This document shows, piece after piece, positions 1 through 64,000 of a DNA stretch of 64,000 nucleotides. A program made the position numbers and the translations under genes. The DNA comes from Tubulanus polymorphus. Taxonomy: Eukaryota; Nemertea; Palaeonemertea; Tubulaniformes; Tubulanidae. The notes below the pieces were generated by a model that saw nothing but the letters and a program-made list of their open reading frames with translations, was not told the origin of the DNA and did no database searches. The stretch spans positions 4,252,501 through 4,316,500 of the forward strand of contig NC_134028.1 in NCBI RefSeq assembly GCF_964204645.1, given 5' to 3'. Each line of letters begins with the position of its first letter. Within the stretch, counting starts at the first letter, position 1.

Positions 1-3000
1 GAGTCGCGAATTACATGACCAACAAAAACAAAACGGGGATTTAGTATCTTTGGGGTCTTCCATGCAAATAGCTTTTTCGCTTGCCCGTCAACGCACGTAG
101 CTTAAAAGGGATGTCAGTACCATTAAATGACAGTACCATTGATGGAACTCAATATTTGTAATACAAAATGTGGCATTATTTGATACAAGCTGACAGTAAA
201 ATATATCAAAATCAGCGGGATAGTGTTTGATGGTGTGTTTCTGACAAATATAGTCCGTCAGAACACTCGGTATTCATGATTTATCGCCTACCGGTAAACA
301 TTTGCCTATCACCCGGCCATGATCCCGACGCGCCGTATCCCCATGTAGTCGAGAAGTAAAGTTATCGGATGACGAAACGACGGTAATCACGGCACAAACG
401 ATTTCAATTTATCATATTTGTCCGACAGATAAATCCTACATGATTATAGAACTCATTAAATGTGGGGCTTACCACGACAGTCGTGCCACAATCGAAAACT
501 GTTCCGTGACACGTGGCCTCGGACGTCAAGCCATTTTTTTCGACCAAAAAGAAATGAAACCGGCATCAGATGTGTCTTAGATGACAAAGCGATAAAAATA
601 GCACGATTTACTCGATTATTACTCGGATTCAAAACCTTATACAAGATAAGAATGCCCAGGACTCTGGTGGAGTGCACCGAGGGAATTTCAGCGGCGGTAC
701 TGTAGAGCAGTCAATGGCAGAAATTAAAAGTGGTTTTCCTGAAGCAGCAGGGACACCGAGGCCCCAATCACGACAGCGATTATATAAAGCACCCAGAGGA
801 AAATGTTACTGGAATATTAAGCGTGTTGTTGATTTATGGTTATTGCTGTATCATTGGCGACGGGCCATTTTTGTCGGCACATTGTCCAGGCATAAATCGG
901 CCGGATCTCGAAACATAATTCACGGCGGCGTTGCATAAAACCGATCATTAACCCGCTGATTTATAGCGGACGCTGAAACTTGCCTCCATTCGCCGGGCAT
1001 AAACGCGCAATTTATCGCGTTCGCTTATATCGTCTTTGTCGGCGCCGCGCGAGAAAAATGATTTATTTCGATGAAATTTTGTCGTTATAACGGTTGAAAT
1101 TATATGTAAAGGCCGACAGGTGGTCATCTTGTATGGTGTCGCGTCGAATTTATATACCGAGCGAATTCATAAATCGACGTGACAAAGGCAGTTCCTTGTG
1201 GCGTATGAAAATCTCATCAATTTTTGCGATAACGCGGTGTCAGGATTCCCGCATAACAACGTCCCGGTGAATAGCGCTTGCGTACAATGATGATTTCAGA
1301 AGTAAATGAGTTTGAAAAATTACACTAAATTACCCAATTGAAGCGTTCGCTTTTGTCACGTTGTCGCGGTGTCGTACCGGTTTATGACATATATAAATTG
1401 ACCATATGGTTTCGTGAAACGAGTAAAAAGTCAATTCATGCAGATAGTTATAATGGGTGTGGAATATTTCGACAATAATTATAATGTAGCGAGAAGAATA
1501 TAGTAAAAGAAGATCGATGGTACTGTTGAAGGTTGACTTAACATATTTCATCAGTGTTTGTCACCGCGGGATTGTACAATGAACGATGACCTGTCGTGCA
1601 TTTCTTCGAGTCCAATGTTCACAATAATAGATTCATTCGTACATAAGTAAATTTTTGAATGATTACATCTATTCTGCTATACGATTAGATGACGAAAATC
1701 AATTTTCATCACAGCAGATCGAATACGAATGCTATTGAGGAGTGAAGAAGGGAACAAGACGCTGCAGTTTCATTAATGGTCGAGGGTTGTTGTGTACCAT
1801 GCACGTTCAAGTGATGCTGGTCTGGCTCCCGAGAAGTCGCGGCATTCTTCAACATGATGATCAGAACGATTGGGTCAACGAAGACTCTGATATCAATACA
1901 CTGGATTGTGAAGAAGATGGTGAAAAACTACTATTTACCTAGTTTTACAACCTATATAAGCTGTGGTATGCTTTACCTGGAATTAGCGAATAATTTCACA
2001 TTTAAACCCAAATTCCAAAATAAATTCCTGGTGTAACATTAAATGTATACATTTGTTCTATTCTTCCAAATTCTATGAACCAATCTCATTCAAGCATATA
2101 TAGTACTAAACTTGAATGTTCCTTCAAAGCGTAAATCATTCGTTATAACGTACACCCAGTCATCGCGACTTTGCAAAGGATGAATTTGATAGATCGGTTT
2201 CTTTTCATTAATTACTTAGAAATTAATATTTCATGCACCTTCGCCGTCGTCGGAAGCGTCTCGGTGACAGCCATGTCTAAGAAAGAAGTTCAAATTGTCA
2301 TTTTTCAAGTTGACAGCGCCGCGGCTCGTACAAAGCCCAAAGCGGGATCATCTGAGAGTCATTCCTCAACGCCGTGTGACAGAGCTGACAGTCCACGTTG
2401 TAAAATGGTTCTGGCTTGTTACTTTGCAGTGAAAAAATGCCAAGTTTTTATAATAAATGATAGGCTCCAGGGATTGGAAGACACAGCCTGACACGTAGGT
2501 GCCAAACTCCCGTCACAGCGAAACAAACGAGCTGCAATTATTGAATTCTTCTGCTTTCATTTTGACAAGTGATTTCGCGTCTTTCTTTTGTATCAAAACG
2601 ACATTAAAGCGTGAAAAGTACCTATATATCAGTTGATGTAACACGACTGTGAAATGGAGTTCGAAGTGAAATGAAAGATTTATCCTTTCATGGGGGTATT
2701 TCGATTGTTTTTGTTCGGACCTTGGTTTCCCTGAGACTAACAACCTCTGCTGTTGTTCACGATAGACTTGTTTCTGTAAAAGCAGTTAGCGGGACCCGAA
2801 CACGTTTGTCACCACTCAGCACTGATCGTGCATCGTGTCCAACTCCCTCGGCTACTGGAGTCGTATCAAAATAGTCAGTATTCGATAAAACCAGAGATTA
2901 GGGGACAATATGGCTCTAACATATAGATCGTAAACTATTACGTATACGTGTGTTACTTTGTGTGTCCTGATAGAACGAAATATACTTCATCAAAAGATGA

Positions 3001-4238
3001 ACCCATCTGTTTCAAACTGATAAGGCCCAAACGACAAATCGATCAAGTCAAAGATTCGCTAATGTTTGTGAGAAACAAGTGACTCAAGACCCGAAGTAAA
3101 GAAGTAGTTATTTCGATTATAATCGATGGGCTTCACGGTTCAGGTCGTCGTAGTTTACAGAATGACTGCGTCCTCATCATTCACAATTTACTGTACATCA
3201 TATTTGATTGAACATCTCTGAGAGGTGACAGTCTTTCTAAACAAGAGTTCGTGATTGATTGGCTCGAGTCGATTGGCGCGTCAGCGGTACCATTATGCCA
3301 CCAACAATCGCGCAGAAACGCTTGACAACCGACCGTAGTCGCGCTTCTATAACGTTTCAATAAAACGACAATCGCAATTAATAAATGACTTTCTTGCAGG
3401 GTGTTTTTTGGTTTCAATAGGAGACACACCGCGTCTGACAAGTTGATATATGGGGTATCTGCGGTTCATTTCCATATACACTTTTTTTTCAATATGTCAG
3501 CGGTAACGGGTAATCAAATGACCCATTCGTGGAGAAACGGCTTCTAGCGTAAAACATTGCTGGCTCAACTTGATACCGTCAGATGGCGATGGGTGTCTGC
3601 ATAACGCGCCATCTATATGCAACTATGGCTCTTACACTTTGTGGGCATTCGAATATTTTCACGTGGCAATATATGAATTAAGATAATGTGATTCAGTCGG
3701 GCGATCGACATGAAGCATCTGTACTTGGTTATATATAATATATATGTGTCGTCGTCGTGTAATGAAGGTATATATAAACGGGTAGAGACGAGCAGTATTC
3801 ATATCGAATCGGACATTAATGTATTGGTTCGGGTTAAATCACGGCGGCTAATAACATTTGTCAATGCTTGTGATGTCGGCTTGACAGATTCGATGCGATA
3901 GATAGACAGCAGAGCTATTGGATTATAGCAGGTTGCTTTTATGATGGATCGAAATAGACTTACACACAGACAGGAAATGCCAAGCGAAAGCCAGTCGCCC
4001 GCGTCGATTGAAGAAATGTATTTCTTTACAGATAATGCCTCGGGAGGCTGCTCGCGGATTTGTAAAACATTTTGTACGACACAAAAAGCCTGAAACAGCG
4101 CAATACAGCTCGGCCCATTTTTGGAAGCAACAGGTTAACCATGCAATGGCGAAAAAAGCACCAGCCACAAACTGACGCTCAAATTCGAACGAACGAAAGT
4201 GTGGTTATGAATAACAAGAACCACTAGTTCTCTTTTTT

Positions 4239-4267
4239 CTCTCTCTCTCTCTCTCTCTCACTCACTC
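4239..4267. repeat. (CT)n microsatellite
   Basis: An uninterrupted CT dinucleotide run of about 20 bases is followed by a CTCACTCACTC tail. It is a simple sequence repeat in non-coding DNA. Confidence 0.9.
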
Positions 4268-5269
4268 TAAATACAACACGAAGATGACATTATCTGATAC
4301 ATAAACTAAACAGAACATTACCCAAACTAAATTAACCAAGATTCACCACTTCTGGAAATGTATAGTGCGCCGAAACATCACAGTGAAATATGGCCTTAGT
4401 CGCTCGTGCCTAATCCTTGCCGGGCATATTTCAGCATTTAGGATGCATCATTTGATTCCAAATTGACAGCTATGGCCATTGCGAACGCTTGTTAATTTAG
4501 ACTGGCGGAGAATCGGGCGGTAATAGGGTCCAGCATCCCGGGGTTAGTGCAAATTAATTGCTTCCTAACTCAATTTATTCGCTTCTATCTGATCCGCGGG
4601 TGAGTTTTCTTGATCCCCGGTGATTTGGCATAATGAATTTCTCCACGATACCAGTTAAGTTGATGCCTCGGACAAGACGCCCTGTGATGATAGCCGTTTT
4701 ATTGTCGTTCCTAAGATTTATTGACCCGAGTCCTTCTTAGCGTAATCTCTGGTTCTTTGTGAATGTAATATGCGGTAAAATGGCCTGAAATATTCCCATT
4801 AACGACGGCAGCATCGCGCCACACAAGACCCGTACCTATCATTAGCATCCTACATTACTATGACAACAACGACTTGAGCCGAGAAATTATATTTTCGCTG
4901 TTATGACTTCAACTTGAAGAGTGGTTTTATCGGCGATTTATGTTTAGACGCCAAAAACAGTAAGTCGAGAAAATTAACCGTTATTCAGACTTAGAATCAG
5001 AAGCTTTACACGCGTATTTCTGGCAAAATTGTTTTCGCTAGAGCGCATGTAACACTTTTCACTAGTTTGATGTGATGATAAAACAATGGAAAGAAGAAGA
5101 AAAATGTTTACTACTTCAAATGTGAAACTGTAAAGAGCACGTCAGATACAGCTGTTGCTTGTTCATGTTCGATTAAAAGAACATCAATCACAGCTTCGCC
5201 AAGTGAAGACCTCGTAAAAATCTAAATCATATATATATAACTTGTCACAGGTTTCACGCAATAGCGTTT

Positions 5270-5700
5270 GAAAAGTCTCATGCTTCTCGAATTTCTAGGT
5301 TTTCTTTGCTTCAGTTAAAGTACCAAAGAATGAACACGGGAATATCTTAAAGTGTTAACTTCAAATCTTGGAATTCATGCTATATACTTCTGCGAGTTAC
5401 GCAGCAACAATTTTAGGTTTTCATCGGGGGTTAGATTGAATCTACCAAAGAATGAGGACAGCAATATCTTGAAGTGTTCATTACTTCAAATCTTGGAATT
5501 CATATACTTCTGCGAGTTACGTAGATTCCACGCAAAACGTGAGAGAATTTTAAGGATTTCTTTGGCAGATTAAATGTATGCCTCCCAAAGAATCAAAGAA
5601 TCAAAGCGTTAGGGATATCTTGAAGTGTTCATTGTATCAAATCTTGGAACTATACAGTCATAATATATCTTTCTCTGCGTTTCATAGATTCCAGCTAGTT
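5270..5700. repeat. degenerate tandem repeat, three copies
   Basis: A block containing 'atatctt(a/g)aagtgtt' followed by 'tcaaatcttggaa' recurs near 5343, 5465 and 5612, so spacing is about 120 and 150 bases. Shared flanking words are 'accaaagaatga' upstream and 'cttctgcgagttacg' downstream. The first two copies are closest to each other; the third has drifted. No reading frame is kept through the units. It looks like a locally duplicated non-coding segment. Confidence 0.7.
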
Positions 5701-6369
5701 TTCGTCATAAACTTTTCGAATGTACGGTGATTCTTTTTTCATTTGACACCAATCTAGTTAGTCTTGAGAGAGTATAGACTGAATTATAACCAAACCACAC
5801 CACGAAAAGACGCTAATTTATCAACCACTTTTAATCGGGCCGGACACTTTTCCCATGTAATTAATTATGAGATAGGAAAGATATCTGTCAGTTTTCGACG
5901 ATCGACAAAGCCAGGATTTGACCATCATCGAATCGGTGAATGGGTGGCATGTTCACCCTGTCAAAATCTCGCAAATGACTCCGATCGATCAAAGCAAATT
6001 ATTTATTCCCGGCCCGTATACGGCTGACAGAGCTATCCGGAGTGTCTTTGTTTAGGTTAAAACGCCCGTTCTAGTTTGATTAACAGTCTATTGAGTGTCT
6101 TGACAAGTCTTGTAAAACTACAAGTCACCGTTATAAATTGGCTTGCACACAATCAGCGCATGAAATGTCGTCTTTTCTCTTCCGAACAAAAAACGCATCA
6201 TTTTTCTTACTAGTGCATCTTCACAAAATCAGGGACTAGAAGCCAGCAACTAAATCAAGACATAAAGCACATATACATATTAATGAATATAAAAATTGAC
6301 CTATTTCCAGTTTGTCCATTCTGATTAGCCTGCTAACAACTTTACCTATTTCTACCCCACAGATCGTAA

Positions 6370-6441
6370 TCCTCGGTAGTATAGTGGTGAGTATCCGCGC
6401 CTGTCACGTGCGAGACCCGGGTTCGATTCCCGGCCGGGGAG
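6370..6441 (+). tRNA. tRNA-Asp (anticodon GTC)
   Basis: The 72-base sequence folds as a standard cloverleaf. The 7-bp acceptor stem TCCTCGG pairs with CCGGGGA (one G-U), with discriminator G at 6441. The internal promoter A box lies in the GTAGTATAGTGGTGAGTA segment and the B box GGTTCGATTCC is perfect. The anticodon loop reads CTGTCAC, giving GTC (Asp). There is no intron. A T-rich Pol III terminator (ttttt) follows within about 10 bases. It closely matches the animal nuclear tRNA-Asp consensus, so it is probably functional. It stands alone, with no tRNA cluster visible nearby. Confidence 0.97.
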
Positions 6442-6980
6442 AATTTTTCTTTTCATAATTTTGATATAAATTGCCTTCTTCTGTGTTTGTATTAAATCCC
6501 AGAAAAGCTGAAGATATAAAAAATTTAAAAAAAAGATCGATAAGTTTCCGAAAGATTTACGACTGATAATTTATGCTCTCTGGGACCTTTGGGCGTCATA
6601 AATACATGTGTGTTTATACTATTGATATATACGTGGATATTATCTAAGATAAACTCGTTCGACAGTGATGAATGCCTCTCACGAATTTTTTTATTTGCGC
6701 TGTCTGCGTCAGCCCGCTGAAAATTGATGATTTATTTACGACAATCTTTATTTATCAGTTCATCGGCCGATAAGAATATTTCTTGTATGAGTCAATCATT
6801 TTCTGGTCGGATTAAGTCGAGCGTTCGAACTGCTAGTTACAGTCGGAATAGCTTCAAATTCCTCATTTTGTCATCTGGGAACAAACTTTGCACGTGAAAA
6901 CATTTTACAATTTTGAGAATGACGACATGGCGATTTCACGCTAAAAAGTGGACTGCTCCAGGGCTTTTCCCCACAACCGA
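6442..6980. other. intergenic, nothing recognised
   Basis: After the tRNA terminator the sequence is AT-rich and without coding or repeat signal that can be supported. Confidence 0.5.
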
Positions 6981-7183
6981 GCGAACTTCGGTTTCGTAGT
7001 TACTCAACTCTACGAGCAATCGTTGAGATGATTGCTCGTAGGTCAACTTTAGTGATCGGAGCTAATAACCGAATGCACTATTAAAAACCTCGCATTACAC
7101 TGTGTCGGCCATCTTGGAACTTGATCTGGTCCGTGGCGGTGCTCAGTTGCGCAGTTCGCTATACTCGAATAACCGAAGTTCGC
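6981..7183. mobile_element. MITE-like element with 13-bp terminal inverted repeats
   Basis: The left end GCGAACTTCGGTT (6981-6993) is the exact reverse complement of the right end AACCGAAGTTCGC (7171-7183). Inside is a second perfect palindrome, 7010-7041, with 12-bp arms and an 8-base loop. There is no coding capacity. The internal words 'cggagctaataaccgaatgc' recur with changes near 45.1 kb, showing it is a dispersed family. Transposon superfamily is not assigned. Confidence 0.7.
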
Positions 7184-9500
7184 CCTGGATCTCAGATTCA
7201 CTGGGCTGTAAATAGGTTGAACATATTTTACCCGTTTGAAAATATTGCTGCTGGGAACTGAAAAGATGGTTTCGTGTTTGTTTAAAACGTGTTTCTGAAC
7301 AAGATCCACTGATGATTGTTAGGCGTCGTGTTTGTTCGTCCTTGTTCTCGAGTTGAGACTACACTGGAAAATAAACAATGTTCAACACCTTCTCTACAAC
7401 TAGTAAAACGTCATAATTACACATGTTCGTTAATTTTTAAACGTGTTCATTTGCTCATACTCGTCGAACTTAGTTTCATACCGGTACTGAAATATATAGA
7501 CCTATTACGTCATTTGGACGTCAAGCGCCAACAGCTATCTGAATTTTACTATGTAGTTAATCTTTTGTAATAGCCTTGGCTGAAAAATTGAATCTTAACC
7601 TTGATTGTTATAAAACTATTTTCCAATTTGCTTTGTTTGTATGTATATTTGTATATGATTATTTTTCATATTTCATATTTTGTATTCAATTTTGCCTCCA
7701 TGTACCATTCTCATGGTTGGAGCGAAATGAATATCTCATCAGAATAAAGCCAATTTTGACGGCAATTTTACGTCCAATATGACGCGTGTAAACAATACGC
7801 GCGCGTGGCATTTTTTTTTTCGGGGAATCATTAATTTTTTTCGCTTGACACCGGTATTAAAAGTCATTGTTTACGAGATATTTCAAGGTCACTTCATAAT
7901 TGGAAGTTGATGATGTATTGATATCCCCACGGATTAGGACAAGGTCTGCGCATGTGCGCGCGCACAAAACATGGATGTGTTATTATCGGGCGGTAATTCG
8001 CGCCGGGCTCGTAAACAACACGAAATAACAGCCGGTCATAAAAACACAAGCCAGAAGCAGAAAGGCTCGTAAAAACAGAGTCTTTACTTGGCCCGGGCCA
8101 TTAATCAGCGGTCGTAGTTTATATTTACTAAACCCATAAATGCCACTACTAACGATTTAGCCGATAAAGTATGGGCTTCATGTGCAATTTGGAGCCTTTC
8201 AGTTTTGATTTACAAAATTTACCAGCACCATTTATCAGCTTTATGGGTCGCTCAGGGTAATTTGTCATCCTTTTTCATTACAACCGATAACATGCCGACT
8301 ACCTTTGAAAAACGACCGCGGCCACCACTTTATATATGCATAGAGGGTCATATATCATGATTTTGTGTGCGGAGTTGGCGGGCGGCCGCTTTTGACTATG
8401 ATAGCGTCTCAGTAACACAAAGTGCGTAGTAGCGCAATAAACAACGTTTTATGGTCACATTAACGACCCCGAAGAATCCCTTTGTGTTCAACTTTTAAGC
8501 TAGTATTATTTACAACTTCAATATAATGTGCGGTTCTGTGTTTCAGCTTGTTTATTACCGAGGGATGCGGTGCAGTCCGTCGCCAAATACTAAACAACAA
8601 CCACTTTGATGTCTAGTCGGCTCGTCGAGAACTCGAAATAAAAACTAGGAGCTTTATTATGAGAATCATGCCGGCGATGAGAGATGCGGTCAGTCGACGC
8701 GTTTTAGATGTGTTTTAGTTTATGCATCCTTTGATGTAGTTTCACATTACACTCAAGTCAAATGTCGCAGTTAAAACAAAGAAAGACATGTCAACTTCGA
8801 CTGCATGAGAATGTAATGATTTATTAAAATGATTAGCATTTAGAAAGCCATCAAAATAAACTGCAGTCAGCGCAACAGCTAGTTCTGCGACGTAACCCAG
8901 AAGTGGCTTGCGTCTTCGTTCTTGTCGTTAAGATTAATTCGCATTTGGTATTCAACTAAGATATGTAGGCCTATTCGTTGTTCGTAGCTGACGTAACGTT
9001 CGATTTTAAACTGCAGTCAGCACAACTAGATACATTGGAGACAGTTCTGCAAAATAAAACAGTGGCGGACACGATCCTAAATCCCAAGTTATATATTTAC
9101 ATACGAGAAAAGTCGATTTCAGTTGAAAACAGAAAACTGTTTATAATCACGCAAGATTTGAGTTGAGCGACGTCTTGTTTGATATTCGATTAATCAAAAA
9201 GGTGATATATTTATGAGCTTTCGTGGATGTCTGGTTTGATGGATGAACACGAGATGAACGAACAAAAAGACGAAGAAGAGGCGATAACTTACTGGCATAT
9301 CGGTCCAAGTGGCAGGTGTATGTGATAGGGTCATCAATCATACGTATTATAACGACATGAACGTCGCACAAAACACATCACTTCGACTTTGAAAATATGT
9401 TCGTATTTGGTGAGATTTTATGCACGATTCGTCAGTTGAAATTCGGATCGAAAATTGCCACCATTTAATTCATCCCGCCTGACGAAGCATTTCAGATTCT
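7184..9500. other. intergenic, no gene recognised
   Basis: No supported coding sequence. The part around 8080-8330 is unusually rich in TTTAT/ATAAA and TAAT words next to short GC blocks, which is compatible with a regulatory element, but this is a guess without cross-species comparison. Confidence 0.4.
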
Positions 9501-9519
9501 GTTTACACTTCAGGGATCG

Positions 9520-9640
9520 GTTGCATAGTCATGGCTTAGACTTCAGACCTGTCTAAGACCGACTTCTATAGCCAATCTAACAACTTAAGACCAGTCTTAC
9601 GATTTAAGACCACTTTTGGACTTAAGTCACGACCGGGCCC
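9520..9640. mobile_element. MITE-like element, family shared with about 56.04-56.16 kb
   Basis: The right end (ACTTAAGTCACGACCGGG) and the left end (AGTCATGGCTTAGACTTCAG) are imperfect inverted repeats of each other. The interior contains repeated 'taagacc' words. A second copy in opposite orientation lies in a PP1 intron near 56040-56160; both share 'aatctaacaacttaagac' and 'gatttaagaccactttt/c'. Non-coding and non-autonomous. Confidence 0.7.
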
Positions 9641-10432
9641 AGTGTCTTTTTTCCAATGAACAATTTATTAAAGGATTTATAGAATTAGAGGCCAGAAATT
9701 GATTGATAACGTATGCACCGCTGCCCGTGAGATGCACGGACCCTGAGCCCGGTTGGTTCTCGAACCATTTCACGAATAACGACGAGGATTTGAAATGTGA
9801 ACTGGTTGTTTCTGTTGGGTGCGGTATCTCTGATTGCGACAAACAGCAGTCTAATCAATCAATTTCTATGGGTGAAAACTTCAAGGGAAATTCAAACGAC
9901 GTAAACGACGCCAGGAAACTCGACTCCGACACGACGTTCCTCTTTAGTTGGATATTTATGGGCAATTCAATGATTTAATTGTCTCGACTCGATTATTGAT
10001 TAGCTCGTGTAAACACCATTAATTTAGGAAATTCCTCCGGCAAGTCAACGCGTTTAGAATGGATTCTTTCCAGCTTGGAAATTTCATTGCATTAAAACGC
10101 GCCGCGCCGCGACGTGCGTTAGCAGTAAATTCATTTGTCTAATCTCCAGAGTGCGAGAAAAGTGGAACTGGAAATTAGAGCGGAACTCCGGAACTTGTAC
10201 ATCATCCTCGGAACATGTCAAGCCTACCCGGAACTATTTCATCATCTGAGAATATTGAGCCTTTATTGCCATTCCGAGATGATGGTTATTTTCACGCTAC
10301 TGTATATGTGAATCAACGATTGCGTATTACTTTTACCTCGCGTGGAAAACTGCGCTATAAATATTTAATCAGATATAAAAAAACGAGGGCAGAGGATTGT
10401 ATAATACAGTGGAAAAATATCAATTTCTCGTA

Positions 10433-10454
10433 TTTTTTTTTGGGGGGGGGGGGG
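10433..10454. repeat. T-run followed by G-run
   Basis: A run of T (about 10433-10441) is followed directly by 13 G. It is low-complexity sequence and prone to assembly or length error. Confidence 0.8.
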
Positions 10455-11181
10455 TATCATATCAGATTACATGATCGAATAGCCGCAAAACCGCTCATCA
10501 TTCACTGGAAACTTGGACAGAAAAGAAAAAGAGATTGTTACACCGAAACCATCTCTCATCTCAGAGAATTCAAAAAGTAATTTGTAAACTGAGAATGTAT
10601 CGTATAAGATAAAGTGGTTTAGTGAGGGATGAACGTTTCTATACCTGGAGATTGATGACCGTCGAATGGTACGAGGGATGATACACGCAGTCATCTCTCT
10701 TCACGTTTCGATGATATATCGAGGCTCTAATTTACGAAAAATATGTATCGTTCGGATGATAAATTCGAACACGATAATGATAAATGATGAACGAACTATA
10801 TGACATTAATCTCCGCACGTACAGCCTCATTCTATATGATAAATTTCTCAAACGCAAATAAACGGAATCAACAAAATGAATGAGTAACAGACGAACAACA
10901 GTCACATTGCTAACTCTTTCATCAACGTGGCTGTAATGCGACGACGTTTCGTTCCCTTTAGACCTCGAAAATGACTCTCGAATATTCCAGACGCACACAG
11001 TCATTAGATTGTCCTATTATCCTGTTTATATATAAACATTTTTCTATGAAATGAACTTGAATCGAAGCGAATTCGCGTAGATACGAGAAGATGCACAATA
11101 TCTCCGAATATACGAGAGAAGTCCCACAGTAATTCAGCCAATGTAAAGTTAGTTCTTTAGTAAACGCTATATATATATTTG

Positions 11182-11221
11182 AGCAACGTTTCGGCTACAG
11201 ACTAATAGCCATCATCAGGCG
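11182..11221 (-). ncRNA. hammerhead-ribozyme-like motif (minus arm)
   Basis: Reading the minus strand, CUGAUGA (11218-11212) is followed by a 5-bp helix GGCUA/UAGCC with an internal loop, then GAAA (11192-11189) and CGUUGCUC. The order CUGAUGA, helix II, GAAA and a very short ACGU-type helix III is that of type I minimal hammerheads in Penelope-like elements. One extra U sits between CUGAUGA and helix II, which departs from the strict consensus, so activity is uncertain. Confidence 0.45.
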
Positions 11222-11240
11222 TACTGATGATGACTGAGTA

Positions 11241-11283
11241 CGCCTGATGATGGCTAATAGTCTTTAAGCCGAAAAGTTGCTCG
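11241..11283 (+). ncRNA. hammerhead-ribozyme-like motif (plus arm, decayed)
   Basis: CUGAUGA at 11244-11250, helix II GGCU (11252-11255) with AGCC (11267-11270), then GAAA at 11271-11274. Helix III reads AAGU instead of the self-complementary ACGU of the minus arm. This arm is therefore less likely to cleave. It carries the same extra U after CUGAUGA. Confidence 0.4.
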
Positions 11284-11885
11284 AATATATACACTTCTAT
11301 TCAAGAACCTTACATCTTTGGCTGAATTATTCTGGAATTCCTCTCGTAAACGTAGAGATCTCACGCAAACAGTAGTGTGGAGGCAATTCATGATTATAAT
11401 TTCAACTACTTCCATTTATCGACTTGAAGAGATGGATTTAAACAAGGGTTAATACCCTGGGGCCCACTAGCACGTCCCTCTCATTCTTTAATGTGGTTAC
11501 CGTGTGGGTACATTATTGGCCCCGTCACAAACGTCACTTCCAATTGCCTAACTTATCGCAGATCAAAGAATTAGCCCGTCACGTTAATTGATGCCCCTCA
11601 CGCAGTGTTTCCTTTTCATTAGCTTTAGTAATCGCGGCCCTAATCGTGTTTAACACTCCATTTCTCCGGGTTCAGGCGACAGATCTCTAAGGAGAGCTCG
11701 CAGTCACTGATTTCGGTACGAGGATAAAATTACTGCATTTATTCTCAGTGATCACAGGCTCGCAATTACAGGCATCTCTAACTGTGTCTATTAAGTGGCT
11801 CTTTGATCGTGGTAACTGCTATTAAGCTGTTGAAAAAAGTTAAAACAGTTCTTTCAGCTGTTTTCGTGTGCAAGGAAATTCGTAA

Positions 11886-11960
11886 TCTTTGTGGGATTCG
11901 AACCCAAGTATTCTGGCTAGTATAATGGCGGCAGTTCGTTTAGAGACATTTCAAACACAT
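11886..11960 (-). repeat. tRNA-like relic (B box)
   Basis: On the minus strand a perfect B box (GGTTCGAATCC) lies in CTTGGGTTCGAATCCCAC. The upstream part does not give a full cloverleaf. It is a probable SINE or tRNA pseudogene fragment. Confidence 0.35.
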
Positions 11961-14754
11961 CACGGACTAATCTAGCAGTTGTTTGCCCGAAGCCGGCTCA
12001 ACTACGACCGCTTATTGAATTCATTGTGTTTGCGGGACCTCGAGCAGATTTACTTTTCTTCGCCGCTGAAACAACGAACGGCAAGTAATTCAAACGAATG
12101 AGGGAAATTGGTGTTGAAGATGAAAGCGATGTCCTTCGGGCCAAAAGCGCGCGTTTCTAACAAAACCTCATAACCCTAATCATTATCACAACGATACATT
12201 GATTAGCGAAGACAGGGCCAAGCGTGGCGGAAAAAGTGACGTCATAACCAGGGACGAAGGCTGTCAAAAAACCAGTAGCCGCGTAACTCTGCAGGAGATC
12301 TACTTAGTGTCCTGGACTGGGCAGGCATGGATTTCATCACAGCTTGTTTAATAAAAAGCCACACCTTGTATCGCTCATATATTCCACATATAACCGCACT
12401 TAAACAGTGTAGACGGCCATAAACTGTCAAATTTATAATAATAAACTAGCGTCATTAATTATTCGGTGAACGGATTATGACAGCGAAAAACAAATGATGG
12501 ATGTGTATGGGACCCATTAGCCAACTGCGATTACCCGACATACGACCATTGCAGGCGCTTCCAAGCACAAACAGTTGCCGATTAATAACAATCAAATTGT
12601 CAACTGAAACATTGGAAATGACGATAAATGTGAAGTATTAATTAGTTGTGAGATGGTATGGTTATTGTCAAATGTGTCGGCGAAGATAAACGGCTACCTG
12701 GGGAATGAGTTGATGTATTCCCCGAGATGCGGTAGCCACATCATCCATTTTGATCAGCTTGTGGAGTGTGCGCATATTAATATTTCATCGTGAAGCTGCG
12801 CAATAAACGATCATAACGCAAATGGGTTACGGAACAAGTCCATCAATCACAGGCGGCCCAGAGTCGAATAGTTGAATATCTTTCCGAACGCATCGACAGA
12901 CTCAGGCACTCGTGTTACCAACAGAAAAGATGAAGCCATCTCTATATTTAATCCATGTAGTCCAAAACGTAGATCATATACAGATGCAACCGTACGCACA
13001 ACTCTTTTCGCACGATTCGCAATAAAACTTATTGGGGTCAAAGAAGATACATGTGCGTAAATCTTATGAGAATCCTGCGGCCTGTGGTGATGATTGGTTG
13101 CTAGGAGATCACGTGGAGAATTATGGCGGTGACCTACATTTCGCATGAAAACAATCTTGCAAAGTATAAGATATCAGACGCATGAAAAACTTTATTTGTG
13201 AAATTTCAGTCAAAGCGAATAAGACACTGGTTCGACGCAGAATCTGCAATCTTCAATATCAATACCGGGTTCTTTCTGGCCCCGGTGCATTTTCTAAATG
13301 ACAAATTCGAATTGTCATTTTTATGATTTCAAAGAATGTGAATCGTTTAATTAGATTTTCATATCGAAGGAACCCAAAAACGTCTCCGCTGCGGTTCTAT
13401 TAGATCTGATAATTATACAAGTGGCTTCGGGCGACTGTCATATTCAGGTATTCGAAAGAATTATCTTTACTAGCAGCAGCAACCGAGTTTGAATTGACTG
13501 ATTCTTTCTGTTTCCCAGGGCGCTTGTCATCGACATGTCAATCAGCGCCTGCAGTTCGTTAAATATTGATTGCCGTAATAAACATGAAAACCTCGTCAAT
13601 CAAAATGTAAATCTGAAAACTCACATTCATCTCGATATCAGTACAAAAAAATACGAATCAGATGAAAAATTCTAGAATATTCCAGTGAACGCGAGTGTAG
13701 GAGTGGGATATAGCTTAAAGCAAGGCATGCGAGATACTGCAATCGATTTTGTTGGAACTTTCCATCTTCTGATCTGACAAAAAACGACAGATGAAATGAA
13801 TCTTAGATGAGCCATGAAACAGTGGCGCATCCAGTGGGATATCCGTGGGGGTCCGCACACCCCCTAGAACTTTTAGGCCCTTGAAAATTCCGTCCACAGA
13901 ATTTCGGAACTAAGTATATACACATATGATTCGAAGAGAAATCAAAATTAAGTTTGAAGCGCTGAAAAGATTATCGACATTTTGTCCTGGCAATAGTTGT
14001 TTTACCATTCTAGAAGATCTAAGAAATTATTGCGTACGAAACAACGAAACAACGTCGACATCCCCATTCCTTTGACCTTGGATCAACCCCTGTCAAAGTA
14101 TAACCATATTTTAGATGCCGATAGAGTGCATTGTTGAGTGATTTTCTTGGCAAAAATGATTATCATCGTGGTATTTGTGGAGTTGCACCGTCCCTCGAGA
14201 AAGGTAGCTAGCGATCGTGCTTTGGGCAGCGGAGATCGTGTATGAAAAATGAAATCAGTAGCAACATAACAAATCATTGAGGCTGTGAATAATTTGTACA
14301 TAATTTATTGCGTCTACCTCGCGGCGTCGGTTTTAAGGAAACGAAAGCGGTGTCAGAAAATCTTGTTTCACAATGAGCGCGTTTTAGCCCGAAGAGGTGC
14401 ATCCTCGCGTCATCGGCAAAATTTCACGATGATTGCGGCGTCTTTGATCGTGGTTACTCAGAAATTAACGTATATTCAATCAGGACTCGGCGACTGATGA
14501 ACGAAATGGAGTTTTACGTGCGAATACGCAGGCCACAAAATATGCCCCGAGTCACACACTGGCAAAACAGGAACTAGCCACGTAGACTACCCGGATGTAC
14601 CTATTTGCATACGACAGATGGGCGAAATAGGTCCCGGATGTGAAAAAGAGTGGCTTCTATTAATTCTAACCAGCGTCATCTTTCCGCAATTAGCGAGAAA
14701 TTGGTAGATACCTTAAAGAATATAAAGATATGCAGAGGAAGTGGGGGAAAATAA

Positions 14755-14835
14755 CTTCCCGGCTGGGATTCGAAACCGAGTGTCGCGCATAGAGCGAAAC
14801 GTTACTCGGATACCGAAAGGCCGCGTCCGTGCAAT
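14755..14835 (-). repeat. tRNA-derived SINE-like segment
   Basis: On the minus strand an A-box-like segment (GGCCTTTCGGTATCCGAGTA) is followed, about 35 bases later, by GGTTTCGAATCCCAGCC, which is B-box-like with one extra T. The outer ends do not form a good acceptor stem. This is the usual look of a tRNA-derived SINE head; other copies were not found in the window. Confidence 0.4.
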
Positions 14836-17800
14836 GAAATACATTTTTTAGTGACTTTTCAATTGTCGTACAACTTTCAAAGCTGGAAAGGAAAATAATT
14901 GTTTATACTGAGATTATAAAAACTAATTTCAATCAAATCCATGTTGTTGGCTCTTTCTGTGTGTGATAACCAGTAAGTGAAGTTTAGTGTGAAATACACA
15001 CGAGATTATAGCTATTATTAATGATGATGAAGGCTTTAATGACGTCATTACAGGTGGTCGGTGGTAATGGCGGTAATTTAAGGCGGTGTCACAAACGCAA
15101 AGTTTATAATAAACGGGCGTATATGTATCCATTAATGGCTGCTTGGGCATTAATCTTTTTTTATGTCCTACTATAAAATGCGCTCCTTTAATTATTTTCA
15201 TTGAATCACCCGCTGTCAAGCGTCGTTATGGGATTCGACTGCACATTAAATCCGCTAAACGACAAAAGAATTAAAATTTACTGGGCACCATAAATACTCG
15301 TTACATATATTTATTTGTATATATCGATGCAGGCATACGTATTTGGAAATAGTTATAAGACGAATTTAATGATACGACTGATTTCGAAATAATGCAAAAT
15401 CTCTAGGTTTGTAGGCTTAATCGCTGGTTGAGCTTACAGCAAAGCTGTATGTAATAGGTCAGGTTTTGACTCGGTTGCGAGATATCTTTAAAAAAAACAG
15501 TTTCCGCGGTAGCTATTTTTGTCTTTAACGCTCTTATCCCATGAGTCCACGTGGTGCAGTGACCTGACCGAATAAAGCAAAGATGTCAGCATCTTCATTC
15601 AAAATCATCCGTGATGTATTTCAGAATAGCGATCAATTTCAATTACTTGATGCACGGAGTAAACACCACAATGTGACGGGTAGTATTTTCGACAAGGGCC
15701 TTGATCACGATGACTGAAAAGAGGTTTAACGAAAGCGAATATGACTAATAATAGCATATACATTTCAAACAGATATCATTAATCATAATTGAGTATCGTA
15801 TCGCACAGTAAATATTATATATTACCACCAAAATCTAATTACGTGCAAAAACCCATGATTAATGGACGATTACGTTGGTTAATGGCAATATATGTCATTA
15901 GCATGGCATTTTATGCGATTAATTCTGGAACCTGTAAGCTATAATGGTGGAGGGTTATCTGACGGATGAGATTTTTTACGCCGCTAACTACGGCATGTTA
16001 TCGTAATCAATAGAATAAATATATGACAAACAAGCAGCCACGTTTGTTCTGATTTCGATATCAAATGTCTGGCGATGATGTTTTGTAAGCTAATACGAAT
16101 AGATATATATATATGTCGGCACATTTCTCAAAGAAAACGTACAAAGCGAAAACGGGGGATAACGTTTTTACATGTCATGCGCGTATCATCGTTTCATGAA
16201 CATGAAGAGGAATGTCTGCGTGATTTTTGAATGTCAATGTTTTTAGATCTTCAAAGAGGCGATGTATTCTGTCGCTACACGAATAGACGAGGTACAGACC
16301 TGGTACTATAGACCGAGCTGGTGATCGAACACAGCGAAGACGTTGATCATCGTTTATTTTTCCACTCTGATCGTTGAATTTTGATCAACTTATAAAACCA
16401 AGTTTCGCAACTTGAATGAAATCAATAGACCTACACGTGCCTCGCATTCGTTTTACCGCAGAAAAACTGATGGACATTGATGCTGAAATCTAAGATAAAC
16501 GTCAGTGGCCATATTTACGCCATGGTTGACGTCGATAACAGGCCTTTATTATAAATGAGTATCTATTTTTGAAATGTTTTTTTTTCCACTAACGCCACAC
16601 GAGAATGATAAAGCACTTAAAGCTTTCAAAGGGTCGAGGGTTTCCGCAGAAGTGACAGCGAATGATCGATGACCGAAGCTGAAGTCTCGGAATGATCAAT
16701 GGCGGCCGTCAATTCATTCGACGAGTTGTATTACACTCACCAATGGATTATAAATGATATTCTAAACGTTTTTGACGCCAGCAAGCCTTATTTACGATAT
16801 AGCTGACAACCAAAGTGGAGACGAGTTGGCCGTCATTGTGACATCAATCCGGTCTCAGGGGTCGCCCCTAACAACTACGTGACCCGACATTAAATTATGA
16901 CACGGACGAAATGCACAAACGCATGACATGTAATCATCATTTTTTTGAGAATCTTCAGAAACGATACTCGGAATTGCGACGCTCGCGGTGAATCTAGCAT
17001 CAGTTTTACCCCACAGAATTGAAAATTTACATTTTTGCATTTTTTTCCGAAGTTGTTTTTCGCAGAATGAAATACAGACACTTTTTTAAATCATACGGAA
17101 GCCAGTTTGACAAGGAAAACACGCTTTCAATGTGGCTACTTTTGACTGGTAGAATGATTGATGACACTCGACGTATCTATTTTATTAACGATATCTGTTT
17201 ACATATTGTTTCAAATTCAAATACAGAACTAGATTATGGTGACGTATTTTTTCCTATTCGGTTATATCGGTACGGTTTCGGTTCAGCAAAAAGATGCCGA
17301 TCCCTCTCGTCTTCACACCATCGATGACGTGCGTTTTTTAAGAGGACATTAGACCGTAAATGGCCCTCTTCCCGTCATCAGTGTCACGACACTCTCACCA
17401 ATCATCACTAGACAGACGTATTGCCGGTTGCAGCCGTGTTCTAGACAAGTGATGGACCAGGAAGAATTGCGATCAAGATGAATCATGATCGTTCACAAAA
17501 ACGTTTTTTTGGGGGTACGACAATTTCCGCCCATTTACTCTACATATATACACAGTTCGTGATGATCTTCTGGTGAATTCAATCCCCCAACAACGAAAGC
17601 ATCAATAACAACCTTTAATCATTATACAATCTAGATTACTATGTATATTTATATACGTAGTTGAGTTCCTCTAATTAATGATTTTATGAAGAAGACGTGG
17701 GAGACTGGTTACAATTGCGGGTTCAATTTACAGAGGCTTCTGAGCACACGACTGGATGTGCGCAGGTATCTGTGTGATCTGTGAAACGGGATCCTTGATC

Positions 17801-20800
17801 AATGTCGCGCGCGCATATCTTCAGATTTATGATAATAATCTTAAGTTCGAATTTCACCTCCTCTGTATTTGCCGCCTGCTCTTAGTGAACCACGTGACCA
17901 CCGGGCGTTGTCGACGCAGCAGTCGCCGTGGAATGTGTCGCCGCACATAGTTGAACCGGCATCAGAAAAACCCGACACCTCGCGCATAAAACATGACATA
18001 TCGAATTTCGTCGAATAGAAAACTTCATAACCGTACTGACATTTTGGACATAATGCACGCTGGAGTGAGTAAATTCAAATACATATCCGTTCTCCGGCGC
18101 TAGTCTCATTTCATTCTTGTTCACGGGTTCTCGTTGGCACATTACGCCGCGAGGCTACGTAGGTTTTAGTTCCCAAGTTGGAGATCTGACAACTCATTCT
18201 CCGAGAATGCCCGAAGCAGCGCGCCGTCGCCTTTCAACGCTAATTTTCTCCGCGTCGTATTTTATTGACTGGTCGCCGGCCTGTCAACTTTCAATATGCT
18301 TGACACGATGAAAACAATGAATTTTGAAGCTTTCGACAAGTTTTGTGATATACGAGGATCACCTCGGGCTGTTATAATACTGCAGACGAATTTTCTAGAG
18401 ACCATAAAACTGCGTTTCATCCAACGCGAATCAGGAGAAAAAAACCGCTATAAGTAACTGGATATACGGACTATATACTTTAGTTTATTGTCGAATAAAA
18501 AGAGCCTCCTGGCTACGAAAAAATTGTATTATGTAAATAGATAGATTATACGTATCATATCTGCGTATATGGTTTAGATACATCACGAAATGGTCTCTCC
18601 AATTCCAATGTTTTTTTGTCGATCGAAATTGAAAATATAATTTACCTCGTATGCTCGTCCACCTGAGATCCAGACTACTTTTTCCAAAACTCACGTATCC
18701 TAATAGTAGAAATAAGATAGTTCATAACGAAAAACCAAGTATTGTGGCTGTTAGGCGAGCATCTTTAACGGGAAGCCTCTCGTTTATTGTATAGGTACTA
18801 TCTTTGGGATCCTGCTAGATGCATCTTGATGCCTGGACACCTATTGTGGCCTGATTCCACCTCTGCGCCCGCCCCTGGAAGACTGGCCACTGGTATCCAC
18901 GCTATCTTTAGTAGCGAAAAAAATACTCCGGCAGCCATCTTGAATTGGCTGTCTCAGGCTGTTATTTTGACGAGTCACTCTTTATACCTGGTAAAATTGG
19001 CTATTCATATTAAATAACTGGCAGAATTAAGGTTGACTGGTTCCACTCGATCAGTGTTAATATGCAGCTGAAGAAGGTTCAATAGATTCAGCCTACGTCT
19101 TCGCGATTGACGGCTTTTTATGAAAAAGCGATTTCCTGCAAGTTGTCAGAATGGACCAGGTAAGGCTAAGTGCCCTAATCAGGGGTAAAAGCCCTGGCAA
19201 GGGTGATTACAAACTGGCAAATGGCTAAATGAAAATGTCTGACAGCAAATTAGATCATCTCTTCTTGTTTCAGAGAGTGGCTCCGATGAAAGGAAATAGA
19301 GTTTGACACGAATGACACCAGACTGCGCGATCTAATAAAGATATATTGGCTAACCGAAGTTGATCAGAGAACACGAGTAGGGATTTATCCAGTCCAGGAA
19401 GAAAAAATATATGGCGCCGCTAAGAATGTCCAATCAAAAGTCCACTACTTTGAAAGTTTATTTCGTTCATCAGCACAAAAAGAGATCGATGATATTTTCA
19501 AATGATGATACTATACAATACTCAATCCGTATTAACATGCTTGAAATTCGAAGTATTCGTGTGAAATGGATGTTTGTCTGTGCAGTCATTAATATCAATA
19601 TCGAAAACTGATATATGATCTGACATCGAGTCGTAGGATACCAGACATGGTGATCGCTATGCAGGGAAAGACTTCGTGCGGTGATCGCTATCAATGGCAT
19701 TCGAGTTGTTGTTATCATCGTACGTTTGAACAAACTCGTTTTACGATTTCGTCTCGGGATTCTGCAATAATTACGATAAATAATGAATGTGTCGGTAATA
19801 AAACACACAAGAAGAACTGTCATAATAATCATCAAGTCGAATGTCACCAGTGGGACTGTTTTGATGGTGATGAAGACGGGTTATAACTCTGCAGTATCAG
19901 AACTAGCAGCGCAACCCCGTCACCTTACCACGGCCGTAAGAACCGGTATTGCGATGATCCCTGGCGTCTTGTTGTTAATCGCGTGAGTCGCTGGGAATCC
20001 CCCGAGCCCTATTATGGACGTGTTAAGTTGAGCACTAATGTTCAGAACGACACCTCACGTCATTATCGCACCCAGTAACATGCTATTTACACAACTCGTA
20101 ACGACTCGCAGCTGACAACGGCGAATGTCTCCGTAGACACCGGCATCCGCGGGCTACGCACACCTAACACTCTGGCGCCGGTATTCCGAACACTTGTACC
20201 AACGACATTTTGCCTCCATCCTCTACTATCGAAAGTAACGAGACTAACGACACATGAAAATCCAGCCAAACAACATGTCATGTGTAGATTCGTCAAAGTC
20301 TATATTCACGGTAGATGAGATTTAGAGTCAGTCAATTAATTAGGGGATGTCAGGTCCCTTACTAACCTGTTTCGATAGCGTGCCAAAGTTTGTTCGTTGG
20401 ATTTGGTTCCATGAGAAGTCGATTCCGAAGCAAATGTTCGTAAGCACGTTTTTTAAGAGCCATTGGTAATAACGACCATCCCCCAGTTATCAACATGGAG
20501 TTATAAATCGAGTCCACGGTCGAACCATCATCATTACTTATAGGATCTTGCATTATAAGACGCATAGAAGCTTTGTTTTGCACCGTGAGTCCTGGGAGGT
20601 TGGAAATGACCACTTTCAGACGAGCCCCAGTACAGTATCACATGTCAGAGACCATTTCACGTACCACGTCAGACGAAAATGTACGTTTATGAAATTCATC
20701 TTCGTTAATGATGTGATGGCGAAAGAAAATAGATTATCAATTTCACATCGAATTTCTTACCTTTTTCCAAATGACGCCATTGTATGATGTGCAGTTAACA

Positions 20801-21309
20801 ATTTTGCACGGTTGTCAAGGCGACTTTCCAGATAGATACATAGATGCAACACTCGGACCACATGGAAACGCAAAGGACATGCAAGATGAATATGGCATGA
20901 CAGATGTGTATCAGTAACATCTGTACCACGAGAAGACAGCTGTTATATAAAAAGGCGTGGCTAATGACATCAACAAAGATCGTATTTATCATTCCGATGG
21001 TTTCATAAGTGACAGTTACATCACGGCAGATGGTAAAATACACGAACATTGCAATGTGTTGTCAACAGCTCGTGATTGATGCGCTCGTAATGAAAGCGAA
21101 AGTCAAAAGGATAATGAATGACCAGCGCACGTTCTCCAAACTAAGGCGCCGAGGAAAATAATAACTCGTGTCACTGTCTTCCAGTATTACGTGTAAGCTT
21201 TCTTTATCTGCATGACCAAGAATACTCCCGACCTTGGGATGATCCAGCTATATGAAGGTGATGGATCACTTGAAATGACTAGTTTGTGTGCAACGTCATC
21301 CTTTGGTTA

Positions 21310-21364
21310 GGAATTCGAACCTGATGCGGGCATGTCGTGGCCGCTCGCGATGTCATCAGGTTCG
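21310..21364. repeat. 14-bp perfect inverted repeat containing tRNA B boxes
   Basis: ATTCGAACCTGATG is followed after 27 bases by its exact reverse complement CATCAGGTTCGAAT. Each arm contains the core of a tRNA B box (GGTTCGAAT), one on each strand. The right side continues as CCCTGCCGAGGGA, like a tRNA 3' half. The structure may be two head-to-head tRNA-like relics. Confidence 0.6.
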
Positions 21365-24300
21365 AATCCCTGCCGAGGGAGGATGGCTACAATGTGCCTC
21401 ATTGGTCATTAAAACCCTTCATTTGAGTGCAGCTTGTGAGATTTCAGACACACAATATCACAAACATTTTTATATTTTGGGCAGTCATAGAAATGTCAGA
21501 TAACATGGGAATAATAAACTTCAGTTTACCATCTACAGGAGATTGAATAAACAACTTAAATCTTGGCTGAAGCTCGTCCAGTTATCAGTGATACTAAATA
21601 CGGGCTTCATTATGTTGAAACGGTCGCGTAATTAATTAGTCTCTTACAACTGACTGATTCATTGAATGTTACCTGTCGTTACTCGTCAAACTCAACAAAG
21701 TTATTAACGGTTGACCGGACTTCAACCAGTGCGCCAAGTCATCGCACAACGACGCCATATTGAATTTCCATTTCACCGCAGTGGGGGACGCCGACACTGA
21801 AACGAGTTGAACGGGGCCTCCTTCGGGCGCAGGTATCCGGTGTCCTACCATCAAATAACTAATTCTTTGTGGCGATACATTAATGTTTGATGATTTATTA
21901 TGTGCAATTAGCCCGATGTGCCGTTAGTTTTGCGGGTATGAAATTATAGACCTGAGAATACAATCGCATGCAATATGAGGCCTCTGGGCAGTTTTGCGAA
22001 ATGTTATCTACACAAAAAGACTTAAATATTAATCTTAAAACATGTATGGCTTTTAAGTTCGACGAAGGCACCTGCGGACGAAACAATTTTCATTCATAGC
22101 GAAAATTAGATAATGCAATCGTGTAAATGGTGCCCATGGGGTTCGAAATAAATATTTCATTGTACGGGCAGAAAAATAATCACGCGACTTATTATTTCTT
22201 GACATACAGAATTTCGTTGCCAAGACAATGCCCTTTATCCAGTAACTTCTATGATATCATGGTTTATATGCTTTCATTAATGGGACAGAATGAAAGTGAA
22301 AGCAGTGTTTCATGTGCCATGTTTTTCTATTTCTCCATTTCCACTTTCCATTACAGATTATTAAGTCGATACATCCGTGTATTTACAAAAAATGTTCTTG
22401 AACTCGATGCGACAATCAACACTTCATAACCTCAGAATGACTCTCCACAATCCATCAAGAAGGCAGCGGACTTTGATGTAAATTACGATGAGAAAACTAA
22501 GGGCGTTGGAATCAGCGGAGTGTGAATGTTCTTTGATATTTTTACAGCAGACATCCTCTCGAATTTCGTAGTGGTTTATTCGTTATAGCAGAAACAAACG
22601 TATAAGACACGTTTTCGTGTAAGATTTTGATCCCGCTTCGAAACCATGTACTGTATACCCGTTCTAGAAGGCACCGTGAATAAGATAGTTGCGACAGAAA
22701 GATGACACAGAAGGTAAGGGCTGTATAGCTCGACGACCTTTGATCAGATTCTTACTTTCTGACATGTAATAAACCGAAGACTGAAGATCACAAGGAATGT
22801 TTGATCTCGACAGTGAAACTCGTGTCCGATGACAGCAGAATTGCTTTGACGACAGTCGAGGCAGCTTTTAAGTTGTTATCTCGCCTGTCGATCAAATCCG
22901 TCTTTGAAGTTGTCACACAAAGCAGAAGAGCTACCGCGTCGACGAAAAATGCCGACCCGAGGGCAAAAGGCACTTAGCCGATCTTTGACGCGATATGACG
23001 GGTCCACACCTCGTAGACAATTCTCGTGGCTTCAGACCTGACAAGTGAGCGACATGTCAACAAAAGTTCAATGGCAGAAAACGAATTAGCAATGAAATTA
23101 AATGGCAACATGTTTTTTTGTATACAGAAAAGAGAGACAGCCGCCAATTACACAGATTATTGGGCGGTCTAGTAAGCACAGTTTCTGACAAACAGATAAG
23201 ATTTCAGACGAGCGAAGCCAGAGGGAAGTTCCCATGACCGTTGTCCGGCGTGGCTGTCCTAATTTGAGCCAATACGATGGGGATAGTGTTCCCCATTTGA
23301 ACGCACAAAATAAAGGAAACTTGCGCAAATTGCCTACAAACATATCGCAAAAATACCCCATTCACTAAAGCAAAATGTCGAACAATATAAAACATCTAGC
23401 AAAGGTCCTTATACTAATCGCCTTCGGTCGCCAACTTGATCATCAATCTAGATCATTCTGTGTACAGTTTTTCCCATGGATATACAAATTACCGCATACA
23501 TTTGAGTCTCCAGGGCACGCTGCAGTATATGGGCGCCAGTGGTACAAGTACTGGCGGAGTGATCTGTAACCTGAAGACAATGTGCAAGACTACTCTGTCA
23601 GTCGAAAAATAAATCAAGAGATCAGGCGAATCGAGCCTCGTTTCTTGCGGGTTAGCTGCCTTCTCGTCGTATCTGCAGTTCTAGGGTTTCTCATCAATCC
23701 AAACTTAGCCTACAGACCTACCAATTGACGCTATTAGCCGCCATGCTATTACATTCAATGAGTTTGTAGCCCCTAGCGGCTTGTAAGATCTTCCTTTGAA
23801 GCCGGTTCTTTCCATCTCCTCCGCTTGACGGTTCTTGGCCACGTTCGCCCGTAATTGCATCACTTTGACAGCCAACATGCATTACTTCCATTAAACTTAG
23901 TTTTCAATTGCGCTGACGAAGTAAAGGGGTACGAAATTGGTGCCCTAAAGAAGCGAATAGTAACACCGAGATCAGCCGTCAATTCATGCATTATTCGCTC
24001 AAATTCACTGTTCGCGTTTATAAGTTCGGTAAGTTCTTAGTTGAATGGCGCAATGAATGATGGCAGGGTAATCGGCTGACAGCTATTTTCTAAAAGGAAG
24101 TAGGTTACCCACATCAATATGTCATAAACATAACGAATGTTTGTATCCATAGGACAATATCCTCATATGGCACGTCGGTAGCAATGGGTTAATTGATCTC
24201 CAAGCATCCAGCAATACAATATCGTATACATAACGAAATAATAATCAGTTTGAGAGAAAGGGAGAAGTTCTCCTCAGCATCACCGCGGACATCAATCATC

Positions 24301-27300
24301 CTTTCGTCTTCAGCGATGCAAAGATGGAACGGCTGCCAGTCCGAATCAAGCTGGCAGATCATCGTCAATTCGCGGCCAATTTATCATCCCTTTCTTTTGA
24401 AAGGGTAGCCGCTATCTTGTCATTTTGCTTAGGTAATTCATCACATTTTATCTCGCCGTGAGTATATGTATAAATATATATCGTGTATGTTTCTATCTCT
24501 AACGTTCTTAACTTTCGTTTTACACGTATCGAAATTCGGTTGGAAACGGCGTATGTTGATGATGTATCTCTGACATAAACTGCAATTGTGATGGATGAGT
24601 TTCCCTTATTGTAAAATGCGAGTAGTTTGTGGCCCACGATGCTAATATATCATCGCTGTAGTCTCGGAAACGAAGCCAACGAGAACTTTTATTTGAAATG
24701 GGGCATAATCCGGGCCAGGAGATAGTTCAAGTTCGCGCTCCTCGAAGTGGGGCACATTTTAGCTGGAAATGGGGATTTCCAGTTTTAGTACAGGCTAATA
24801 ATCCTCATACTTCGACTCTTACGAGTTCAGGCGCTATTGTGACGCATTCTTCGTATCTTCGGCTTCGAATAAATCTTCACCATCCCCGGTGAAGTTTTCA
24901 GATTAAGGGAGTTTTATTTCCCCGATGAGAGCAGGATTAAGCTCATAAACAAACGATTAATGCTGGGCTGGCGTCGTGTTTTAGATCGATTTACGGGTTC
25001 ACAACAATAATCACCGCTCTCACTCGCACTAGCACCTCCGCAACCATTATTTATTGAAGCGCTGCAAAAAATCTCATGCAAGTAGTTGTGGAAATACAGC
25101 GAGATCTTCTTGTTCCTTGCGACAGAGACCTACACTACACATTGCACCAACCAAGTACTTTCTTATTACAGAAGATTTGAACACGTTCGTATTTGTTGCG
25201 AAAAGCGATTTATACCCTAGATTATACGTCCGTGGCTCTTCTGGGGTCAAAATGAAAAATTCACCAAGGCTGACGCACTCTAGGTAAAAACGGTAAAATA
25301 CAGTAACCATGGAATCCTTTTAACACTTGAAGTGCTGGAATTCGATTAAACAACGGCTTCATCAACCGTATAGCCTAGTTATAAAAGGCGTGGTTTTTGA
25401 TATAGCCCGAAGGTATTGATTTCTTCTGGTGGAAAAATCACTTTTGGTGGCGAGCTGATAAAGGCATCATATTTTCAACATGCAGATCGCAAAACAACTA
25501 AAAACATTTCAATTGTTCGACAACGCCTCAACAATGATAAATCGATAAGCGTCATCACCCGGATTAATCTTGCGCTTTTTTCGACCCGTTTCGTTTTCCC
25601 CGTTATTTGAACCACTTTTTTACCAAGCATCTATCGCACCGTGCGTCACAAGCATACATACACACTGTGGATTTTAGAACTTTTACAAGGTAACTGACTC
25701 ATGCCGCGTTTGTTGTTCTCGGAACATGTTCATAATCAATTTTGTTTAGTCATTGACTGTTTAATGACATCTTTCATAAGGAAATAAAACTCGAATAATT
25801 TTTCGCTTCAGATTTAATCATTCGTAAACATTAACGCGTTAAAACTCAATTCAAAAAATCTCGTATAAAAAATATTCAGTACGGGGGATGGTACAAGGGG
25901 GTTTTTACGGCTATTTTCTAGTATTTCCATTCACACAGTTATTAACTCCATACCAGCTGCTGCATTTAATAATCTATAGTACTATGAATCATACGCAGTA
26001 ATTATTGTCATCATATTTCACGAGCTCGATGAATAGTTAAACCGGCCCGCGCGCAGAATCAAAGCGTCCTTTTTTATATGGTCGTAGCAGGACAAATTAT
26101 CGGGCCACGCGATTCGCCGCCGAGAGACAACATTTGAATCGTTTGGCCTCGCATTAATTATCACTCTAAGAAGAATTCCAGTCGGCGAATAGCTTGAGAA
26201 ATGAATACAGAAAATAACACACCCGACCTTTTGTGCGCGTAGATAGCGCATCAATTATAGCCTATTGTGCGTTCTGGGAATCGCCGAGTAGGATTTTTAT
26301 TTTGTGCAATATGCTAAATATGAATTTGATTTGACAACGTCTGTAGAAATGAACCGATCCGTGCAAATATCGTTAATTATCCGGTGACATTTTTTGTTAA
26401 GAAATCGCTTAATTTCATCGACGTTGTCTGAATCAGAGGTTACCGTGTATGCACGTATGTATTTCACAGACCAGACAAATAAACCTGCACATATCATTCG
26501 CCTACAATCCGCCACATTCTGTCATTATTCATGCTTGATAAAAATCACCCCTTACAGGCGTGGATCCAGGGGGTTTTGTTAGCCATTTACAGATGTTGTG
26601 AGTTGCCCTTTTCTGAATAAACTCCTAGGTTTTCATTGCCTTATTTACACGAAATCCTACAAACGCCTTTCGCGTAAACAGTGTCACACTTGGAAATGCT
26701 GTAAAATTCATTCAAAGGCGCCAACACCTTGATTGCAATTACGATTCCAAATAAGCTTTTCCACGATCGAAATTGCCACAAGACCTTCAAATGTAGAAGG
26801 TCAAATCCGCCCCTCCTGATATACGTACCGTATGAAGGCTGTTAGCTCAATCACGCAACCAGAATATCTGAGACATCCATCTTTTACATACGGTTGTCTT
26901 CTTCACGCGGAAAATGGACCAAAAACACCCATATTGATAATGGGACAGGAATAGACTTCTTCGAGTGCAATTTATCATACTGGGAAAAATCCGGCGCACA
27001 AGAGGCTCGTAAATTGTGTCCTGTTTTTTTCTATCATCTATAACAGCAGATGTTAAACACATTTCCCTATATTTATGCCAGCAGTCAAACAACGATAAGG
27101 TATAAATCATTGGGAACATTTCTAGGTCTAGTGTCATCCTCCGAGATTATCCAATGCTATCCTCAGTTTTCTCGTTGTCAGTCCATGGATACAATACCCT
27201 TTGCTTCACATCGTTCGTTTTATCTTGGCCTTTTTAGTCATCTACCATAATCCTCATATTCAATGGTTTCTCATAGAAAACTCAGCCATGGAAGTCAACA

Positions 27301-27466
27301 AACCAAAAACACAATATAAAACTGTAGTTTCTATACTTTCTTTTTATTTAATTGGACTTTGGGTGAAAAATCTAGATTTATATACTCATATCATACACAT
27401 CAAGTTCACAACGAGCCCCTATTAATCACAGTCTTTTTCAAATATTTAAAAGTGACATTTAAATAT

Positions 27467-27471
<5 letters not shown>

Positions 27472-27527
<56 letters not shown>
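27472..27527. repeat. (TA)n microsatellite
   Basis: About 28 uninterrupted TA units lie about 0.4 kb beyond the stop codon of the zinc-finger gene, possibly beyond or within its 3' untranslated region. Length is likely polymorphic. Confidence 0.95.
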
Positions 27528-27529
<2 letters not shown>

Positions 27530-27937
27530 TCATTTATAATAATAAATCTTTTATCAATTTGTACATATCATAATATCGAACACTATTTACAATAATGAAA
27601 ATCAAATATATAATGTTTCATAATAGCACGAAATAGCGACAGTAGAACCTCTCGTCGGACCTATATTCCTGGATAATACATCAATTTCAAAGTTGTCATA
27701 ATTATTATTAGAACAAAATAAGCAAGGAAAAAGATGATAACGAGAATAATTAGAATCAAAATGAAACGGATTTTTACAGAAATGTACGAGCATACATGTA
27801 CGTTTTTTTTTCAAATACAACATTCTGTGATCGGGTGCGGCAAATAGACAAAATAATCTAACCACTGCTTCGGTGAAATTGCGTGACAATGGTTTCATAG
27901 TTTGTTAAAAATGATTTGTAAAATTGTTTGTTCAAGT

Positions 27938-30900
27938 TCATGGCACAGCGGCAGGTCCGAGCCTGGATCCGTAAAGCGAATACGGCGAATAATAAGCACC
28001 AACGCCCATCGGTAAAGTGGGAGCTCCTGGCGCACCAGTTAATGAAGCCAGTCCTGATTTGTACGGATGATAACGACTAGCAGAAAGAGCGCTGCTGAGC
28101 GGGCTCAGACTGGTCGGATATCGATGCAAGGCGCTCGGACTGATCGAACCCGCGGCTGAACTGAAATGCGGGTAAGTTCCGAGTGAACTGATCGCCGATG
28201 GTAAACTATACGACGGTAGCACGCTGGATAACGAAGTGACACACCCTTCACTCGATGTATGCGTGCGCAGATGGTGCAATAAGTCTTCGGACGTGGTAAA
28301 ACGTTTACCGCAATGTTCCGTACCGGACATCCAGTTACAGACGTACGGTAGTCCGGGTCCGTGATGTGCAGGTGATGGTATCACACTATGTGGATAAATA
28401 GAACAACCGAGAGAGTTTAATCCTGTCGCTGATAGCGTAGATCCGGGTAGTGGTAAAATAGGCATACCCGGTGCACTTCCGGGCATTTTATCATGAGTGC
28501 ACTGTGTGCATCCAGCACCACAAGTCGTAGAAAGTTGCGCACTGCGCATTGTCAGTTGGCAGTTTGTACAATATGGGTCCCTACAAATTGGCACCAAAGT
28601 CGTAGCACCAGTGGCAGTTTTTACTTGAGCATATGCGACGTACGGCGAAACCCCAGCATTGAGACCCGGCAACTCGCCCGGTTTCAACATATTTAGTCCG
28701 GCGTGGGCGGCCAATGCCGATGCATAGGCACTTTGCATACTAGCATCGAGGGATAGAGGATGTCCGAGTAGATGTGGATCGGTCATATAGCTACCTAGAC
28801 TCGATATTGACGATGTACTTGAAGATGTAGAAACCGGTGTTGGTTTTAATGTAGCGCCTGGTAACGGCTGGTGTTGACTAGTAGTAGGTGGTAGCCCTGA
28901 TTTGGGTAGATTCGCGGTGGCAGATTCGTTATGTTTGACCTCCAGGACGACGTTTCCGCAACTCAGGCTGATGTGACTGTTGCTTTGAGCGCCTGCGGAC
29001 GGAGCTATAGTGCTGTTACTACTACTGACTGAACCGGAAGCTGACGTAACCGGATCTGACGACAGTGGCGATCCACGGGATGTCAGTGGACTAGACCGTT
29101 TATCTGATGACGTCACTGATACCAATGGCGGCGGTACATCTTTAGTCGGCGTTTTTCTGGATTTCTCGTCTTTCTTCTCGGCCGATGAGATTCGTTTGTT
29201 GTCAACATCGTGACCGCCAGATTTCGGCGAAGATTGGCGCCCGTCTTTCTTATCGATGGGTGGTATGATCGGTTTCGGCGGAGATGTGTCTTTCCCGATG
29301 TTGCTGCACGTCTGAGCGAGCAAAGCCAACGGACTCTTCTTTGCGTCGAGCTGAAAAATACAATAAGACAAGTACGATAAATATGATGAATATTTGTGTG
29401 ATTAGTTAGAAAACGAGTTTCCATGACGCCCGCAGATGTTTCGTATCGAAGTATGAATGCGATGTTTTTGTTTCGCATGTTTTAAAACTTGATGATGAGG
29501 GATCGTAGTCGGAGAGATCGTTGCAGCTCGTAGCGAGCGTGTCGGCTGCGGCGGTATCGATCAAATGCGGGAGCCATCGGGTACAATACCATCAACGTGA
29601 AATAATGATGGACATAAAAACGACGCATCGTAAATAAACGAAGCGGGCGGCGGCACAAATCAAACGATTTCAACACACATTAACCGTCTGACCGTTGTGT
29701 ATATTGTAAAACGAATAGATATTAAAATTGTTCGAGCATGCGTACGAATGCTTTTACGGATGAGGATTTAGCAATAATGAACTAATCGTAATTTTTAAAG
29801 GCCATAAACAACAACAGCAAACGAACTCGCACACCCGCATGTTGTTTCACCGGCGCCGCAGAAAACGCGCACACGTATATCGTTATTTCGTTACACTCTT
29901 CAATAAACAACCCCCATAAAATTCACGCCGAGCGGAGATCTTAAGCTTTTAATGTCAGCCTATTAATAATCAAAATGACATTTTGCGTCAATTTGCCGAT
30001 AGAATATTTTTCGTCGACGCTTCGATCGTATAAAACATCGCCGACAATAGCAGCTAAAATGTCCCATGTTATTTCTGTTACAATTTGCGAGAGCGCGCTC
30101 TACAGCGCTATAAAATAAAACTAACGACTTTAATTCGCATGCTACACGCCAATTTCGAGTAAAATATCGCTCGAAATTCGCTATTAACCTGTCAGTGCTT
30201 TAACCCGGCATAAATCAACTTTATTGTAACGCGTTGTTATAAATCAAAAACGCTTTGGGATATTCGTTCATTAGCGTCACTCGACTAGCAAATCCGGACC
30301 GAAAAATATGATGAATTTTATGCAGCTTAAATCAACGACAGAACCTCATAAATCCTAAGCCTATGTTTCGGGATAATATGTATAAATACGGATTTGCATA
30401 GATCGGTAGTAGGGATTTATGTTACGAAAAATTTTCAAATGGCAAAACAACTATTGTACCACTGCTGATTTTTATGTAAAATACATGATTTTATTTCTAT
30501 TTTCAAAAATACGAATCATTTCCATGTAAAGTGTTCAACTTTTTTCCTCAACATGTCGACGATGTCGGTTTTATGTATGAACGATGATGTTTGGGTTAAA
30601 TATACAATACATCACGTCACAGTTTTTATCTAGGCAGTAATTTAAATTTTATAGCTATCAGGCCAATGTGTCATTGATACGAGCGAAAATAAAAACCATC
30701 TAATGGCGCATAAATAACCGACTGACATCGGGAAGTGAATTTTCCCAGAGTCGACTACTAGTTGAAAGATACAGTTTTACTTCCCACCAGATTTATGGCC
30801 CTCGTAAACGTCTCCACATTGAACGCGTTGGCGATCGCGCGGCAAAGAACCGCCTATGCGTAACCGAATATTTTATGTCCAAAAAATCAATCGGCAGTCG

Positions 30901-32614
30901 ACATCAAAGAAACACCGCCGCCGACGGTCAGATATTTCAAGTGGCCCCTTCATCGTAAAATGGCGTTATCGGAAATGAGACCGCCGCATTTCAGCGAACG
31001 GCTCAGTCACAGATTTTAGTGCCGTCAATGATCAGTCATCAGTAAACATAAAGCCAAAATGAAAGCCACGCAACGCGGAAAACTGCGTTCCGGGAAATGA
31101 TATATTCACACAAAAAATTTCAGCAATATTTTTCATAAATGGGTTTTCCGTGAATATATTGTATCTATTTTGTCGTATCGAAAAATTTCCCCACATGAAG
31201 TGCGTTTCACAACTACACAATCTATTATGGAGCGTGGGTTTTTTGTCTTGAAGGGAAATTGAAACCAAATTGATGAACATGATCCGATTCAAAGCTTTAT
31301 ATCCACATGTACTGCTGAATTAAAAGATCCCCAAACGTTTCATAGCAGACATTATCAATATGATCAATACCATAAAATCAATTATTGATTAATAGCGATC
31401 TTTCACGAACTTCATAAAACGCCAACTCAAAGCAACTCACTGAAACGGTTGCATGCGCCTCGGGGACTCGGACGACTCACTCCCCAACTACATATTAATG
31501 CCAAAACATCTAAACATCTCATTTCTTAACATTAGATATTGGTAAATGTATTCTAATCTGGAAATATATCGACGATTACAATGGTTATATCAAGACGGGT
31601 AAAGTTTTCTACAAATCTATCACTGAATTCAATAAGAGGTTGGAAAAATCAACAACTACTAAATACTTGGAAACGTTACAGAATTGTAATGAGGTAAAGA
31701 AGACGGTAGATTAAAAGCCAATATAATCGTATCATCGGTTTCTTGTATCCAGAATCGAATGTATTTGAAATTAGTGAAGCACCAAATGCGGAGGAAGTAA
31801 AAGGTAGAATAGTGCATAGCTCATAGCTTATCGGGTCTTCAATTTCCCATTTCTAGTCGGCAACTTCACTGGACATTTCGGACAATTCCCGTCGTCAAAA
31901 ATGATAGATGATGTCACAACTATTGTGAAAGGCCTCGTGGTCGACAATTGAATACAGACAGATTAAGACAGGTCTTTAATTTCGACCGAAAACGGGAGTT
32001 ACTTTTAAATGCAGTGTCACGAGCCATGATTGATCACTTTGAGCCGTTAAACAATTCAGGCTAGAAGAAATTGGTAGAAACTTAAGAATTGTGCAGTGAA
32101 TTTAATCTACTTGAAAAGTCGGTTTGATTTTTACCGGCTATGTCGGTATAAGCAGTACTACACAGTATGGCATTCATCTTAAACTCCATAAGAGCTCTTG
32201 TCACATTGAAATAAGTTATACACTTATACTCATGATCGATTGCACGCTTTTGTCGTATTAGTCACATTTTTTCAAACAGTCGGTTTTCTATATCATATAC
32301 ATATACGGTGTTCAGACGGTAGTTGCTTATCTATAAGATAGAATGTCCAACTCATTACATTACAGTAGGACCCTCACCACCCTCAGTTCACCAGAGCTTT
32401 CGACGAAACCCAAGACGGATCTAACCGATCAGAATAGTGAAAAAAACCCTTATCATGATATAGAGTTTAATTAACGTGCATTGAACAAGAGATTGAATTA
32501 CGTCATATTATCATAGAGTTTTAAATTACACAGCGTTTTCTAACTTACCGTAGTTGGTAATGGTTGAAGATAATCTGGATGCAGATACTGCGAAGCTGTT
32601 GAAGTCAACATCAT
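27938..32614 (-). CDS. NET-family zinc-finger transcriptional regulator (ZNF503/ZNF703, noc/elbow homologue)
   Basis: Two coding exons: 32614-32549 (22 residues) and 29350-27938 (470 residues plus stop), 492 aa in all. The 3198-bp intron has a consensus gtaagt donor and a pyrimidine-rich tttttcag acceptor, phase 0. Joined, the start reads QYLHPDYLQPLPTT followed by LDAKKSPLALLAQTCSNIG, the N-terminal signature and Sp/btd-like SPLALLAQTC motif of the family. A long Ser/Ala/Gly/Pro-rich region follows. Then come a Cys-rich stretch (residues about 283-320, with CRDPYCTNC and GCTQC) and one atypical C2H2 finger at about 358-387 (C-x8-C spacing, ending HLRTH). The C-terminal tail is rich in Tyr, Pro and Ser. 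Family members are nuclear corepressors that bind Groucho-type partners and act in patterning. An in-frame TAG lies five codons upstream of the first ATG, so the start is well fixed unless another exon is spliced in. Vertebrate homologues have a longer N-terminus. Confidence 0.95.
29351..32548 (-). other. intron of the NET zinc-finger gene
   Basis: The intron separates the short first coding exon from the large second one. Nothing coding is seen inside. Several AT-rich blocks with TAAT words could be regulatory, but no element is defined. Confidence 0.85.
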
Positions 32615-35600
32615 GATAAAAGCAACCAACTAATCAATCCGAATCAAATGATGAATTTATAGATATATGATGATATCGAGTATGTGATTACAATGCACAA
32701 TCCTTTCATAAAACAGCGTAAAAAGCTGCTAGAAACTGTTCATTATATGCGTGTAGTCCTGGATAAATCGCGCTGAGATACCTTCCACGCTGCAATATCT
32801 CTGTGAAATGCCGACCAAAGCGTGTGTATTCAGTTATAACCCATCCATAACACTCAATGAACAACTCGAAAGATGAAAGAAACCGACCGCCGACCAATCA
32901 GCGCTGTTCTATTGGCATGAGATTGGCAGGAGGGCGCTACGAACTGTCAGTAAGCGAAGATAAATGGCCACATGACCTATACGCGGCAACTTCGGTGGAG
33001 TAATGAGCTTGGCTGTAAGCCAGCCGTCATGTTGGCAGAAAGCTATCAATCACGATGATGGCCGACCTGTCAATCAACAGTGAATTACAACCATCATTGT
33101 CAGCTTTGTGCGTGATATAAAGGAGCAAACACGTTGAAAAGATAAATACTAATAGCGCAAAATAAACGTAATTTATGACAGAACAAAAGCTCGTCGCACG
33201 TATAAAAGGACGTGGAAAAACTCGAATAAAACGCTCTACGCCAGACTTTAATGACCGCAATACTAGGAGCTAATCCTCCTGCCCAGTAGGTGCACTGCTA
33301 GTTAGTATTAGCGTAATGGTTGAACCGGTTCACATCAAAGGAACAAGTGCTCTTATCGCCTGTGAGCAAGCTCTGGGTGTTTAGAAAGCAGATTGAACTT
33401 GGCAATGTTTAAAACATTGACAGGCCTGTGTTGACAGCTCGGACAAGCGGTCGGTTACTTCAAAAACCCCACTCAAGATTCCTATCTCAACCAATAAACA
33501 TAGGATGGAACTTGATCCTGGAGAAAGCCGTCGATCGCACCATGCCTTCTGGGCCTCAGATTGGAACCCCTCCGATTTAAGTAATGATTGACAGTTCACC
33601 CCGCGTAGTCTAGCTTCAGGGCTTACAGAATACTGGATTTTCTGTTCTTTGAGTGTTGTTCTCGAGATGAATACCTAAAAGCTGTTTCGAAAATGATTTT
33701 TGTATAATTCTCGAGCTTGAAAAATGAATACTGTGCAGCCGTTGAATAGCTCGAAATTTAGTTTCGCGGTTATGGCCAAAATTTTTCCAAACTCGTAAAC
33801 ATCGATGGCACCAACCCGTAGACAGCATTATCTACCCGCGAATAGGCATCATGTGAGACAATTTTAGAATATTCCGGATCTTCAAAAGTGCGCATGTCAA
33901 CAAAGCTTTAGAGAATTCCAGAATTTTGCACCCTGATAACCCGCGGGCCCACGAATGTTGCAATGATTTCCATACGTTTATTATAAGTGCACACGGTCGT
34001 AAATTGTCTTTATTACGCTAGATTTGGGAACGATCACAGGCTTATAAAATCGTTTGAACTTCGCACGATGAAAGGCGAAATATGGAGCTCCGATTACTGG
34101 TCGAGACCGAGAGATTGTTGAAGTAACGAACTGACGCATATGCTTATAGTATAAACCGTACCAGTTTCCTTTGAAGTTGAAAGCGCAGCCGCTGCAGTTT
34201 ATGAGATGGGTTCCCCGAGTGACGGGCATCTGGTTCCTATCCGAATATCAACACACTGACAAGACGGAATGATGGATTGCTCTTTACAATGGTAAACAGC
34301 CTTGCAGCAACACCATGCTCAGTATGATGTGTATATACTAATATCATCATTACAGTTCTTTATATTCTTCAACAGATTCCTCGTTACATAATAATTAGAC
34401 AGGGTCGGACGCCTGGCCCAACAACCCGTTCGAAAGAGATCGTGTATATACAGTATACAGGAGCCATTGTAAAATCTTGACTAAAATCAACTCATTCTAA
34501 AGCTTTTTATCTGATACATTTTTAAAAAGATATCATTTAGATAATACATTTTCCTTGCATTGCGTAAATCACCGTTTGTATTTTCAACTGTCTTGTTTTT
34601 TAAACTCCGTCCAAAATTGAAAATAATGTCAATCGATTCATTTTCGTACTAGCATGTTCATTTTAGAAACTATATTCGTATACGCATTTAGGTTGGAATT
34701 TTTCACGGTTTTTACGAGTGGCTGTAAAAACCAGACGAGGCGCCACGAAGAGCCCCATACAATCGAGTGGTGTCTTCTCCTGCGGGCGTTAGTCGTGACC
34801 TGCTGAGAGGTAAAGTCATTAAGGGACCAAATAAACTGCCGTAATCACCCGTGGACGACAATTGGAGAAACTACACACAAAAACCATCGGCACCTTTTAA
34901 TGTTTAATTGAACAGAAAGTGGTGTGGCTGTAGGCAAAGGTCCTCGGAGGGTGCCAAACAACGTGAAAAAGCCAGCTTGATGGCACGTCCTCGAGGGACA
35001 GGTGATGATTTGTCAACATAGCTATTTCCTTCTTGAAATTCGTCACATTTTTAGTCCTAATTGGTTTTCAACATCACAATACAACTATTCTTATTTAAGC
35101 TATTGTTTCCATGTGCGAACATTGTTTCCTAGTCAGAACTGGAAATTCCTAGTCTTCCGCTTCTCATGGACCCGTACACCAAGTATAGGGGGTCTATTCA
35201 GCGTGCTAGAGAGGATTTTATAATCATGAACTGGTGGTACTAACGTGTAGAAAACTATTCCCATATTTCTATTTACGTAGTTTACAATGTATAATGTACC
35301 CGGTCATTTTCATTAATCTAATTTTCATTAATTAATCACGAGATATACAAAACTGTCACCATTTTTGTCGTGACTTTTGATATCCCTATTGTTGATGATA
35401 TCCGGAATGTATGTAACGTATTGAAATTGTCTGTTTTATTTGTATCAATCCCAAGCCACATTCATGAACTCGGATATGCGGGCTTCGTTTTTCCCCGGCC
35501 TCAGACAATTCAGACCATGGATTCATTCCGGAAAACTGTTTTTCTACTTTATTGTTTCGAACAGATCATGGTTTTTATCGGCGCAACTTTTGTAATGGTA

Positions 35601-38600
35601 GTTTTATGTTCGAATTATGTACTATTTGATATTATAAGTGTTTTATTTAGAAGCGCGTTCATTATGCATCCTGGTTGCAATAAAACATCAAAGGCAGGAT
35701 ATAAACTTTACAACCTACCGCGATAACATCGCCGCCAAATGTTATCACCAGCTTAAAATGTCACGAAAATTATACACATTTTATCTACAGTCTGATTGTA
35801 TCATAATGGCCCAAGCGAATGCGCGCCGGATTTCATGTTTCATATTTACGCTATCATATCGGGCCGTTCGGTTTTGTTCGCGTTCGTCTAATTTGTCAAA
35901 TCAATGACATGAATTCTCTCTTCAAAACAAATTTGACGTGTAGTAGATATACTATGTATATATTACATTGATATCGAGTTATTTGATTTGATTGCGCGAA
36001 ACATGCCGACAAAGGCCGTATTTTAGATTTGGCGTCTTGCAGATAGGCATTCGATTGTTGCGCGGGTCGCAAGGGTCAACAGCGTTGCCTCAAATGCTAA
36101 CAAAATCAACTTGAAGGGCACCAAACACAAGAAAGGGCCGGTGAGATCATACCGCTTTTGTGATAAGTTGATAAATGTTTGTATCAGCTGAAAGTCATAA
36201 ATCATGTCAGCCATTTATCATAACTAATACATCGTTATGAAGTTCCGTTGCCATGCAAGTGGTAAATTATAGGGTCCCGGAAGGTCATCGTCTGTTTGAC
36301 AACACCAGGATGACGATGAGTGTTTTAGGCGGTGAAAATGACCTCTGTTTCGATCTGTGGTGATTGATTTCGTCACTAAATTCTCGTTAACGTCCAGTAT
36401 TAGCCACAGATCAATTAAGCGTAGGACATGCGTATCCTGGTCATTCGACCATATCTCCATCGGATTGGGGTTTTTCCAATCGGAAAAAGATTATCTGACC
36501 TTCGAACAGGTGAATTGTGGCCAGACAATCAGGATATGAAGTATGCAGCACTGGGCGGACAGCACAAAAGCTGCCCCGCCAAACGAGACACACTTAGGGA
36601 GAAATTCACTTTGATGTTACCACCAACTGAGCGTGGAGAAAACCTGTCAATCAAACTCGTAAACGATCGTTTCTGTGAAGTGTCGGCGCAAACAAACCGC
36701 TCGACTGACATTGCCCGCCTCTTATGTTCAACACAGAGGGAGACCCGTCAAATCCACTGACATCCGTGTACAGACGCGCCGAGATCAAAGAAACCTAGTG
36801 AGCTGTCAGTCAGAGCCACGCTGAGAGCTGAGAATGATTGATAGCCGGTGCGGTTAATGGTCTGACAAGCTTTACGAGATAAAGAGAGAACACGCTAATC
36901 AATACACACGGAATCAAATACGACATGTTCAACCAGACCGATGTTATTACCTAGGTAATCAAACCTGAGCCCGCTGAGGCTCGGCAAAATGGTCAAGATT
37001 ACGCCTAGACCTGTAGAGCGATGAGCATCTTATATATCTAAGGCATCTTAGGCGCCCTACAAGCAATGAACGCTCGCGGAGGCGCCCTAAACTCCTTCCA
37101 GTTTCTAATCAAAACCACCCGCGCTTGAATAACCAACGTGGTTCGGAAAGAGGTGTTGGTTGAATCTTGGAGCTTGGAGTAATCAGACTGAATACTCCAA
37201 GCTTGGAGTCAAATGATTACTCCAAGTAAGGATCTATGAGGTTTGAGTGTTTGCTTGTAGAATGAATTTGATTATACAAAATGTTGACTGAGGGACACTT
37301 CGGATACTAAAACCAAGGGACCCAAAATATCGATGAATTAGGATTAGGATTAGGATTTTATTTTATACACTCCAACCATGTCTATGGTACATGGAGGGAG
37401 ACTTATATAAAGTATACAATTAACAGAAAATATAAACTTGTCTTTTGAACGTGGCTCATTCGAGGCGCCGAGTATTGGGTATTGCCTAGTACGTGATGGG
37501 TGACTTTTGAAACCGATATACGTACGTATGCCGTTACGAGATGTGACATAATCACCAAGTGATTAAAGCCGTTAGAAATAGCCGACGATGTTTGAATATC
37601 AAGATTTACGTAGGGTTTGATTGACGTATCGCAGATTTGTCAACAGAAAGATTAGTACGGGGCTTTTGTAGAATGTTCAGAAGAAGCACTTGAATGACCG
37701 CAATGCGAATATATGTTAGTCAATTCCTACTTCACATAGTCAACAACAGGCTGATAAAAACCAAACATATAGTGCAGATATTAGGTCGTCGTCTTTGATG
37801 TTGTATCACGTGTAAATTTATTCTCGTTTTATGTTGTACCTTTGATGTGGTATGAACGACTTAAGAGATCTATATGCGCGTAAATAGATTTACGCAATTC
37901 CGGAGCTTCATTGAATTAACGGCTGCTCAGTCAGGAATGTTTGACAAATTGTGTATGAATTTTTTCGGCATTTTATTGATGCATGTGTCAATATTTTCTT
38001 GTAATTTTCTCGATACAAAGGCAAGAACGCATGCCATCCTGGCATAATCAAGCTGATGTCATCGGATTCGAATCTACGATGAGAACAGCAGCGGCGAAAA
38101 AAACGGTTGTATTTGGCGCCAATTGGAAGTTCCCTCAAGCAACGGAAGATGTCGACACCGTCAAATATAATAGAGTAAGCTTACACCATTAATTTTTAAC
38201 GTTGTATCAAGAAACCCTGTGTAGTATGGCATTCGTTGTAAAACCTTTTGTGGTCTAGAGTTCCGAATTCTTACGAATTTCTGGCTTTTTATTTCCGTCA
38301 AGCTAGAGTCACATCTACGAGCGCTCCTGTGGCATGTAGGACGTTGTAAGATTAGTGTTTTTTTTGGTCCCGAATTCTCAATACCCAGTATGTATCAACT
38401 TAGTCTCAAAATTATTGGCTCACGCGCGTGGTCTGAACCGTTCTTTCTATCCGGAGGGCGGTTTCCTATCGCGATCAGGTGACTTCAATCGCCCTCTATC
38501 GTTAAGTTTCGAAGAAAACTGTGATCATCCGCTTGGTGGCGTTACTGTCCGGCATTAATACAAGGACAAGCCAATGAATACCATTGTTTTACACCCGGCC

Positions 38601-38750
38601 CGCCCTACCTACGTCCGCAGTACGAGCTAGATTTAATTTTGAGCCCAAATTGTTTTATTGAAACGCGAGATTTAATTCCATTCGAAACATAAATACCATC
38701 AAGAATATCAAACTGTACAATGAAGATTTCCAAGAAATATTAGTTGTTTC
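32615..38750. other. intergenic, upstream of the zinc-finger gene; no gene recognised
   Basis: About 6 kb without a supportable exon. It should contain the promoter of the minus-strand zinc-finger gene near its right-hand side of the ATG (32.6-33 kb), but no clear TATA or Inr can be assigned. A 13-bp inverted repeat (CTTGGAGTAATCA at 37173-37185 and its complement at 37214-37226) and a short TTAGGA triplet at about 37338 are the only structures seen. Confidence 0.5.
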
Positions 38751-38768
38751 AAAATTCATATAAACATC

Positions 38769-38774
38769 TTTATT
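38769..38774 (-). terminator. candidate poly(A) signal of erlin
   Basis: AATAAA on the minus strand about 1.2 kb beyond the erlin stop codon, with a GT-containing stretch downstream. No nearer AATAAA was noticed, so the 3' untranslated region may be about 1.2 kb long. Inferred, not proven. Confidence 0.45.
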
Positions 38775-39993
38775 GACATGTTTAATATAGGCACAGTTTA
38801 CAATAATGTACAAAACCCAACGAAAATTTGAAACCCGAAATAGAAAATAGTTTTAATAAGTGGCAGGGTCGAAAGGGAAGATGTGCAGAGCTAAAGGATA
38901 AGAATACTCATGAAGCATAAAATAAAGCATGTAATCATCAGACAAGTATGACCTATTTGAGAGTACCGGTAGTTCCTGTTCTCTTTAAAAACTAAACAAC
39001 CCCCGGAAATATCAAAATACTCTCAAAATCAGAATAATTTATAGTTCAATAATCTAATTTCTGTTGACAGCTACTACAATTAAAGAGAGGATATCAGGTA
39101 GTCTGGTCTAGTCTGGTCTGAGGCTTCGCAAGTTAGTGAAAAAAAACTGTATGGTCTTTTTTGAATGGATCGCAAACGGGAATACAAAATTCGGATGGAC
39201 GTAAAGGTGGGAAAAATGGGAGTTTATCTCGGACAGTTAGAAAATGTATATACACATGCATTACATTCGAGAATTAGCACTGGCACCATCAGTCAGTGAA
39301 GGCACTTCAAATCAGCCACCATCAACATATGACACATGCACATCAGTTACAATCTATGTAATCTAAATGGTAAACACAGTATATATATATATACAACATA
39401 GTCAGTTAATTAACTCATTGCATAATTCATTAGTATGAAAATACCCTTTCTGTTGAAACTACATGTACCTATTTAGCCATGTAAAATAATGTTCGTACGT
39501 ATTACACTGCTATTATTCTAAACGTACATCCACTTAAATACCCACATTGTCATGAAATCGAACATTAAGGAAACATTAAAGAATCTATCAAATGTGATAG
39601 GATTAAAACCACATGCAGTTGACATTAGTCTAAGTGGTAGAGTGTAGAATTCGACAAATGATATGTTTTTTTCTATGATGGAACGTCATGGTGTTATAAT
39701 AAACAAAATACATCGAGAAAATAAAACTAGTGAAAAATATCAATGAATTTGCATTGAATGTGTATGTATACCATGTATGTGCAGTGAGTTATATCAGAGT
39801 TACGGGCACCGCGTGTCTACACACCCCCTGCTCTCTTAGCTAACCAGCTAGCTCAAGTGACAAATATCTTCAGAATGTTTGAAAACAAAAGTTTAATTTG
39901 AAATGAAATTGCAATGCATGATATTTTTACTTTCTTTTAGATTAAAACGTCTGGAACGTGATGGATTTGATAATCATATCTAGCAACATTTTG

Positions 39994-42900
39994 TTATGTT
40001 TTCTTGTTGTCTTTGTGCAATTTACCCTGAAAATAGAGAACAATAATCATCAACATTCAATACTCAAGACTTTGTTGAGATTTAACTTTGAATCAGAGTG
40101 TAAGCGTCTAAGACTTTGGGAGCGTTCATAAATTACGTATCTCCATTGGGGGGAGGGGTTGTTACTGAATTTTGGTACAAAGTGGTACATGGGGGAGGGG
40201 GGTCAGCAAAAAAGGTACGTACTTTGAGGGAGGGGGGTATCAATCAATCTTGGTACGTACTTTATGTACCAAACTCAAATGAAAATAGCCGTTGGTGTTT
40301 TATCGGCTTTTAGTACCGGGTATATAAAATCAATAAACAAAAATACTTGCTTAATTCTTTTGTGACATCATAAATGAAATCAGGTATTTATATTTTTTTT
40401 TATTTGTGTTCTTTGCATCGATATAATTGGGGGGGGGGGGTGGTCATGGGTGCGATGGTACATACCTCAGAGGGGGGTCAGTGAATTTGGTACAAAGGTG
40501 GTACAAGGGGGAGGGGGTCAGAAAAACGGGAGATTTTGAGGTACGTAATTTGTGAACGCTCCCTTTTGAAATCTTACCGATGCAGATTGTTGCAATGTTC
40601 CATCGATGAACATATCAGGAATGTTATTACCGAAGTAGACTTTACTATTAGCAGCAATAGCTTGATATTTCAACATCTGTAGATATTCTGGGGTCAATTT
40701 TATCTGAAATTAGACATTAGTTTCATACAAACCTCGAAAATATCATTGCTGCATTGAGAATTCCCTCAGGATGGCAGCTTGCCGGAATTACCTTGTTAGA
40801 CTGGGCTTCCTTTTCTGCTCTATAAAAATCTGCTTCTGTTTTCGCTTTCATCTTGGCCAATAAAGTAAGATCTGAAACATCGCAAGATTACGCAATTTAT
40901 CAAACTCCTCCTTTGAAACTACTTCACTTAATCAGAGTTCATTATTTAGCATACCTTCTATTTCAGATATTTTTTTTTCTGATTCTTTCTCCATGATCTT
41001 TTGAGACCACTGAATTTTTGAGACAGCAGCATTTTTTTCAGCCTCTGAGAACAGAACATAACATAAAATTTGTTTAAACCAGCCAGCTGAAATACGGGTA
41101 GAAAATGTTAATTTCTTCAGGAATCTCAGGTACCTATAAGTGCTTTCTTTCTATCAGTTTCAGCTTCTTTTTCTATGACTTTTTGTTTTTGAATTGATAT
41201 CAGTAGTTTTGTCTTTTCGCCTTCCCTATAAGTGACACACAGAACCATGTATATATACCATGTCCATCAACTAATGAAGTCATTTAATTCATTCAACATA
41301 ATTACAGTCAACCCATCGGAGGGTTGACTGTACTAATGTATATTCACATACTTACATCAATTCATAGTTTTTACGAATAGTTTCTGGAATTTTAGGTTTA
41401 GTTACTCGCACAGCTTGAATCAACAACCCGGGAGCCATCATGTTTAAGTCTGCTTGTAAAGCTTTCTTTAGATTTTCATCAATTTGGTCTGAAATTGAAC
41501 AAGATGCATGTAATGAAATCATAAATTAGTGAAGAATCATGATGACCCAATTTCAGTGGACTAATTAACAGCTAATTGAGTGAGAAATCAACGTTGATGT
41601 TTGATCATCTATCAATCTTTTGACTAATTACTCAATTGTTAATTAGTCATAATTGATGAGTCTTCTCTGCGATGTCGCTCGATGTAAAATGTCACCAAAC
41701 CTATATAAACCCTCGAAAAATATCGGACAATCATCAAAATTCATTTTGATTCTCAAATGAACACCAGCATGGATTACGAAACAGCCGTCAAGAGATTCTT
41801 CGAGACCGAACGTCGATTCAACGAAGCTTGTAAAACAATCGTCAACATCGATCAGAAACTGAGTCGACTCGACGTACAGTTCAAACGCCTGAAACACAGC
41901 GGTCTACGTTCCTGTTACCTGAGTCGCAAAATACAGATCTCGACCCTCGAAGGCGTGCGATACGTTTATTTCCAATACGCGAACCAGAAAGCCGAAGAAA
42001 TGAACGAACTACGAAGAATCTGCGAACGCGAAGAAGAGATGATCATTGGAGCTGAATTAGAACTTATCGACGTCGAATGATGGAAGATCGTGGAAAACTA
42101 TATACTATCATCGGTCCAAAAGTGTGGACCCTTAAATCTCCCAGGAAGACCTAGTCTTAAACTCATTATGCAAAATCCAACCTCATACAGTCAAACTCAT
42201 ATGATCTGGCACATTGTACTGTCACTTTCGCATTACTGTAAATAGTATGTTTCGTAAATGAGAAAGTTTTTAGGGCATAATTCCAAGATGGTAGGTATTT
42301 ACTAAACGTAGGTTACAGGGGCAACTTCTGACCGAAGTACCAAGGGCTCCATTCCTAAACCGTCACAGTCCTACATAAGCCTTCTGGGGTATACTTTACT
42401 CATGTTATTCTGACAAATGGCATAAATCAGATAAAGAAGCAGGCACTCGCGAGAGACTATAGATTTATCTTACCGAATAGATCGATGTAGACCTCTTGTA
42501 AACTATGAATACTACAGAATTGATTCAGTTCATGATGTATCTTGTTATAAATCAGAGTTTTGTCGTAATCGGCGGTGAAATTCTTCACAATGTCATATAC
42601 TGAAAAACCAAAAAAACATTCATTTAATGAAGCGATAAGAAAAAGGACTTAAAGTATCATGAAAAAGTTTAATTGAACCCAGTGAGTAGTGGAAACCATT
42701 CAAACAAAATCTGGTAGAATGTAGAGTTATGGTAGAATACACTGTTTTGAGTGTTGAATCAAGTAGCTTTAAAAGCTGGGTTTTAGCAGGGTTTCATAAA
42801 TGAGGTTTTTAGTCATATCTACTATCTACAAACCAGCAGTTTCATGCAGTATGTTCACTACTTCAATACGTTCAAGGAAAATCGTCACACCACCACTGAA

Positions 42901-44853
42901 TAGACAAAAACACAACAGCCATCTACGTATTAGGGTGCAAATAAAATATCTGTGCAATTTTTGCAGAGCACTGAACTACGTAAAAATAGGAGCCCTCGAC
43001 ATTTTGTAAGGATTTAAGAACATTTCTGAAAGATGCGTTCTTCAATGTTGTACTTAGAGCTTTTTGAAAGCAGAAAGTGCACATGGATACAAGATTCCGA
43101 AACGCAAAGGAGTTATAGCAATAATAACACAACTACCATAGGGAAAGGAATTGCCATTTTCCCAAATTTGGCCCCGATGCTTCCGTTTCAGAACTTGTCA
43201 TATGGATATGGAAGTTAGCAAAGCAACATGTAAAACCAGCTGCATAAGGGAGCATTCATAAATTACGTACCTCCATTAGGGGGGAGGGGGGTTACTGAAT
43301 TTTGGTACAAAGTGGTACATGGGGGGTGGGGGGGGGATGTGTCAGCAAAAAAGGTACGTACTTTGAGGGAGGGGGGTATTAATCAATCTTGGTACGTACT
43401 TTATGTTCCAAACTCAAATGAAAATAGCCGTTGGTGTTTTATCGGCTTTTAGTACCGGGTATAAAAAATCAATAAACAACAATACTTGCTTAATTCTTTT
43501 GTTACATCATTAATGAAATCAGGTATTTATATTTTTTTTGATTTGTGTTCTTTGCATCAATATAATTGATCATAGGTGCGATGGTACGTACCTAAGAGGG
43601 GGTCAGTGAATTTGGTACAAAGGTAGTACAAGGGGGGAGGGGGGTCAGAAAAACGGGAGATTTTGAGGTACGTAATTTGTGAACGCTCCCTAATAACGAC
43701 AATTCTACGTTGGTGTATTTATTTCAGCGTACATGTCGCTGGTGTGCAGCGGGCTTAACTCAGACTAACGAACAACATGCTATAAATGAATAGAAAGGAG
43801 GCATTTTAAACGACCCCTTTCAGATACACACCACTGGCAGGACTTAATAAATTAACAACTTCAATACGATCAATGTAGATAACGACTCCTCCGCTGTTAA
43901 TAGTAATAAATTAATGAAAATATCATTAAAAACTCCATGAATTCAGGATGTACAGTTAACTCTTGGTTATCCGCCGCTGATGGGACCGATATCTTGTTAG
44001 TGGATAATTGAGGCCGGTGGACAACTGGACTCAGTTCCACAGTTGGATACTGAACATGATTTTAATTGACAATGAACTACATTTTTGATAGCAGGGTTTA
44101 AGAATTTCTGTGGACAACCAAGGATGGCCGATAATCAAAGGTTGACTATTTTTGATGTTAAGATATTCAAGAAGATTTAACCTGCTTATTCATTTTTCAG
44201 AGATCTGAAGTTTTTGCTAATCGAAGTCTAAGAACGATTTTCTTTATACTCACCTTGTGCCGCAAGGCACATTTTTCACTTCGTCAGTTTGTAAGGTAGT
44301 CTGAAAATAGCAGCAAAGTAATCAAGAAATGACTGTTACACCGATATCAATCTCATTATTTCAGAGTTAATGAGCAAAACCCACAGTAGTTGATATTTTG
44401 AATTACTGTGTATCATTATCATGTTATTTTCGTTTCCCTGATGATGAAGTTTAGTCAAAAACTTCATAACTATCAGGAAAAACTGTTCAACGACTTTTTG
44501 AAAAATAAAGAAATGAATAATCAGAAATACACCGTTGGCGAGATGGAGTAAATTGATACGAACCTGCACCGAACGAAAAGTTGTTAATACTGGAAACATA
44601 ATGTGGAAACCGGGACCTGTCGTCGTTCTTAGTAACGCTCCACCCTGAAAAATAATTCAGTTACTCCGCGTTAAGTTTCGTGATAAGGGGTAAGATTACT
44701 CAAAGCTGGGCTTTTCGTCATTTCACATAAAGACAATCCTACCCGATAGTAAACTCCGACATGTCCTTCTTCAATTTTATGCAAAGAGAAATTGAGAAAT
44801 AAGGCGGCCAAACCAATCGCTACAGCGAGTACAGTACCTACAGCCGCCGGCAT
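39994..44853 (-). CDS. erlin (ER lipid-raft-associated SPFH-domain protein)
   Basis: Coding exons on the minus strand: 44853-44743, 44644-44564, 44300-44254, one of 43893-43832 or 42895-42834, 42599-42474, 41488-41356, 41225-41134, 41044-40955, 40871-40792, 40703-40578 and 40026-39994. All have GT-AG ends and matching phases; the product is 326 aa, near human erlin-2 (about 339). An N-terminal hydrophobic signal anchor (residues about 3-21) precedes [13 protein letters not shown] and GGALL...GPGFHIM, the start of the SPFH/prohibitin domain. [19 protein letters not shown] and HHELNQFCS follow, all diagnostic. The second half is a Lys/Glu-rich coiled coil that ends in a [23 protein letters not shown] segment and a short Lys-rich tail. 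Erlins form ring-like complexes on the ER lumenal face, bind cholesterol-rich domains and deliver IP3 receptors to ER-associated degradation. The gene is head-to-head with the PP1 gene. Unusual: duplicated fourth exon, tandem start acceptors, MITEs in introns and a nested gene. Confidence 0.96.
40118..40563. mobile_element. MITE, copy 1 (about 446 bp), in the last erlin intron
   Basis: It begins GGGAGCGTTCATAAATTACG and ends with the near-perfect complement (CGTAATTTGTGAACGCTCCC). The flanking bases are TTT on both sides, consistent with a 3-bp target duplication. The interior has repeated GGGGGAGGGGGG tracts separated by 'ttggtacaaagtggtaca' and no coding capacity. Copy 2 at 43248-43690 is very similar along its whole length. 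The element ends 14 bases from the donor of erlin exon 10. Confidence 0.88.
40579..40702 (-). other. coding exon 10 of erlin (inside the gene model)
   Basis: This span lies within the exon 40703-40578, which encodes the conserved [11 protein letters not shown] and [10 protein letters not shown] segment that follows the coiled coil. The donor gtaaga and acceptor tttcag are strong. It is listed because this segment is the most diagnostic C-terminal block for assigning the gene to erlins and not to stomatin or prohibitin. Confidence 0.9.
41303..41332. repeat. 12-bp perfect palindrome with transposon-end sequence
   Basis: TACAGTCAACCC, six bases, then GGGTTGACTGTA, in the short erlin intron 41226-41355. 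The arm resembles the ends of the element at 43951-44150 (TACAGTTAAC...). It looks like two transposon ends with the interior lost. Confidence 0.7.
41702..41708 (+). promoter_or_regulatory. TATA box of the nested gene
   Basis: TATATAA, 55 bases before the ATG. An initiator-like TCATCA at 41731-41736 lies about 30 bases downstream, the standard TATA-to-start distance. The predicted 5' untranslated region is about 25 bases. Confidence 0.7.
41757..42080 (+). CDS. small intronless helical protein nested in an erlin intron; family not recognised
   Basis: A 107-residue frame that starts at the first ATG after a TATA box and initiator and ends at TGA 42080. It lies wholly in the erlin intron 41489-42473, on the opposite strand. 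Third codon positions are clearly richer in G and C than the AT-rich intron around it, and synonymous-type usage (CGA, CTC, GAA, AAC, TAC) looks coding. The protein is rich in Glu, Arg, Lys and Leu, with almost no Pro or Gly. It is predicted to be mostly helical, in two blocks: residues about 5-50 ([12 protein letters not shown]...[16 protein letters not shown]) and 66-100 ([20 protein letters not shown]). No signal peptide or membrane segment. There is no intron, and a short 3' stem-loop (GGTCC/GGACC at about 42114-42131) lies downstream. A short TATA-driven intronless gene suggests fast inducible expression, but function is unknown. Confidence 0.75.
   Translation: MNTSMDYETAVKRFFETERRFNEACKTIVNIDQKLSRLDVQFKRLKHSGLRSCYLSRKIQISTLEGVRYVYFQYANQKAEEMNELRRICEREEEMIIGAELELIDVE
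42834..42895 (-). CDS. erlin alternative exon 4b (mutually exclusive with 4a)
   Basis: 62 nt with acceptor tctattcag and donor gtttgt. Enters at phase 2 and leaves at phase 1, exactly like exon 4a. It encodes [20 protein letters not shown], completing a Ser codon with exon 3 and a Val codon with exon 5. RIEVVN is identical to 4a at protein level while codons differ mainly at third positions, so selection has acted on the protein. Used alone it gives an intact erlin frame. It is the more divergent of the two from what I recall of vertebrate erlins. Confidence 0.85.
43248..43690. mobile_element. MITE, copy 2 (about 443 bp), between erlin exons 4a and 4b
   Basis: Same family as 40118-40563, with ends GGGAGCATTCATAAATTACG and CGTAATTTGTGAACGCTCCC. 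The flanks are TAA on both sides, consistent with a 3-bp target duplication. Internal G-tracts and 'tagtaccgggtata' are shared with copy 1. It fills nearly half of the 936-bp intron between the two alternative exons. Confidence 0.88.
43832..43893 (-). CDS. erlin alternative exon 4a
   Basis: 62 nt with acceptor ctattaacag and donor gtgtgt (a nearby gtggtg is out of phase). It encodes [20 protein letters not shown] and completes the same split Ser and Val codons as exon 4b. This version matches the vertebrate erlin segment more closely (I-Y-x-D-R-I-E-V-V-N). In the linear gene model it is taken as the default exon. Confidence 0.88.
43951..44150. mobile_element. short inverted-repeat element filling erlin intron 3
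   Basis: The left end ACAGTTAACTCTTGGTTATC and the right end, on the other strand TAGTCAACCTTTGATTATCG, are imperfect inverted repeats. Ends of this kind (CAGTYAACCNTTGRTTATC) are typical of pogo/Tigger-like Tc1-mariner relatives; this assignment is from memory. No transposase frame. It occupies most of the 360-bp intron 43894-44253. Confidence 0.6.
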
Positions 44854-44866
44854 ACTGAAATCATCT
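44854..44866 (-). promoter_or_regulatory. tandem splice acceptors at the erlin start exon
   Basis: Two AG acceptors lie 10 bases apart: tttcag before 44864 and atttcag before 44854. The upstream one brings in an ATG at the first exon base that opens a short frame (8 codons) overlapping the erlin start; the downstream one removes it and leaves T-ATG-CCG. The true start at 44853 is fixed by the hydrophobic anchor and HKIEEGH that follow. Confidence 0.55.
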
Positions 44867-45079
44867 GAAACAATGACCACACATAATATACTATGATGAC
44901 ATGTTCACCAGACCAGCAGTTGTTAGTACACGCTCTACAGCCATACAGGCCAGGGGCGCGTCGCTGTTTAGGGGGTGTAGGCCTAGTAGGTTGTATGTCC
45001 AAAAAGGTAGTACTGAGATTGGAGGATCCAAGCTGCAACCCAAACTTCAACAACGTCGAACCCGTCATGCCTCTGCCTG

Positions 45080-45232
45080 GGCCAAATTCGGTTTTGGTAT
45101 CTAGTCGACTAGTGGTCGGAACTAATAACCGAATGCGCTTGATTTTCGAACTATTTCCGGAATATAGTTCCGACTATCGGACATTCGGTTTCGTTTAGTT
45201 CGACTATAGTCGACTCACTCAGAAAACCGAAG
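45080..45232. repeat. relic related to the 6981-7183 inverted-repeat element
   Basis: Words such as 'ggaactaataaccgaatgcg' and a terminal AAACCGAAGT match the element at 6981-7183 with changes. Inside, 'tagtcgac' occurs in both orientations. Boundaries are uncertain. Confidence 0.5.
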
Positions 45233-45288
45233 TGAGTGTGAGTGTGGACCGTGAGTGTGGACCGCCCTGTGAGTGTGGACCGTCCGGG
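45232..45288. repeat. tandem repeat, unit GTGAGTGTGGACCG
   Basis: About three units of a 14-base word, the last separated by CCCT. Non-coding. Confidence 0.75.
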
Positions 45289-46826
45289 GCCGGTGAATCT
45301 ATTGCCATTGGCTAAAACCTAACTGAATTTTATTTTTGATCGGAGATGACACAGATTTCTTTGTGCGTGGCGTCGGTTTTTTATTGTATTATTATTCGTT
45401 GACGTTGTTGAATGATGATCGCCATTAGTATAATACTAGATAAATCGTTTACAAACCTATAAAATATCAACGAAAGCTAAAAATCACTAAAGCTGACGAA
45501 TTATTTAGAACGCGGAAGTCAATTCCGGACTATCTGTGGAGCCACCCGCCGCCGATTCGTATTCGATCGGGTGCATCATGATAAATAAAATACAAAGTTG
45601 ACCAATACGGATAATTCCGTACGGACTCGTACGGATAATCCCGAAGGCTATTCGTACGGAACGGCGTATATTGACTTACGGACAACATAAAACTCATATT
45701 AAACTATTCGGGTCTCAGATGTTCGTACTTTGAATAAAATAATTGAATTTGGCGTTGAAAACGTTACTGTGGCAATGGACGATTCCTCACTTCCCTTCGG
45801 TACGCGAACCAGTCTCACTTAATCGCTTCCCTGTGCATAATTCGGAGTGCGGAGCAGTCCGATACTCGCTTTAGATGCCGCAATCATCTAATAAACTAAT
45901 TGAGCTACTGAATCACGAATTAATGAAGCATCATTTTAATCCACCTTCTCCCAGACTCTGGCACTCATTCGAATTTGATGATATTTAAAGATGATTATGA
46001 TAGCTGACTTTGAAATGTTACCGTGAGACCGAAAACCCTAAGCAAATGCCAACGATAATGGAGCCCTGGTTGTTGTAGAATATGTGTTATCATAATGCCC
46101 CAATAATTTTCCTTTCATTCTGATATCTCAGTCGTAATATCGACGTGAAGTCGCATTTTTTCTTAAATGGGTACGGTATCGATTTTTCAGACACGTCGAA
46201 TGTGTATGTACACGGCGACAATCTGTTACTGACGACAGCACCATCGGATGTCATACAAATATCTGATAATACTATGCCATATTGATAAACCTTGACAATT
46301 AGTTGAGAAGAGTTTTATAGCGGGTATATAGTCCATTCAGCTAGTGAGCCATCGTTTAGTGCGAATATAGTCGCTTACATTGTCGTGACTGTTGCCACAG
46401 TTACTTGCAGCATCAACCAGTACACTAATGTTCCCCCAATCGACTCGAGTATTACGCGCTGTGTTTGGTTTATTGCATGCATACTGGTCATTGTCGTGAA
46501 ACCCGCCCACACGTTTTTCGGGCAGGATGTTCCTGTAGCTGTGCGAAAAGTCTAGCGATGCCGAAATACCGACAGCAAACGGAAATCATTTCAGTGTAGC
46601 TGGTAGAATGTGGAATCGTTACCCATAACTGTTATCAGGAAGCTTGACGAAACTCTAAAATGGAATATGTTGTTTCCTGAGGAATTCGACGGAAAGGCTT
46701 CGAAATCAGACGCATTCGACTAATTGACATGTATCTTGATTCATTCACGAGAAGTCTTATTTAAAACGTTGCGTGCACTATACCGTATTGGATTAGCGAA
46801 CTTAGGTAGTATAACAGTAAGGCGCT

Positions 46827-49800
46827 ATGTCACGTAAAGTAGAATTCGACGTTAATGCCGTTATTGAACAGCTTCTCTCAGTCAGGGATAATCCTGGAAA
46901 ACAGGTAAAACATATCGATTCCATAAAGAGAAAGTATTTCTTTTTTTCTAAATTGGTCGCTTCATTTTCGTTTAATTCAGTTGAATAGCAAAAACTACGC
47001 AAAAAACAATGCACACAGTTTTCAGTTGATGTAGATCGGCACTTTTCTCACCCACTGCTCAGACCAGAACAAATTTCGAAAGTTGAATCTATTGATGGGA
47101 CTTTAAAAAAATCTAATAAATTATACCGTGAAACATAGTTGATTTATGCGTAGATAAATTTACAGGACATTATTAAAGAGGCAATCAGGCAGATAAACTG
47201 CCTCATATTTCAGTCTGTTTAAATCAAACCCACAGAAGTGAATCCGCAGTTTTGATTACACACAGCTCGAGATAATTTCATCTTCTCCACTGAAATGAAA
47301 GATGATGTGAACTTGACAGTTAATAAATGATACGGCGGGGATGAGGCTTGCCACAAAAACAATGCAGCGCTTCTATTCCCGAAGGGAATTTCAATTTAGA
47401 ATCTGTCATAGTTGACATTCATCACCCTATACATTAATCACTCACAATCTTACCAACCAAAATATGTAAAGACATTATTGTTGTCCTTATCGTGAAACAG
47501 ATTGTCGTTAAGGAGGTCGGTTAGAATTAAGGCATGTAATATTGCTCTGGCAGGATGATCCGGAGTGGGTTTCGTAGAGGAAAGCTATTAAACTGATTTC
47601 ACTCTCCGAGAAAGGGGATCAGTACTATGGGAACTATCGACCAGTAACTACTGAACGTTTTCATCTGGACGAATTTTTTGGTTGTTGCCGTGTTTTAAGC
47701 CGCGACAATATTGATAAATTGACCGGTGCCGATTGACAAATAGTCAAACCGATTCGATAATGTTAGAACGTCATCAGACTAATGCGAAAAGATTACCAGT
47801 CACTCGCAATGGGATTAGTTCTGCCTTAATATATGTCATTTTTATTCATGACCTTTCTCTGTTTTATGAGAAGTCATCTAAACTGTCGGGAGCCCTTAAA
47901 CCCATGAGGAGCTCACTCTCATCGCACTCTCATCGGTTTTCCAGTTTCCATCAGGTTTTGGAGTTGAGCTTTTTTTCATTCACAGTCGTAGAACCGGGTT
48001 CCAAATGGCGATTTCCCCTAAAATTTTTGAAATCTACGTATTATAGCTTGAAGTGTATTTCGTCTTTGAAACAGCTATTGTTTCCCATTTCTATACACAC
48101 TTCTTTTAAGAAATAGTGAATTCGAAATTGAATTTTGGGAATTTGAAGTATCGGACATCGGGTTTGTTTATTTCTAAGGCAATCACTTTACAACTCACTA
48201 GTACGAGTATATATTTCGCTTAGTGTTGTTACTGGTTTATTGTATGGAACCGGTCGAAGTATTAGGTAATACCTAAACTCCCATACATCATAGTTACTGC
48301 ATCCCAGCCGATTGCGGAATTGGGTATCATTTCCTAGTAGAGTAAGCCAATTTGCTGCCGACATTTTCCAGTTGGTGTACATCTATTAATTAATAAAAGC
48401 CAGGATATCATTATGCTGCTGTGACTAATAAGAGTTTACAGTAAGCACTGAGTCTTGCTCATGAGGTCTTCGTGAGTTCAAGATTTTTTGCACCTATCAG
48501 GAATAGCGCCAACCATTTTCTACCTCAGGGTATATGATACTTTTATGTACCGTACCGTATTACGGAAACCAGGAAATGCTACTCTTAACAGATGGCAATT
48601 TTTGCTGGATTCACCACTTCAAGGGTTTCTAGTTGTGACATATGGGTGTTGCCTTTTCGAAATCATAATGCTTACAATGCATTATGTATGATCTGCATGT
48701 TGGGCGTATATAGATTAAATCTACGTTTTACCCTCGTTTAGTTGAAAAATCTCCCCTTATGAAATATTCTAGTCTAAATGTATTTGCTGAAATGTTTGAG
48801 TTACCGCGTGCGTTGGATGAATATTTGGTTAAACGTTTGCCTTTGACAGCTGGCGGAGTGTCAATTATGAACATCCAGCTATAGTGCCCGTAGGATAGGA
48901 ATTAGGCGTGTAACCTACGAAATGAATTCTGAGAAATTTCATATTAATAAAATCTGGCGAGTTGATGAAAATGTCACGCTCATCTAAAACTTGAGCGGAT
49001 GATATCGTTTTATTCGGTGTCTAGTTCCTGTTCTGTTCTACGGACCTCTATATAGTCAAACCCTTCAGAGCTATAGTGTGGTGATGCAGTACTGTAATTA
49101 TTTATCGCTGTGGACGAAAACATTTGCGAACGCATTACCTCTTGTGTTTGTCAACGTTAAGCAAACAATCTCTATTAAGAACAAACTCTTGTCCGATGAA
49201 TAATTAAAATCAAATCTACGTCCGTATATATTATATGTACAATGGAGGATAGGGTTGAATGTATTGATGGTGTCTGCATTTACCCAAGTATCCGATACCA
49301 AAATTTGTGCGCAGCACCCCAAAGACCATTTAAATAGTCTTATTACACATTAGTTGTGCATGCATGCGTCAAAGCTTTTTCGAAGGAGAATTCGGGAAAC
49401 TAATGAAGTTCCGCTCAGACATGTAACGAAATTATCGCCAGCCATTCGTCGATGCATACTACATGCAATCGTGACAATCCTGAATGCGTAACACTGTACC
49501 ACGACATTTCCCGTTCCCCAGCCAGTTCTGTGTGAAAAGATAGCTTTATTTCAATGATTTCGTTAATTGAATCCGGTCTGAAAACACCAGTGACGCTAAA
49601 CTTGTATTTGTAAAGACTATGGGTGGATGATGAGGGATTTAACGTAAACGGGTAGTTGCTCCACTCGTGACGAGAACATATCTAAAAGAATGCCGGTTTG
49701 CAGTCATCAGCTTTGTTATATCGAGTTAACATTCTATATATTTTACCATAATCTCCATCAATTTTCACGGTACTTGTTTGACCTAATGAAGCCATGATGT

Positions 49801-52800
49801 AATCCTTTGATAAATGCGCGTGTTCTTCGCGCTAAATTGATATCTTAGATACCGCTAAATACCATAATACTCGGGTACATCCTTTTATTGCGGATTTTCT
49901 GATCTTTTATTAGGTACAACTACCCGAAATGCAGATACGTCAGTTATGTCAGCTATCACGGGCGATTTTCTTGGAACAGCCAAATCTCATCGAATTAGAA
50001 GCCCCTGTAAATATCTGTGGGGACATACACGGCCAGTATGAAGACTTATTGCGACATTTCGATAAGTGTGGGTACCCGCCTGAGGCAAACTATCTCTTTC
50101 TGGGAGATTACGTGGATAGGTGAGTTATTAACGTCATTCTCAGCAGGAGAATTCACTTTTCGCTCACCAAAATAAGCTATTTGCTAAAGTGAAATTGAAA
50201 TCTTGATCATAGTCTGCGCATGCATATACGAATACGTATGTAAGTGGATAGACATTATTTCCAGAAGTATATTTGCCATTCTTTACATACATAATCAAAA
50301 TGAATTGACGAAAGCATGAAAAATGCCATGAAAACAACCGCCTTCTTCCGATTCGTATATCTCGCATATGAAGCAGGCTTGAATGAAAAGAGAACTGATA
50401 AAGAAAAAGTCTTCGCATAAAGCTAGTACGATGTTATCAATTCGCTAGGCGATCCCACGAGGTATTCAGCTATAGCGGCAACATAATTAATACTTCATGG
50501 TTGTCATACGTAGTAATTAAACTACAGGCATCCTCAGTATGAGTTGTGATATATCCGTGAATCGCATTCATCTATCATTAATTACGACGATATCGATTCG
50601 CTTCCGATTATTCATACATATCATCGACTAAAAAAATATCTCATTGATCAGTGTCAATACTATATAGAAATACGTACGTGTATCTTATGTACATACGTCG
50701 GTAAATCGTAGAGATGACCTGCGATATACCGTATGTTAGATGGCAGAATCCGAACATATGCTACAGCGATGTTTACATCGTGAAAACAATTTGAATAATA
50801 TAAACTCCTAAAGAGATAATGTAATCTTGCTAAAGTTATACAATATCTTCCAAAGATAAAACATTGAAAAAACGGGTATTTTGAACGGATTCATTCCTGG
50901 TAATATATCTACTAAAATGAAATTGTTGCTGTTCATTTTTCTTTCCAGAGGTAAACGTTCGCTGGAAACGATATGTCTAGTTCTAGCGTACAAGATTAAG
51001 TATCCAAATAATTTCTTTCTGTTGAGAGGAAACCATGAATGTGCCAGTATCAACAGGTACGTAAATTATTGCCCGTTGCACTAAAAAACCGCTTGATCGA
51101 TTTATTACTCGAGTTTGGGAGCAGACGTTATTATGTATAATTAATTGATTACGATATTTTTCTGTGTTCATTTGTTCTTCTGGTTTTCGAGTCAGGATGC
51201 GATGTGAAAATATATAAAATAGGTTCTGTACCCTTCATAAACATGAATCTGTAAACGATATAATGATCCATGTTTTATATCACAATGGGGGTATATTATG
51301 AGATGATACAGAGTCCTGTCACAGCCAGCGGCAGAAGCGATTGCTCCGTTGCCCTATTGGTTTAAAGCCGCTTCGTCAGTTCTGGTATTGACATTGCAGA
51401 TGATAATTATCCGCCTGAGAGTCGATGGTGTATACGTATGAAATTTGAGTGGCAAAGGAAACGTATATTACTATTTCTGAGGTATCATTATGATTTCCGG
51501 CAAATGAGCGACAACCACTTCAGATATACATACACATATGACGTCATCGGAAATTAGAGCACGGAGTTAAACCATGGACACTGCGACAAGATTAGTGTTA
51601 CAGTTATATGCTCTTTTTTATCATTTATGTACAGGTGACATTGCCATTTTTGACTTTGCGACCAACTTCCGCCAATTGCATTATATAAAACGGTGACAGA
51701 TCTATGAAATTACCCATAATCAACTTCTTTCATTTCCTTGACACTTTTCTTTTTCTTCCTGGTGGTAATTAAGAAATGAATTGTGGAAATGAAGCTTCGT
51801 ACTGTTTATAACTGATATTCACATCGATTCACTCTTCTTTCAAGCCACAGTGTGTTGAACAACTGCATTTAAATGATAAACTGTAGTTTTGAGCTCAAGG
51901 AGAAACATGAACGTTTTCTTGGCCGCCGGTCGATTAAGAATGTGTACTCGAGTTGACAAATGAACCCACAATTGATGATATGTAAATTATTGTTCTAAAG
52001 TTCATCATCATCATTGACGGATCTTTAGAAGGCTTTTGATCCGTTTCGATGTCTCACTTAGTGTTGCCGTACGGCAGTATCCCAGCTTTCGCGTTTGGAA
52101 ATTGGCATTTAATCTTAGTAATATTCGCATTGAAGAACAAAATATCGTTGTTCTAAGATACTTGATTAAATTTATCACAGTATTTGTGTGAATCAACGTA
52201 AGATAATTTTTCCAAACACTCATGATTTGCAGGCACATTTTCGAAAATGAATCTATGATCGATAGGTTTATTTGTCAATATGAATGTGTTTTTTTTTCAT
52301 AAGACGCCTTATAGTGCAACTCTGTGCAGTTCCCGTCTGCTGGGTGAAAGCTCTCCTCGTGAATAAATCTATTCAACGTGCAACGAAATAAGTATAGATT
52401 CTGTTCTTATTCTGTCAGATATTCGCACGGATAATTATGGGAATTAGCGCATAATTTGATATAGTTGCGAATTCTTACGGTGTGACACGTTGTATAGCGT
52501 TTGATGACATGCTAACGTCGTCGTAGTCTAGGAGTCTTGTTTCACTGAAATATCAACTCGTATCATCGTGTAATCCGACGACTGTTACGGCGTAATCTAG
52601 ATTACAAGCAACTAACTTCGATGGGAAAATCAACTATCCATGCACCATACATCGTCACATCATATCCCGCGGTAATATGAAGAATAATGATTTGTTAGAC
52701 TTCAAGTCGGAGACAGTATACATACACGTCCCTGTGAGGGGTGTTCGTGGGTAGCGAATTAAGTCATAATTTCCATTGGAAGGATGTCTATTATTAGCAT

Positions 52801-55800
52801 GCTCGGATACAAGATACAGAAATTCTAAGCCCCGTCCCTCTCGGGATAAGCCGTGATCGGCGAAGTTTTGATGAATTCCCACTTTTTCAATTCATTTCGT
52901 CTAATAATACTGAATTATGTGGGAAACTTGCCATGTGGTCGTGACAACTAAACACAGATGCAATGTAATTTTTCGATCAATTTCGATCGATGTAGCAACT
53001 TACAATGCGGAAAGTGTTGCAGCTATTGCAGACGATAGCTCCTCGGTCAAGGGTCTACATTTGATTAATTCAATGAATATCTTCATTAGGCTTACTGAAT
53101 ACAGTCTGATTTACAGTTTGCGTCGGGTTCAAGTCTGTGTGGAAAGTGTTTAGTAATTCATGTACACACGCCACGCAATTGAAATACTAGAAATCTAGAA
53201 AATTATTGCGTTTAAAGCCGTCGATTGAATCGAGTGTTTCCATGAAAGGGAAAGAAGTATCCACGCAGAGTGACTACAACGCAAAACCAAATCGGGGGAG
53301 GGGTTCACCAAGAACTTTAGTGTCTAATGTACCACGGTGGGTACACAAAATCGTAGAGCAACGTAGATCACTGCGGAGACAACCACTGCCAGGGCTGGGT
53401 GAAGAGAGGGGTAACTCGAGTGATAATGGTAATCAAAACGAAGAATATTGTCTAAAATGAAATAATCAAAAGAGCTCGGGAAACTCGTCCTCCTCGTGGA
53501 TCAACCCCTATAACAATAACGAGTTTGCGATATCTATATTTACAGAATCTACGGATTTTATGACGAGTGCAAAAGACGATATAACATTAAACTGTGGAAA
53601 ACATTCACAGATTGTTTCAACTGTTTACCAATAGGTGAGTTATTGACGTCATTCAATCTAATATGAAAAAAACTTCTTTTGTTCTCGGCAATAAATGGAT
53701 ATCTAGTGCTATCATCAGCCTGTAGATGTGATGAAAATATAATTCATTTGATTATCCAATCTGCCACGATGATGTACCTAACTATCGTCAGCTCTCACTA
53801 GATTTATCTACTTTCTAATATCGATAACATTCATGTGTCATATTCAATAAGTCATATTCAATAAGTAAAATCCAATGTAAGTTATTTGATGCTTTGAGTT
53901 TATTCTACTTCTCGCTCTCTCGTTCTCGCTCCGTCTCTCAATATTTCGTCGCACTTCTGCCAGTTGTGCGCGGTATGAAATTAACCCATAAACACGCAAT
54001 CAAAGTCTTATCGGCTGTGATTGTTTGGAATCTCTCCTGCTCGATCAAATAGGTTTGAACTGAGATCGTAAATTTCGCCGTCTCACTAATCGCCTATCGC
54101 CGTCAAAGTCCCATCGAAGTCCGAATTATTTCTTTCTGAATTGAATTTTCGCTTCGATCGTCCTTCTGGAGCATTTTTTTCGGATGAAAACTGTATACGT
54201 GAAGAACTCCTACTGCGGAAGCTATTTTCACCTTATTAACATTATCCGCATTATGCATACGACAACTTTGCGTCACCACTAGTTGTGGTGACACTCTGTG
54301 GCGCTGTAGGGTATGTGTGATATTTTGATTGAGTTACTTACACTTAACCTCATTCTATTGTTTCAGCTGCATTGATCGAGGGAACGATATTCTGCATGCA
54401 CGGAGGCCTTTCACCGGAGCTTAATGACTTAGATCAGGTGAGAGGGACGCGAGTCCTTACAAAGCTCGGAATAATCTGAAATGTCACGTCGAGGAAATAT
54501 GAACTTCATGTAATAATCCTATTGCTTCTCAAAACGGAGAAGGGAAATGATTAAGAACTTAAGCCGCAATCACACGAGAGTTTTAAACCCGGGCTAATTT
54601 TGGCCCGTGCCAGATTAGGCCAAACTTAAGCCGCAATCACACGAGAGTTTTAGGCTCGGGCTTATTGGCCCGTGCCAGATTAGGCCCAAGCTAACCGTTC
54701 ACACTGGTGCAAAATTGGTCGATGCTTGACACCGGCCAAATTTGGTTCTGGAAACGACCCATCTCGCGTTACCACAGAGTCGTAGCATCGAGTGAGTGAT
54801 TTACACGTGACCGCTTTATCGTCACCGTGTGATCACGTTCATCCCGGAAGTATTCAAATGGCCTAGGCCAATCCTTCTCTGAAAAAAAATGATCATAGCA
54901 TGTTTGATTGTAATATGGTTTTCATATCATGTTATCTGAGATACCATCTTCGCCAGGATTTTGCCCTACATCAACTGTCGGTCTATAGAAAATGTAAATC
55001 TCAGAATATCATTGACGGGAAGTAGAGATTGCCACGAACGCCGTTGATTACTGTTTGTACTTTCCTCTGGGTTTGAGAGCTATGCAAACTTCCCCTTGAC
55101 GCTTATATGCATGGGCGATGCCTTGGTGAGAGATTTCATCTGCGAGGATTTAAAACATCACATCTATCGCGATGCTATATGAAGACCATCTCGAAAGACT
55201 ACCTTAATTAGAAATATGTGAAAATGAATCGAAATTGTTGCTGTTGTTTGCAAGACTTAGCTTGTATCTGTTTTTCAGACCAGGCGACACTCATTTTGTT
55301 TCTTTCGATTCTTTTTATTGCAGTTGCGAGAAATCGAAAGGCCGATGGATGTTCCCGATAATGGATTAGTTTGTGATCTACTATGGTCTGATCCTGATGA
55401 GGTAAGGTTTACTCTCGACCATGTCAATATACAAACGATATAGAAGCGAGCCCTCGGAATGAGGATTCTGATGGAAGTTTTATTTGATTGCTCTACTCTC
55501 ACTAATCAGAAGATTGATGATAAAATAAAGGCAATAAAATGTCATTTATCACCTTCTAACAAGCGCAATATCATAAAATGCATTACATTTTGTGTTTCAT
55601 AATGATCTAAAATCTAATCGTTGTATTGAATACAGAAAAGCTCTTAATACATGTGGAGTCAACCCCTGATAAACCGCCACCTCGTCCATAACGCCAGGCT
55701 TTTTTTCTGAGGACTGTTTACGTACCTTGGAACTACTCCAAATTAAGCCCGATATACCGCTATATCCTATACTCTATATACATCACCGATGTGAGGTCGG

Positions 55801-56897
55801 GTTATTGGGGATTTATCGTTTAATACTATGTTGAAGTTGATGATATTTCAGGATATAACGGGTTGGGGTGAGAATGATCGTGGTGTGTCCTATACATTCG
55901 GCGGTGACGTTGTCCGCCATTTTCTGAAGAAGCAAGATTGCAGTTTGATAGTAAGAGCGCATCAGGTATGTGTCAGAAGAAATTGAAGAAAATCGCGATA
56001 TCAATCTTAAGATATACCGTGGGGGCGAGATGCACAGTCGTGACTTACGTTAGTCCGAAAGTGGTCTTAAATCATCAGACTGGTCGGGGGTCTTAAGTTG
56101 TTAGATTAGGCATGGACGTAGTCTTAGCCTGGTCTTAAATCTAAGCCACGACCGTGGAACAGGTCCCTTGGTTTTACGATGTTCTATAAGCTTGACATAG
56201 GAGTATTATGTGAAAAGTGCGAGTGACATATATGTAGACATCGTGAAGTCTAGGAGTTCTTCGACGGCAATATTGATCGGGTGGTTTATTTGTATTCATA
56301 GAATTTCTCTCGCTGATCAAATTGAGATTGCCTTCTAGACACGAAGTCTTATCGCCAAAATATCCGATTTCACGCAATGAATTGCGTATTTTCCATTTCC
56401 GAATTTGACATTTTGTTTTGACGTAATTCGTTGCTCATATCCTTTTCATTTGATAACATACAGGTTGTTGAAGATGGATACCAGTTCTTTCAGAAACGAA
56501 AGGTATAAAAATCGCTGCTTCAAATAAACTGCGCATTTATATATCTGTTTCCATCCCGCATTTTGATTTGCGTAAGCCACTATTTGGTTGAGGACCAATT
56601 ACTGTTACGGATGTCATCAAAGCCAGGTTTATTTTTTATTTCAGCTTGTAACACTGTTCAGTGCGCCGAATTATTGCGGTGAATTCGACAACGCAGCTGC
56701 CGTCATGATAGTCTCTGAAGATCTCACATGTTCGTTCAAAATACTGCCCGTAAGTAATAGAGATCGAAAACCACGTATTTAGTACGTACTTAATTCAGTG
56801 TGGCATGCTTATGTAAATACGATATCATCTCTAATTCTCTTTCTAGCCGGAAAAAGGGAAGATTATATCACTCGATTCGAAAAATAGTAAAAAATGA
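46827..56897 (+). CDS. divergent PP1-type serine/threonine protein phosphatase catalytic subunit
   Basis: Ten coding exons: 46827-46904, 49914-50119, 50949-51056, 53546-53634, 54367-54437, 55324-55401, 55852-55965, 56464-56502, 56645-56749 and 56847-56897. All have GT-AG ends and phases agree; 312 aa. Metal and catalytic residues are all present, one residue earlier than in human PP1-alpha: D63/H65 (GDIHGQ), D91 (GDYVDRG), N123/H124 (GNHE), H172 (HGG), RAHQ and [11 protein letters not shown]. So the enzyme should be an active two-metal phosphatase. Compared with canonical PP1 (about 330 aa) the N-terminus is altered and the segment after FCMHGG is divergent ([20 protein letters not shown]). 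The C-terminal tail is shortened to a Lys/Ser-rich end, without the TPPR site phosphorylated by CDK in PP1. It is probably a lineage-specific or tissue-specific paralogue acting with RVxF-type partners. The start is the first ATG of a short exon that carries the PP1-like helix [11 protein letters not shown]. Confidence 0.95.
46905..49913 (+). other. first intron of the PP1 gene
   Basis: A 3-kb intron with donor gtaaaa and acceptor ttttattag. No nested gene or clear repeat was recognised. Confidence 0.8.
51057..53545 (+). other. third intron of the PP1 gene
   Basis: Donor gtacgt, acceptor atttacag. It contains an 84-codon open frame (53206-53460) that lacks similarity and suitable splice sites, so it is treated as chance. 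Confidence 0.75.
54556..54690. repeat. two-copy tandem repeat, period 67
   Basis: 'aacttaagccgcaatcacac' starts at 54556 and again at 54623. Each unit ends with 'cccgtgccagattaggcc'. It lies in the PP1 intron 54438-55323 and is probably part of a transposon remnant. Confidence 0.75.
56035..56161. mobile_element. MITE-like element, second copy of the 9520-9640 family
   Basis: Ends (ACAGTCGTGACTTACG and, on the other strand, CCACGGTCGTGGCTTAGA) are imperfect inverted repeats. The interior matches the 9.5-kb copy in reverse orientation. It lies in the PP1 intron 55966-56463. Confidence 0.7.
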
Positions 56898-57607
56898 TAA
56901 TCATTGAATCCATAGAAAACTATTACTGTGTATATAGATAATTAATTCAATATAAAACACACGATCGGTCATGTGTTTAATTCTAGAGATAACGATTAAG
57001 ACGCGAAGTCGAATTAAACAGAATGTATATATGTTTCATTACTCTTTGTTAAACACGTTGAAAATAAGAAGACAGGTTTATTATTAATCATGGTAAAGTA
57101 TAATCTTCAGTTGATACGGATCAGAAGAGAAATGTCATGTCCGTATTGTAGTCCAATGATAAAGATTTTTAACGCATTTTGAACGCTTCAGTTCTATCCA
57201 TTGTCCCAATTCAGCTATGGAAGCTGGCTCGGTAATCTTGGGAGTAGGTAATTAGAGGTTATATGTAATTGTGCTGCGGCCAGTTACTTGAAACTTGTTT
57301 CAAGTGGATGAAAATATCATTGCAACAATGGTGCGTCGACCAGATAACTCCATCCAACATTTGGCCAACTGAAATCTGGTCCTCAAAAAGCGAGGACCTG
57401 TAGACTCTGTTATAGCTGAATAAACTAACTAAATCTCCATTCAGCAAAATCTAACCTTTTAAGGTTGTGAAGTATTATGATATTGTCAACGTTACGAACT
57501 GCAACTGCTATGAAATTTAGGTATGCAAGGTTTGATATGATAAGAGTGTTGAGAATTTCCAAGACGTTGAGGTATATTGTTATTGTTATGTTAGTACACA
57601 ATGTATA

Positions 57608-57772
57608 CGGTGGAATCTCGTTACAATGAATTTCTGGGGACCAGAAAATTGTTCATTATAACCGATAGTTCGTTGCATCTGCTATGAAATTGTTGAAATT
57701 GTGAATTTGGGACGAAATTCTAGGTTTGTAATCATAACTGATAAATCGTACCGATATAACAAGGTTCCACTG
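57608..57772. mobile_element. pogo/Tigger-like MITE
   Basis: The left end CGGTGGAATCTCGTTACAAT and the right end, complement CAGTGGAACCTTGTTATATC, are inverted repeats of the CAGTGGAACCTCGTTATAA type known from pogo/Tigger elements. The left flank is TA. At 165 bp there is no coding capacity. It lies in the presumed 3' untranslated region of the PP1 gene, so the transcript would carry it. Confidence 0.7.
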
Positions 57773-57931
57773 TGTATATGTTCAAAAGTATATCTATTTG
57801 TTGGCATTTATATATTCTGACGTAATGAAATATGAAAACAAATTCTATTTTGATTGTATAATTGTGTTGTCATTATTGATCTAGTAAATACTGTATTTTG
57901 TTGATGTCGTGAATTTTATCATATGATGTAA

Positions 57932-57937
57932 AATAAA
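57932..57937 (+). terminator. candidate poly(A) signal of the PP1 gene
   Basis: AATAAA about 1 kb after the stop codon, followed by T- and GT-rich sequence (ttttatgagc...tgtcgttcatttgtgt). The convergent MGMT signal lies about 170 bases beyond. Confidence 0.5.
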
Positions 57938-58105
57938 TTAGATTTTATGAGCTATGCGATTGTCGTTCATTTGTGTCGCGGCGACCGCCGTATCTTTATA
58001 ATCACGAGACATCAAGTGACGTTCCATCCACCGCATCCATCGTTGAGAGAGATATTAAACAAACACAAAATCTGATTCTTAGCGAGCAACATTTTTTTAG
58101 CACAT

Positions 58106-58111
58106 TTTATT
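58106..58111 (-). terminator. candidate poly(A) signal of MGMT
   Basis: AATAAA on the minus strand about 0.7 kb after the MGMT stop. With the PP1 signal at 57932 the two convergent transcripts would end within about 170 bases of each other. Confidence 0.45.
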
Positions 58112-58793
58112 AGAAAATGTTTCAAAAAATTTTTAACTGAAAAAAGATCGTTTTAACGCTTGGTAAATGCATTTACAAATTAAGGCAACGCCCCAACTCT
58201 AGTCCTACATAAACAATGCCTCGAACTAGGGGTGGATCTAATCAGTGCTATTTTGGGGTCCCGACCCTTGCCTTCCCATTGAGGCTAACCTTTTTTTATT
58301 TGTCGAGATAGCGAGGGTCAAGTTTGCAAATTTATTTCTTCGAAAATGACTAACGCCGAGGGTTTTCAAAGATCTGTCCCTCTGTGAATGAACACACTAC
58401 AGATATACAGTAGTGCAGTCAGCATTTATAATGATTAACACCTAGATAAATTTACAGAGATTAACACCTGGTCAATTTAGAGACACTCCCTTGTGACATG
58501 GATCGACCTCAAGTCACGAAGCATCAGTTCTATTTTAAGATTGAGCAAAATACCTGCCATATAAAAATACACGTATGTTGTTTCATGCACAAAAATATCG
58601 AGCTATACATCAACATTTAAGGAATCAAGTAGTGATATGAACCCTGTTAAACTATGTCCGGCAGTAAATCAAATTCACATAACACCGAGATGAAAGTTTT
58701 AACAATCCCAAAAATATCCGACTTTCCGATAAATCATTCAAATCACAATCGTTTGCTGTAAAGTTTAAATCGAATTACGCCGCGACGAATCAA

Positions 58794-60621
58794 CTACAGA
58801 ACTGCGACCCCTTCGTGATTCAGAAGCCACTTTTTAACGAGATTTCTTCGGCCCCCGCAATATTCTCCTAATTGTCCGGTTTGACGGATGACGCGATGAC
58901 ACGGAATTATCAACTGAATCGGATTCATTTTCAGGGTGTGTCCGACTGCGCGAGCCGTGTTTACGTTTCCACACATCGTCGCTAATTGTCCGTACGACAC
59001 GATCCGAGCGAAGCTGATCTCGTCGGCTAAAATTCGCCAGACTTTCTCCGTGAACGAACCTAAAAAAGGAAACCGTAAATTCTAATTATTTCTCACAGAG
59101 TTTTTCAGATCAGGGAATCTGAAATTCGCTGATATTTCTCCGACCAAAATTTATTGCGCTGTTTCTGTGCGAGGTTCCTTGGGGATCATTCATTTATTAC
59201 GTACGCATGAAATTTGACTTTTTCTACCCCCTCCTCCCTGTACGCAAAATCGGCCATTTTTCCATACACATTAAGCATTACAGTACGCAATTGCACTTAC
59301 CCCTCCCCCTCCCCTAATGTGTAAGTAATAAATGAATGATCGCCTAGCAGTCAGCAATAACGACGAGACACCGAAAATTCAAATTGATTGCTCGACTATT
59401 TAAGAACCGACCAAATATAAACTGCTGCTTTATTTGCCCGTCAATTACAGCATTGCGTCTTGCTGGACCAGTGGTAACAGTGCATTAAAAAATCTAGGTA
59501 AATGTACAGCATTGATTAGGTTCGTTCCAAACTGATCCATTTCGGGTTCGGGCCAAATTAGAATGGACAGCGACGGTGTGCAGACATTGTATGGAAGTTT
59601 TCTAGTTGCGTTTTAAGGTGTAAATTAACTTACCTTTCTTGGTGTGAACGAAGCAGATATTTGGACGAGTTTGAGCAGGAGCTTCAGTTTTATTATGGAA
59701 GTACGTATTAAGCCATTGAATACACATCAACACTGATTTATACACATATCCGTTGTCTTGATAAAGCTGCGATTTTAAACTGACTTCAATACTGAAAATA
59801 CATTTTCATGAAAATTGTAGTTTATCAGTTAATTGGTTGCTAACACTGTCCTCATTTGCCAGAGTTTGATTGCCTCCCGCCAAAGCTCACAACAAAACCC
59901 TTGCCACAAACCCTTCATTGCTCAAGATTTCTAGGGAGGACAGGTTGCCGCTAAGCAGCCACCAGAGTATGCATTAAGCCAATCAGATGCACTGTTTTTC
60001 ACCGGCAGAATTGCTACGCATCTGATTGGCTAGTTAGTCACCTAATCGTTGGCGGTAAGCTTTTTATAATCGGATGGGCATTTATTACTGATATAATATG
60101 ATTTCAATGGTTAAAATCGATATGGAATAAATAAATATGTTATATTTAATTTCATCTCGGTTGATCTCGGTTCATCTCGGTAAAATAAATCATCTCGGTA
60201 ATAAGGATGACCGTATACGTGTGGTTTGTGAAAATATCCGATTGTGAAACTAAACCACAGACAGGTTACTGACTACTGATTGGCTAGATACATAGACTGG
60301 TGGCTGCTTAGCAGTAACCTGTCCGCCCAAGAAATCTCGGTCAACATAAAAGTCCATTGAAGGGTTAAGGCCAGAGTTTATGTTGCTGCGAACTTCGGCG
60401 CAAGAGACAATCAAACCCTGGCAAGCGAGGATGGTTTCGTTACCGACTTACCTCATGTCAACTTTAAAAGTCGAATCATCGATCTCTTGTACTTGCTGCA
60501 GAGAATGAATCCCTTTAGGACATGTTTCCAGATCCATGTCACCGATAGGTGTGCGTAACACGTACGTATTCGTCGGCCCATGGTGACAAGCAATCGGCCG
60601 TTTCCTGCGTGCTGTTGACAT
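58794..60621 (-). CDS. MGMT: methylated-DNA-protein-cysteine methyltransferase (O6-alkylguanine-DNA alkyltransferase)
   Basis: Three coding exons on the minus strand: 60621-60452, 59791-59634 and 59059-58794, phases 2 and 1, giving 197 aa (human about 207). The enzyme transfers the alkyl group from O6-alkylguanine to its own cysteine in a suicide reaction in the nucleus. The active site is IIPCHRV with Cys163 as acceptor. ARAVG carries the Arg finger (R146) that flips the base, and SYGQLA begins the DNA-binding helix-turn-helix. The N-domain keeps probable zinc ligands seen in vertebrate MGMT: Cys12, Cys34 and His39 (TCPKGIH), and a His near 106. A stop codon (TAG) lies three codons upstream of the chosen ATG, which supports it. 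Intron 1 (59792-60451) is almost filled by a foldback element, and intron 2 contains a small MITE. The C-terminus ends soon after WLLNHEG, without the long disordered tail of mammalian MGMT. Confidence 0.96.
59181..59343. mobile_element. small MITE in MGMT intron 2, similar ends to the 40.1/43.2 kb family
   Basis: The left end GATCATTCATTTATTACGTA and the right end TAAGTAATAAATGAATGATC are inverted repeats. The interior is C-rich ('cccctcctccct', 'cccctccccctcccc'), the complement of the G-tracts in the two larger elements. The shared plan (TTCATAAATTACGT-like ends plus poly-purine tracts) suggests a related family. Confidence 0.65.
59849..60431. mobile_element. foldback element with long inverted repeats in MGMT intron 1
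   Basis: Left arm (59849-60030) and right arm (about 60270-60431) are inverted copies of about 150 bases. Both contain 'ggacaggtt', 'gctaagcagccacca', 'gccagrgtttgattg' and 'gccaatcag' in the same order when read inward. The centre is AT-rich with four 'tctcggt' words near 60160-60200. No protein is encoded. The arms have diverged, so the insertion is not recent. Confidence 0.75.
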
Positions 60622-61335
60622 AATGCACTATCACTGTGCTGTCTGCGCGAAAACAATTAAAAAAACCGAGAGTGAATGAATGTAAATTAAAATACTGAAA
60701 CTGGTCAGCAGTACCTAGGATATTGGGGTCAAAACTTTGCGTCAGGCCTGGTTGGTACAGTGGAAAACTTACAAAACAACAAAAGCCTAAGGATTCCCCC
60801 ATCTATTTGAATTATTTTACTTTAACTCGGCCGTTTCTATATTGTTTATCCGAATGATTTTCATGAATAGAATATGTCGATTTGAGATGTTAAAATCTAT
60901 AAATACCTGGATAAATTTAACAACAACAAATGCGCTGTAATAAGTATTTCTACGTCATGTATTTTTTTCGTCCTTACTAAAATCGACCAGAGCACCACCT
61001 AGCAGCATCACCTTTTCAAACTGCAAGTCACCTAATTAGGTTCGAGTCCCAATGCGCGCACGATTTCTATGACCTACGCCCGGCCTTATCGTATCCGTAT
61101 CGTATCGTTCTTGCAACCAACGCCGGGGAAACTAAACAATTAGACTTTCGGTGTTTCTCTTTCTAACTTTTCCAAATTGTTCATCGCGCATCGGTAATAT
61201 CAGTTCGGACTAAGTAATTCTCAGTTCATATTGTTTTGTCATCCATATTATTGTTTTGTCAAAAGTGTGCTATGTACCACGGCCCACGAGACTAGTGCAG
61301 AAAAAAACATATTCTTGTTTTAAAAGAAAATCTAA

Positions 61336-61341
61336 TTTATT
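61336..61341 (-). terminator. poly(A) signal overlapping the dispanin stop codon
   Basis: The minus strand reads TCT GAA TAA A: the AATAAA hexamer includes the stop codon TAA (61339-61337). If used, the 3' untranslated region would be only about 20 bases. Confidence 0.5.
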
Positions 61342-62063
61342 CAGAGGAAGCCGCGATCGATCCTATAAATGACGCCACTCCAACTAAGATTATTACGTAG
61401 TAAATAATTACAGCAAGCACAATAACGACACCAAGCACGATTCCTGCAATGCCCAAACCCTTCACTGTCTTACTCTTATTCTGGGCATCATGATATTGGC
61501 CAGTGCGCCACAATTCGTCAATCTGAAAGAAATAAATTCACCACATTTGAAACAATGCTGCTATCATCGCGGAGTTTAGTTGAATCGGGGTTGTCGGAAA
61601 TTTCGGAAAATCGGTATTTTGCAAAATGCACAATGTCTTTCTTACCTGGAGTGAAAAAATAAGCGCTGGTATGCCAAGTGGTGCAAAGAAAATCAAAGCG
61701 AATACAGCTAAAACCAAATGATTACTCGGTTTATTAATGACTTGGGCTTCCACTGCCGGAGGCTGCATTACGACCGGTGGTACTTGATGTTGTTGCTGGC
61801 CTTCCATTTTCTTGGTCTGGTCTAAATAAAGAAAAAGAGCATGATTCGTAATGTATAATGCGATTGTGACACAATATCAGTAATATATGTAAGAAGATGA
61901 AATTTACTTGTAGCAGCAATAAACTCTTCGACCACACCGTCAGCGTTCAAAACGTCTTTTGGCACGTGGTGGTTGGTTTCTATGGTATTCGTTAAAACAA
62001 AACGGTTGTCCTCGTGATGCCTCGCCGTGTATCCACTGGATACAACTTTATTGTTAATGTCTT
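61337..62063 (-). CDS. CD225/dispanin-family two-transmembrane protein (5' end incomplete)
   Basis: Exons on the minus strand: 62063-61908 (possible upstream coding exon), 61821-61646 and 61522-61337. The last two form the recognised part: from the in-frame ATG at 61807 a Gln/Pro/Val-rich cytoplasmic tail (MEGQQQHQVPPVVMQPP) leads into the CD225 domain. Helix 1 is NHLVLAVFALIFFAPLGIPALIFS and the intracellular loop ELWRTGQYHDAQNKSKTVK has the GD/GA..A-type spacing. Helix 2 is LGIAGIVLGVVIVLAVIIYYV. Dispanins include IFITMs, PRRT and TUSC5-like proteins that shape vesicle membranes and fusion. This one has no Cys beside helix 1, so the usual palmitoylation site is absent. The frame stays open upstream through exon 62063-61908 with compatible phases (1 in, 1 out), so a longer N-terminus is possible. 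If the protein starts at 61807 it has about 115 residues. Confidence 0.85.
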
Positions 62064-62271
62064 CTGATAGGAATTTTTCAAATTTATTGATGCTTATCCT
62101 TTTACATAGAATATTATATTTGAATAAAAATTACTGCCACATTAACCGTCATGATGAGGTGTTTTATCTTTGATGTTGACAGTTAATCGGAAGAAGAAGA
62201 GGTAAATGAAAGTGTCGATCAGGAGGGCAAAGAATCTCCAGAATCTCTCCAAAAAGGAATCGCTACATCAC

Positions 62272-62454
62272 AATCAAGAGAAAGACATCAATAGCAAAGA
62301 GGAGTTTTATTTCAGAATCTCTATATAAACTTACTGTCAGCGTCGATACATAACAGGCCCGTAATCAAGAGAAAGACATCAATAACAAAGAGGAGTTTTA
62401 TTTCAGAATCTCTATATAAACTTACTATCAGCGTCGATACATAACAGACCCGTA
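62272..62454. repeat. 91-bp tandem duplication upstream of the dispanin exons
   Basis: Two units, 62272-62362 and 62363-62454, differ at only a few bases, so the duplication is recent. On the minus strand the pair contains a frame reading KLLFVIDVFLLITGLLCIDAD that ends at a gtaagt donor in phase 1. That phase fits the acceptor at 62063. There is no ATG at its head (the codon is ATA), so it is not annotated as coding. Confidence 0.8.
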
Positions 62455-62455
62455 C

Positions 62456-62479
62456 AAGGGGGTTCGGACGAACCCCCTT
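62456..62479. repeat. 11-bp perfect palindrome
   Basis: AAGGGGGTTCG, two bases, CGAACCCCCTT, immediately beyond the 91-bp duplication. It may be a transposon end. Confidence 0.8.
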
Positions 62480-62857
62480 TGATGAAAGTGCCCTTTTTCA
62501 ATTTTTTTGACGTCTGGAAATTTTTTTCACACAATTTTCATGCCCTTTTTTACAAGTGGTCCCTAGATCCGTCCCTATTTATGGTAAAAAATGCAGGAAA
62601 TTTATCTAAAAACAGGTAAGTCCACCGCCACCATCTTTGGGTGCCTTGGTGGCATTGTCCTTTCCCCAAAGTAGAACCCCCTAAATAAAAATCAAGTGGC
62701 ATTACAATATTAACTCTGCTGAGCTCGAAACTCTGGGGACCGGTGATTTCTGAGACCCGCACGAGGAGAATCTCCCGTGCCAGGATTCGACCTCGATTGA
62801 AACTCGATACCGACATGGTAGATTTGACAGCGCGGCGGCGCGGGGATCTTAGACACT

Positions 62858-62892
62858 ATCAGAATATCAATATCAATATCAACATCAATATA
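62858..62892. repeat. (ATCAAT)n simple repeat
   Basis: About five units of AATATC/AACATC in AT-rich non-coding sequence. Confidence 0.75.
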
Positions 62893-63672
62893 CAAATGGC
62901 GTGCTCTACTGCGAAAAGCAAAAACCTCGCCTAATTTCAAACAAAGGCAGCCTCCTTTAAGACCCCAGAAATCAATATTTCAATATTGGGTAAGTATTCA
63001 TAACATTAGTTAAAATGGCGAAAAATATTTCATCTTAGATATTGTAGGTAATCATATTTCAGAGGTGAATCTAGGCGCACATGGTGAAAACCAGTCAAGC
63101 AAGACAAGTTGAAGTTGAAAAACTAAAAAAAAAACGGGCCAATGATGGATTGACTGACCTGGGAGGATCCAGGAATTTAGAATATGGGGCCCAAAACTTC
63201 AAGAGCCATCTGACTCTGATTTCTAGACAATTGGTCTTGCTGTGTTTCGGGCCTAATATATTCTCAAATGATTCTTCAGTGAATTAGCTTAGCTATTATG
63301 AATTCATTCTGTTTTTATCCAGTAATTGTGTTTTCATTTGTAGATGTGCATATTAAACCATTTTATAAAGAATTGACATCAGAAACAGTGAAAACGTGTA
63401 AGTTTATTTCATGTTTTAAATGTCTTCTTTTTTCGGTTTCAGAAACAGTTATTCATCTATTAATTCATGTATCTTCATTACTTTCTTTTATGTTTGATGT
63501 TGAACTTAAAAGGCAAAACCCAAAACCGTAGATGGAAAGCCCCTGGATAAATGAACTAGAGAATGGAGCGAACGATTCAATTTGTAAGTTTGAATTTCGA
63601 ATTTGATAATTTTGCAGTTATCAAAGAAAAGAAAACAATCTTTGATTTGTCTATCATAGGTATCACTACAAT

Positions 63673-63908
63673 GGGAGCTTGGACAGGACAACAAGGAATC
63701 AATGCTTTACAATAAGACTTTCTTGGAATCGGCGCAAGACAACCAGGAATCAGTTCTTTACAGTAAAACTCCGTTGGATTCAATACAGGACACGGAGTTA
63801 GTACTTTACAATCAGACTCTTAGATTCTGCACAGGACAACAAGAATCACTGTTTTACAATAAGACTCGCTTGGATCTGGATTCTGTACAGGACGTCAGGA
63901 ATTACTAA
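63673..63908 (+). repeat. degenerate tandem repeat, unit 48-51 bases, open in one frame
   Basis: Units start at 63705, 63756, 63804 and 63852, each with 'ttttacaataagactc'-like heads and 'acaggacaacaaggaatc'-like tails; a partial unit precedes them. Spacings of 51, 48 and 48 are multiples of three. The plus frame reads LYNKTxLDSxQDxQES-like repeats ending at TAA/TAA-type stop near 63906. It could be the last exon of a repeat protein or simply a young satellite. No splice or family evidence decides. Confidence 0.55.
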
Positions 63909-64000
63909 ATGGAAATTCAAGATAAGTTACATTTATCTTATTTATCAGTTGTTGATTTGATTTAAGGGACCAGTTTAATGTTATAAACAATGTTTTTAAA

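Follow-up and report, generated by a model that had tools for sequence, protein, structure and literature searches.

The erlin gene of Tubulanus polymorphus contains two versions of one SPFH-domain exon in tandem, which raises the question of whether one gene supplies two erlin proteins through an exclusive choice between these exons. We analysed a window of 64,000 nucleotides from contig NC_134028.1, to which all positions given here refer. The evidence suggested, with a probability of roughly 0.8, that exons 4a and 4b arose by an old tandem duplication within the sole erlin gene and are used as mutually exclusive alternatives. From the DNA, we infer that both exons are spliced in RNA and that their choice would be regulated by tissue or condition.

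The erlin locus and gene model

A complete erlin of 326 aa is encoded on the minus strand (44853-39994, exons joined with either 4a or 4b), with AG/GT borders at every intron. The coding sequence starts with the ATG at 44853 in exon 1 (44743-44853), which encodes the transmembrane segment and the residues HKIEEGH, and proceeds through exon 2 (44564-44644; 81 nt) to exon 3 (44254-44300; 47 nt), which ends in phase 2 at a strong donor (AAG/gtgagt). Beyond the exon 4 pair, exon 5 (42474-42599; 126 nt, VYDIVKNFT...) is entered in phase 1 and is followed on the same strand by exons 6 (41356-41488), 7 (41134-41225), 8 (40955-41044), 9 (40792-40871), and 10 (40578-40703), the last of which carries the C-terminal motif. 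The coding sequence ends with TAA in exon 11 (39994-40026).

A phmmer search matched residues 3-311 to the human ERLIN1 and ERLIN2 chains of solved structures (E = 2e-152 and 1e-148, respectively), and the identity to each human protein was 82% over 197 residues. The protein with 4a matched Pfam Band_7 at 102.2 bits. Features of the erlin family were found throughout, namely full-length similarity, the transmembrane segment, the SPFH1 and SPFH2 subdomains, the coiled coil, an IPNMF-like C-terminal motif (NIPDMF), and an N-glycosylation sequon (NFT). The T. polymorphus genome has one erlin locus only; a search of the 268-Mb assembly detected neither a second locus nor a retrocopy, within the limits set by its gaps, and a Band_7 search of the genome returned other SPFH genes as fragments only, with no second erlin. 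No erlin homologue was confirmed in prokaryotic and viral contigs, in which tolerated residues were sought.

Structure and reading frame of the exon pair

Exon 4a (43832-43893, minus strand) encodes residues 80-100, the first being the Ser of a split codon, and is separated by an intron of 936 nt (42896-43831), with a dispersed repeat copy inside, from its alternative, exon 4b (42834-42895, minus strand). The first-pass annotation had placed both exons exactly, including their length of 62 nt, their entry in phase 2 and exit in phase 1, and their AG/GT borders. It had also called the splice sites good, which held for the canonical GT/AG dinucleotides of both exons and for the pyrimidine-rich acceptor of 4b, but not for the 4b donor (CTG/gtttgt), which is weak.

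Joining the exons bore out the proposed frame logic, in which double inclusion and double skipping each lead to an early stop. Inclusion of 4a or 4b alone gave the full length of 326 aa. With both exons included, the product was 103 aa long (...LLSPASVVV), with a stop at codon 104 (GTG GTG GTG TGA), and with both skipped it was 81 aa long (...CGTSI), with a stop at codon 82 (AGT ATA TGA). The two full-length isoforms share all but nine of their 326 residues, and these nine lie in one short segment of SPFH2.

At 11 of the 20 full codons, 4a and 4b specify the same residue, as originally counted, and the Ser of the split codon is also common to both. With this Ser included, 12 of 21 residues are identical, nine of them written with a different codon. 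The earlier statement that RIEVVN is written in different codons applies to VVN, whereas the codons for R, I, and E are the same in both exons.

The exons are adjacent and internal, of equal length and the same phases, and have compatible splice sites; their peptides are homologous and free of in-frame stops. Length, phase, splice-site compatibility, and homology are the features from which mutually exclusive exons were predicted in a published study, in which constitutive or cassette exons mimicked them in only 0.35% of fly X-chromosome genes (PMC3228551). The tandem pair is real, locked by frame, and under coding constraint, and, as far as sequence can indicate, the gene very probably yields two full-length isoforms through the choice between them.

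Origin and age of the duplication

When both 20-aa peptides were compared with the window translated in six frames (BLOSUM62, ungapped), the two exons scored 96 and 98 and the next best match 34. Neither a third exon 4 nor a second copy of any other erlin exon was found in the window. When the 4a peptide alone was the query, 4b scored 60, against 34 for the next match in the window, which argues against a chance resemblance.

Between 4a and 4b, pS was 0.80 and pN 0.29 (Nei-Gojobori, 21 codons), and synonymous sites were saturated. Comparison of the introns flanking 4a and 4b detected no homology above that of shuffled sequence, and the duplication is therefore old; this fits an exon pair that persisted while the surrounding introns diverged. 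Synonymous saturation and unrelated flanks together exclude collapsed haplotypes and a recent assembly duplication, so that an explanation of the pair by assembly artefact or chance resemblance is extremely improbable. Exon 4b is no closer to 4a (12/21) than to ERLIN1 or ERLIN2 (13/21), an equidistance that fits either an old duplication or a faster-evolving 4b.

Coding constraint on exon 4b

Among the 20 full codons, 14 specify one and the same residue in human ERLIN1, human ERLIN2, and 4a, and six are variable. The nine replacements in 4b fall on all six variable positions and on three of the 14 conserved ones (hypergeometric p = 0.002), the latter being Y to F, D to E, and P to E. The final residue of the segment, A in the human proteins, is matched by 4b but not by 4a. 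Identity to the human proteins over the 21 residues was 16/21 (ERLIN1) and 15/21 (ERLIN2) for 4a, and 13/21 in each case for 4b. The Band_7 score was hardly altered by the swap (99.0 bits with 4b vs 102.2 with 4a). The claim that both exons have been kept as protein thus appears to hold, as pS exceeds pN and the replacements follow the sites that vary in the family (p = 0.002), on a comparison that comprises 21 codons and in which a recent loss of constraint would look alike.

Such a loss is the substance of one alternative, in which 4b lost its use only recently and survives as a relic, silent or spliced as decaying noise. Its weak donor and its departure from three residues common to 4a and both human erlins would fit this history, as would three-point arithmetic, which assigned about 5.8 changes to the 4b branch and about 3.3 to the 4a branch. 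A few recent neutral changes are also compatible with the data; for up to about 10 of them in 4b, the chance of an open, similar exon was still 0.7-0.8. However, the frame, length, and RIEVVN stretch of 4b are intact, as are its two splice dinucleotides. Two of its three changes at conserved sites are conservative, and the donor of the constitutive exon 7 is equally weak. It is unlikely that 4b has drifted freely since it was duplicated: when its drift was simulated at 0.75 substitutions per site, an open frame with at least 12 shared residues was left with P = 0.004; at 0.5 substitutions per site, P was 0.06. Taken with this evidence, a relic appears unlikely, and 4b seems to have been maintained as a coding exon.

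Possible mechanisms of exclusive choice

With 62 nt (3n+2) in each exon, inclusion of both or neither would lead to an early stop. Stops far upstream of exon junctions trigger nonsense-mediated decay under the general exon-junction rule, and the mRNAs with both exons or neither, in which the stop lies well upstream of many exon junctions, should be removed in this way. Exclusivity based on frame would need only the survival of single-exon mRNAs. The reading frame combined with nonsense-mediated decay, which we infer, is the best-supported mechanism of exclusion.

The same early stops from both wrong outcomes would also suit a switch between productive and unproductive mRNAs, in which single inclusion as opposed to double inclusion or skipping sets the erlin level through decay and the two proteins are equivalent. 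Nonsense-mediated decay is recognised as contributing to the exclusivity of pairs whose length is not a multiple of three, FGFR2 IIIb/IIIc being the cited example (PMC6071210). A poison exon, however, need not stay erlin-like, whereas the replacements in 4b follow the tolerance of the family, and we regard such a switch as very unlikely.

For the preferred reading, two protein-coding alternatives, splicing regulators could make the initial choice by acting on the two donors, both of which are weak. Rated on a simple consensus scale built from textbook frequencies, the donors scored 8.3 (exon 3), 2.6 (4a), -0.2 (4b), and -0.4 (constitutive exon 7). The weak donors of 4a and 4b, as compared with the strong donor of exon 3, would permit a regulated choice. 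Exons 2 and 7 also have weak donors though constitutive, and a weak donor alone is therefore not evidence of regulation.

Other known types of exclusion were also considered. Steric exclusion does not apply, as the intron of 936 nt is too long. A distant branch point was dismissed because an AG precedes the 4b acceptor by about 25 nt and there is no long AG-free zone. Incompatibility of U2 and U12 sites was rejected because all donors read as U2 type, and none matches the U12 donor consensus, such as GTATCCTT. A search for docking/selector RNA pairing among the three introns detected no duplex beyond those of shuffled sequences, either globally or in 40-nt windows, and hence no active selector mechanism, in what is a weak test on a single genome. 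One Fox-type GCATG motif was present in the intervening intron and none in the flanking introns, which is uninformative.

Predicted consequences for the protein

By alignment, residue n here corresponds to n+1 in ERLIN1 and to n-1 in ERLIN2. V93, inside the invariant RIEVVN of exon 4, therefore corresponds to the disease-linked V94 of ERLIN1, which cryo-EM places in the SPFH2 subdomain, in the packing of its hydrophobic core (PMC12624060). The changed residues had been described as lying early in the SPFH domain, but exon 4 maps to SPFH2 rather than to the early, lipid-facing part.

In human erlins, a putative phospholipid density was located at Y36/R38 (ERLIN1) and the beta4-beta5 loop of SPFH1 (PMC12624060), and the modelled contacts of RNF170 and TMUB1 involve ERLIN residues 36-51 (PMC11116810). 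The numbered residues of these lipid and RNF170/TMUB1 contacts fall in exons 1-2 here. The suggestion of the first-pass annotation that the isoforms make different lipid contacts is unsupported because the mapped contact residues lie in exons 1-2, with exon 4 away from the mapped contacts to lipid head groups. Altered docking of lipid or of the E3 ligase was rejected on the same ground.

In prohibitin, a related complex, the adjacent subunit is contacted by strand beta7 of SPFH2 and by the beta6-beta7 loop. Exon 4 probably covers the strand equivalent to this contact strand, and a modest effect on subunit packing is therefore the most plausible consequence; by this analogy, a small change in oligomer contacts is possible upon the 4a/4b swap. 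The likely effect would be a conservative retuning of SPFH2 packing or of the subunit interface. Homomeric or mixed rings would then differ subtly, which is the least certain step of the proposal.

Comparison with known systems

Mutually exclusive tandem exons are rare, and are usually old and functional. Exons IIIb and IIIc of FGFR2 resemble erlin 4a and 4b in being two homologous alternatives of one domain segment, and differ in that the segment is the ligand-binding part of a vertebrate receptor, with a known tissue switch. Nonsense-mediated decay of mRNAs containing both exons is the cited mechanism for FGFR2 (PMC6071210). Exons 4a and 4b of OGDH are likewise an ancient duplication of two exons that together do not add up to a multiple of three nucleotides, with a swap within one domain; exclusion there, as in tropomyosin, is of the distant branch point type (PMC7969005). 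The OGDH exons of birds and mammals have distant branch points and an intron of 118-131 nt (PMC7969005), whereas the erlin intron is 936 nt long, contains a dispersed repeat, and has an AG about 25 nt before the 4b acceptor. SNAP25 5a/5b and the 236 tandem duplicated exon substitutions of human are similar to the erlin pair in being old, with mostly conservative changes, and the human survey found enrichment in ion channels, muscle, and nerve (PMC9741552). SPFH proteins and erlin do not occur in the main text of that survey.

The first-pass annotation knew of no described mutually exclusive pair in erlin genes, and none appeared in the full text of 5.39 million open papers, which does not prove absence. 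No report of mutually exclusive tandem exons in other SPFH genes was found in the open full text either. The type of alternative splicing is already known, and the erlin case is an instance for which no earlier report was found.

Human ERLIN1 and ERLIN2 are similar to the 4a and 4b isoforms in being two closely similar subunits, and the positions at which they differ in the exon 4 segment are among those at which 4a and 4b differ. In human, however, two genes encode proteins that differ throughout their length, C-terminal tails included, whereas here one gene varies in one exon. The C-terminal tails, the most distinctive part of the human paralogues, are identical in the 4a and 4b proteins. 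Human erlin rings have 26 subunits and were modelled as alternating ERLIN1 and ERLIN2, and each paralogue alone also forms higher-order complexes (PMC12624060); PDB entry 9wff contains 26 Erlin-2 chains. It is a doubtful but conceivable extension that, with just one erlin gene in the genome, the 4a/4b choice supplies two subunit types and so mixed or switchable SPFH rings of the endoplasmic reticulum (ER). If so, a heteromeric SPFH scaffold would arise by splicing rather than by duplication of the gene. The pair is also a natural experiment on the need of erlin rings for two types of subunit. If both exons are used, a short segment of SPFH2 that holds the position of the human disease-linked ERLIN1 V94 would be a tunable part of the ER scaffold with which erlins organise IP3-receptor degradation and cholesterol handling.

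Neighbourhood of the erlin gene

The dispersed repeat is present in two minus-strand copies of about 445 bp that are 90% identical, one in the intron between 4a and 4b (about 43690-43245) and one in intron 10 (40560-40115). The repeat has terminal inverted repeats (GGGAGCGTTCA...TGAACGCTCCC) and looks like a MITE, and about 50 further matches, some partial, were found genome-wide. Intron 5 contains, on the opposite strand, an open frame of 107 aa (41758-42080, plus strand), which a TATA-like box (ctatataaa) precedes by about 50 nt; this frame, a possible nested single-exon gene, had no Pfam match above the cut-off.

Head to head with the erlin promoter, a divergent series of exons (46823-56782, plus strand) resembles the catalytic subunit of a PP1-type protein phosphatase (FLGDYVDR). 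Farther along, an open frame at 58794-59081 (minus strand) has an apparent signature (IPCHRV) of MGMT (O6-methylguanine methyltransferase), and fragments at 61538-61876 and 61337-61537 (minus strand) resemble a dispanin/CD225-type protein with two transmembrane segments (KPSNHLVLAVFALIFFAPLGIPALIFSLQV). The only Rfam match in the window was a tRNA gene (6370-6441, plus strand).

On the same strand as erlin, a large zinc-finger open frame (27938-29371, minus strand) matched only a C2H2 finger and resembles the NET-family proteins (NocA/Nlz/Elbow/TLP-1; ZNF703/ZNF503). The proximity of this frame to erlin may represent ancient microsynteny with the human ERLIN2 locus, given that ERLIN2 lies near ZNF703 in tetrapods (PMC5144077).
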